37,950 nt of DNA. Source: a virus. The notes beneath the pieces were generated by a model. The model searched no databases and was not told where the DNA came from. It saw only the letters and a list, made by a program, of their open reading frames with translations. The position numbers and the translations under genes were made by a program. The stretch covers positions 1 through 37,950 of IMG/VR virus record IMGVR_UViG_3300006616_000045; one strand, 5' to 3'. Below, piece by piece: positions 1 to 37,950 of this stretch; the stretch's first letter is position 1; every line of letters begins with the position of its first letter.

Positions 1-1
1 A

Positions 2-1135
2 ATGGAAGGTGTAAAGGACACAAATTTGCAACTGCCTGTAGAGGTAGCTAGTGCTATTTTTAGCCCTATGATTTTTAAGTCAATCGTGTCTCCAACTGGC
101 GGTAAGATTTCTGGGGAAACAAAGAAAGCGGTAGAATTATTGCAAAAAGAGGGTGTTTTTCCTACTGCGGCACAGCAATCTGGCTCTAAAACTGCTCAAT
201 TTATGGAACAATCAACTGATGCAGGGGAAGCCTTAATAGAAGCGGCTCATAAAAACTTTACAAAGGCTGTTTTGAAAAGAATTGGCATTAACTCTGATGT
301 TGCTGCGCCTGAGTTATTGACAAAAAAATACAATGAAATGGGTGCTGCTTTTGAAAGAACAATGGGTAGTGTCACTGGCGCTGCAAGGAAATCTGATGTT
401 GATGACTTCAGGGCAGCTTTGGAGATTTATCAAGGTCAAGCGCCAAGAGTTAGCGCAGCGCCAATATTCCAAGAAATCTATTCTGCCTTGAGTACGTCAG
501 CTAAAACGGGTCAACGATTGTCTAATGCGATGCTAAGAAGGTTTCACACAACAGTTAACTCAATGACACGGCAGGGCGATCATACTGGTGATGCAGCGAG
601 AGCGACTATAGGAATAGTTAAAGATATAATTGGAAGAAACTTAGGTAAGCAGGGCAAAGAACTTTGGCAAAAAACTAACAAGGAATATAGAGACTTTATG
701 TCGATTGAAAGGGCTTTGGCAAAGGCAGGTAATGCTACGGTGGGTGTGATTACGCCACAAAATATAAGGTCTGCGGCACAGCAAGTTTACGGCAAGAGGG
801 CGTATGTGTTTGGCAAGAGTGATCTCGCAGAGTTGGGCAAAGCGGGATCATTTGCGATGAAACCTTTGCCTGATAGTGGCACGGCAAGTAGATTGCTTAC
901 ACAAGGCGGTGCGGCCTCTGGAAGCGCAATCACTTCTGGCGGTGCGGGTGCTGCTTTAGGGATGGGCCAAGAAGGTATTGGCGCTTTAACTGTGCTTGGC
1001 GCTGCGGCTCCAAGGGTCGCGGCACATTCACTTACATCTCCAATGGGTCAGGCTTATTTGAAAAACCAATTGGTGCAAGAACTTGGGCAAGGGTTGATGT
1101 CAAGGATGGCAGCAGCATCTTATGGTGCTAGATAA
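2..1135 (+). CDS. Ejection-type internal virion protein, C-terminal part (5' incomplete)
   Basis: The frame is open from the window edge, and the first in-frame ATG at base 2 is probably internal. The 377 visible residues are Ala/Gly/Gln-rich and mostly helical. A segment near residues 30-60 (SPTGGKISGETKKAVELLQK, then FPTAAQ) resembles mid-protein segments of large virion proteins in marine phages. Helical repeats follow, then a Gly/Ala-rich stretch near 300-345 that could enter a membrane. It lies 14 bp upstream of portal and follows, in circular order, the transglycosylase and another large gene at the window's right end. That is the place for P22-type ejection proteins delivered with the DNA. 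No catalytic motif is visible. The ejection role is inferred from composition and position. Confidence 0.6.
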   Translation: MEGVKDTNLQLPVEVASAIFSPMIFKSIVSPTGGKISGETKKAVELLQKEGVFPTAAQQSGSKTAQFMEQSTDAGEALIEAAHKNFTKAVLKRIGINSDVAAPELLTKKYNEMGAAFERTMGSVTGAARKSDVDDFRAALEIYQGQAPRVSAAPIFQEIYSALSTSAKTGQRLSNAMLRRFHTTVNSMTRQGDHTGDAARATIGIVKDIIGRNLGKQGKELWQKTNKEYRDFMSIERALAKAGNATVGVITPQNIRSAAQQVYGKRAYVFGKSDLAELGKAGSFAMKPLPDSGTASRLLTQGGAASGSAITSGGAGAALGMGQEGIGALTVLGAAAPRVAAHSLTSPMGQAYLKNQLVQELGQGLMSRMAAASYGAR

Positions 1136-1149
1136 ACAAGGAAACAGGC

Positions 1150-3258
1150 ATGAAAATAGAACCTTTAGATCAGACCCAGATTGAGGGCATTGTTTCCAAA
1201 GCGATCAAAGATGCGGTGGATTTCATAGACAGTGAGATTGCGCCACAACGCTTGAAAGCCCAGAGGTACATGGATGGCGAAGTTGACATAGGCCATGAAG
1301 AAGGTAGGTCGCGTGTCGTAGCCACAAAATGCCGCGAGGTTGTGCGTGGCTTGAGGCCATCAATTCAGCGCATTTTTCTAACAAATGACAAGTTTGTAGA
1401 ATTTGTGCCAAAAGGCCCAGAAGATGTTCCAATGAGTGAACAGGCTACATCTTTCTTGAATTACAAGTTCCAACAGCTAGGTGGGTACAAGCTGTTCAAT
1501 GACTTAATGACTGACGCGATGGTGAAGAAAACAGGCATTGCTTACGTCTACTATAATGACGCGATGAAAAGCGAAATTCACACGTTTACAAATCTGTCAG
1601 ACGATCAATTTACTATGTTGATCCAAGATGACGATGTAGAGGTGCTAGAGCATGAACAGCGCGTTGTCATATCTCAGGACGAAATGGGGATCGAAGTTGA
1701 TGTCCCAGAGCATGACGTAAAGATTTCACGGTCAATTCCAGATGGCGACATTTGCATAGAGGCAATCCCACCAGAGGATTTCTTTGTGGATCGCAACAGT
1801 CGTTCAGTCACAGATTATTATGTGATGGGTCACAGCACAGAAATGCGCGTTGCAGACTTGTTGGCAATGGGCTTCAGCCACGAAGATTTGCACGGTCTGG
1901 ACGGATCACGGTACAGCGCCTTAGATGATGAAGCGGAATTTGAGCGCAGGGGATTTGCAACAGACGAGGGCGATGACGAAAACATCAGCGCAGCATCTAA
2001 GAAAATCACTGTGACAACTGCGTACATGGAATTAGATATTGAGGGTACAGGTATCCCAAAATTGTATCAATTCCTCTGCGCGGGCGCTGATTACAAGATA
2101 TTAAACTTCTACGAGGCTGATTGTGCGCCATACGCCATTTTTGAGTGTGAGAGTGAGCCACACGCATTTTTCCCAACTGCCCTAGTGGAATTGGTTTTGT
2201 ACGATCAGGACGCTGCTACAGCGATGCTACGCGGCGTTCTGGACAACGTGGCGCTGACCAACAACCCTGCTTTGCAGGTTGTGGACGGTCAGGCTGCTAT
2301 GTCTGACATTCTATCGAACGAAATTGGCAGAGTGATCCGCGTCAAAAACTTGAACGCAATTGGTGAAATGGCTGTGCCTTTCACGGCAGGTCAGACGCTA
2401 CCTGCGTTGCAATACTTTGACCAACTTGTGGACAACAAGACAGGCGTGAGCAAGATGGCGCAGGGTCTTGACCCTGACGTATTGCAATCAAGCACGGCAA
2501 CGGCTGTAGCTGCGTCTATGGAAGGTCAGACGGGTCAGGCTGAAGTCATTGCCCGTAACCTTGCAGAAGGTGGGATGCGCCAAATGTTCAAGCTGATGCT
2601 TGACTTGATGGTGAAACACACTGACGAAGAAACGCTAATGCGCCTCAATGGTAGCTTTGTGCCTGTAGACCCTAGAGCGTGGGATACAGATATGGATTTG
2701 ATCTGCAATGTAGGAATAGGCACAGGGCGTGAAAATGAACGTGCAGCGGCATTACAGCAAGCCTTTACAATACAGCAACAAATCTATCAGGGGTATGGCC
2801 CGCAGAATGGCATTGTGACGCTTACACAGATACGCAACACGATGGCAGATATGCTTGCTCTGGGCGGCATTAGGAACCCTGATCGCTACTTTATGCCAAT
2901 GACGCCAGAAATTGAGCAACAGATGCAGCAAATGGCGCAGCAACAGCAACAGGCGATGGCGCAAAATCAGCCTGATCCAAATGCAGCGTTCTTGCAGTCA
3001 GAGCAAATGAAAGCGCAGGTCAAAGCGCAGGTTGACATGGCGAAAGCCCAGATGGACAACCAATACAAAATGCACAAGTTGGGCATGGATGACGATTTGC
3101 AGCGTGATGAAATGGTGCAAGATTTAGCGATAAAAGTTGCAGAAATTCTTGGTAAATACGGCACGGCTGTTGACGTAGAGCAAGTCAAGCAAGAACAAAA
3201 TGCAGTTCGTCAGCACAATGAGCAAATGATGAACATGGGAATGTCTGGTGGATATTGA
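1150..3258 (+). CDS. Portal protein (P22-like)
   Basis: This 702-residue protein is the size expected of P22-family portals, the dodecameric ring at the capsid vertex through which DNA is packaged and ejected. Seen in sequence: an N-terminal acidic helical region, a central region with DGDICIEAIPPEDFFVD and LYDQDAATAMLRGVLDN typical of this family, the segment GVSKMAQGLDPDVLQ near residue 430, and a Gln/Met-rich C terminus (about 590-700) that fits a coiled barrel. The start is the ATG behind AAGGAAACAGG. The next gene starts inside its last codons, so the two are translationally coupled. Scaffold and capsid genes follow directly, the usual head-assembly order. No frameshift or truncation is visible. 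Confidence 0.93.
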   Translation: MKIEPLDQTQIEGIVSKAIKDAVDFIDSEIAPQRLKAQRYMDGEVDIGHEEGRSRVVATKCREVVRGLRPSIQRIFLTNDKFVEFVPKGPEDVPMSEQATSFLNYKFQQLGGYKLFNDLMTDAMVKKTGIAYVYYNDAMKSEIHTFTNLSDDQFTMLIQDDDVEVLEHEQRVVISQDEMGIEVDVPEHDVKISRSIPDGDICIEAIPPEDFFVDRNSRSVTDYYVMGHSTEMRVADLLAMGFSHEDLHGLDGSRYSALDDEAEFERRGFATDEGDDENISAASKKITVTTAYMELDIEGTGIPKLYQFLCAGADYKILNFYEADCAPYAIFECESEPHAFFPTALVELVLYDQDAATAMLRGVLDNVALTNNPALQVVDGQAAMSDILSNEIGRVIRVKNLNAIGEMAVPFTAGQTLPALQYFDQLVDNKTGVSKMAQGLDPDVLQSSTATAVAASMEGQTGQAEVIARNLAEGGMRQMFKLMLDLMVKHTDEETLMRLNGSFVPVDPRAWDTDMDLICNVGIGTGRENERAAALQQAFTIQQQIYQGYGPQNGIVTLTQIRNTMADMLALGGIRNPDRYFMPMTPEIEQQMQQMAQQQQQAMAQNQPDPNAAFLQSEQMKAQVKAQVDMAKAQMDNQYKMHKLGMDDDLQRDEMVQDLAIKVAEILGKYGTAVDVEQVKQEQNAVRQHNEQMMNMGMSGGY

Positions 3259-3496
3259 GCAAAGAGCAAAAAGGTCACAAGGACTGTTAGAACACGATTG
3301 GTTTAAGGAAACCATGAGGGATTTGCGAGAACAACAGAAAGAAGTTTTCGCAAATAGTGCGGCAGATGAAATAGAACGCCGCGAAGAAGCGCATGGAATG
3401 ATCTGTGCATTAAATGCAATAGAGCGTCATTTACAGGCTGATGTTGATGCCTTGGCGCTCCTTAAACGGAAGGGAAAGTACCGTGGAAACGACTAA
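3248..3496 (+). CDS. Small charged helical protein between portal and scaffold
   Basis: This 82-residue protein starts at GTG and overlaps the end of portal by 11 bp. It is rich in Glu, Arg and Lys (for example EIERREEAHGMICALNAIERHLQADVDAL) and predicts as one or two long helices without membrane segments. Its end overlaps the start of the scaffold gene. Portal-scaffold gaps in related podoviruses often carry a small protein of this kind, but I do not recognise a named family. A structural or assembly role is inferred from position only. Confidence 0.7.
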   Translation: MDIEQRAKRSQGLLEHDWFKETMRDLREQQKEVFANSAADEIERREEAHGMICALNAIERHLQADVDALALLKRKGKYRGND

Positions 3497-4481
3497 CCCA
3501 ATCAACGGCGATGACATAGAGGCGGTCGTCGATAATTTGATTGTAGAAACGCCTACTAATTCTGAGGAAACTACAGAAGAAACTGTGGAAGCAACTGATG
3601 ACGGTCAGACTGAAGCTGTGGACGATGTGGTTGAAACTGAGGATGACATCGAAGCCCAGAGCGATGATCTTGTGGATCAAGATGAAAGTCTGGGTGAGGA
3701 ATACGAAGAAGCTGAAGAAAGCGAAGTTCAAGAGGCCACTACGTTTACTGTCAAGGTCAATGGCAGTGAGCGTGATGTAACCTTAGACGAACTAAAACGC
3801 GGATATTCAGGGCAAAAGTATATCCAAGAGGGAATGGCTGAAGTTGCGACATCCAGAAAAGAGGTGGAGCAGCTACAGCAAGAACTATCCCAAGAACGCC
3901 AAATGCTTCAGCAAATGGTGCAAACTTATCAGACAGGCGGTGTGCCGCAAGTACCTGAGTATCCGTCAGAGGAACTACGCGATAGTGACCCTATTGGCTA
4001 TACGATGGCAACTGAGGAATATCGTCGCTCTTTAGAAAAACGCCAAGCGTTTGAGCAACAAATGCAATACGTTGCCCAACAAGAGGCGAAGCAGAAACAG
4101 GCAGAAAACGAAAGGTTCATTGAGCAACAAGGCTTGCGCCTAGCTGAGTGGATGCCAGAGTTCGCTGATCCTGAAAAAAAGGCAACCATCGTTAAGGATA
4201 TGACGGTCAAAGCCAAAAAACATTATGGTCTGTCAGATGAACAGATCAGCACTGTTAAAACGGCTGAAGAAGTTATGATCTTGCGCGATGCTCTAAGGTT
4301 TAGAGAACTAAAGGCCAACAAAGCCAATGTCACAAAAAAGGCAGAGGGTGCGCGGCCTGTAGTTAAGCCAACTGCGAAAAGAGCAGAAAGTTCTGGTAGA
4401 GCATCAAGGGCTAAAAAAGCTAAGGCTTCGATGCAACGGACTGGTAGCAACGATGACGTTGCAAACTGGCTCCTATCATAA
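3483..4481 (+). CDS. Capsid scaffolding protein
   Basis: Translation from the GTG at 3483 (behind GGAAGGGAAAG) gives 332 residues. An ATG at 3441 in the same frame exists but lies inside the previous gene and lacks a ribosome site. The first 100 residues are extremely acidic (Asp/Glu/Thr-rich). A long Gln/Glu-rich coiled coil follows at about 120-220, then a basic Lys/Ala/Arg C-terminal tail with a helical end. Acidic N terminus, coiled coil and basic capsid-binding tail is the usual make-up of phage scaffolds, which guide coat assembly and then leave. The position immediately before the major capsid gene supports this. No protease motif is visible. Confidence 0.85.
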   Translation: METTNPINGDDIEAVVDNLIVETPTNSEETTEETVEATDDGQTEAVDDVVETEDDIEAQSDDLVDQDESLGEEYEEAEESEVQEATTFTVKVNGSERDVTLDELKRGYSGQKYIQEGMAEVATSRKEVEQLQQELSQERQMLQQMVQTYQTGGVPQVPEYPSEELRDSDPIGYTMATEEYRRSLEKRQAFEQQMQYVAQQEAKQKQAENERFIEQQGLRLAEWMPEFADPEKKATIVKDMTVKAKKHYGLSDEQISTVKTAEEVMILRDALRFRELKANKANVTKKAEGARPVVKPTAKRAESSGRASRAKKAKASMQRTGSNDDVANWLLS

Positions 4482-4505
4482 ACTTTTGTCAAAAGGACGA
4501 AACCA

Positions 4506-5465
4506 ATGGCTGTAACAGCTAATACAAACGAGACATATGATGTCTCAACAATCCGCGAGGATTTGGCTCCTGCACTGGCGTCGATTTCTCCAACTGAGTG
4601 TGTTTTCATGTCAACAATTGGCACACGAAATGTGGACAATACATATTTCGAGTGGTCAGAGGTTGATTTGGCGTCAGCGGCAGATAACCGTGCATTGGAA
4701 GGCGACACAGGGTTGTCAAACTCTGCGCCAACTAATGCGGTTCGCAAAGGCCAGTACACACAAATTTCCACGAAAGTAGTCGAGGTTTCCTCAACTAACC
4801 AAGCGGTAAATGGTGTTGCTGATGCTCAGACTGTTGCCAAGCAGGTTGCGTACAAGCTGTCTGAGATGAAGCGCGACATGGAAAAAATGATGTTGGACAA
4901 TGTTGCGGCGAGTGCGGGTGCTTCTGGCACAGCGCGTCAAACCGCAGGTCTGCCCGCATTTTTGACCACTAACGCTGCGCGTGGCAGTGGCGGTGCTGAT
5001 GGAACCACAAGCGGTACAGGCACTTCAGGCTATGTCAACGCGGCTGCTACTGACGGTACAGCCCGCACATTGACAGAAGCACTTCTGAAGGGTGTAATCG
5101 CTGACTGTTGGGATCAAGGTGCAGAGCCATCTGTTGTTCTCTGTGGATCATCTCAGAAGCAGACAATTTCCACATTCACTGGTAACGCAACACGTTACAA
5201 AGAAGCAGAAGATAGCAAACTGAACGCTGCTATTGATGTTTATATCAGTGACTTTGGGCAGCTTCAGATTGTACCTGCGCGTCACATCCGTTCACGCGAT
5301 GTGTTTGTGCTTGATCCATCTTATGCTCAAGTGGCTTACCTGCAAACCGCGAAGCAAGAGCCGTTGGCGAAACTTGGTTTGTCAGAACGCCGCCTGATTT
5401 CTGCGGAATATGGCTTGCAGATTACTTCTGAAAAAGCGCATGGCGTGATCGCAGACGTATCTTAA
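4506..5465 (+). CDS. Major capsid protein (SU10/DUF5309 type, HK97 fold)
   Basis: The 319 residues match the SU10-type (DUF5309) coat family: an N-terminal TYDVSTIREDLAPALASISPT, a spine-helix region LSEMKRDMEKMMLDN near 120, a Gly/Ser/Thr-rich insertion at about 140-185, and a C-terminal half with VDVYISDFGQLQIVPARHI and VFVLDPSYAQVAYL. In this family the coat protein forms the icosahedral shell around the packaged genome. The start follows AAAAGGACGAAACC. Base composition matches the neighbours. It sits directly behind the scaffold gene and ahead of a hairpin/promoter region, a common arrangement for the most highly expressed late gene. Confidence 0.93.
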   Translation: MAVTANTNETYDVSTIREDLAPALASISPTECVFMSTIGTRNVDNTYFEWSEVDLASAADNRALEGDTGLSNSAPTNAVRKGQYTQISTKVVEVSSTNQAVNGVADAQTVAKQVAYKLSEMKRDMEKMMLDNVAASAGASGTARQTAGLPAFLTTNAARGSGGADGTTSGTGTSGYVNAAATDGTARTLTEALLKGVIADCWDQGAEPSVVLCGSSQKQTISTFTGNATRYKEAEDSKLNAAIDVYISDFGQLQIVPARHIRSRDVFVLDPSYAQVAYLQTAKQEPLAKLGLSERRLISAEYGLQITSEKAHGVIADVS

Positions 5466-5493
5466 TAGACACAATAAAGTTGGGGGCTATAAT
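5466..5493 (+). promoter_or_regulatory. Promoter-like site downstream of the capsid gene
   Basis: TAGACA, 16 bp, TATAAT lies immediately behind the capsid stop codon and would transcribe the small genes and lysis block from 5523. The same TAGAC-spacer-TATA(A/G)T layout occurs at 29897-29925 and 30577-30605, which raises confidence. The -10 hexamer sits in the loop of a hairpin (5479-5503), so the region could instead be an RNA element. Confidence 0.5.
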
Positions 5494-5503
5494 GGCCTCC
5501 AAC
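5479..5503 (+). terminator. Hairpin behind the capsid gene, possible leaky terminator or mRNA 3' stabiliser
   Basis: GTTGGGGGC and GCCTCCAAC can form a 9-bp stem (one G-U pair) around a 7-nt loop. Only ATTCTAT follows, not a true T run, so full termination is unlikely. Hairpins behind capsid genes often trim transcript levels or protect the capsid mRNA. The loop also contains the TATAAT of a promoter-like site, and the two readings compete. Confidence 0.4.
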
Positions 5504-5522
5504 ATTCTATGGGAGTTGAAGT

Positions 5523-5780
5523 ATGAAAGTTAAAATTATCACAGACCGTCAGCCTTGGGTTCACGGCGAAAAGCAAGCAAACGGCGCAGAAGTGGAAGTC
5601 TCGAAAGATGAGGCAGATATGCTTATTGCCAATGGTTTTGCAAAGGTGGTGAAAGCACAGGCTAAAAGAGCGCGTACAGCAAGCGGAAAGCTGAAAGCTG
5701 ATGACCCATCCACGCCAGACGTAAATGAGGCATGGGAAGGCGGGAAAGCCCCTAAGAAAGCCAAAAAAGCGAAGAAATAA
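5523..5780 (+). CDS. Small virion-associated protein with Lys/Ala-rich tail
   Basis: This 85-residue protein has two parts. The first is a compact N-terminal domain (MKVKIITDRQPWVHGE, then GAEVEVSKDEADMLIANGFA) like small domains found next to coat genes in many phages. The second is a basic C-terminal tail ending in repeated KKAK units. The start ATG follows GGGAG. It overlaps the next gene by 1 bp (TAATG). A capsid-associated or head-completion role is suggested by position behind the capsid gene, and the basic tail could touch DNA. No firm family can be named. Confidence 0.7.
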   Translation: MKVKIITDRQPWVHGEKQANGAEVEVSKDEADMLIANGFAKVVKAQAKRARTASGKLKADDPSTPDVNEAWEGGKAPKKAKKAKK

Positions 5781-6049
5781 TGAAAACAGATTATCACACC
5801 CAAGATGATAAGCTAATTATCAACCGCACACAGGATGTGACAGCGATCTTGGATGAAGTAAAAAGCAAAGGCTCTCAGTCGCACAATGCACGGTCTGATA
5901 TGCGCCACGTTGGTTCTGTGCCTTTTGTCTTAGTCGAAATGTGGATGAAGGAAAGTGGCCTAAGAATGGGGTCGCCTGAGTTCGCAGAATATGTTAAAAA
6001 GAAACTGTTAAGTGGTGACTACGGCAAACTAATTGTACATGGCTACTGA
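5780..6049 (+). CDS. Small conserved phage protein, function unknown
   Basis: 89 residues. The C-terminal half (VPFVLVEMWMKESGLRMGSP, then EFAEYVKKKLLSGDYGKLIV) resembles small proteins found near capsid genes in T7- and P22-like marine phages, where a hydrophobic VPxVLVExW core precedes a short linker and a YxxLxV end. No signal, membrane or catalytic motif is visible. It is coupled to the upstream gene by TAATG. A head or connector role is an inference from context. Confidence 0.7.
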   Translation: MKTDYHTQDDKLIINRTQDVTAILDEVKSKGSQSHNARSDMRHVGSVPFVLVEMWMKESGLRMGSPEFAEYVKKKLLSGDYGKLIVHGY

Positions 6050-6073
6050 GGGGGCAAGCCATGTGGAGGCACT

Positions 6074-6289
6074 ATGAAGGATATGATGGAAGAATATGGT
6101 TCTGTTATGGTCGCCGCGTTCTTAGCGGTTCTAGGCGGCATTTGGTGGGTTGTAAGAAACATCCTGACTAATAAATCGCAAATAGATTTACTGAAGCAGC
6201 AATCAGAAACGATGGCTGATTTGTTAAAAGAGGTTCGTGACGATCAAAAGCAAATGGTTCGTGACATCCAGAATTTAGCCCCACGATAA
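6074..6289 (+). CDS. Small membrane protein with cytoplasmic coiled coil, holin/lysis block
   Basis: 71 residues, start ATG four bases behind a strong GGAGG. Residues 10-30 (VMVAAFLAVLGGIWWVVRNIL) form one membrane segment. The rest, from about 35, is a Gln/Lys/Glu-rich coiled coil (QSETMADLLKEVRDDQKQM). A single N-terminal membrane anchor followed by a charged helix is common among holin-like and inner-membrane spanin-like proteins. Position at the head of the lysis block supports a lysis role, but a structural role is not excluded. Confidence 0.65.
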   Translation: MKDMMEEYGSVMVAAFLAVLGGIWWVVRNILTNKSQIDLLKQQSETMADLLKEVRDDQKQMVRDIQNLAPR

Positions 6290-6293
6290 AATG

Positions 6294-6302
6294 TGTTATA
6301 CT
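6294..6302 (+). promoter_or_regulatory. Possible extended -10 promoter
   Basis: TG-T-TATACT lies just behind the stop at 6289 and about 20 bp before the ribosome site of the next small gene. No good -35 is seen (TTAGCC at 16 bp spacing is poor). It is listed as a weak candidate only. Confidence 0.25.
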
Positions 6303-6321
6303 CCGCAAAAAGGAGTTGAAA

Positions 6322-6489
6322 ATGGTTTGCCCACTTACGTCTATTTTAGTTGGCGTGAAAGTCTTTGCCGCTATGTATACGGTCTGCGTCTATCGCTGCC
6401 CAGAGCCTAGCCAATTCTATCACTACCCCTACAGCATCATCCAAGAATACGGGAAGCCATGTCTGGGCTTTATGGTTATTGATGATTGA
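6322..6489 (+). CDS. Short Cys-containing protein of the lysis block
   Basis: 55 codons with a good ribosome site (AAAGGAG, 7 bases upstream). The product starts MVCPLTSILVGVKVFAAMYT, a weakly hydrophobic segment, and continues with CVYRCPEPSQFYHYPYSIIQ. Four Cys residues are seen (C3, C22, C26, C47). Its stop codon overlaps the ATG of the next gene by 8 bp (ATGATTGA), supporting translation of both. Function is unknown. An export or spanin-like role is possible, but no lipobox is present. Confidence 0.6.
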   Translation: MVCPLTSILVGVKVFAAMYTVCVYRCPEPSQFYHYPYSIIQEYGKPCLGFMVIDD

Positions 6490-6925
6490 CCCGTTTACGG
6501 CTCTTGCCGCAATCAAGGCGGCAGTTTCCGCAGGTCAGGAATTGGTAAACGTCACCAAGCAGATTGGTGAGTTTTTCGATGGCGTGGATGACCTGCGCAA
6601 TAAGCACAACAAGAAAAAGAACAGCGTCTTTAACAATGAAGATGAAAACGCAATGGAGACTTTTGTTGCGTTGCAGAAAGCGCGGGATGCAGAAGAAGAA
6701 TTGCGGCAAATTGTGATTGCTACTCGCGGCTATTCAGCGTGGCAAGAATTGTTGGCGATCAGGGCGCGGGTTCGACGCGAAAAGAAAGAGCGCGAAGAAC
6801 AAATGGCGCGGATAAAAGCAGAGCGATTTGAAACATTTGTTATTTGGGGAAGTGTGGGTATAATTTTTACGTTGGTTATTGGGTTTGCAGTAGTGATTTT
6901 ATTGGCAACTCAAGGTAAAATCTAA
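6482..6925 (+). CDS. Tail-anchored coiled-coil membrane protein
   Basis: The ATG at 6482 overlaps the end of the preceding small gene. The longer reading from 6365 has no ribosome site and lies inside that gene. 147 residues: an N-terminal amphipathic part (MIDPFTALAAIKAAVSAGQE), a long charged coiled coil (about 45-120, RARVRREKKEREEQMARIKA), and one C-terminal membrane segment (VIWGSVGIIFTLVIGFAVVI) followed by a short Lys tail. This layout recurs in lysis blocks of marine phages without an assigned role. Holin modulation or spanin function is possible. It overlaps the next gene by one base. Confidence 0.7.
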   Translation: MIDPFTALAAIKAAVSAGQELVNVTKQIGEFFDGVDDLRNKHNKKKNSVFNNEDENAMETFVALQKARDAEEELRQIVIATRGYSAWQELLAIRARVRREKKEREEQMARIKAERFETFVIWGSVGIIFTLVIGFAVVILLATQGKI

Positions 6926-7188
6926 TGGTCGATAGCGTCACAAACTGGCCTTTTAGTTTGTCGCCGCCAATACAGCCAAACATACAGCCAAACATACCCG
7001 CGCACGTTGACCCTGCCACGCGCAGCAATGTCAGCACAAACCTTCACAGCAAAGCCAGAATGGAACAGGCTATTGAGGTGTTAAGGGCGCACCATAGACA
7101 CAAAGCGATTTTGACGTATAATAGCAGCGGGAGAATAATCCCCGCAGCAACTTTAAGAACAGGCTTAATTTTGGATTTCGAGGTGTAA
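6925..7188 (+). CDS. Small soluble protein of the lysis block, unknown
   Basis: 87 residues, coupled to the upstream gene by TAATG. The N terminus is Pro/Asn-rich with two near-identical IQPNI units (PPIQPNIQPNIPAHVDP). The C-terminal half (ARMEQAIEVLRAHHRHKAIL, then SGRIIPAATLRTGLILDFEV) looks like a small folded domain. No membrane segment or catalytic motif is seen. I do not recognise the family. Conserved position between membrane proteins suggests a lysis or virion accessory role. Confidence 0.6.
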   Translation: MVDSVTNWPFSLSPPIQPNIQPNIPAHVDPATRSNVSTNLHSKARMEQAIEVLRAHHRHKAILTYNSSGRIIPAATLRTGLILDFEV

Positions 7189-7189
7189 A

Positions 7190-7396
7190 ATGAATTTGGC
7201 GATGGAACGGGTTTTGTCTTGGAAACTATTGCCGCGTGTTGTGATGGCTGTGATGCTTTGGCAATATGTGGTGGTTTTAGATTGGTTTATGGGCTTGCCG
7301 CAAGACACTGTAAGCACACAAGCAACCGCGCTCACAGCAACCGTCACAGGGGCCATCAGCGGTGCTTTTGCGGTTTGGTTAGGACATGAAAAATGA
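7190..7396 (+). CDS. Two-segment holin-like membrane protein
   Basis: 68 residues with two predicted membrane segments, roughly 14-37 (LPRVVMAVMLWQYVVVLDWF) and 46-65 (TALTATVTGAISGAFAVWLG), and a short charged end (HEK). Small two-segment proteins next to endolysins are often class II holins or antiholins. Start ATG behind GAGGTG. It overlaps the 3TM holin gene by 4 bp (ATGA), so the pair is made together, which suits a holin/antiholin or co-holin pair. Confidence 0.65.
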   Translation: MNLAMERVLSWKLLPRVVMAVMLWQYVVVLDWFMGLPQDTVSTQATALTATVTGAISGAFAVWLGHEK

Positions 7397-7776
7397 TGCA
7401 ATTACTGAATAATTTGGTTGGCCCTGTCAGCGGCCTCTTAGATAAGTTTGTAGAGGACAAGGATCAACGCGCTGCTTTGGCCCATGAAATCGCAACGATG
7501 TCAGAGCGACACGCGCAAGAGGCTATGCTTGCTCAGATTGAGGTTCTCAAAGCTGACGCCAAGGGCAACTGGTTTCAGGCGTCTTGGCGTCCCCTCATAG
7601 GGTGGATATGCGGCCTGTCACTAGGGATAAATTATATGGTTAGCCCTATATGCGCGGGCTTTGGTTTGGTCATCCCACAGGCTGATATGAGCGTTATGAT
7701 GCCGCTTCTGTTTGGGATGTTGGGAATTGCAGGTATGCGTAGCTATGACAAAGCTGCAAAAACGGACACTAAATGA
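7393..7776 (+). CDS. Holin of the GTA 3TM family
   Basis: 127 residues. The sequence fits the 3TM holin family first described for gene transfer agents: an N-terminal amphipathic helix, a charged region, the family hallmark NWFQASWRPLIGWICGLSL near residues 56-74, then two or three hydrophobic segments to about 118 and a polar tail. Such holins open the inner membrane so the endolysin can reach the wall. Overlap with the upstream membrane protein and closeness to the GH19 endolysin agree with this role. Confidence 0.87.
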   Translation: MMQLLNNLVGPVSGLLDKFVEDKDQRAALAHEIATMSERHAQEAMLAQIEVLKADAKGNWFQASWRPLIGWICGLSLGINYMVSPICAGFGLVIPQADMSVMMPLLFGMLGIAGMRSYDKAAKTDTK

Positions 7777-7816
7777 TGAACTATGACACTTCTGATGATC
7801 CAGAATTTACAAGCGT

Positions 7817-7927
7817 ATGGAATGGCAAGCGCTGATGGAAATGTGGCAGTGGATAATGCTGTTTAGCGCAGTGAGTTTAAACACAATTGTAAACTGTTGG
7901 CGGCTATATTTGGAGATGAAAAAATGA
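7817..7927 (+). CDS. Possible 36-residue membrane protein, perhaps frameshift-fused to a 20-codon upstream ORF
   Basis: From ATG 7817 a Trp/Met-rich peptide (MEWQALMEMWQWIMLFSAVS) with one hydrophobic segment runs to a stop that overlaps the endolysin ATG by 4 bp (ATGA). It has no clear ribosome site. An upstream 20-codon ORF (7773-7835) overlaps the holin stop by ATGA, and its product (NYDTSDDPEFTSVWNGKR) ends inside this ORF in another frame. Together they look like one small lysis protein split by a -1 shift, either real recoding or a sequence error. Confidence 0.4.
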   Translation: MEWQALMEMWQWIMLFSAVSLNTIVNCWRLYLEMKK

Positions 7928-8541
7928 GTGACGCAATGCGCAGACTTCAAGATAAGTGTGGGTGTGTCCCAGATGGAAGTTTTGGCCCAAATACCGCAAA
8001 GGGAATAGCCAAGCATTTTGAGTTAAGCCCAGAGCAAGCGGCACATTTGCTTGGACAGGCCATGCACGAAAGCGGCGGCTTCAAGAGGACGCGGGAAAAC
8101 CTAAATTATAGTTGGGAAGGGCTGATGAAAACATGGCCCACCAGATTTAAGACAGAGGAAGAAGCCAAAGAATATCATCGTCAGCCGTTTAAGATCGCGG
8201 GGAAAGTTTATTTGCGAGAGAGTTTAGGCAATTTTTCTGAAGCTGATGCTAGGGCGTATATTGGGCGGGGTTGGCTGCAATTGACGGGCAAAATCAATTA
8301 CCGTGCTTTTGCCTCTGATATGGGTGTCCCACAAGTGATGACAGACCCAAGCCTTGTTGAAGATCAATATGCGTTTGAAACAGCGCTGTGGTTTTTCAAG
8401 AAAAACGGGCTTTTAAAAATGGCAGAAGAAGGCGTGACATCTGACGTTATCAAGAAAATTACCCGCAAAGTTAATGGCGGGTATCATGGCCTGTCTGACA
8501 GGGAAGAAAAGACCAAAAAAATATATTCTTGGCTAATCTGA
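7924..8541 (+). CDS. Endolysin, glycoside hydrolase family 19 (chitinase-like)
   Basis: 205 residues from the ATG at 7924, behind GGAGATGAAAAA. An upstream TTG in frame lacks support. The N terminus (DKCGCVPDGSFGPNTAKGIA) resembles a shortened peptidoglycan-binding repeat. The catalytic domain has the GH19 features LLGQAMHESGGF (the Glu is the likely general acid), a substrate-cleft region LNYSWEGLMKTWPTRF, and YIGRGWLQLTGKINY, which matches the GRGxxQLT signature. It would cut the glycan strands of peptidoglycan once the holin opens the membrane. No signal peptide is present, consistent with holin-dependent release. Confidence 0.9.
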   Translation: MSDAMRRLQDKCGCVPDGSFGPNTAKGIAKHFELSPEQAAHLLGQAMHESGGFKRTRENLNYSWEGLMKTWPTRFKTEEEAKEYHRQPFKIAGKVYLRESLGNFSEADARAYIGRGWLQLTGKINYRAFASDMGVPQVMTDPSLVEDQYAFETALWFFKKNGLLKMAEEGVTSDVIKKITRKVNGGYHGLSDREEKTKKIYSWLI

Positions 8542-8641
8542 TATAGACCAAGCCAAGAATATTTGGTTTAAAGGGTTGGGGGCGCAATGCGCGGTTCGCT
8601 GTGTTGGGTTTTAGCTACAAAATGTGCCATAATTTTTCACT

Positions 8642-8902
8642 TTAATCAGCGTCCCCACGAAACATCTCTGCCAGTTTTTTGCTTTCAAATTGCAAATTGG
8701 CAACAGCATCTTCTTCGCTTTTATTTTCCTTACTTTCGAGAAATTCAATAAGCACGATCATTGCTGCTATTTCTTCAGGCTGAACGTCAAAAAGTCTGCA
8801 CACACCATGAAAAAATATTCCCAAATCAGATGTAGACATTTCATCAGGTAGACATCCAACAGCCTTGTCAAATGCGGCTGCTTTTGCGTGTTTATCTGTC
8901 AT
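8642..8902 (-). CDS. Small acidic early protein, unknown
   Basis: 86 residues, last gene of the minus-strand unit that begins at 10283. Acidic and helical (SKENKSEEDAVANLQFESKK), with a hydrophobic stretch PEEIAAMIVLIEFL. ATG overlaps the upstream gene's stop by 4 bp. No known domain is recognised. It converges with the endolysin gene across a 100-bp gap. Confidence 0.6.
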   Translation of the reverse strand: MTDKHAKAAAFDKAVGCLPDEMSTSDLGIFFHGVCRLFDVQPEEIAAMIVLIEFLESKENKSEEDAVANLQFESKKLAEMFRGDAD

Positions 8903-9078
8903 ACTTTTACTCCTTGTTTTCTTAGTTGAACGACAAATGTGTTGAGTTCTTCCCGCGCCACAAAGAGGTCGTTTTCAACATTGGGGTGCGGGTCTGCGCG
9001 GTTTCGCTCACTTTCCAAGCGATCAACACAACGCTTGAGAAAATCCAATTCAGACTGTTGGGCAGGGTGCAAATTCAT
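8899..9078 (-). CDS. Small helical early protein, unknown
   Basis: 59 residues from the ATG at 9078, which overlaps the upstream stop by 4 bp (ATGA) behind GGGGAAG. A longer reading exists but starts inside the neighbour. The product is a charged helical protein (QQSELDFLKRCVDRLESERN, then NDLFVAREELNTFVVQLRKQ) suggestive of a short coiled coil. Function unknown. Confidence 0.6.
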   Translation of the reverse strand: MNLHPAQQSELDFLKRCVDRLESERNRADPHPNVENDLFVAREELNTFVVQLRKQGVKV

Positions 9079-9305
9079 TGGCGCTTCCCCTGCCTGATGA
9101 CGGGCCAAAAGATATTGTTTCGCTGCACGAAGTTGTTGAGGTTATTTAGGGTCGTACAGAGGATTTTAGCGGCCTGTGTTTGGGTGTAGCGACTTTCCGC
9201 TAGGGATGTGACCATATCAAGCCTTTCGCGCCTGTGGCGGGCTGTCATTTCGTCCCATGTTTCCATGTGCCGCACAGTCATATGGTCGAGGTTGTTAAAC
9301 GCCAT
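9075..9305 (-). CDS. Small helix-turn-helix candidate
   Basis: 76 residues. Start ATG lies directly behind the upstream stop (TAAATG) with GGGAG before it. The first half is basic and Met/His-rich. The second half, YTQTQAAKILCTTLNNLNNF followed by VQRNNIFWPV, has the spacing of a helix-turn-helix (QTQAAKIL, turn, LNNLNNFV). It may bind DNA as a small transcription regulator or silencer of host or early genes. The regulator role is inferred. Confidence 0.55.
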   Translation of the reverse strand: MAFNNLDHMTVRHMETWDEMTARHRRERLDMVTSLAESRYTQTQAAKILCTTLNNLNNFVQRNNIFWPVIRQGKRQ

Positions 9306-9515
9306 TTATTTACTCCCTGTCATAAACTGATCAAAGTCTTTTCTTCTAGCGCCCAAGAGTTTCCCTTTCGCAAGTTGTAACGCTCTGCGATCCCATCCAT
9401 TGTATTGTGTGCTGTCGTTATCCATTGGATCAATGGCGAGTTGAAATTCACCAATGGCGTCTATGAGCATTTCAACTTGGAGTTCAGTAAAGGTGAATGT
9501 GTGCTTTTTACCCAT
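9306..9515 (-). CDS. Small early protein, unknown
   Basis: 69 residues, start ATG overlapping the upstream stop by 8 bp, with AGAGGAA as ribosome site. Two helices are likely (FTELQVEMLIDAIGEFQLAI and RRALQLAKGKLLGARRKDFD). No cysteine pairs or catalytic motif are seen. It is probably one of the phage's host-interaction proteins, judged only from location. Confidence 0.55.
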   Translation of the reverse strand: MGKKHTFTFTELQVEMLIDAIGEFQLAIDPMDNDSTQYNGWDRRALQLAKGKLLGARRKDFDQFMTGSK

Positions 9516-9726
9516 TTGTTAATTCCTCTGGTCTGGCTTTTGGTCTAAGTGACCAATCTGGGGCAAGTTTTGGTTCTTGCTCATAGTCTGTGCGGTTGCC
9601 ATTTATATCAACGCCAACACACTGATCGTGAAATCCATGCAGGTCGTGGAACCTGACAAACTCCTGACATTCTTCCCAAGAAGTAAAAGGTAAGAACGCG
9701 ATAAAAGCAAAGCTGAGACTATTCAT
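9508..9726 (-). CDS. Small early protein, unknown
   Basis: 72 residues, ATG overlapping the upstream stop by 8 bp with AAGGA before it. The N terminus is hydrophobic (MNSLSFAFIAFLPFTSWEEC) and could be mistaken for a signal peptide, but it lacks a basic start. The middle has CQEFVRFHDLHGFHDQC, with two Cys and four His residues that could hold a metal. Function unknown. Confidence 0.55.
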   Translation of the reverse strand: MNSLSFAFIAFLPFTSWEECQEFVRFHDLHGFHDQCVGVDINGNRTDYEQEPKLAPDWSLRPKARPEELTNG

Positions 9727-10018
9727 CGACGCGATCCTTCAGGTTATATCTTTCGATAATTTGGCTGACTGCCTGATGCGAAGTACCTACAACTTGCGCT
9801 ATGGCTCTGACAGTCATATCAGCCTTTAGGCACAACAGGACGCGCTCTGCTTTATCAGACAGCTTGTAGGAGCCGTTAGAGGTCTTGCTTGGCCTACCGC
9901 CGCTGTACCCGCCATCCTTGCCTTTGATGCCCGCTACAGCGTGTCTACCGCCAATCCTAGACAGCATCTTTGCATTTTCGATTGCTGCCATTGCTTTCAT
10001 TTTTTCGAGTGGTGTCAT
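9719..10018 (-). CDS. Helix-turn-helix regulator
   Basis: 99 residues from the ATG at 10018 (GAAGGG eight bases before). A GTG nine bases earlier is less likely. The C-terminal half carries SDKAERVLLCLKADMTVRAI and AQVVGTSHQAVSQIIERYNL, a clear helix-turn-helix of the sigma-region-4/terminase-small type (TVRAIAQVVGTSHQAVSQII). The Gly-rich middle (GKDGGYSGGRPSKTSNGSYK) looks like a flexible linker. It likely binds phage or host promoters. Coupled to a 31-residue membrane peptide gene upstream. Confidence 0.65.
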   Translation of the reverse strand: MTPLEKMKAMAAIENAKMLSRIGGRHAVAGIKGKDGGYSGGRPSKTSNGSYKLSDKAERVLLCLKADMTVRAIAQVVGTSHQAVSQIIERYNLKDRVDE

Positions 10019-10110
10019 AGCCACCACCCTTCATTAACTCCAAACACAACCAATCCACAAAAGACCAGAAAGGTTGCGAAGATGTAAATATCTTCAAAAT
10101 TTATTTTCAT
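10015..10110 (-). CDS. 31-residue single-pass membrane micro-protein
   Basis: Read on the minus strand, an ATG behind GGAGAAACCAC opens 31 codons. The product begins MKINFEDIYIFATFLVFCGL and has one strongly hydrophobic segment (about 8-24). Its ATG overlaps the upstream stop (ACATGA), and its own stop overlaps the next start (CTATGAC), both typical of this operon. The double coupling and ribosome site argue for translation. Small early membrane peptides may alter host envelope or exclude other phages, but no function can be assigned. Confidence 0.55.
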   Translation of the reverse strand: MKINFEDIYIFATFLVFCGLVVFGVNEGWWL

Positions 10111-10283
10111 GTGGTTTCTCCCATTGGATACAAAAAGTCTAATTCTTCCTGACGCTTGCGCAGGTAATACTCTTTGTCAGTTTCGCCGCCATTGCATTTG
10201 CGGCAGTGTTCGCTGATCGTGACAAGCGTACCATACGGCCCGTCACGTTCTTCAGTGAATGTTTTGCAGTTACAGGTTGCCAT
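10107..10283 (-). CDS. Small Cys-rich, putative zinc-binding early protein
   Basis: 58 residues from the ATG at 10283, preceded by GGGAGAAC. An earlier in-frame ATG at 10307 lies within the promoter box. CNC near the start and HCRKCNGGE in the middle form a C-x-C...H-C-x2-C set suited to one zinc ion. The acidic C-terminal helix (EYYLRKRQEELDFLYPMG) follows. It is the first gene of the third minus-strand unit, so it is likely expressed early. Its role is unknown. Confidence 0.6.
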   Translation of the reverse strand: MATCNCKTFTEERDGPYGTLVTISEHCRKCNGGETDKEYYLRKRQEELDFLYPMGETT

Positions 10284-10305
10284 TTTCAGTTCTCCCGTTT
10301 GATAC

Positions 10306-10338
10306 ATTATATGTAAGGGTTCGCTTCCAAGATGTCAA
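10306..10338 (-). promoter_or_regulatory. Early promoter box, copy C
   Basis: On the minus strand: TTGACA, 21 bp, TATAAT, with the shared core CTTACATATAATG. Transcription would begin near 10300 and give a short leader ending in GGGAGAAC before the ATG at 10283. Copies A (12799) and B (11711) have the same -10 core and the same 21-bp distance, though this copy lacks the long palindrome. It lies just downstream of a terminator, so the next unit starts afresh here. Confidence 0.6.
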
Positions 10339-10356
10339 CAGCGTTTGTATAATTAT

Positions 10357-10394
10357 TTTAAAAAAGGTAAAAACTGCTGTCAGTCGTTACCTTT
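10357..10394 (-). terminator. Rho-independent terminator of the middle early unit
   Basis: Minus-strand hairpin: AAAGGTAA, 16-nt loop, TTACCTTT, followed by TTT and then an A run. The 8-bp stem is A/T-rich and overlaps the stop of the gene ending at 10393. It separates that unit from promoter copy C. Moderate strength is expected. Confidence 0.45.
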
Positions 10395-10653
10395 ACTTGC
10401 AGTGTGCTTTAAAAAACTGCCATTCGTCAAAGCTGTCTGACCAATTTTGAAGGTGCAGCTTTGGTGTTTTGCTGCATGGGTGGTTCCCAAGGCGGCGTTT
10501 TAAGCGTCTACCTGCGCGGTAAATTTGGTCATCCACTTTTTTGTTGTCGTTTAGATCGAAGGGCTTTGAATAAGAAATTGTCACTTCCTCATCAATTGTA
10601 CCAAATGTTAGCCAGTGATCGCCGCGTAATTTTTCAATCAATTGATTTGTCAT
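10393..10653 (-). CDS. Small early protein, unknown
   Basis: 86 residues, start ATG behind TAGGAAAAC. The sequence has a beta-like first half (DHWLTFGTIDEEVTISYSKP) and a strongly basic middle (RAGRRLKRRLGN), then HLQNWSDSFDEWQFFKAHCK. The basic patch could bind nucleic acid. No family is recognised. It ends the unit that begins at promoter copy B, next to a terminator. Confidence 0.55.
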   Translation of the reverse strand: MTNQLIEKLRGDHWLTFGTIDEEVTISYSKPFDLNDNKKVDDQIYRAGRRLKRRLGNHPCSKTPKLHLQNWSDSFDEWQFFKAHCK

Positions 10654-10662
10654 TTTGTTTTC

Positions 10663-10758
10663 CTACCAAGGGATTTCATCATCAGGGTGATCTGGTAGCC
10701 ACACAATATCATATTGGTGCATGGCTATCAGGTATTCACGAAGCGTGTTGCCCCACAT
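10663..10758 (-). CDS. 31-residue protein with an SSB-like acidic C-terminal tail
   Basis: The ATG overlaps the stop of the upstream gene by one base (TGATG), so translation can restart there. The product starts MWGNTLREYLIAMHQYDIVW and ends HPDDEIPW. The phage's own SSB (14723-15109) ends DDEIPF, the class of C-terminal tip through which SSB proteins recruit repair and replication partners. The match of five of six end residues is striking for such a small protein. A mimic that competes for host or phage SSB partners is a hypothesis. The final Trp in place of Phe is unusual. Confidence 0.55.
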   Translation of the reverse strand: MWGNTLREYLIAMHQYDIVWLPDHPDDEIPW

Positions 10759-11096
10759 CAGAGTGCGTCATCTAGTCTGGTCATCCAGATTGCAATGGCT
10801 TGTGTCAGATGCTTCATGTCAGCCACCCTAGCGGCGTCTGCAATGTCCCACTTAGTGGGGTTGGCGCTGCAATACCCTGTGGGTGTTGGTGCTTTATCAG
10901 CAATGGGTGTTGTGTCCCATTCGTGAGTATTGGGGCGGTTGCCTATGGCGTTTTCGTTGAGCCAATTAAGCAAGCCCTGTTTGTCAGTGGGTACATCACA
11001 GGCGCATCCGTCAACGTCACGCGCTGTTATTCCAAACTCGCGCTTGGCGTCAGCTTGAGTTCCCACCCATTTGCCGTTTTGTGTATAGAGTTTCAT
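10758..11096 (-). CDS. Early protein, unknown
   Basis: 112 residues, ATG behind GGGAGAACCTAA. The N-terminal domain (YTQNGKWVGTQADAKREFGI, then DGCACDVPTDKQGLLNWLNE) looks like a short beta-alpha module. The C-terminal third (DIADAARVADMKHLTQAIAI) is helical. The gene is preceded by a stable hairpin and followed by the SSB-tail mimic ORF, to which it is coupled. I do not recognise a family. Confidence 0.6.
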   Translation of the reverse strand: MKLYTQNGKWVGTQADAKREFGITARDVDGCACDVPTDKQGLLNWLNENAIGNRPNTHEWDTTPIADKAPTPTGYCSANPTKWDIADAARVADMKHLTQAIAIWMTRLDDAL

Positions 11097-11114
11097 TTAG
11101 GTTCTCCCATTTGG

Positions 11115-11136
11115 GGGGGGATTTCTCCCCCCTTTT
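11115..11136 (+). terminator. Strong G/C hairpin between early genes; plus-oriented terminator or minus-strand RNA hairpin
   Basis: A perfect 7-bp stem. On the plus strand GGGGGGA, loop TTTC, TCCCCCC is followed by TTTTGTTT, a good terminator for plus-strand (antisense) transcription. On the minus strand the same hairpin has a GAAA loop (GNRA type) and sits between the stop at 11139 and the GGGAG of the next gene, so it may protect or separate messages. Both uses are possible. Confidence 0.55.
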
Positions 11137-11138
11137 GT

Positions 11139-11687
11139 TTAAAAATTGTAGTCGTGAAATTTGCGCGGCTTAGTCGAAAGGAAATGCCGTCCATTGGTCG
11201 AGTAGAAGTAACCATCTTTGCGCTGACGGGCGCGGATCACGGGGTACTCAGGGTTTGATTTGTAAGTCCAACGCTGATCGCCTTGGTTTGTGCAGTGGCC
11301 CGCAAAGCCGCCAGAAACAATCTCAGGCTTCCAGTTTTCGTCCCACTCTGCGTCCATTACACGGATTTCGATTGTCTTTGGTGAAACAACTTTCACGATT
11401 TCATACGGGTGAATGTCAGACCAACCACTATGATTTGCGTGGGTGTATTCGATAGCTTCGACGCCATATTCGTATTTGCTGTTGTACTCACCGCAGTGGC
11501 TAACAGGCAAATCTTCGATGAAATCTTTAGCGTCCTCTTGGCTGTCAAAGGTCGTGGTGACTGTTGACCCTGCAAGCAATCTGTCATTACGCAATGTTTC
11601 GACATAAAATTTATTGGTAGTGCGGCTGCGTGAACCATCGCGTGTGCTGATCGTTTCGATTACTGTGACTGCGTATTTGGTAAGCAT
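11139..11687 (-). CDS. Conserved phage/bacterial protein of unknown function
   Basis: 182 residues, ATG behind AAGGAGAACACAA, first gene downstream of promoter copy B. The central to C-terminal region (PYEIVKVVSPKTIEIRVMDA, then GGFAGHCTNQGDQRWTYKSN, ending RKFHDYNF) matches a family seen in many phage and bacterial genomes without a known role. It is rich in aromatic and charged residues and predicts as mostly beta. No membrane segment or obvious catalytic triad. An early, host-directed function is likely given its strong promoter and ribosome site. Confidence 0.75.
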   Translation of the reverse strand: MLTKYAVTVIETISTRDGSRSRTTNKFYVETLRNDRLLAGSTVTTTFDSQEDAKDFIEDLPVSHCGEYNSKYEYGVEAIEYTHANHSGWSDIHPYEIVKVVSPKTIEIRVMDAEWDENWKPEIVSGGFAGHCTNQGDQRWTYKSNPEYPVIRARQRKDGYFYSTNGRHFLSTKPRKFHDYNF

Positions 11688-11710
11688 TTGTGTTCTCCTT
11701 GTTTCTATAC

Positions 11711-11746
11711 ATTATATGTAAGCTATCCCTTACAGAATTGCAAGGG
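11711..11746 (-). promoter_or_regulatory. Early promoter box, copy B, with palindromic operator-like site
   Basis: On the minus strand: TTGCAA, 21 bp, TATAAT. The box contains CCCTTACA-N4-TGCAAGGG (11727-11746), a near-perfect palindrome also in copy A, and GTAAGC-TATC-CCTTAC. The short leader carries AAGGAGAACACAA. The 21-bp distance is longer than usual for sigma-70, which suggests help from a regulator bound at the palindrome. Confidence 0.6.
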
Positions 11747-11772
11747 GTAACTTACACTTTTTTTAATTATTT

Positions 11773-12192
11773 TTAAATTATTTGCAGTACGGGGCGGGAT
11801 ATTTTTTTACGGATACCCCAATATTGGCTTGCATCGACAAGGCCACGTTGATCCAGAATTTGCGATCCTTTCACAAGCTGAACGTGGCTTGTGGTTGTGA
11901 CCATATAGAGGTGGTTGGGGTTGGCGATATTTTTGACAAAGCTGTTTAGGGTAACTCCCTTGGTGTGCATGATGTCCAGAGCCTTAAAATCTATGTTTAG
12001 GTGTTCTAAGACTTTGACGCGATCATAGTGGTGTGTGCTTCCGCGCCATCTTTTCATTCTTTTGATATAGCGGCATTTGTCTCTGAAGATTTCCATTGTT
12101 TCGCGTAATGGTTTCTCCGCTACAACGGCTACCGCCTGAACCCCACAGTGGGGGCCGTGAAAGGCGTCTTGGGGAAGTTGAAGGTTAATCAT
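11773..12192 (-). CDS. Putative papain-like/C39-like cysteine peptidase
   Basis: 139 residues from the ATG at 12192, coupled to the upstream stop (TAATG). A longer reading lies inside the neighbour. Seen: GPHCGVQAVAVVAEKPLRET with a helix after Cys16, as in papain-fold enzymes, and later LYMVTTTSHVQLVKGSQILD, giving His103 and Asp114 (or Gln115) in the usual order Cys-His-Asp. The same Cys-G-V-x-A-V-A / H-V-x3-G pattern occurs in small phage proteins of unknown target. It could process a phage or host protein or act as a transamidase. The catalytic assignment is inferred from motif order alone. Confidence 0.5.
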   Translation of the reverse strand: MINLQLPQDAFHGPHCGVQAVAVVAEKPLRETMEIFRDKCRYIKRMKRWRGSTHHYDRVKVLEHLNIDFKALDIMHTKGVTLNSFVKNIANPNHLYMVTTTSHVQLVKGSQILDQRGLVDASQYWGIRKKISRPVLQII

Positions 12193-12374
12193 TATACGCG
12201 CTCCACTTTTGTGACCCTGAACATAATATACTGATAAAGGTGCGTTCCTTCCCAAGTTTCGTTTCTGAGCGAAACCACAGCCAGATCAGCGTCATCTGCT
12301 TCAATAATGCGAGTGCAAAATACGTCAGGATTTCCGTGATCGCCAATTTCATATGTGACTTTAAATTTAGACAT
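12192..12374 (-). CDS. Small early protein, unknown
   Basis: 60 residues, start ATG behind CAAGGAGAACACAA, identical to the leader of the gene at 11687. The product is likely beta-rich (MSKFKVTYEIGDHGNPDVFC, then LRNETWEGTHLYQYIMFRVT). Its stop is coupled to the cysteine-peptidase candidate by TAATG, so the two may be made in similar amounts and act together. No family recognised. Confidence 0.6.
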   Translation of the reverse strand: MSKFKVTYEIGDHGNPDVFCTRIIEADDADLAVVSLRNETWEGTHLYQYIMFRVTKVERV

Positions 12375-12405
12375 TTGTGTTCTCCTTGTTGCCTACAGAT
12401 TTGGG

Positions 12406-12421
12406 TGGGGCCGTAGCCCCA
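12406..12421 (-). other. Intercistronic RNA hairpin with UACG tetraloop
   Basis: On the minus strand TGGGGC-TACG-GCCCCA forms a 6-bp stem closed by C(UACG)G, one of the most stable RNA tetraloops (UNCG type). It lies between the stop at 12427 and the ribosome site of the gene at 12374. ACCCAAATC follows rather than a T run, so it is more likely an mRNA stabiliser or processing element than a terminator. Confidence 0.5.
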
Positions 12422-12426
12422 ACTGA

Positions 12427-12774
12427 TTAGATTTTCTGGAAACCTCGACGCGCTACCACATAAGTGTCGCCATCTACAACCATGCGGTCATCAACCATTG
12501 TTGATCTTTGGCCCATGCCATCTGGACGATGACGCAAAACGGTGACATCTTCGTTGTAGTCTCCATTTGGCATTTCGCCGCCATCACGCATTGGCAAAAA
12601 TTCTTTTTTGATAGACCAAGAACCCATGACGTTATTTGTGTAGCGGTAAGCATAATTAAGCATTTCCTCAACGCCGTGGTTTACGAAGTCAGATGCGTCA
12701 ACTTCTGCTACATCTGTATAGCCAATGATGTCGCCATCGCGGTTGCTGTCTGCGTGTTGTACGATGATTTTCAT
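12427..12774 (-). CDS. Early protein, unknown
   Basis: 115 residues from the ATG at 12774, behind GGGAGAACGAC. The longer reading to 12900 runs through promoter box A and is rejected. The first part is MKIIVQHADSNRDGDIIGYT. The middle has a helix VNHGVEEMLNYAYRYTNN, then a charged beta-like half (VTVLRHRPDGMGQRSTMVDD, DGDTYVVARRGF). Soluble, no motif. First gene of the first early unit, so probably among the earliest products. Confidence 0.6.
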   Translation of the reverse strand: MKIIVQHADSNRDGDIIGYTDVAEVDASDFVNHGVEEMLNYAYRYTNNVMGSWSIKKEFLPMRDGGEMPNGDYNEDVTVLRHRPDGMGQRSTMVDDRMVVDGDTYVVARRGFQKI

Positions 12775-12798
12775 GTCGTTCTCCCTGTTTCCTATACC

Positions 12799-12834
12799 AT
12801 TATATGTAAGGTATCCCTTACATGATTGCAAGGG
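12799..12834 (-). promoter_or_regulatory. Early promoter box, copy A, with palindromic operator-like site
   Basis: On the minus strand: TTGCAA, 21 bp, TATAAT. The site holds GTAAGG-TATC-CCTTAC (12806-12821) and CCCTTACA-N4-TGCAAGGG (12815-12834). TTGCAA is its own reverse complement, so the same hexamer could serve as a -35 for rightward transcription into rusA. On the plus strand TTGCAA is followed about 20 bp later by TAGATAAT. The box therefore probably serves divergent units. Confidence 0.6.
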
Positions 12835-12886
12835 GTAAATTGACTTTTTTGTAGATAATTGCAATTTTTTTTTATAAGAGGGAAAA

Positions 12887-13312
12887 ATGAACAGTATCAC
12901 GATCAGAATTGACGGTCAGCCTGTGGCAAAGCAGCGTCCGCGATTTAATATGAAAACTGGTCACACATATACGCCAAACAAGACGCGAGACTATGAGAAA
13001 AAGGTTGCCCAATGTGCTTGGGTCGAAATGGCGAAAAATAAATTTAAAATGACAGATAGGCCAATTCATGTGGACATGACTGCGGCAATGGAAATCCCCA
13101 AATCTTGGAGCAAGAAAAAGAAATTTGAAGCTGAGTTTGGCGGGATACATCCAAGCCGTTGTGATCTGGATAATGTGCTGAAATCTGTACTGGATGGCGT
13201 CGAAGGTGTTGTGATGGAAAATGACAAGCAAGTGAGGTCATTCTACTGCAAGAAAAAATATGCAGCGCCATCTGACGGGCCGCACGTTGTGGTAAGTTTC
13301 TATTGGGAATAG
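12887..13312 (+). CDS. rusA: RusA-family Holliday junction resolvase
   Basis: 141 residues, ATG behind GAGGG. RusA enzymes cut four-way DNA junctions as dimers, helping to resolve recombination intermediates before packaging. Seen: the N-terminal strand and PVAKQRPRF loop, and the catalytic core CDLDNVLKSVLDGVEGVVME with Asp93, Asp95 and Asp113 as the likely metal ligands, then ending HVVVSFYWE. The length is close to the usual 120-140. It is the only plus-strand gene in this block, and its end overlaps the convergent nuclease gene by 13 bp. It lies opposite promoter box A, so it may be switched on together with the early genes. Confidence 0.92.
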   Translation: MNSITIRIDGQPVAKQRPRFNMKTGHTYTPNKTRDYEKKVAQCAWVEMAKNKFKMTDRPIHVDMTAAMEIPKSWSKKKKFEAEFGGIHPSRCDLDNVLKSVLDGVEGVVMENDKQVRSFYCKKKYAAPSDGPHVVVSFYWE

Positions 13313-13614
13313 CTGTAGTCTGGGCCGTAAGTTTCGCGCCACAGCGCGGGTTCTCTGTGAATGGCAATTTTAGTCGTGTCTAACATTCCCTGATGATGAC
13401 CCTCACACAGCGGTATTGCTGTTTCATCACCGCGCTTCAGTGTGCCAAATCTTTCATGGATTGGGTGGTGCGCCTGTGTTGGGCTTCTTTGCACTTCGCC
13501 AAACCGTTCACAGACGCAGCACTTTTTCTGCCTTACCTCATGCAGAAACTTTGGGTTCTTTTTCGTTTTTGGTTTCTTCTGACCCAGAGGCGGTTTCTTC
13601 GCTAGGTTTGTCAT
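13300..13614 (-). CDS. HNH-type (DUF968/Ref-like) nuclease candidate
   Basis: From the ATG at 13614 the product has 104 residues, with AAGAG six bases before. Two earlier in-frame ATGs lie deeper in the upstream gene. Lys-rich N terminus, then CCVCERFGEVQRSPTQAHHP and IPLCEGHHQGMLDTTKIAIH, i.e. CxxC, HH and CxxHH, which is the zinc and beta-beta-alpha-metal arrangement of HNH enzymes related to DUF968 and Ref. It may nick recombination intermediates. It overlaps the upstream gene by 77 bp, which is long for this genome and leaves the exact start uncertain. Confidence 0.7.
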   Translation of the reverse strand: MTNLAKKPPLGQKKPKTKKNPKFLHEVRQKKCCVCERFGEVQRSPTQAHHPIHERFGTLKRGDETAIPLCEGHHQGMLDTTKIAIHREPALWRETYGPDYSYSQ

Positions 13615-14077
13615 CAAAAATCTCTTTAGACTTGTCGCCATCTGCGATGACTTTAAGTTTGCTTGTTGGATAATGGAACACAATTTCTTGGTCATCCAAA
13701 GGATTGCGGCGGTTTGGTGACTTGGGGCTTACTCGAATGTCGCCTTCCAAGAAAACATCTTCAAGTGAGCAGTAGGCCAAGCAATCTTTGTAATTCACTG
13801 CAAAGAGGCAAGGAATGTTCATCACTGGCGCAATTTCGTGCCATCCCTTAACCTTGGTATAGCTAATCATAATTGTGGGATATTTAAGCCTTGTGACATA
13901 CCGCTTTCTGACTTCGACGTAGGCCACGGGCCTGTCGATCCCGTCATCTGGTTTGTGTAAAAAACCGTCAAACAATCCTTTTTTTTGGTGGGCTAAAACA
14001 TAGTTGGCATCCCATCTTTCGCTCAGATATTGAAGCACCCTGTTTTCGTGCCTGTTGTCCTCATCTAATGAGAGCAT
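13538..14077 (-). CDS. PD-(D/E)XK-like nuclease candidate
   Basis: 179 residues, ATG behind GAAGGAG, overlapping the upstream gene by 13 bp. The first 110 residues look like a restriction-nuclease fold: Glu11 in helix 1 (HENRVLQYLSERW), Asp37 in LFDGFL, then VAYVEVRKRY with Glu55 and Arg57/Lys58 in place of the usual E-x-K, and a later TKVKGWHEI. The last 50 residues are a Glu/Lys/Ser-rich disordered tail. DNA end or flap processing alongside ERF and SSB is plausible. The E-x-R variant leaves activity open. Confidence 0.45.
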   Translation of the reverse strand: MLSLDEDNRHENRVLQYLSERWDANYVLAHQKKGLFDGFLHKPDDGIDRPVAYVEVRKRYVTRLKYPTIMISYTKVKGWHEIAPVMNIPCLFAVNYKDCLAYCSLEDVFLEGDIRVSPKSPNRRNPLDDQEIVFHYPTSKLKVIADGDKSKEIFDDKPSEETASGSEETKNEKEPKVSA

Positions 14078-14487
14078 TTATTTTCTCCTTCTGTTAGATG
14101 TAGAGGGTCACAGCCAATCGCCTCTGCTAGTTTTTCCATGCTGCGCTCGAAGTAAACATGAAATTCGTTTTGTGACATATCGTCGAAGCTGATGCTGTCC
14201 GTAGCCTTAACCAATTCGCCCGTGAATGGCGAAACCCTTGTCTTGTAGTACCCGCAAGCAAGTTTCAGTTCGTGATGCAGGTGGGCTTCTGTGGGCCACA
14301 TATCTGTTGCCTTGACGGTGCGTCGAAGGGCTGACCAATACAGGTTGTGGTGCGGGTTAGATCGCTTGCCCGTGGAGTGCAGATTAAACGTCTGACCCTC
14401 TTTGTAGTCATCCATTTTTTCCGCGTCATATGCGGTGACGGGCAAAAGCTGCCCATCACGCAAAAACATTTGTGGCCTGTACTTCAT
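14065..14487 (-). CDS. DUF1367-like recombination-block protein
   Basis: 140 residues from the ATG at 14487, which overlaps the upstream stop (ATGA). The features KRSNPHHNLYWSALRRTVKA, then LHHELKLACGYYKTRVSPFT and SISFDDMSQNEFHVYFERSM follow the DUF1367 pattern (RNxxHHxxYxxL..., ISFxxMxxxEFxxxYERA). NinB-type recombination proteins are similar in place and size and remain an alternative. DUF1367 proteins have no proven function but travel with phage recombination genes, as here with SSB, ERF and nucleases. Confidence 0.6.
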   Translation of the reverse strand: MKYRPQMFLRDGQLLPVTAYDAEKMDDYKEGQTFNLHSTGKRSNPHHNLYWSALRRTVKATDMWPTEAHLHHELKLACGYYKTRVSPFTGELVKATDSISFDDMSQNEFHVYFERSMEKLAEAIGCDPLHLTEGENKCSH

Positions 14488-14708
14488 TCGATGCGCCACC
14501 AACGCCAACGGTTTTCGCCAATTTGACGCTGTGATCCTCTGAAGCCAAATTTACGCCGCGCATATTGAGAACAGCTTGCCAAAGTATTTACATTGTCAAA
14601 AAGGATACTGTCGCCAATATCCATGTCTTTGACGAAACTATATTTTTCATCTGTGGAAAAATTTCGAGCGTTAGGCATTGGTATGCCTTTTTCAACTTTA
14701 AAACCCAT
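14484..14708 (-). CDS. Small early protein, unknown
   Basis: 74 residues from the second of two adjacent ATGs, which is better spaced from AAGGAG. The product starts MGFKVEKGIPMPNAR. The second half is basic (YARRKFGFRGSQRQIGENRW, ending RWWRIE) and could bind nucleic acid. The phrase YSFVKDMDIGDSILFDNVNT resembles small phage proteins near recombination genes. No catalytic residues are seen. Coupled to the DUF1367-like gene. Confidence 0.6.
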   Translation of the reverse strand: MGFKVEKGIPMPNARNFSTDEKYSFVKDMDIGDSILFDNVNTLASCSQYARRKFGFRGSQRQIGENRWRWWRIE

Positions 14709-14722
14709 CATGTTCTCCTTTT

Positions 14723-15109
14723 TTAAAATGGGATTTCGTCATCTAGGTCTGGCCTAGACTTTTGGTCAATATTCTGACCCTCTGCATAGCGGTTGTCGCC
14801 GCCATCTGATGCGGGCTTTGAACCCATAAGGGTGACATCATTTGCCCGTATTTGAAGGTATGTGCGACCCTCATGTTCGCGCACACCAAGTTCGCCAGTG
14901 ACACATATTTTTGTGCCTTTCTTTATGTATTGGCTTACAGCCTCACCTCTCTTTCCCCAGAATGTTACATCAAAATACATCGTGGTTTTCTTGTCCCCGT
15001 AGCCGCTGTTCACGGCTACTGCGAAGGAAGCAAATGGGGTTTTGTCCATACCCCCACCTTTAACTTCACAGTCACGGGTGACATTCCCTGCGATACTAAT
15101 GACTTTCAT
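14723..15109 (-). CDS. ssb: Single-stranded DNA-binding protein
   Basis: 128 residues with one OB fold: MKVISIAGNVTRDCEVKGGG, FASFAVAVNSGYGDKKTTMY, FDVTFWGKRGEAVSQYIKKG, VTGELGVREHEGRTYLQIRA. A short linker ends in the acidic tip DDEIPF, through which SSB proteins contact partner enzymes. It protects single strands and loads annealase and host replication factors. ATG overlaps the ERF stop (ATGA), so annealase and SSB are made together. No residue expected for the fold is obviously missing. Confidence 0.93.
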   Translation of the reverse strand: MKVISIAGNVTRDCEVKGGGMDKTPFASFAVAVNSGYGDKKTTMYFDVTFWGKRGEAVSQYIKKGTKICVTGELGVREHEGRTYLQIRANDVTLMGSKPASDGGDNRYAEGQNIDQKSRPDLDDEIPF

Positions 15110-15702
15110 ATTTTCAACTCCGTTTTACGTTTACTGTGGGCTGCGGTTAGCAAGTCAAACTGTTCTTCAGTCATTTCCTTGCTGTCTAAAAACTTCTGAT
15201 ATTTGGGTTCAAATTTGTCAAATGCAGCAGCGGTACAATTTTCATAGAATTGCAACGTGGCGTCAAATCGCGCTTGGAAGTCAAGTTCCATTGGCTTGTC
15301 CATTTGCGCGGGCTTAGAAGCCTTGAAGTCATCAGCTTCTTCTTCGCTGTAAACATCCCCGTGTAGGCCAACTAACTTCAGGATCACACGATCCTTTGCG
15401 CGTTTTTCAGCCATCGCAAACGGGTAAGAATTTTTGTTGTTATAAGGTGCAGCTTCGCCAATTGACCATTCGCTTACGTCACCCATGTGACCTGTGACAA
15501 TCATCACGCACTGCTTTTGGCCTACGTCAGCTTCTACAATCTGTGGCGGGTCAAATTTGATGTTGCGGTGGGCGGCTACTTTTTCGAGTGCCTTGTGAAG
15601 CAAGACGAAAGTACCGTGGCAGTCCCATCCCGCAGTTTGTGGTGTCATGCCAATCTCGCGCAGCACGTCACCTACTTTTTCTGGCACATTTGATTTTTTC
15701 AT
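15106..15702 (-). CDS. erf: ERF-family single-strand annealing protein
   Basis: 198 residues. ERF proteins anneal complementary strands and help circularise phage DNA. Seen: LREIGMTPQTAGWDCHGTFV, then WSIGEAAPYNNKNSYPFAMA followed by EKRAKDRVILKLVGLHGDVY, the ERF signature region around A-E-K-R-A-x-D-R, and a charged C-terminal helix. Length is usual for the family. ATG overlaps the upstream small gene and its stop overlaps SSB. With RusA and the nuclease candidates it gives a self-contained recombination set. Confidence 0.9.
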   Translation of the reverse strand: MKKSNVPEKVGDVLREIGMTPQTAGWDCHGTFVLLHKALEKVAAHRNIKFDPPQIVEADVGQKQCVMIVTGHMGDVSEWSIGEAAPYNNKNSYPFAMAEKRAKDRVILKLVGLHGDVYSEEEADDFKASKPAQMDKPMELDFQARFDATLQFYENCTAAAFDKFEPKYQKFLDSKEMTEEQFDLLTAAHSKRKTELKI

Positions 15703-15887
15703 TTAACGGCTCCTTTGAATTGCACGGCCTGAAATAAAGGATTTGCCTTTTGTTCTTCAGCCGCAGATTTGACTGCTTGCTCAACCAATTCAAATATTTC
15801 TACTGGAAGTGGTTTGTTCGAGCAATTGTATTTCAGAATATTTTTGAAAATATGTGCTGTTACAGCAGAAGGTGTCACGGTGTCCAT
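15699..15887 (-). CDS. Small early protein, unknown
   Basis: 62 residues, first gene of the leftward recombination unit, ATG behind GGAGAACATAAAAA. Helical (VTAHIFKNILKYNCSNKPLP, FELVEQAVKSAAEEQKANPL). Coupled to ERF by ATGA, so it may regulate or accompany the annealase. No family recognised. Confidence 0.6.
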   Translation of the reverse strand: MDTVTPSAVTAHIFKNILKYNCSNKPLPVEIFELVEQAVKSAAEEQKANPLFQAVQFKGAVK

Positions 15888-15920
15888 TTTTTATGTTCTC
15901 CAATTTGTTGCCTAAAAAAG

Positions 15921-15951
15921 TGTTTACAGGAAATTTATTTCAGTGTAAAGG
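15921..15951. promoter_or_regulatory. Divergent promoter region with palindromic operator
   Basis: TTTACA (15923) and TGTAAA (15949) frame an imperfect 27-bp palindrome with inner GAAAT/ATTTC arms. Each arm can serve as a -35 facing the other: rightward TTTACA-17 bp-TAAAGG into the HTH gene, leftward TTTACA-17 bp-TAAACA into the recombination unit. The -10 hexamers are poor, so activator help or a different reading is possible. The adjacent HTH protein is the natural candidate to bind it. Confidence 0.45.
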
Positions 15952-15981
15952 GTCAATTACAACTTTTTATGGGAGAAAAAT

Positions 15982-16197
15982 ATGCAAGATATGAATGTTG
16001 TACTGGATGGCTCGACGTTGCGCCAATTTCTGAAGGGTGTTAGCGTTGTGGATATTTCCAGAGAAACAGGCTTGGCGCGGCCTACTATCTATCGCGCAAT
16101 GGAAGATGACAGCGATCCAAGGCTATCGACAGCGCGGTTGCTTTCAGATTATTGTAGCCGCCACTTCAGTGTTGGCGTTGCAAAAAGAAAACCCTGA
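15982..16197 (+). CDS. Small Cro/HTH-type regulator
   Basis: 71 residues, ATG six bases behind GGGAG. The core SVVDISRETGLARPTIYRAM is a helix-turn-helix (helix DISRETGL, turn, recognition helix PTIYRAMED) and is followed by LSTARLLSDYCSRHFSV, like antitoxin or Cro-type DNA-binding proteins. No toxin partner is seen next to it. Its location beside the palindromic divergent promoter suggests it controls both early directions, perhaps as a Cro-like timer. It could instead serve superinfection immunity, but no integrase supports lysogeny. Confidence 0.65.
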   Translation: MQDMNVVLDGSTLRQFLKGVSVVDISRETGLARPTIYRAMEDDSDPRLSTARLLSDYCSRHFSVGVAKRKP

Positions 16198-16218
16198 CAA
16201 TCGTGAGACTGTCAGGGT
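16187..16218 (-). terminator. Minus-oriented rho-independent terminator behind the HTH gene
   Basis: ACCCTGACA and TGTCAGGGT form a perfect 9-bp stem with a 10-nt loop. On the minus strand TTTCTTTTT follows, so it would stop leftward transcription. No leftward gene lies to its right until the window's end, so it may block antisense transcripts from entering the divergent promoter. In the plus direction it lacks a T run. Confidence 0.5.
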
Positions 16219-16256
16219 GGGCAACAAAGTGTGGAATTTGGGAGAACACACACACA

Positions 16257-16292
16257 ATGTGGGGCTTTTATAACACGCCTCACCTCAGATAA
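16257..16292 (+). other. Possible 11-codon leader ORF before the replication gene
   Basis: MWGFYNTPHLR is encoded just upstream of the DUF1376 gene, behind a GGGAGAAC that matches the early ribosome sites but at a long 12-base distance. It ends three bases before the next ribosome site. It could be a regulatory leader or chance. Nothing else supports it. Confidence 0.2.
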
Positions 16293-16304
16293 AAAGAGGT
16301 AAAG

Positions 16305-17030
16305 ATGACAAACACGCCGTGGTTCAAATTTTATCCGTCAGACTTTCTGGCAGGTACAAGTGGCCTCACAGCCGCAGAAAGAGGCGTCTACATCACTGTT
16401 TTGGCTTTGATGTACGAATACGAAGGCGAAGTTAAACTGGATCATAGCCGCCTTGCAAGGCGCTGTGGCGTACCGTCTGGCAGCTTCAAAAAGATTTTGG
16501 CGGCACTATTAGACGAAGGTAAGCTGATCCAAACGGACACTGGCATATCTAATGAACGTGCCATGAAAGAGATTGCAGATCGCCAAAAACACATCTCCAC
16601 ATTGCGAAGTGGTGCAGCTAAAACCAACGCCATAAAAGCGGAAAAAAGGCAACAAAAACAACGGGCCTCTTTACGCCTAGCGTCTGCTGACCGTGACGCA
16701 TACCAGATACCAGATACAGATACTACAATAGATACTGACGTATCTATTGATGCTGAAGCATCTAAGGTGAGCAAAGAAATTAAGGCTCTCTGGGATAGAG
16801 GTGTGCCGTTTCTGGTGGAGTGTGGGACAGCGGAAAAAAGCGCAAGGTCATTGATTGGCAAGTGGATCAAGGCTCATGGCGGCAATCAAGTGTTTGAGGT
16901 TTTCAAGGCAGCAAAGGCGGCGGGGACGGGCGATCCAGTGAGTTATATTACGAAGGGGCTAAAATCAGGATCGACAAATGAAAATGTGGCTGATATGGTC
17001 GCTGTGGCAGCAAAGAAACTTAAAGCGTAG
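16305..17030 (+). CDS. DUF1376 replication initiation-type protein
   Basis: 241 residues. The N-terminal domain (WFKFYPSDFLAGTSGLTAAE, ERGVYITVLALMYEYEGEVK, LARRCGVPSGSFKKILAALL) is the winged-helix DUF1376 domain found in phage and plasmid initiators. The middle is Lys/Arg/Gln-rich and disordered. The C-terminal half (KALWDRGVPFLVECGTAEKS, KWIKAHGGNQVFEVFKAAKA) forms a second helical domain, common in such initiators. It likely binds an origin and recruits host replication proteins, since no phage polymerase or helicase is encoded here. An origin may lie in or near this gene but none was recognised. Confidence 0.75.
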   Translation: MTNTPWFKFYPSDFLAGTSGLTAAERGVYITVLALMYEYEGEVKLDHSRLARRCGVPSGSFKKILAALLDEGKLIQTDTGISNERAMKEIADRQKHISTLRSGAAKTNAIKAEKRQQKQRASLRLASADRDAYQIPDTDTTIDTDVSIDAEASKVSKEIKALWDRGVPFLVECGTAEKSARSLIGKWIKAHGGNQVFEVFKAAKAAGTGDPVSYITKGLKSGSTNENVADMVAVAAKKLKA

Positions 17031-17041
17031 GGAGAAACGCA

Positions 17042-17593
17042 ATGAGAACGGAATTTCTAACAAATCGAGTATCAAGCCTTTTGTCGCGGTTTTCGCCGCC
17101 AAGAGCAATTGCCAACAATGAGGAAGCAAAATCTGATGAGGTGCAGATCATCATGGAAGCAGTGAACAGATTTGCACCAAGTAGGGGCTATGAAGATTGG
17201 TGGCCTAAATTTGAGCGTGAGTTATTGGAAAACCACGAAACGCGATCTTGGCCGCTTCTAAGCGAATTGAAAAAGGCGGCAGGTAAGATTAGAGGGCCGC
17301 AGAAGCACTTCACAGACATGACGGGCGACAACGCGGAGTTTTGTCCGTACAAGGCAAACGCGGCAAGAATGAACAACGGGCAACCCGTTTCAGAGTTTTA
17401 TCTGTACGGGCGTGAGGCAGTCGAATTGAAGCGCAGGGGATTAGTTCAAGATGACATCTTTGAGCGTCACAAGCGCAGCTATTATTATCACCTTGAGAAA
17501 GTCTATGGGAAGGAACAGGCTGACCAGATGATTGCGGCCCGTGATCAGATGACCCAAGATGCTTTGCGGGTTATGAGAGAAAAAGGGCTTTGA
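17042..17593 (+). CDS. Replication-associated partner protein, unknown
   Basis: 183 residues. It follows the DUF1376 gene by 11 bp, with GGGAGAAACGC as ribosome site. The protein is helical and charged (SRGYEDWWPKFERELLENHE, WPLLSELKKAAGKIRGPQKH, RRGLVQDDIFERHKRSYYYH, VYGKEQADQMIAARDQMTQD). No Walker motif is seen, so it is not a classic helicase loader, yet its position matches that of helicase-recruiting partners in phages with DUF1376-type initiators. Function inferred from context only. Confidence 0.6.
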   Translation: MRTEFLTNRVSSLLSRFSPPRAIANNEEAKSDEVQIIMEAVNRFAPSRGYEDWWPKFERELLENHETRSWPLLSELKKAAGKIRGPQKHFTDMTGDNAEFCPYKANAARMNNGQPVSEFYLYGREAVELKRRGLVQDDIFERHKRSYYYHLEKVYGKEQADQMIAARDQMTQDALRVMREKGL

Positions 17594-17656
17594 GGAATTA
17601 GGTTTTCATGTTAGCCTAATGATGTCTACTGCTCCTTTAGGGTTAGACATTTCACT

Positions 17657-17672
17657 GACAGGAACCCCTGTC
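17657..17672 (+). other. Short stable hairpin upstream of the terminator
   Basis: GACAGG-AACC-CCTGTC gives a perfect 6-bp stem and 4-nt loop. A further ATTAGG...CCTAAT pair lies at 17597-17620. With the terminator at 17686 they make a structured 130-nt stretch between the replication genes and terminase. Nothing else is recognised in the gap. Confidence 0.35.
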
Positions 17673-17685
17673 TGCCTCTTTAACT

Positions 17686-17727
17686 GCTCCCCTTGGTTTC
17701 TCACAGACACAAGGGGGGCTTTTTTTT
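17686..17727 (+). terminator. Strong rho-independent terminator before terminase
   Basis: GCTCCCCTTG and CAAGGGGGGC form a 10-bp stem (one G-U) around a 14-nt loop, followed by eight T. It ends the replication transcript and insulates terminase and late genes. A late promoter for terminase is expected between 17728 and 17783 but no convincing hexamer pair was found. Confidence 0.85.
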
Positions 17728-17782
17728 ATTCGCTAGAAATGATATTTATATTCTTGGACGCACCCAAATCAGGACGTACAAA

Positions 17783-18070
17783 ATGCAACCAGAAGATGAA
17801 AAAAAGCCTAAAGAACGCAAAAATACGGGCAACATGGGAAAAGGTAGACCCAAGGGCGCTACCAACAAAAACAGCAAATTATTGAAAGATGCTATACTCG
17901 AAGCAGCAAATAGCGCGGGCGGCAAAAGAGGTATGGTGGCCTACCTTGAGGTACAGGCGATAGCAAACCCTACAGCTTTTATGACGCTGATGGGCAAGGT
18001 GCTTCCCATGCAGGTGCAGGGTAGCGGTAAAGACGGGGAACATGAGTTCACTATTACATGGAAACGATAG
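17783..18070 (+). CDS. Terminase small subunit candidate
   Basis: 95 residues from the ATG at 17783. A longer reading begins inside the terminator. N-terminal Lys-rich region with KGRPKGATNKNSKLLKDAIL, a basic motif seen in small DNA-binding and terminase-small proteins (DUF5681-like), followed by a helical part (GGKRGMVAYLEVQAIANPTA, FMTLMGKVLPMQVQG). The small subunit chooses packaging DNA and activates the large subunit. It overlaps TerL by 13 bp, strong support for the assignment. Shorter than classic TerS, so DNA recognition by the basic arm is an inference. Confidence 0.75.
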   Translation: MQPEDEKKPKERKNTGNMGKGRPKGATNKNSKLLKDAILEAANSAGGKRGMVAYLEVQAIANPTAFMTLMGKVLPMQVQGSGKDGEHEFTITWKR

Positions 18071-19317
18071 AGATAGATTATCGTCCAAGGCCACAAGCGC
18101 GTGAATTTCACAACAGAACAGAGAGGTTTGCGCTTCTGGTCGCGCACAGGCGGTTTGGGAAAACGGTTGCAACAATCAATGATCTGATCCGCGCTTGCTT
18201 TACGATACCGCGTGACGATGTGAGGGTAGCATACATTGCCCCATATCTTTCTCAGGCAAAAGCGGTGGCATGGGATTATGTGCTGCAATACACCAAAGAC
18301 ATCCCAAACATTAAAGTCAATCACAGCGAATTGCGGATAGATTTCCCAAACGGTGCTAGGCTTAGATTGTACGGTGCAGACAATTACAACGCCATGCGTG
18401 GCCTTTATTTCGATCTGGTTGTGTTAGACGAAATGGCAGACTTCCCCGCGTCAGCGTGGCCCACAGTGATTAGGCCAAGCCTTGTGGACAGGCAGGGCGG
18501 TGCTACGATCATTGGAACGCCAAAGGGTAAGAATGAATTTTGGGAGATGTACGATTTTGCACAAAATCACCCTGAATGGTTTTGTCGAATGTTTAAGGCA
18601 TCAGAAACCAAATTGATTGATGAGGGCGAATTAGAGGAAGCGAAGCGAACAATGGGCGAAGATCGCTATGAGCAAGAGTTTGAGTGTTCTTTTGAGGCAG
18701 CTATTCAAGGCGCGTATTATGCTCAAGAGATGAAGCAAGCCACGGAAAATAAGCGAATAGTAATTGTGCCGTATGACCCAAGTGTAGGCGTGGTCACGGC
18801 TTGGGATTTAGGGATTGGAGACAGCACAGCGATTTGGTTCGCGCAGTTTGTAGGCCAAGAGATCAGGATTATAGATTATTACGAAAGCAGCGGGGTTGGG
18901 CTAGATCACTATGCAAAGGTTCTCAGCGAAAAAGGTTATCACTACGAAAAGCACATTTTACCGCACGATGTGCGCGTCAAAGAATTGGGGACGGGGAAAA
19001 GTAGGCTTGAAACGCTTGATGCGTTGGGGATACGGCAAGTTGAGATTGCACCGCAGCTAAGTGTGGATGACGGGATACAGGCGGCGAGGTCGATGATTGC
19101 CCGTTGTTGGTTCGATGAAGAAAATTGTAGCAGGGGCATTGAGGCATTGCGTCAATACAGGCGTGAGTTTGACGAGCGATTAAAAACGTGGCGCGGCAGA
19201 CCGTTGCACGATTGGACATCGCACGGTGCAGATGCGTTCAGATATTTGGCTGTTGGCTATCGCCCAGATACAGGGTGGGGAGAGCCTATCAGAAGGAATT
19301 TGCGCGGGATTGCGTGA
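18058..19317 (+). CDS. terL: Terminase large subunit
   Basis: 419 residues. ATPase domain: an adenine-binding start near residue 13, Walker A VAHRRFGKT (28-36), Walker B VVLDEM with Asp124/Glu125, then the coupling segment around IIGTPKGKNEFW. Nuclease domain: TAWDLGIGDSTAIW with Asp250, a further acidic segment, and a late HGADAFRYLAVG near residue 395, in the RNase H-like order typical of TerL. It cuts concatemers and drives DNA into the procapsid through the portal. No residue expected for catalysis is missing. The end near residue 419 is normal for compact terminases. Confidence 0.96.
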   Translation: METIEIDYRPRPQAREFHNRTERFALLVAHRRFGKTVATINDLIRACFTIPRDDVRVAYIAPYLSQAKAVAWDYVLQYTKDIPNIKVNHSELRIDFPNGARLRLYGADNYNAMRGLYFDLVVLDEMADFPASAWPTVIRPSLVDRQGGATIIGTPKGKNEFWEMYDFAQNHPEWFCRMFKASETKLIDEGELEEAKRTMGEDRYEQEFECSFEAAIQGAYYAQEMKQATENKRIVIVPYDPSVGVVTAWDLGIGDSTAIWFAQFVGQEIRIIDYYESSGVGLDHYAKVLSEKGYHYEKHILPHDVRVKELGTGKSRLETLDALGIRQVEIAPQLSVDDGIQAARSMIARCWFDEENCSRGIEALRQYRREFDERLKTWRGRPLHDWTSHGADAFRYLAVGYRPDTGWGEPIRRNLRGIA

Positions 19318-19350
19318 TGTGGTATGGTTCCGCAAAACGCGGAGTTTCAT

Positions 19351-20130
19351 ATGCCCAAAAAAGAAGATATTGTCAGGCCAAAGGCGCGTCCTGTAGCACT
19401 TGAGCGAGATGGAAACGGTGGCTCCAATAAAGGTGGGTCAAAAGTCGATCCCGCAATCACTAGAAACGACAAGTCTTTTGGCTATCACGGTAAAGATGGA
19501 AACTACGTCCCGTGGTATGTCGATATGGTCAATGGCGGCGGCATGAACGCTTCAGGTGACACTTTCGAGGGCGGGCCGTACAGCGGCGTCCTTAACGCTT
19601 TAGGTGTTAGACCAATGGGAAGCCCTGCATCTGCAACGCCATATGCAAGAGTTGCTTCAAGCGGATCACCATATGGGCAACAGTTTGCCAGTAGTTCAGG
19701 TGATAATTATATTGGCAGCATGGACGCGGCAAATCAGTATCCAAGACGCTCTGACGTTGGTGGGATATTGGACAGGCACTTCGCTGCAAATAGACCGCAA
19801 CCGTCAGGGTTAATGGGTCAGTCACAGCCTGTCGCCGCGCAGACGGGTTATGTTCCAATGAGGATGCCGCCAGTTAGTCAGCCAGTAGTGGCTAATGTGC
19901 CAAGCGGTGACGTTGTTTTGGAAAGCGGGCCTCCTGTGCCTCTTGATGAAACTACTCAGGCACAAAACGCGCTAAACCAGAAAATAATTCAACATGGCGG
20001 GACGCCACAAGCGTTTAATGATTTTCTTGGGCAAATCAGAAGTGAAGGCAGCACAATGCCATTCAAGGATGTGGTTGAAATGTATCTGCAACGGTTGGCA
20101 ATTATGAACAGCACACGCGGCGGGTGGTGA
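19351..20130 (+). CDS. Low-complexity virion-block protein
   Basis: 259 residues from the ATG at 19351, six bases behind CGGAG. The first ATG at 19324 lacks a site. The sequence is Gly/Ser/Pro/Gln-rich and apparently disordered (GGSNKGGSKVDPAITRND, ASATPYARVASSGSPYGQQF, QPVAAQTGYVPMRMPPVS). Only the last 60 residues look folded (QNALNQKIIQHGGTPQAFND, FKDVVEMYLQRLAIM). A poor promoter-like pair (TTGCGC-17 bp-TATGGT, 19300-19328) lies before it. Position after TerL suggests an internal or minor virion protein. Coupled to the next gene by TGATG. Confidence 0.65.
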   Translation: MPKKEDIVRPKARPVALERDGNGGSNKGGSKVDPAITRNDKSFGYHGKDGNYVPWYVDMVNGGGMNASGDTFEGGPYSGVLNALGVRPMGSPASATPYARVASSGSPYGQQFASSSGDNYIGSMDAANQYPRRSDVGGILDRHFAANRPQPSGLMGQSQPVAAQTGYVPMRMPPVSQPVVANVPSGDVVLESGPPVPLDETTQAQNALNQKIIQHGGTPQAFNDFLGQIRSEGSTMPFKDVVEMYLQRLAIMNSTRGGW

Positions 20131-21365
20131 TGAATTTACTGGAATTTTTACAAAACGGGCCAGAAAGACGCAGAAAGCTAGATGAGGCTGTTGGCAACTT
20201 TATGACCCGCATCACACCGCCAAACCTTCGCCCTGCGGCTGAATTTGTGGCTGAAGCAAATCCTATTCAGGGAATGGAAAGGTCAATGCAAGCGGGCAAA
20301 GTTGTCTTTGACCCAGATCAAACCGCAGAGGCTAGGAAACGCGCAGCGCTTGATATGGGCGTGGAAGTGGCGTTTGCCGTATCACCCGCAGTTTTGGCGC
20401 GTATGGGCTATCTCACGCCAACACAGGGCGTTACAGAGAGTTTGACAGGGCGTTCTTCAGAGCCTTCTTCTGTTGGAGAAGCGGCGGCTAAAACGTACAA
20501 AGTTGGGCAATTTTTACAAAAAGCAGACGGTTATAAGGGCGCGGGCGGGAAGCCAAGCGCGGTAATGTTGCCAAATCAGGGACGTTTTGAGGCACGGCCT
20601 ATTAGCCCCATTGAAGATGCTGCAATTAGCTACATGAAAAAACGAGGCATGGACACGAAGGGGTTCGACGAATCCCCGCCATTCAGTGAGGAACGGGCCA
20701 GTTTCGTAGCGGCAGCTTATGATATGATGAAACACGCTCCTGACGATCCAGATGTAAAGAGGGCTTATGACGCGATGATCCAAGAAACTCTGGATCAGTA
20801 TAAGGCGCTAAAAGACAGTGGCATTGAGTTCAAGTTTTTGAAAGAGGGCATGGATGACCCATATGCAGCGTCCCCTGCTCTTGGCTATCAGGACGTTGTT
20901 GAGCGTGGAAATTTGTGGGTTTTCCCAACAGATTTTGGGTTTGGTACGTCATCAGCGTTTGACCCTAAAGCAAATCCATTGCTTCAGCGCGTTGGTAAAA
21001 TTGGCGATAAAGAGGATGCTGTTGCCAATGATGCTTTCAGAGCAGTTCACGATATTTTTGGGCATTTTGGCTCTGGCAACCCTTTTTTCAGGCATAAGGG
21101 CGAGGAACGGGCATTTTTAGAACATAGCAGAATGTATTCACCAGAGGCTAGAGGCGCTATGGCTTCTGAGACAAGAGGCCAAAACTCATGGCTAAATTTT
21201 GGGCCGCACGGGGAAGCAAATAGAACAGCTAACACGCTTGATACTGTTTTTGCAGATCAAAAGACGGGTCTGATGCCGCGTTGGGCTTCTGAGGCAGATG
21301 GTATGCCAAGTGACCAAGAGCGAATATCATTGATGAATTATTTGCAAAATTGGAAAGCAAATTGA
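20130..21365 (+). CDS. Virion-block protein with conserved HDxFGH / ETRGQNSW domain
   Basis: 411 residues from the ATG at 20130, coupled to the upstream stop. The N-terminal 130 residues are helical and linker-like. Residues about 150-365 form a domain found in many phage virion-type proteins: ISPIEDAAISYMKKRGMDTK, GYQDVVERGNLWVFPTDFGF, then FRAVHDIFGHFGSGNPF and EERAFLEHSRMYSPEARGAM ending ETRGQNSWLNFGP. His307 and His312 have the H-x4-H spacing of aromatic amino acid hydroxylases (HDxFGH), with Glu347 a possible third ligand. An iron-binding or peptidase-like role is a guess. The domain has no established function I can cite. Confidence 0.65.
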   Translation: MNLLEFLQNGPERRRKLDEAVGNFMTRITPPNLRPAAEFVAEANPIQGMERSMQAGKVVFDPDQTAEARKRAALDMGVEVAFAVSPAVLARMGYLTPTQGVTESLTGRSSEPSSVGEAAAKTYKVGQFLQKADGYKGAGGKPSAVMLPNQGRFEARPISPIEDAAISYMKKRGMDTKGFDESPPFSEERASFVAAAYDMMKHAPDDPDVKRAYDAMIQETLDQYKALKDSGIEFKFLKEGMDDPYAASPALGYQDVVERGNLWVFPTDFGFGTSSAFDPKANPLLQRVGKIGDKEDAVANDAFRAVHDIFGHFGSGNPFFRHKGEERAFLEHSRMYSPEARGAMASETRGQNSWLNFGPHGEANRTANTLDTVFADQKTGLMPRWASEADGMPSDQERISLMNYLQNWKAN

Positions 21366-21526
21366 CGGACAAAGAAGAAAATAGTGCAGCACTAAATGCT
21401 CTTGCGCAAGCAACCAATAATCGTGTCGTGGGCGGGATTTACCATAGGCCGTTTGGTGATTGGGCTAAAGAAGAAGAACAGTTAGAGGCTGAAGTCGAAG
21501 GTCTGAAAAGCAATGACGCTGTTTGA
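21362..21526 (+). CDS. Small acidic protein between virion genes
   Basis: 54 residues from a TTG overlapping the upstream stop (TTGA). The product includes AALNALAQATNNRVVGGIYH and RPFGDWAKEEEQLEAEVEGL, and ends 14 bp inside the next gene. The frame exactly fills the 150-bp gap, and both ends overlap neighbours, typical of real genes here. It predicts as one helix plus a coiled tail. Small helper of virion assembly is plausible, function unknown. Confidence 0.5.
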   Translation: MTDKEENSAALNALAQATNNRVVGGIYHRPFGDWAKEEEQLEAEVEGLKSNDAV

Positions 21527-23468
21527 GTTTTTAGAGGGCAAAAAGCGTACCCGTGAAGCTGCTGAAGGAATGTTCCCTGACGTTTATCAGGGGCAAGTTT
21601 ATGGCGGCATACAGACCGCTTATGACCAAGACGGGACGCGGCGTGATTTTCATGCGATGCCAAAGGAACAGTATTCTATAGATCAGCTAAATGCGGCAAT
21701 GGATGCAAAAGCGTCCAGAAGCGCAGTGAAAGAGCAAGTTTTTGATTACGTCCTGAAACAAACGGGTGATTTGGTATATGCAACGCAAGCTGCAAACGTG
21801 GCAGAGTTTTTTCCAATTACAGGCACAGCGATAGGCGGGCAAGAAGGCGCAATTGCTGCACAGGAAGTTATTCCGTATCTGCAAGAAGGTGATTACAAAA
21901 GCGCGGCAATAGAGGGCTTAAACGCTGCTCTTGGTCTTGGCGATGTCGCTTTAACTTCTTTTCCCGTTGTTGGCGCAGGTTGGAAAGCAGCAAGGAATAT
22001 AGCGCCAAATCTCACGGCTGATGCTGTTGGCGTATCTCGCGGGATACTCACAGGCGATGCTGATATGCTGCGGGAAGTTTTTCAGCGCAGCGGCACACCG
22101 CAGTCTGTTGGCGCTGCAAAAGTATCGTCTTTGCTCAACAACAGTTACGTCAGAGATGGAGAGGAAATAGCAGATTATTTAGAAGGTATTACATCTGCAA
22201 AGGAAGTGGTGACGGGGGAAAGTGAGCCACCAATGAGTAAGATCACAGGCGTAGGAAGCAAACAGCCTGTTGCTCTGAGGCAGCACAAAAGCGCGGGACT
22301 GTTGACGGGCGAAACAGTAGCCCCTACGGCAAGATCAATTGACTTCTTAGAGGGCCGTGATGTTCACGCAATTGTTGGCGACCAATCAGGTAGGCACGAT
22401 ATTTTATCTGTTCAAGATTATGCGTTTGATGAACCTGTTCGCAGCATGGCAGGGTTTGAATATATTGACATCCCAAATCAGGGGTATGCGGGCGCATTGA
22501 GCGCAACAACATCTAAGTTTAACGAGGCGAAAGACAGCGTTGACCCGTATTATATGTCACTTTTGATGGGGGAAAAATCATCTGACTTTTCGATGCACGA
22601 AGGCGTTGTGTTTGGAAACATGGTTAAAAAGGCTGCTTTTGATAAAAAAGACATCCCATTTATAGATGACAAAATTAGAAATATTGGGATGCCTAAAACC
22701 TTTAAATTGACGGATAAAGATGGAAATGTTGTTTATAATAAAAATGGCGATCCAAAGACGAAAACCATCACAACGTACCCATTCAAAGATTTCAAATCTG
22801 TAAGTGACCCTGATGCAATATTAAATTACATTCAGGAATTGCCATCTGGTACGCATAGGTCATACTTTTTGAAGGGTCTGGACAAGGCAAAGCTGCAACA
22901 AAGGGGTATGCCTAACGTGCATGATGCGCGGTTGGCGGTAGCAGATTGGAACCAATTGGGCATGGATTGGGGGACGGTTGGCTATAGAGGATTTACGCCT
23001 GATCTTGATAAGGGAGTGATTTCCACAACGCCTGATATGTCCACAACTTACCAAGCGGGCGTTGATAAGGTTGGCGGCTCTGATACGTTCTTAGAAAATT
23101 CTAGGGGCATACCTGCTAATTTGCTTTTCAGTGATTTATCTGAAGCCAAAAGGGCTAAAGGCACGGGCGGTGGTTTGATGATGAATAGCGCAGATTACAA
23201 GTCATTTGAAAGTAGCCCAAAAGTTGCGCGTCAGCGTATCAGGCCAATAAACATCGACACAGTAAACAGCTTCATGGAAATAGAAAAAAGGTTTGGTCGT
23301 GAAGCATCACTGAAGTTTGCGCAAAAGGTTTTGTCTGAGGGTAAGGTCACAGCAAAGTTAATTGAGCAAGCCAGAAAATTAAATGCGCCAACTTGGTTAA
23401 TAGCTGCTATGATACCAATGGTTGGTATGCACAAAGGGGATCAACATGAGCATCACAACGTACACTGA
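21513..23468 (+). CDS. Large internal virion-type protein
   Basis: 651 residues. The N terminus (MTLFEFLEGKKRTREAAEGM) mirrors the short leader of the preceding large protein (MNLLEFLQNGPERRRKLDEA), suggesting a shared targeting or packing segment. A hydrophobic Gly/Ala-rich region lies near 100-160, where membrane insertion is possible. The central part is a folded domain with SVDPYYMSLLMGEKSSDFS and HRSYFLKGLDKAKLQQRGMP. The C terminus has a hydrophobic stretch APTWLIAAMIPMVGM and a His-rich end (HEHHNVH). An ejection or core protein role is inferred from size, position and composition. It overlaps the adaptor gene by 23 bp. Confidence 0.6.
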   Translation: MTLFEFLEGKKRTREAAEGMFPDVYQGQVYGGIQTAYDQDGTRRDFHAMPKEQYSIDQLNAAMDAKASRSAVKEQVFDYVLKQTGDLVYATQAANVAEFFPITGTAIGGQEGAIAAQEVIPYLQEGDYKSAAIEGLNAALGLGDVALTSFPVVGAGWKAARNIAPNLTADAVGVSRGILTGDADMLREVFQRSGTPQSVGAAKVSSLLNNSYVRDGEEIADYLEGITSAKEVVTGESEPPMSKITGVGSKQPVALRQHKSAGLLTGETVAPTARSIDFLEGRDVHAIVGDQSGRHDILSVQDYAFDEPVRSMAGFEYIDIPNQGYAGALSATTSKFNEAKDSVDPYYMSLLMGEKSSDFSMHEGVVFGNMVKKAAFDKKDIPFIDDKIRNIGMPKTFKLTDKDGNVVYNKNGDPKTKTITTYPFKDFKSVSDPDAILNYIQELPSGTHRSYFLKGLDKAKLQQRGMPNVHDARLAVADWNQLGMDWGTVGYRGFTPDLDKGVISTTPDMSTTYQAGVDKVGGSDTFLENSRGIPANLLFSDLSEAKRAKGTGGGLMMNSADYKSFESSPKVARQRIRPINIDTVNSFMEIEKRFGREASLKFAQKVLSEGKVTAKLIEQARKLNAPTWLIAAMIPMVGMHKGDQHEHHNVH

Positions 23469-24066
23469 ACTAAAGTCTGCAATAGCTGATTTCTTAAACA
23501 GAGATGATCTTACCTCTGTGATCCCTACGTTTATTTCCCTAGCAGAAATAGACATAAACCGCACTATAAGGCACTGGCGGCAAGAAAAGCGGTCAACTGC
23601 GGTATTGGACACGCAGTATAGCGCGTTGCCTGATGATTTCTTAGAGCCAATCAGGCTTTCAATTACAAGCAATGACACGCATAGGCTCGAACTAATTGGC
23701 AGCGGCGATCTTTTGCAGCGTAGGGAAAACAGCAAAGACACTTCAGGATTGCCGCGTTTCTATGCCCTGACAGGTGGTGCGATAGAGGTTTATCCAACTC
23801 CTGATGCGAATTATACTATGCAGATGGTTTACTATTCAAAGCCCGCAGCACTGAGTGGGTCAAACGCTGACAATTGGGTTCTGACAAATTATCCAGACGC
23901 ATATTTGTATGCAAGCCTTGTCCATTCTGCGCCATATCTTGAGAACGATGCGCGGCTTGCTGTTTGGTCATCATTGAAACAAAAGGTGTTTGATGATATA
24001 AACGGTGAAAGTGAGAAGGCAAAAACTGGCGGTTCTGGTAGCCGTATCCAAATTCGTAGCTATTAA
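23446..24066 (+). CDS. Head-tail adaptor protein (SU10 type)
   Basis: 206 residues from the ATG at 23446, behind AAAGGGGATCAAC. The features TYTELKSAIADFLNRDDLTS, IPTFISLAEIDINRTIRHWR, LPDDFLEPIRLSITSNDTHR, and the C-terminal PDAYLYASLVHSAPYLENDA are typical of the adaptor that sits under the portal in SU10- and T7-like podoviruses and holds the tail to the head. The match in family with the SU10-type capsid gene supports one assembly lineage. No anomalies seen. Confidence 0.82.
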   Translation: MSITTYTELKSAIADFLNRDDLTSVIPTFISLAEIDINRTIRHWRQEKRSTAVLDTQYSALPDDFLEPIRLSITSNDTHRLELIGSGDLLQRRENSKDTSGLPRFYALTGGAIEVYPTPDANYTMQMVYYSKPAALSGSNADNWVLTNYPDAYLYASLVHSAPYLENDARLAVWSSLKQKVFDDINGESEKAKTGGSGSRIQIRSY

Positions 24067-24078
24067 GGAGAAAACAAA

Positions 24079-24450
24079 ATGGCTTCTATTGCTGATAGGG
24101 TGCTAGACAACGGGCTGACTGTGCTTGACACAGAGGCAAACCGTGTTGACGTAACGAGCCAAGAGGCGACAAGTTACGCGGAAGCAACCTCAACATACAC
24201 ATTGGGCAATGCAACCTCTATTTCGATTTCAGCGCCCGCAGATCGCACGGGTGGTGGTCGTAAGGTAACTTTGAGTGCAATTGCGGGTGGTTCTGTTACT
24301 GGCACAGGTACAGCAACACACTATGCTATTGTAGACACAGCAAACAGTAGGCTGTTGGTCACTGGCAGCTTGAGCGCAAGCCAATCAGTCACAACAGGCA
24401 ACACATTCAGTTTAGACGCTCTGGACGTTGGTATCCCTGATCCTTCATAA
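24079..24450 (+). CDS. Small beta-rich virion protein
   Basis: 123 residues, ATG behind AAGGAG. Thr/Ser/Ala-rich beta protein (SYAEATSTYTLGNATSISIS, GGRKVTLSAIAGGSVTGTGT, RLLVTGSLSASQSVTTGNTF). Similar small proteins stand just upstream of tail-fibre genes in marine phages. A decoration or fibre-attachment role is plausible. It contains no catalytic motif. Confidence 0.65.
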   Translation: MASIADRVLDNGLTVLDTEANRVDVTSQEATSYAEATSTYTLGNATSISISAPADRTGGGRKVTLSAIAGGSVTGTGTATHYAIVDTANSRLLVTGSLSASQSVTTGNTFSLDALDVGIPDPS

Positions 24451-24463
24451 TTGAGGCGATAAA

Positions 24464-25474
24464 ATGGCAAGATATGTAAACCGCGCAAAAATGTATTCGT
24501 CCACCACAGGGACGGGTACGTTGACCCTTACAACTGCGGTCGCAGGGTATCAAACCTTTGCAAGCGCAGGTGTGTCAAATTCTGACACAGTTTCTTACGT
24601 TATTGAAGAAAACAATGATTGGGAAATTGGAACAGGCACTTATACATCTTCTGGTACAGCACTGACCCGTACAGTCAGCGAAAGTAGCAACTCAAATAAT
24701 CTTGTTAATTTTGGTGGCAATCAGACGGTGTTTATTACTGGCCTTGCGGGTGAATTTGCTTTTAAGGCAGATAACCTTTCAGGGTTGGGCAATGCGGGTA
24801 CAGCGCGGTCAAATCTGGGTGTTGCTATTGGTTCTGACGTACAGGCTCATTCTTCAGTTTTGGATGGGACTACAGCATCATTTACAACCGCAGACGAAAC
24901 CAAATTAGACAACATAGAGGCAGAGGCAGATGTCACTGATGCCACAAATGTTGGCGCGTCTTTAACTGGATTTTCGACAGACACAGATGCGGCTTCTGAT
25001 GATCTGATCCCTGTCTATGACACAAGCGCAGGTGCATGGGAAAAGCAAACGATTGCTAACGCTGCATTGGTTGGCCCAACTGGCCCAACAGGGCCAACAG
25101 GCCCAACAGGCCCAACGGGGCCGCAAGGCAACTCTGTAACAGGCCCAACTGGCCCAACAGGCCCAACGGGGCCAACTGGCCCTGCGGGAGGTGACGGTAG
25201 CACTGGCCCCACTGGCCCCACTGGCCCTGCGGGATCGCCAAGCACTGTGGCGGGGCCAACTGGCCCTACTGGCCCTACTGGCCCAACAGGCCCGTCAGGC
25301 GCAAACATTTCAGGTGTTGCATATACAAGTTGGTCAAGTAGTTCAGGCCCGTCAACACAAGGAACAGCAAACTCATGGCTTTGGTGTTTTTACGAACAGT
25401 CTGGTGTTGGTGGTTGGGGCGGTGATTACTGGACTACTTTCTACACCTATCGCAAAGCATATAGGACGTTCTGA
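24464..25474 (+). CDS. Collagen-like tail fibre
   Basis: 336 residues, ATG behind GAGGCG. N-terminal region ([60 protein letters not shown]) is the fibre-attachment and shaft type common in phages. Residues 204-281 are Gly-X-Y triplets, fifteen of them Gly-Pro-Thr, broken by VT and STVA interruptions. A collagen-like triple helix is thus likely, and the fibre would be a trimer. The C-terminal tip is Trp/Ser/Gly-rich ([16 protein letters not shown], then [20 protein letters not shown]) and could bind the host. The modification cassette starts one base after its stop codon. Confidence 0.82.
25073..25306 (+). repeat. Tandem Gly-Pro-Thr coding repeat
   Basis: Nine-base units GGCCCAACA/T and close variants repeat with three blocks of five, four and four GPT triplets plus two more. 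The codon choice is varied (ACT, ACA, ACG, ACC for Thr), so unit number may change by slippage but the block is kept by protein selection. Confidence 0.9.
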
Positions 25475-25475
25475 T

Positions 25476-25892
25476 ATGACATGGTTTTTGTTTAACGAAG
25501 ATAACAGCTATTGTTGTTCCGCAGAGGAAAGGTTTCCTGATGATTGGGTGGCACAAACTACTGCGACAAGGCAGGTCGAATTAGTGGGCGATCAAATAGG
25601 TCAGCACAATAGCGACGAGTTTACGCTTCTGACTTACAATCCAGAAAACAACACTGCTTTTATTCCACAAGACACTTTTCTTGTAGGAAGCGAAAGGCAC
25701 AAGGAAAGGCTGCACCATTTTTTCAGCATTTACTCGCATTTAGAAAAAGCGGATAGGCCGCAAGATTTTGAGGAAGTGGAAAAATATGCAAGAGAGTTGT
25801 TGGGTGACGATGTTGTTAATCAATATTTTGAGGACAACATTCTGACAGAAGCAGAGCAGCAAGCGATGAAGGAGTTGTTAGAAGGTGATTGA
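25476..25892 (+). CDS. First gene of the accessory cassette, unknown
   Basis: 138 residues from the ATG at 25476. A longer reading lies in another frame of the fibre repeat and is rejected. Seen: MTWFLFNEDNSYCCSAEERF, then VELVGDQIGQHNSDEFTLLT, TLVGSERHKERLHHFFSIYS as helices, and an acidic tail LTEAEQQAMKELLEGD. It may be a fibre chaperone: small helical proteins directly behind phage fibres often serve as assembly factors. The stop codon overlaps the next ATG (TGATG). No catalytic motif visible. Confidence 0.6.
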   Translation: MTWFLFNEDNSYCCSAEERFPDDWVAQTTATRQVELVGDQIGQHNSDEFTLLTYNPENNTAFIPQDTFLVGSERHKERLHHFFSIYSHLEKADRPQDFEEVEKYARELLGDDVVNQYFEDNILTEAEQQAMKELLEGD

Positions 25893-26383
25893 TGCTTGAC
25901 GTTTTAAAGTCTGATAGCAGGGTAACAAAGGTTCTTGGGGAAATAATAAAAGGCTCACAAAGAGATTGGGCAAATGAAAAGGCTTTCAGGGAATTTACAG
26001 AGCAAGAATTTTTAGAGCGCCCTATCCCCGTAAAAGATGTCCCTGCAACTTTCTGTGGTGTGCCGCTTCAGGGGCATGATGATGCTTTGAAAGAGTGCTG
26101 CGATTTGTTGGGTGCGAAGAAATCAACAAACAGCATTTATTACCCGCCAAAATCTATGCTGCCTTGGCATACAAACAGCGATTTGGTTGGCGTAAGAACC
26201 TATTACACTTTTTCTATGGAAGGTGGGATTTTTCGTTATCTTGACCCAGAGACAAACGATTTTGTTAATGTCCAAGACAAAAAAGGTTGGAACGTAAACA
26301 GGTTTCCAGTAATCGAAGGAAAGCCATTTTGGCACACTGTCTGGGCGCGGGGCCGTAGGTTTTCGTTTGGGTTTATGTCGTGA
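25892..26383 (+). CDS. Fe(II)/2-oxoglutarate oxygenase-like protein 1 (HxN variant)
   Basis: 163 residues. The cupin/double-stranded beta-helix fold is suggested by SMLPWHTNSDLVGVRTYYTF, GGIFRYLDPETNDFV and FWHTVWARGRRFSFGF. His93 and His148 would bind iron, with Arg155 binding 2-oxoglutarate. The expected Asp after the first His is replaced by Asn95 (HTN), with Asp97 close by. It may be active with altered ligands, or be a halogenase-like or inactive relative. It would act in the cytoplasm on the fibre, a sugar precursor, or a small molecule. Coupled by TGATG and GTGA to both neighbours. Confidence 0.62.
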   Translation: MLDVLKSDSRVTKVLGEIIKGSQRDWANEKAFREFTEQEFLERPIPVKDVPATFCGVPLQGHDDALKECCDLLGAKKSTNSIYYPPKSMLPWHTNSDLVGVRTYYTFSMEGGIFRYLDPETNDFVNVQDKKGWNVNRFPVIEGKPFWHTVWARGRRFSFGFMS

Positions 26384-27291
26384 CAGAAATTACAAATCTG
26401 GTCAGCAAGTTTTACCTTCACTGGTACAACGTCAGAAAACACGCGCATGGAAAGGCAGAGTTGGTTCCCCTGATGAAGCGTATGTGCGAAGTCTTGGGGA
26501 AGCGTTTAGATGGTCGCCCTGTTGGTTGGGAACAGGTTGCGCCAGATTATGAGTTTTCTGGCGGGTTTGGAAATTACCATCATATGCGGATTTCTAAGGG
26601 TCTTTATATCACGCGATACGATAAAACGATGGATTATCTCAACGCAGATGAAAACGAAGATATTTACGATGTTTTCTATAACTTAACTAATGACAGGTAT
26701 AAGCAGCATGAAGGTATTTTTGTAAAAGAGCGACCATATAATCTGTTTTGCTTGCAGATGATTTATCCCAAAGATTATTTCAACACACTGGCGGCAATGA
26801 AGTGGGCGACAGATAATAAGCAATATACTTTGTTTAAAACGCACCCTGCGGCTGACTTTCATCAAAATTACCCCAGATTTTGGATACACGCAAAGCAAAA
26901 AGGTTATGTCACAGAATACACAAAGTTTTGTCACGGATACCGCAGTGAGGAATTAGTAGAAGGGGCTAATTTAGTTTTCAGTTCTGATAGCGCGTTGTCG
27001 TTCAAGGCTCTTATAAAAAACAAGCCTACATTTATGATGCGGGCGGGGCCAATGGTTGATTTGATCCCTATAGTGCCAAAATTAGATAGCAGTGTTTTGG
27101 ATGTTAAGCCTGTTTCTCAGACAGATAGAACAAAGTGGCTAAATTGGTTTTACGCTGTTATATGCAACGACATGGATCGTGATGATTTTGAGGAAAAGAT
27201 CAATTTCAGAATAGACCTATATGAAAGCGGGAAAAAGGATGTGGACGTATGCAAGTGGGATACTTTCAAGAGCCGTGGCCTTATCTTATAG
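26380..27291 (+). CDS. Capsule/Kdo-transferase-like glycosyltransferase candidate
   Basis: 303 residues, GTG start overlapping the upstream stop (GTGA). Seen: YTLFKTHPAADFHQNYPRFW, where FKTHP fits the HP motif of capsule-type (KpsC/KpsS-like) transferases, then LVEGANLVFSSDSALSFKAL followed by IKNKPTFMM, matching the SS-x3-A-L-x4-K-P region of the GT-B C-terminal domain. The N-terminal half is less conserved. Members add acidic sugars such as Kdo. A role in decorating the fibre or rewriting host surface sugars is inferred. No membrane segments. It ends 43 bp inside the next gene. Confidence 0.55.
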   Translation: MTEITNLVSKFYLHWYNVRKHAHGKAELVPLMKRMCEVLGKRLDGRPVGWEQVAPDYEFSGGFGNYHHMRISKGLYITRYDKTMDYLNADENEDIYDVFYNLTNDRYKQHEGIFVKERPYNLFCLQMIYPKDYFNTLAAMKWATDNKQYTLFKTHPAADFHQNYPRFWIHAKQKGYVTEYTKFCHGYRSEELVEGANLVFSSDSALSFKALIKNKPTFMMRAGPMVDLIPIVPKLDSSVLDVKPVSQTDRTKWLNWFYAVICNDMDRDDFEEKINFRIDLYESGKKDVDVCKWDTFKSRGLIL

Positions 27292-27779
27292 TAGATAATT
27301 ACTTTTCAGATGATGATTTTTCACAACTGAAAAAGATCGCAAAAAAGGCATATCTGGGCCAAGGTCTTTCAAAGGATGCACGAAACTTGGTCGTTGCGCC
27401 CAAAGAGATAGCTGCCTTAGACAAAAACGATTATTGGCAATTTTATGATGCTTTTAACAAGGAAAGATTTCCTCATACGCAGATTGATAGGGAGTTAAAT
27501 TTTTTAATCCCAAGTGAGGGGAATTGTTATGAATATCCTGTCCATGACGAGCATCCTGACAAGCTGTTAAGTATTGTGGTTTACATTAGCCCAAATCATG
27601 GCTCTGGAACCCAACTCTATACAGAAAGGCAAGTTTTTTTTGGGGAAGCAGAATGGAAGCCAAACAGGGCTTTTATTTTCTCAGGGCAAAGAGGGAAAAC
27701 ATGGCATGGATACAAATGCAAATCTGAACACAAATTCAGGCTCACTTACAATGCCTTTATTAGAAAGAGCCGTTATTGA
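27249..27779 (+). CDS. Fe(II)/2-oxoglutarate oxygenase-like protein 2
   Basis: 176 residues. The start at 27249 gives a natural N terminus (EPWPYLIVDNYFSDDDFSQL, as in many phage oxygenases of this family). Core: YPVHDEHPDKLLSIVVYISP with His99 and Glu101 as H-x-E, GSGTQLYTERQVFFGEAEWK, RAFIFSGQRGKTWHGYKCKS with His153, and KFRLTYNAFI with Arg164 for 2-oxoglutarate. The H-x-E...H...R set is a complete facial triad. It differs in overall sequence from the other two oxygenases in the cassette, so each likely has its own substrate. Overlaps its neighbours at both ends. Confidence 0.75.
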   Translation: MQVGYFQEPWPYLIVDNYFSDDDFSQLKKIAKKAYLGQGLSKDARNLVVAPKEIAALDKNDYWQFYDAFNKERFPHTQIDRELNFLIPSEGNCYEYPVHDEHPDKLLSIVVYISPNHGSGTQLYTERQVFFGEAEWKPNRAFIFSGQRGKTWHGYKCKSEHKFRLTYNAFIRKSRY

Positions 27780-28686
27780 GATAAATGGCGGCTGTAATTA
27801 CACTTGCCAAATGTGTCCACAGACAAACCCCAAAAGGCCAAAGGGGTTTTTAAAGAAAATGCCTTTGTCTCAGTTTGAGGATATAGTTGCGCAATGCGCA
27901 GAAACAGGCGTGAAAGTGGTAAACTTGGAAGGCTCTGGGGAACCTACCCTAAACAGAAATTTGCCGCGATACGTTGAGATTGTCAGGAAATATGGCGCGA
28001 AGCCTATTGTGTTTTCTAATGGCAAAAATATGCGCGGTGACTTTATGCGCGACACTGTGGACGCGGGGTTGGGTCACTTTAGGTTTTCTATAATTGGATA
28101 TGACAGGCAAACATACAGGAAGTGGATGGATAGCCCCTTCTTTGATCTTGTCGTAGAAAACGCAAAGCAAATGCGGGCATATGCAAAGGGTAAGAATTGC
28201 GGTGTTTCAACGTACCATTTGATTTTGGATGTTGATTTGGAAGTTATAGAGGTCGAAGCGTACAAGGCTCTTTTCGATGATATGGACATGGAAATATGGC
28301 GTATGCACAACTGGTCAGGTGTTTATAGCCCAGAATATGCCCGCAGCGGCGATATAGTGGGCTGTGGTAGGCCATTTTCGCCTGATGTGGTTGTCAGGGC
28401 GGGCGGCAACAATGGGGAAACAGGTGCGGTTCACCCTTGTTGTCAGGTGCTAGGCAATGACGAAGCGGCGGTGCTTGGACATCTCAGCCAAAACACTTTA
28501 GCAGAAATATGGAACGGGAAAGAATACGAAAATTTGCGCAGAAAGCACAAAGCCAAGGATTTCCCAGATTTTTGCAAAAAATGTGACTTTTTGATAAAAG
28601 ATGCAGAAGTTATGGTTTATACCAATATGGATAGACGATTAGGCAATATGCTTGGAACAAGCGTAAACTTGGGAGATTATAAATGA
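27751..28686 (+). CDS. Radical SAM enzyme with SPASM-like C-terminal domain
   Basis: 311 residues from the ATG at 27751. An alternative ATG at 27706 with a better ribosome site adds 15 residues. The iron-sulfur motif C15-x3-C19-x2-C22 lies in INGGCNYTCQMCPQTNPKRP, then LEGSGEPTLN fits the SAM-binding strand. The C terminus carries further Cys residues (GCGRPFSPD, HPCCQVLG, FPDFCKKCDF), the layout of SPASM domains that hold extra iron-sulfur clusters. SPASM enzymes modify peptides, sugars or other substrates by radical chemistry. In this cassette the target could be the fibre or a surface glycan. The target is not determinable from sequence. Confidence 0.82.
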   Translation: MPLLERAVIEINGGCNYTCQMCPQTNPKRPKGFLKKMPLSQFEDIVAQCAETGVKVVNLEGSGEPTLNRNLPRYVEIVRKYGAKPIVFSNGKNMRGDFMRDTVDAGLGHFRFSIIGYDRQTYRKWMDSPFFDLVVENAKQMRAYAKGKNCGVSTYHLILDVDLEVIEVEAYKALFDDMDMEIWRMHNWSGVYSPEYARSGDIVGCGRPFSPDVVVRAGGNNGETGAVHPCCQVLGNDEAAVLGHLSQNTLAEIWNGKEYENLRRKHKAKDFPDFCKKCDFLIKDAEVMVYTNMDRRLGNMLGTSVNLGDYK

Positions 28687-29222
28687 AACCAATGTGGCAA
28701 TTATTTTCTGGCGCAGCTTCAGATAACTTTATGAATGAGGTGCTAGACGTAGGGGGTGATGCTGCTCTGCAAGAGGCAACTGTTTTTAGCGGGGAAAGCG
28801 GGTTAAGGCAAAGCCAAATAGGATGGATTTCTGACAGGAAAGATATTAGGGATTATCTCTTTGAGTTTGTGCAAGCTGCGAATAGGAACGCATTTGGGTT
28901 TGATGTGACCAATCAGGCAGATTTGCAGTACACTGTGTATGACGCAAAAGATCAGGGCCATTACGGATGGCACGTTGATGTAAATTGGCAAAGCATAATG
29001 CCTTTTGACAGAAAACTTTCAGTCACGGTGCAGCTAAGTGATCCTGACGATTACGAGGGTGGCAACTTTGAGATTGAAGGGGAAAGCCCAGAGATTGATG
29101 ACGCAAAGAAAAAGGGCAGCATTTTAGTGTTTCCTAGCTATGCAAGTCATCAAGTTACGCCAGTGACATCTGGCGTGAGAAAAAGCCTTGTGGCGTGGTT
29201 TGAAGGGCCAAAGTGGAGATGA
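28683..29222 (+). CDS. Fe(II)/2-oxoglutarate oxygenase 3 (prolyl 4-hydroxylase/PKHD type)
   Basis: 179 residues, ATG overlapping the upstream stop (ATGA). This is a clear member of the prolyl-4-hydroxylase/PKHD-like superfamily: YTVYDAKDQGHYGWHVDVNW with His97 and Asp99, RKLSVTVQLSDPDDYEGGNF, then KGSILVFPSYASHQVTPVTS with His156 and GVRKSLVAWFEGP with Arg166. All four expected ligands are present. The superfamily hydroxylates proline and other side chains. Collagen-like GPT repeats in the fibre 3 kb upstream are the obvious candidate substrate. Substrate preference is inferred, not shown. Confidence 0.88.
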   Translation: MKPMWQLFSGAASDNFMNEVLDVGGDAALQEATVFSGESGLRQSQIGWISDRKDIRDYLFEFVQAANRNAFGFDVTNQADLQYTVYDAKDQGHYGWHVDVNWQSIMPFDRKLSVTVQLSDPDDYEGGNFEIEGESPEIDDAKKKGSILVFPSYASHQVTPVTSGVRKSLVAWFEGPKWR

Positions 29223-29899
29223 GAACAAGAGTTTATTATGGTAGCGCTCAAGGACATCCTTTAGAGATGTCGATGCTGAAACCAGAGCCGTTATTTAAAA
29301 GCCTCAAAGATCATTTTAAGAAAAACGATTTGGAAGGGCTTTTGAAGTGTCCATCCCTTGCGGCTTCAACGCACAACACTTATGCGATCAACGCACCAGT
29401 GGATTTAAGGATTGTTTTGAAGGGCAGTGGGGCGGCTTATTCTTATGCCACTATAAAAGATGGCGATGACTTTGAGTTGGGCAAATGGCACACGATGGAA
29501 GGTAAAAATGTTGCGCAGTGGTTAGGTGATGGATATTTAACCTTTTTTGCAGAAGAAAGCACAGTAGCAACCTTGATGCCGCCATACCACCATACAAACA
29601 AAATATATGGAATATCTGGCTCTTTCGATATTGGGCGGTGGTTTAGGGCTATGAGTTTTTCATCACGATACCATGAGCCAATAATTATCAATGCGGGTGA
29701 GCCTATGGCTTACATAAGGTTTGATAAGCCTGTTGATTTTAAACGGGTGACAATTACAGACGAATTACGGAAAGATATGAAGGCTTGCTTAGAGTTTAAG
29801 GCGGCTCATAGGCACAAATCGTTGTCTTACATTTACGAGAGATTTGTGCAGTCTAAAAAGCGGCACAGGGTTCTAAGGCTTCTAAGAGAGCAAATATAG
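29219..29899 (+). CDS. DUF6065-like protein, last gene of the cassette
   Basis: 226 residues from the ATG at 29219, overlapping the upstream stop by 4 bp. A GTG at 29213 is an alternative. Conserved segments resemble a family found with phage and bacterial oxygenases: CPSLAASTHNTYAINAPVDL, TVATLMPPYHHTNKIYGISG, FDIGRWFRAMSFSSRYHEPI, and IINAGEPMAYIRFDKPVDF. The C-terminal third is basic and helical. It may bind a sugar or act as a partner to the oxygenases. The stop TAG overlaps a promoter-like -35, so the cassette transcript meets a new start here. Confidence 0.5.
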   Translation: MRTRVYYGSAQGHPLEMSMLKPEPLFKSLKDHFKKNDLEGLLKCPSLAASTHNTYAINAPVDLRIVLKGSGAAYSYATIKDGDDFELGKWHTMEGKNVAQWLGDGYLTFFAEESTVATLMPPYHHTNKIYGISGSFDIGRWFRAMSFSSRYHEPIIINAGEPMAYIRFDKPVDFKRVTITDELRKDMKACLEFKAAHRHKSLSYIYERFVQSKKRHRVLRLLREQI

Positions 29900-29925
29900 A
29901 CGAAACTAGCAAAATCAGGTATAGT
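29897..29925 (+). promoter_or_regulatory. Promoter-like site overlapping the cassette's last stop codon
   Basis: TAGACG, 17 bp, TATAGT. The TAG is the stop of the preceding gene. A near copy (TAGACC, 17 bp, TATAGT, with shared TAGCAAA and GGTATAGTGCA) lies at 30577-30605, and a related one behind the capsid gene. It would drive the adhesin gene at 29950. Confidence 0.6.
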
Positions 29926-29949
29926 GCAAAAATCTAAAAGGGGTTGCCT

Positions 29950-30579
29950 ATGTTTGGTTTTTCTTCGATTGCCTCAACGCCATTTGCGGATAGTTCAACG
30001 GTTCGCAATATATCGCTATCAGCGGTTTACACGCCAAATGCGCCAATTGTTCCAAACGGGGCAATGTTTGAGGACGAAACCTTTTCCGCGCCAAATGTTT
30101 TAACTGGTACAGTCAGGGTGGCAAGCCCTGCAATGTATATTACAACACTGTTTACAGCCAGTGAGTTTACAACGGGCGCGGTTTCTATTGGCAGCGGCGT
30201 TATCAGCCAAAATCACGTTATTTCTCTGCATGAAACATCAGATGTCATGGCGGGCGCGGGCAGCGTTGCAAGCGCTAATTTGACGGTCAATATTGTATTG
30301 GCTTCTAATGATGTTTCTGCGGCAAGCCCAACTGTTGCAAGCACTGCAATAACGGCAAATCATGTTTTGAGTGCAGCAGCGTTTGATACAAATGCGCCAA
30401 TTGTAGGCCAAAGTGGAATTTCACAAAACCATGTCATTTCTTTGCATGAAACATCAGATGTTTATAGTGGTGCGGTTGACGTAGGTGCAGCACGGTTCTC
30501 ATGGCTTGAAATTTACGAAGATGCAGAAACATGGACAGGCCAATCTGTGGGCGCAGAGACTTGGACTGAAGCGGCATAG
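29950..30579 (+). CDS. Beta-rich tail or adhesin protein with internal repeats
   Basis: 209 residues from the ATG at 29950, behind AAAGGGG. The product is Ala/Ser/Thr/Val-rich (SIASTPFADSSTVRNISLSA, TNAPIVGQSG) and holds a perfect 15-residue repeat, ISQNHVISLHETSDV, twice. A third related unit (ITANHVLSAAAFDTN) lies between them. Repeats of about 35 residues look like a short beta-solenoid or fibre shaft. The end (SWLEIYEDAETWTGQ) is distinct. It likely forms a tail appendage. It is preceded and followed by matching promoter-like sites, so it may be expressed as its own unit. Confidence 0.6.
   Translation: MFGFSSIASTPFADSSTVRNISLSAVYTPNAPIVPNGAMFEDETFSAPNVLTGTVRVASPAMYITTLFTASEFTTGAVSIGSGVISQNHVISLHETSDVMAGAGSVASANLTVNIVLASNDVSAASPTVASTAITANHVLSAAAFDTNAPIVGQSGISQNHVISLHETSDVYSGAVDVGAARFSWLEIYEDAETWTGQSVGAETWTEAA
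30202..30246 (+). repeat. Coding repeat, copy 1 (ISQNHVISLHETSDV)
   Basis: 45 bases encoding a 15-residue unit found identically at 30418-30462 at the protein level, with several synonymous changes. The divergence at DNA level argues for kept function rather than recent duplication. Confidence 0.85.
30418..30462 (+). repeat. Coding repeat, copy 2 (ISQNHVISLHETSDV)
   Basis: Protein-identical to copy 1 but with synonymous differences. The two copies are 216 bp apart, i.e. 72 residues, which is twice the apparent 36-residue unit. Confidence 0.85.
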
Positions 30580-30605
30580 ACCGCATAGCAAATATAGGGT
30601 ATAGT
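30577..30605 (+). promoter_or_regulatory. Promoter-like site overlapping a stop codon, second copy
   Basis: TAGACC, 17 bp, TATAGT, TAG being the stop at 30579. It shares the surroundings of the 29897 site (TAGCAAA before, GGTATAGTGCA at the -10). It would drive the fibre/adhesin and gp10-like genes from 30630. Confidence 0.6.
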
Positions 30606-30629
30606 GCAGCGAAAGCTAGGAGATAGAAA

Positions 30630-31070
30630 ATGGCAACCACCACTAATTACAGCTTTAGCAAGCCTACGGTTGGCGGCTCAGAAAACACTTGGGGTGCAAG
30701 CCTAAACGCGAATTGGGACAGTATTGACACAACCTTGTTTAATGCTCTTTCAGGTGCGACAGCAATAACCCCAAATTTGACTGCGGGTTCGTGGAAAATT
30801 AGCGGCACAGCGGTCACACCAACTGCGGCAGAGGTCAATCATCTTGGGGGGGTAACAAGCGCGATACAGACGCAGCTTAATGCCAAAGCTGCATTAGGCG
30901 GGTCTGCTACTCAATCCTTTCAGGCAAGTGAGGTTGATCTTGGCGATTGGACGGTCACAGAAAGCGGCGGCGTTTTGTATTTTGCGAATAGCGGCACAAA
31001 TAAAATGAAATTAGATGCGTCTGGCAACTTAACTGTTGTTGGAGACATTGTAGCCTTTGGGACGATGTAA
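30630..31070 (+). CDS. Tail fibre-associated protein
   Basis: 146 residues, ATG behind AGGAGATAG. The start NYSFSKPTVGGSENTWGASL followed by NANWDSIDTTLF is a widespread phage tail-fibre N-terminal module that binds a tail or fibre partner. The rest is beta-rich (VTSAIQTQLNAKAALGGSAT, LDASGNLTVVGDIVAFG) and ends like fibre shafts. It probably links the tail to the following Gly-rich adhesin, to which it is coupled by TAATG. Confidence 0.72.
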   Translation: MATTTNYSFSKPTVGGSENTWGASLNANWDSIDTTLFNALSGATAITPNLTAGSWKISGTAVTPTAAEVNHLGGVTSAIQTQLNAKAALGGSATQSFQASEVDLGDWTVTESGGVLYFANSGTNKMKLDASGNLTVVGDIVAFGTM

Positions 31071-31783
31071 TGACAACGCCATCTGGTGCAATTAGTTTCT
31101 CAGACATTCAAACGGAATTTGGCGGTAGCCATCCAATCAGTCTGTCAGAATATTATCGTGGCGGCAGTCAAGTTCCAAGCGTTGGCGCGGGGACATCTGG
31201 TATCCCCACATCAAGCACAATATCTGCGGATAATTTGAGGGGTAAGTCTAAAACCGCCACTGTTACCTATGATGTGCTTGGCGCGGGCGGCGGCGGTGGC
31301 TGTGGGTATCATTCAGAAGCCCCTAACACTAAAAATACATATGCTGCTTCTGGCGGTTCAGCTACATTATCTGGCTCTGGAATTACCACGGTTACAGGCA
31401 ATGGTGGTAGTGGCGGTGAAAACGGGCTGTACGTTTGGAACCAAAACACTGCGGGCGGTTCGTCAGCACACGGCACAGGCGGCTCTGCGGGCGCAGAGGA
31501 TAATTCAGGCGGCAATGCGTCTAGTTATGGCGCAGGTGGCGGGGGCGGGGGCGGCAATAATTCTAATGGCGCATCAGGTCAAGGTGGGAGCGCAGGGCAA
31601 AGACACACAGGCAGTTTTACTGTGGTCTATGGCACGACCCTAACGATGACTATTGGCTCTGGGGGCAATGGGACAAGTCATTCACCTAGAAGCGGCGGTA
31701 ACGGCTCTGGCGGGCGCATCAGCTTGTCGTGGGACAGTGAAAGCCCTGTTTACACAAGTTCAACAACGCGGGTGGTGAATTAG
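31070..31783 (+). CDS. Glycine-rich tail-tip adhesin
   Basis: 237 residues. The N terminus GAISFSDIQTEFGGSHPISL followed by SEYYRGG is a common tail-tip module. The C-terminal part is made of glycine-rich tracts (AGGGGGC, GNGGSGGENG, AGGGGGGGNNSNGASG, GSGGNGTSHSPRSGGNGSGG). Such polyglycine loops occur in receptor-binding adhesins of the T-even gp38 sort, where they present variable loops to host receptors. Receptor binding is thus likely. The Gly-rich part is the expected site of fast change. Confidence 0.72.
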   Translation: MTTPSGAISFSDIQTEFGGSHPISLSEYYRGGSQVPSVGAGTSGIPTSSTISADNLRGKSKTATVTYDVLGAGGGGGCGYHSEAPNTKNTYAASGGSATLSGSGITTVTGNGGSGGENGLYVWNQNTAGGSSAHGTGGSAGAEDNSGGNASSYGAGGGGGGGNNSNGASGQGGSAGQRHTGSFTVVYGTTLTMTIGSGGNGTSHSPRSGGNGSGGRISLSWDSESPVYTSSTTRVVN

Positions 31784-31784
31784 C

Positions 31785-33263
31785 ATGACGATTGTACCCT
31801 TAGACATCCCCGCAGGTGTTTATCGAAACGGCACTGACTTTGACGCTTTTGGACGTTGGCGGGATGCGAATTTAATTCGTTGGCGGGACGGTTCGCTGCG
31901 TCCAATAGGCGGTTGGCGTACACGGGTGGCAAGCGCGATCACATATGCTCCAAGGGGCGCACACGCATGGATTAGTAATAATTCCAGTTCATGGTTGGCT
32001 CTTGGGTCTTACAACCAATTGCGAGTTGTGAGCCAAAGCGGGACAGCTTACACCATTACGCCTTCAGGGTTTACCACAGGTTTGTTGGATGCGGCGGTTT
32101 TAACAGGTTACGGAAACAGCACTTATGGCACAAGTTTCTATGGGACAGAGCGTCCTGACACTGGAAACTATTCTGAGGCAAGCACCTTCAGCTTGGATAA
32201 TTGGGGCGAATATCTTGTCGCCTGTAGCCACAGTGACGGGAAGCTGTACGAATGGCAGCTAAACACTTCAACGCTTGCTGCGCAGATTTCTAATGCGCCT
32301 GTTGGGAACCTTGGCTTAATTGTAACAGAAGAACGGTTTCTTGTGGCGCTTGGTGCGGGAAGTAGCCCGCGTAAATTGCAGTGGTGCGACAGAGAAAACA
32401 ATACAGTGTGGACTGCCTCTGCGACAAATGAGGCGGGCGATATTGAGTTGCAAACCACGGGTCGAATAATGACTGCAATAAGAACCCGTGGTCAAACGCT
32501 TGTTCTGACGGATGTAGATGCCCATACGATGCGATACCAAGGGCCACCCTATGTTTATGGCGTAGAGCGTGTAGGAACTAGCTGTGGGATAATTTCTAGA
32601 AAAGCTGCGGCAGATGTCGATATAGGTGTTTTCTATATGGGGACAGGCGGGTTCTTCCATTTCGACGGTAACAGCGTCAAAGAAATTCCATGTGAGGTGC
32701 ATGACTTTATCTTTGGTGATTTAAACAAAGCGCAAGTCAGCAAAGTTTGGGCTGTAACAAACGCGGAGTTTGGTGAAATTTGGTGGTTCTATCCATCAGC
32801 CAATGCAACAGAATGTGACAAGTATGTGGCCTTTGATTTCAAGGAAGGTCACTGGATGACGGGCCAATTGTCTAGGACAGCGGGCGTTGATCGTGGCGTA
32901 TTTAAATATCCTTTGTTTATGACTTCTGATGGTAACGTCATAGAGCATGAAGTTGGCTTCAATTACGATAGCAACGCGGTTTATGCTGAAACAGGGCCAA
33001 TTTCTATTGGCACAGGCGAAAACGTGATGAGCGTCAGCAATCTGATACCTGATGAAGCCACACAGGGCGATGTCACAGCAACCTTCAAGACCCGTATGCA
33101 CCCAAACGACACAGAGCGCTCCTACGGGCCGTTCACAATGGCAAACCCAACTTCTGTACGGTTTACTGGCAGACAAGCGCGTATGCGCGTCACAGGGGCT
33201 AGAAACGCGGCTTGGCGGGTTGGCACAATGCGGATCGACGCAAAGCCAATGGGGAAAAGATAG
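31785..33263 (+). CDS. P22 gp10-like tail nozzle / DNA-stabilisation protein
   Basis: 492 residues. The sequence has a repeated beta-rich layout (IPAGVYRNGTDFDAFGRWRD, ANLIRWRDGSLRPIGGWRTR, TEERFLVALGAGSSPRKLQW, GVFYMGTGGFFHFDGNSVKE, CEVHDFIFGDLNKAQVSKVW) typical of the propeller-like tail hub found in P22 gp10 and related podoviruses. It closes the head and holds the packaged DNA, forming the base of the short tail. The size matches the family. The ATG lies one base after the previous stop. Confidence 0.8.
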   Translation: MTIVPLDIPAGVYRNGTDFDAFGRWRDANLIRWRDGSLRPIGGWRTRVASAITYAPRGAHAWISNNSSSWLALGSYNQLRVVSQSGTAYTITPSGFTTGLLDAAVLTGYGNSTYGTSFYGTERPDTGNYSEASTFSLDNWGEYLVACSHSDGKLYEWQLNTSTLAAQISNAPVGNLGLIVTEERFLVALGAGSSPRKLQWCDRENNTVWTASATNEAGDIELQTTGRIMTAIRTRGQTLVLTDVDAHTMRYQGPPYVYGVERVGTSCGIISRKAAADVDIGVFYMGTGGFFHFDGNSVKEIPCEVHDFIFGDLNKAQVSKVWAVTNAEFGEIWWFYPSANATECDKYVAFDFKEGHWMTGQLSRTAGVDRGVFKYPLFMTSDGNVIEHEVGFNYDSNAVYAETGPISIGTGENVMSVSNLIPDEATQGDVTATFKTRMHPNDTERSYGPFTMANPTSVRFTGRQARMRVTGARNAAWRVGTMRIDAKPMGKR

Positions 33264-33614
33264 ATGCCCGCGCCAATACTGCCACCTATTGGCCCTGATC
33301 TAAGGCAATGGGCCAGACAATTTACGCAGTATTTTTCAAAAAATGCGGCAAAAGTTTACCACAAGTCTAGCGATGATAACCCGTCAGATGACGGTGTTTT
33401 GCTTTGGGACGCTGCAAATAAATATGCCGTAATCAGCCAAGGTGACGCTTTCAGGCAAGTTCTGCACAAGAGTGCTGTACCTGCATCTAATGTGGGTTCA
33501 GCGGGCGATGTTGCGGGTTTGTTGAGTTGGGACGCAAATTATATATACGTTTGCACGGGAAGTTATGACGGATCGACAGCAATATGGAAAAGGGCAGCAT
33601 TGAGCGCATGGTAG
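33264..33614 (+). CDS. Small virion protein
   Basis: 116 residues, ATG directly after the gp10-like stop. Pro-rich start (MPAPILPPIGPDLRQWARQF) and beta-like rest (GVLLWDAANKYAVISQGDAF, AGLLSWDANYIYVCTGSYDG). It holds two related WDAN units. Found next to gp10-like genes in other marine phages. A minor tail role is plausible. Confidence 0.62.
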   Translation: MPAPILPPIGPDLRQWARQFTQYFSKNAAKVYHKSSDDNPSDDGVLLWDAANKYAVISQGDAFRQVLHKSAVPASNVGSAGDVAGLLSWDANYIYVCTGSYDGSTAIWKRAALSAW

Positions 33615-33970
33615 ACGAACAGTTAGAGAATTGCAGGGATTGGATACAGGCGGCGTTAGATCATTCTGGTGGTACGCATGACTTCGATGATATAGCGTCT
33701 GGGGTTCGCAAGGGAACCATGCAGTTGTGGCCCGCGCCAAGGGGGTGCATTGTCACTGAAATTGTGGTATATCCTAAAAAGAAGTACATAAACATCTTTT
33801 TGGCGGGTGGCGAATTGGATCAAATACTTGATATGGACGATGACGTTAAGCGTTGGGCAAAGGATCAGGGTTGCACTGAGGCGATGATGTCTGGTCGTAT
33901 TGGGTGGAAAAAACCACTTAAACCGTTAGGGTGGTCGCCACTACACACCCATTTTGTGAAGGAGATTTAA
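33608..33970 (+). CDS. GNAT-like fold protein in the tail block
   Basis: 120 residues from the ATG at 33608, overlapping the previous stop by 7 bp. The earlier ATG at 33584 lacks a ribosome site. The segment GTMQLWPAPRGCIVTEIVVY followed by PKKKYINIFLAGGELDQILD and VKRWAKDQGCTEAMMSGRIG matches small acetyltransferase-like proteins found among phage structural genes, including near P22-type tails. No full acetyl-CoA loop can be confirmed by eye. It could be a scaffold or enzyme acting on virion parts. Confidence 0.55.
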   Translation: MVDEQLENCRDWIQAALDHSGGTHDFDDIASGVRKGTMQLWPAPRGCIVTEIVVYPKKKYINIFLAGGELDQILDMDDDVKRWAKDQGCTEAMMSGRIGWKKPLKPLGWSPLHTHFVKEI

Positions 33971-33971
33971 G

Positions 33972-34409
33972 ATGTCTGGTGGGACAAGCCAAGAAAAAAC
34001 AACTTTGCCAAAGTTCTATGAGACAGGGCTTCAGCAAGGTGTAGGCATGGGGCGCGATATTTCAGCGATGGGATATACGCCATATTACGGGCCAGATGTT
34101 GCCGCAATGTCGCCTATGGAAACTGCGGGTATTCAAGGGACACAGCAAGCAGCAAGCGCGTTTGGGATGCCAACAGGGGAAGGCCAATATATGCCAGAGC
34201 CAACAACATTTGCGGGCGGCGTACAGGGCTATTCTTCACAGCCTATTTTTCAAGAAAGTGTGGATAGATTTGCAGCGGATCGCCCTGCACAGTCTGCATA
34301 TTATGACAGTTTTTTCGTTGACCCATACACTGGTCAAATGGGTTCACGCACGGCGCAAAATCAACCCGTTGCGCTAGAGATGACAGCAGCGCAGAAGCGC
34401 GGCAAGTAG
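33972..34409 (+). CDS. Virion protein of the ejection block, unknown
   Basis: 145 residues, ATG behind GAAGGAG. Gly/Gln/Pro/Tyr-rich (FYETGLQQGVGMGRDISAMG, GIQGTQQAASAFGMPTGEGQ, FVDPYTGQMGSRTAQNQPVA), with little predicted order. It lies between the tail and ejection genes and likely joins the virion as a minor protein. No homologous family is recognised. Confidence 0.6.
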   Translation: MSGGTSQEKTTLPKFYETGLQQGVGMGRDISAMGYTPYYGPDVAAMSPMETAGIQGTQQAASAFGMPTGEGQYMPEPTTFAGGVQGYSSQPIFQESVDRFAADRPAQSAYYDSFFVDPYTGQMGSRTAQNQPVALEMTAAQKRGK

Positions 34410-34419
34410 GAGATAGATT

Positions 34420-35073
34420 ATGGCAGGTGGTGCAAACCCAAGCAACGTAAACCAAGCAGCTTCACAGGGCTTATATGGCGCGATGGGGCGAGTTGGTCAG
34501 GGGATGACAGGAACGGCTGCGCAAGGCATGGCGGCGTACCAAAATCCATATGAACAGGCTGTTGTGGATAAGACACTGCGGGATGTTGGTGGTGCAGCGC
34601 AGATGGGCATGAATACGTTGGACGCGCAAGCGGGCGCGGCAAATGCCTTTGGTGGCAGTCGCCACGGGATCGCGCAAGCTGAGATGATGAAGGGCTATCA
34701 ACAGCAAGCGATGGACAAGGTTGGTGCGCTACGGCAGCAAGGCTTCAATACGGCTCTAGGAGCGTCACAGGCTGACCTATCGCGGCAATTGGGTGCAGCG
34801 GGTCAACTTGGCGGTTTGGCTAATCAGGCGTTTAATACAGGGCAAGCAATCAGCAATCAGCAAATGCAGCAAGGTGCGCTGCAACGCGCTCTGAACCAAC
34901 AGCTTATGAACGCGGGCAAGGCTCAGTTTGGGCAATACGCGCAACAACCAACACAAGGCTTGCAGACCTTCATGGGCGGCAGTCGAAGTTCGATGCCGTC
35001 AATGGGTGGCAAACAGAGTTACTACAATGCGGGCTTGATGGACTACTTGATGGCGGCGGGTCAATTTGCGTAG
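34420..35073 (+). CDS. Ejection-type protein, Ala/Gln/Gly-rich
   Basis: 217 residues, ATG behind AGGAGATAG. Mostly Ala/Gln/Met/Gly helices (VGQGMTGTAAQGMAAYQNPY, MMKGYQQQAMDKVGALRQQG, QAISNQQMQQGALQRALNQQ). This composition and the place before a transglycosylase are typical of P22 gp7/gp20-type proteins that leave the capsid with the DNA to build a channel through the envelope. No catalytic motif. Confidence 0.68.
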   Translation: MAGGANPSNVNQAASQGLYGAMGRVGQGMTGTAAQGMAAYQNPYEQAVVDKTLRDVGGAAQMGMNTLDAQAGAANAFGGSRHGIAQAEMMKGYQQQAMDKVGALRQQGFNTALGASQADLSRQLGAAGQLGGLANQAFNTGQAISNQQMQQGALQRALNQQLMNAGKAQFGQYAQQPTQGLQTFMGGSRSSMPSMGGKQSYYNAGLMDYLMAAGQFA

Positions 35074-35079
35074 GCATAA

Positions 35080-36519
35080 ATGAACAGGCAAGAACTAGAA
35101 GCGTTAATCAGACAGACAGCGGTGCGCGAGGGTGTGCCGCCTGAGTTGTTTATGAGATTGGTTGGCGCAGAAAGTCGTTTCGATCACAGTCAGGTTAGCC
35201 CAAAGGGTGCGATAGGTCTGGCACAGTTAATGCCTGATACCGCCAAAGAATTAGGCGTTGACCCGTCTGATATGGGCCAAAACCTTACGGGTGGCGCACG
35301 ATATTTGCGGCAACAGATGGACAGGTTTGGCAGTTACCCCTTGGCACTTGCAGCATACAATGCGGGGCCATCAAGAGTTGCAAATGCGGGAAACAGGATA
35401 CCTAATATTTCTGAAACGCAAAACTATGTGAACAAAATTATGGAGGGTCTTACCTTGTCCCCATTATCAGCAACACAGATCGACGATGAACAGCCTTATG
35501 TACCTGCGTTGTATCAGCAACCACAGCCACAACAGCGCGGCTTGATGGGCTTTCTCAGCGGCCTTGGACAGCCAAGCCAGACAACGGGATTAAACTTTAT
35601 GAACAAATTGGGGATGGCGGCAGCTACGCTAAACCCAATGAACCCCATGTCAGGCGAATACATCAAGTCTATGCAGATACGAGGTCAGCAAGCGCTTGCC
35701 GCCAAAGGCAGAAACCAGACAATTGAAATGCTGAAGCGTAAGGCGCAGCAAGGCGATGCCGTTGCGGGCCAAATCGCTGCGGGCATAGAAAGCGGTGGGA
35801 TCAGCGCAAAAGATGGCATGGCGGCTTACTATAAATATACGCTGACGCCTGCTGAAGAAAGTACAAAGATCGAAAATTATAAGTATGCTTTAAATAGCCT
35901 TGGGATGACGCATGAGGAAGCACTTAAATTTGCCGCAAGTGGCGGTAATACAAACATCACGTTGCCTAGTGATGAAAAAGCGTGGCAAAAAGGCATGGGT
36001 GAATATGGCGTCAAAAGGTATGAAAGTATCCAAGATACGGCGCAAACTGCGCAAGAGTTAATTGACCAAGCGAATTTGCTAAAAGGCTTCATGCGTGATC
36101 CAAACTTCTTTAGTGGCGCTCTGGCAGACCAAAAAATGGCCTACAAGAAAATCATTGAAGCAATGGGCGGCGAACCTGCAAATGTTTCTTCGCTAGAAGG
36201 TTTTCAGGCTGTGGCCTCTGAACTAATTTTGTCAAAAATGGGCGGTTCTTTAGGAGCAGGGTTTTCTGAAGGTGATAGGAAATTTGTTGAAAGAATGGGT
36301 GCGCAGCTTACCACAACGAAAGAAGGTAATGCGCTAATCATTGCAATGCAAGAAGCTGTGGCGCAACGCCAGTTAATGATTGCAGCTTTTGCTGACGAAT
36401 ATGTTGATGAACACGGCATGATTGACGCTAAATTTAATCAGGCTTTGAGGAAGTGGGCAGAGGAAAATCCCCTTGAGGCGCAAGTTACTGTGGCAGAGCA
36501 GTCATCTTACTTCGATTAG
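35080..36519 (+). CDS. Ejection protein with lytic transglycosylase domain
   Basis: 479 residues. The N-terminal 120 form an SLT-type domain: PELFMRLVGAESRFDHSQVS with catalytic Glu31, PKGAIGLAQLMPDTAKELGV, GGARYLRQQMDRFGSYPLAL and AAYNAGPSRV, all family signatures. It cuts a hole in peptidoglycan for DNA entry. The remaining 360 residues are helical and Gln/Lys-rich and may form part of the ejection channel. The large downstream gene starts 12 bp later. No residue of the active site is missing. Confidence 0.85.
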   Translation: MNRQELEALIRQTAVREGVPPELFMRLVGAESRFDHSQVSPKGAIGLAQLMPDTAKELGVDPSDMGQNLTGGARYLRQQMDRFGSYPLALAAYNAGPSRVANAGNRIPNISETQNYVNKIMEGLTLSPLSATQIDDEQPYVPALYQQPQPQQRGLMGFLSGLGQPSQTTGLNFMNKLGMAAATLNPMNPMSGEYIKSMQIRGQQALAAKGRNQTIEMLKRKAQQGDAVAGQIAAGIESGGISAKDGMAAYYKYTLTPAEESTKIENYKYALNSLGMTHEEALKFAASGGNTNITLPSDEKAWQKGMGEYGVKRYESIQDTAQTAQELIDQANLLKGFMRDPNFFSGALADQKMAYKKIIEAMGGEPANVSSLEGFQAVASELILSKMGGSLGAGFSEGDRKFVERMGAQLTTTKEGNALIIAMQEAVAQRQLMIAAFADEYVDEHGMIDAKFNQALRKWAEENPLEAQVTVAEQSSYFD

Positions 36520-36530
36520 AGGACAGATAA

Positions 36531-37950
36531 ATGGACTTATCAAAAAAAGACAAAGATGGTCAATTTGTTATTACAAATCAGAAACTTACTGATGCCTATA
36601 ATGCTGCGGTGGCAAAAGAAGATTTTGTTAATGCACTGACGTTTCAAAATGAGTTAGCCAAACGAGGCGCATTTGAAGCAGAGGGCGTGGGAATTGTCGA
36701 GAAAGGACTGTCAAAATTCTATGGCAGTTTGGCAAAAGGTTTTGGTGCGCCTGTGGACATCGCCGCAAGCGGTTTGCGCAAGGCGGGTGTGCCTGTTGGA
36801 GATGCGCCTGTTGGTGGCGAACAAAGCCTCAGAGGTTTAATTGATGTTGCTAGTGGCGGTCAGGCGTTCACAGACGCGAAGCCAACGACCACGGGCGAAA
36901 GGGTAGTTTCAAAGGTTATGGACGTTGCAGGGGAGACAATACCCGCAACAATAGGAATTGTAGGCGCAGCGCCAAAAGCTGTAAACCTTGGGACTGATTT
37001 ATTCAGTTCTTTCAAGAATGTTTTGGCAAATGTTCGCGGAGAGGCGGCAAAAAATCCCGCTAAGTTTGCGCGGGATGAAGCTGCTATTGTGACAGGCGCA
37101 GGTGTGGCGGCGGGTAGCATTGAAAGTATGTTTCCAGATAATCCCACGGCTGAAACTGTGGCTGAATTGCTTGGCACAATGGGTGGTGTTGCGGGTGTAA
37201 AAGTTGCTGAAAGTTTAGCATCTAGAACGGCAGCAAAAAAAGCCAATTTGCCATTCACAGCGGCAGAATTAAAAAGGACTGCGGGTGAAGTTTATGAGGC
37301 ACAAAAAGCTGATGGATTTTCTGCACAGCCAGAAGTAACGCAAAGCATTATGGAAAGTGTTTTTAGGCGGGCTGATGTTGACGGGATTATTTTGCCTGAT
37401 GGCTCAGTTGACCCTGATTACACAAAAATGTCAGGAACGATGAAAATACTAGAGGCATACGCAGACAAAGGAATGACGGGCGCACAAATTTTATCAACGC
37501 GCAGGGGTATAAAAAACAGAATGAACGATGCGAAGGGCAGCGAAAAAAACTTACTGCGTAATGTTCTAAGAGATTTTGACGCGCACACTGCTGATTTGGC
37601 TCCCTCTATCAAAGTTGCAAACGCAATGTATGCCCGCGCAATGAAAGCAGAGCAAATTGAAGATTTACTTGAGTTGGCAAAAACAAGGGCAAACGCAAAT
37701 GTAAATCTAGAAAATGCCATGCGTACAGAATTTAGATCGTTGCTACGCAGGATCGTTAAGGGAACAGAATTAGGTTGGACGCCGCAAGAGCAAGACCATT
37801 TAAGGCGTATCGTGGAAGGTGGAACGCTTGAAAATATGTTGCAGTTCATAGGGAAAGCCGCGCCTTCTGGCAGTATGAATGTTGCATTGGGTGGCGGTTT
37901 GCCATTTTCTCTTGCATATTCAGTTACAGGCGATGTGCCAACTTCAGGCG
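36531..37950 (+). CDS. Large ejection-type internal virion protein, N-terminal part (3' incomplete)
   Basis: An open frame of 473 codons runs to the window's end without a stop. ATG behind AGAGGACAG. The N-terminal helix (VAKEDFVNALTFQNELAKRG) is followed by a conserved marine-phage segment LAKGFGAPVDIAASGLRKAG, a Gly/Ala-rich region (about 180-230), a helical part with LSTRRGIKNRMNDAKGSEKN and a Gly-rich end ALGGGLPFSLAYSVTG. The last two resemble, in order and composition, the C-terminal region of the protein at the window's left edge. Both are likely ejection proteins. Long minus-strand frames inside it are shadows. Confidence 0.72.
   Translation, partial: MDLSKKDKDGQFVITNQKLTDAYNAAVAKEDFVNALTFQNELAKRGAFEAEGVGIVEKGLSKFYGSLAKGFGAPVDIAASGLRKAGVPVGDAPVGGEQSLRGLIDVASGGQAFTDAKPTTTGERVVSKVMDVAGETIPATIGIVGAAPKAVNLGTDLFSSFKNVLANVRGEAAKNPAKFARDEAAIVTGAGVAAGSIESMFPDNPTAETVAELLGTMGGVAGVKVAESLASRTAAKKANLPFTAAELKRTAGEVYEAQKADGFSAQPEVTQSIMESVFRRADVDGIILPDGSVDPDYTKMSGTMKILEAYADKGMTGAQILSTRRGIKNRMNDAKGSEKNLLRNVLRDFDAHTADLAPSIKVANAMYARAMKAEQIEDLLELAKTRANANVNLENAMRTEFRSLLRRIVKGTELGWTPQEQDHLRRIVEGGTLENMLQFIGKAAPSGSMNVALGGGLPFSLAYSVTGDVPTSG

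Follow-up and report, generated by a model that had tools for sequence, protein, structure and literature searches.

Introduction

Many enzymes of repair and replication are recruited in bacteria through the SSB tip, which serves as their hub; free SSB-tip peptides are under development as inhibitors. The pockets that receive the tip in E. coli read the terminal Phe with its carboxylate (at a basic lip), the Pro and the acidic residues, and binding is abolished or weakened by deletion of the terminal Phe or by a Pro-to-Ser change (PMC10164576). Synthetic SSB-Ct peptides and SSB-mimetic inhibitors dock, or have been modelled, in pockets of RadD, ExoI and RecO (PMC10143822, PMC10238739), but these peptides are laboratory reagents, whereas the subject of the present analysis is a natural gene, a micro-protein with an added conserved N-terminal part. 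The small phage proteins gp5.9 and Abc2 inhibit host DNA-break repair by targeting RecBCD itself (PMC9836394); host repair is also the target proposed for the micro-protein, but the abstract of that source mentions no SSB-tip motif for gp5.9 or Abc2. SSBs of the T7 gp2.5 and Enc34 ORF6 types have an acidic C-terminal tail like that of the micro-protein, but carry it on OB-fold proteins. A phage SSB-tip mimic was not found in the open-access literature, a scope outside which many subscription papers fall.

The micro-protein locus

The window, which is the whole 37,950-nucleotide stretch of viral DNA analysed, taken from an IMG/VR viral contig of 38,146 bases, encodes a 31-residue protein that an earlier note had described as a copy of the tip of the phage's own SSB, and the two ends concerned, DDEIPW and DDEIPF, are both read from the sequence (Table 1). 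Like the SSB-Ct of bacteria and phages, the micro-protein has a terminal aromatic residue with a free carboxylate, a preceding Pro and acidic residues, with a linker-like though very short stretch ahead of the tip; unlike SSBs, it has no OB fold, and members of its family comprise 31-36 residues in all. The coupling by TGATG to the upstream gene that had been described was also seen, as an overlap with the stop of a 112-aa ORF. A homologue of this ORF is present in contig L079, and others occur in L010, L012, L013, L018, L065, L066, L070 and L086, where the micro-protein is missing. The gene lies on the minus-strand replication/recombination side of the genome, with a RusA-like resolvase and an HNH/DUF968 nuclease encoded nearby, and back-translated DDEIPW occurs once in the window (0 expected from shuffles). 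Near the gene, the DNA of positions 11129-12177 is ~75% identical to that of roseophages CRP-901/902, a likeness that points to a probable Rhodobacterales host for the window phage. A protein search did not find this stretch in the terminase relatives, which suggests that phages infecting one group of hosts have exchanged genes.

Table 1. Coordinates of the micro-protein gene, its parts and neighbouring features in the window
Feature	Position	Strand	Description
Micro-protein gene	10663..10758 (stop TAG included)	-	ATG start, 31 codons, MWGNTLREYLIAMHQYDIVWLPDHPDDEIPW; C-terminal end DDEIPW
SSB-like tip codons, DDEIPW	10666..10683	-	All members: acidic-rich-x-P-[FW]
Conserved segment LREYLIAMHQYDIVWLP	10693..10743	-	Alignment and AlphaFold2: predicted helix at residues 6-15, then YDIVWxP
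TGATG stop/start overlap of upstream gene and micro-protein	10756..10760	-	One base common to start and stop
Upstream 112-aa ORF, function not assigned	10758..11096	-	Stop at 10758
Downstream 86-aa ORF, function not assigned	10393..10653	-	AGGA ribosome-binding-like site overlapping the micro-protein stop
Phage SSB	14723..15109	-	OB fold and tip DLDDEIPF; PF00436 E=7.8e-15

A conserved family under purifying selection

A tblastn search of 80 terminase-selected contigs returned full-length relatives in L060, L057 and L079, of the same length and with the tails DDEPPF and NDDPPF. Degenerate DNA scans were then aimed at the middle of the protein, followed by a final scan confined to the N-terminal part (LR-x-[FY]-h-x-x-M-x-x-Y-[DE]-[IVM]-[IVM]-W), in which the tail residues were left unspecified. 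The latter yielded 51 contigs, and a short ORF with an exact C-terminal acidic-x-Pro-Phe/Trp was present in 51 of 51. With L174, which has the variant LQDF, and the window itself, the scans and tblastn define a micro-protein family, bearing no existing name, in 53 viral contigs. Conservation of M13, YDIVW and P22 was partly built into the search patterns, while for L6-R7 and for the tail at least one search was free of any such constraint. The pattern matches in L186, L188, L191, L198, L201, L206, L220 and L227 were without family features and were dropped. The earlier note had named as grounds for refutation that relatives might have lost the tail or carry stop codons; these were looked for, and the conservation of both ORF and tail that was found instead favours the SSB-tip idea.

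The start codon is close to, or within, the 3' end of a preceding ORF with 45 or more codons in 49 of 52 members, and as the upstream genes differ between members, this overlap is a habit of the family. Such an arrangement might be expected of a leader or spacer ORF, translated mainly for coupling the expression of its neighbours and encoding a peptide of no importance, all the more as the stop overlaps the ribosome-binding-like site of the next gene. The pattern of substitution speaks otherwise, with many synonymous changes and purifying selection at the amino-acid level: the window and L175 differ by 8 synonymous changes and 1 non-synonymous change (pN/pS 0.03), and L172 and L173 give a pN/pS of 0.00. 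These values largely refute the leader explanation, the neighbours moreover differ by lineage, and its probability is now very slight indeed. Pooled over close pairs, pN/pS was 0.05 for the N-terminal part, 0.35 for the linker and 0.12 for the last six codons, which form the tail, so that the micro-protein is, as judged by codon changes, under strong purifying selection. Full-length homologues, this selection and a terminal motif that, in the 80 contigs, is confined to SSBs and the micro-protein together show that the 31-codon ORF is a real gene and not a chance reading frame.

Resemblance of the tail to an SSB tip

Over 22 distinct cores, Phe or Trp is last in 22/22 and Pro precedes it in 22/22; Glu or Asp occupies position -4 in 22/22 and position -5 in 21/22, and position -6 is acidic in 18/22. 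Ahead of the Pro, I, V or P may stand: most members end in xPPF or VPF, whereas the window and L175 end in IPW. The linker ahead of the tip consists of few, variable residues, very short and without predicted secondary structure. The positions that the family keeps are thus the known determinants of tip binding, whereas the linker varies. With a tip so short and a variable residue before the Pro, the protein might nevertheless be an unrelated one, small and with an acidic-Pro-aromatic end that serves another purpose. In the 80 contigs, picked by terminase only and blind to the tail, [DE][DE]xP[FW] ends 35 of 10,908 ORFs of at least 25 aa, as against 0.08 expected from internal frequency, and these are 32 SSBs (by BLAST match to the window SSB) and 3 copies of the micro-protein. 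On this specificity of the motif, chance likeness was rejected, and it is held to be most improbable.

The window's variant of the motif behaves similarly: in viral contigs DDEIPW is directly followed by a stop in 86 of 86, even though the pattern permitted TGG, which marks it, on these counts, as a C-terminal motif. The proteins ending in it fall into several groups, including typical SSBs (e.g. L007 and L110), PHROG SSB families and a gp2.5-like family, as well as some non-SSB proteins. In L072, which is related to the window phage, the SSB ends NDEIPW. Terminal Trp in place of Phe is therefore a natural variant of the SSB tip.

SSB-like ends were also observed on other phage proteins. Proteins of ~200 aa ending DDEIPW or EDEIPW are encoded in L091, L097, L140, L156 and L175, with no PHROG match for the one tested (L156); in L175 the 198-aa ORF of this type lies ~2.9-3.5 kb from the micro-protein, on the opposite strand of the same contig. 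Helicase-like proteins of 592 aa (L148/L125) and ~550 aa (L254, CRP-902 gp20) end in LDDEIPW and FEDIPF, respectively. Arthrobacter phage Pterodactyl gp34 (L230:1183-1539), a 118-aa protein with no assigned function, has the C-terminal end WTPTNEESEPPF, and a Cas4-family exonuclease is encoded a few genes downstream of it.

The N-terminal part

The peptide is not merely a tail: the view of it as an SSB-tip copy passed the sequence tests available, but the 22 N-terminal residues are conserved too. An AlphaFold2 model (mean pLDDT 80, pTM 0.32) contains one helix at residues 6-15, YDIVWxP and an extended tail, with no OB fold or strands in its 31 residues, and L6, Y/F9, L/I10, M13 and Y16 share one face of the predicted helix, making it amphipathic. 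The N-terminal part had no match in Pfam, PHROGs, NCBIfam or the PDB, a PDB profile search giving weak matches only (e.g. INCENP at E>0.5) and no credible relative; the protein was placed in the OB-fold SSB family PF00436 by none of Pfam, PHROG and NCBIfam, and Rfam also gave no match. As a bare tip would need no such part, it probably confers specificity or oligomerisation. It could also have a function of its own to which the tail is secondary, which counts against the tip reading.

Occurrence across phages

The micro-protein is carried by several phage lineages that have different replication genes and few other genes in common. The window-type lineage has its own SSB, the primase-helicase of cobavirus-like carriers is 69% identical to those of CRP-5 and ICBM2, the polymerase of HMO-2011-like carriers is 55-68% identical to those of CRP-2, CRP-207 and HMO-2011, and two further lineages have AAA and VWA-like neighbours. 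Some carriers are related to cultured Rhodobacteraceae phages. The micro-protein was absent from the stretches read of the cultured relatives CRP-2, CRP-4, CRP-5, CRP-6, CRP-207, CRP-902, ICBM2 and HMO-2011, and tblastn with six family members or consensus sequences found no relative in cultured phages; weak matches in cyanophages P-SSM7 and S-B68 and in Arthrobacter gp34 were inspected and are not family members. Among 385 sampled bacterial genomes of one alphaproteobacterial class (a set with no internal positive control) there was no member, and a pattern scan of bacterial genome contigs gave no member and six unrelated matches. In its distribution the gene acts like an accessory gene that passes from phage to phage, and a role directed at the host would fit this better than membership of any single phage replisome.

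The SSBs of the carriers bear on the proposal that the micro-protein supplies an acidic tail in trans to the OB fold of a host or phage SSB, acting like an intramolecular tail and tuning ssDNA binding. The tail of T7 gp2.5 is known to compete with ssDNA for the same surface (title cited in PMC5686142), and the window and L079 phages do encode an OB-fold SSB. A PF00436 SSB was, however, present in only 2 of the 28 records searched (many of them fragments), some others have other SSB types, and the strict C-terminal conservation of Pro and the aromatic residue would be left unexplained, so that this proposal is considered improbable. In L235, a micro-protein phage, a cobavirus-type 160-aa protein (16669-17151, minus strand; no PHROG match) ends ELEMEDRW, an acidic tail closed by Trp; it is likely the SSB of cobavirus-type phages, and its MEDRW end is unlike the tip of the micro-protein.

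Proposed mechanism

The micro-protein is proposed, with somewhat better than even confidence, to act as a free mimic of the SSB tip; it would dock in an SSB-tip pocket, probably that of a host protein, and block or redirect this protein. Residues 1-22, the amphipathic helix and YDIVWxP, would form a specificity or oligomerisation element, from which the short variable linker would present the SSB-Ct motif (acidic-acidic-x-Pro-Phe/Trp-COOH) to the hydrophobic pocket and basic lip where SSB-interacting proteins take SSB. The N-terminal part would strengthen binding either to one partner or to another molecule of the micro-protein, and the docked enzyme would be removed from SSB-coated DNA or held where the phage wants it. 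Because the gene is common to phages whose replication genes are unrelated, a host enzyme is a likelier partner than a phage one, candidates being RecG, RecQ, RecJ, RecO, PriA, ExoI or chi-type. Binding of the SSB tip is weak, at 3-4 uM for RecG (PMC10164576), so that a free peptide would need a high copy number or help from its N-terminal part, a point that counts against the proposal.

Alternatively, the micro-protein might be an adaptor, its N-terminal part binding a phage or host protein and its tip recruiting an SSB-interacting enzyme, without blocking. An N-terminal part conserved at least as well as the tail, with a helix predicted to be amphipathic, is consistent with this, as is the position of the gene shortly upstream of integrase-primase-polymerase or primase-helicase genes in the HMO-2011-like and cobavirus-like lineages. 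Neighbours and replication genes vary by lineage, however, with no evident phage partner common to all, and the adaptor is thought rather unlikely. Blocking of a host enzyme is preferred to recruitment; docking of the tip as such, which both readings entail, appears highly probable.

Implications

The phages sharing these proposed autonomous SSB tips are, in at least some cases, related to Rhodobacteraceae phages. It is conceivable, with slightly less than even confidence, that the mobile family provides a natural competitor, encoded by a gene common to unrelated phages, for a single SSB-interacting enzyme of the host, possibly acting in counter-defence. If phages do carry a natural gene for scarcely more than an SSB tip, the SSB hub would prove to be something that they attack or exploit directly, and the extra N-terminal segment could tell which partner matters in infection. 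The micro-protein would also offer a probe, itself genetically encoded, with which to follow SSB traffic.
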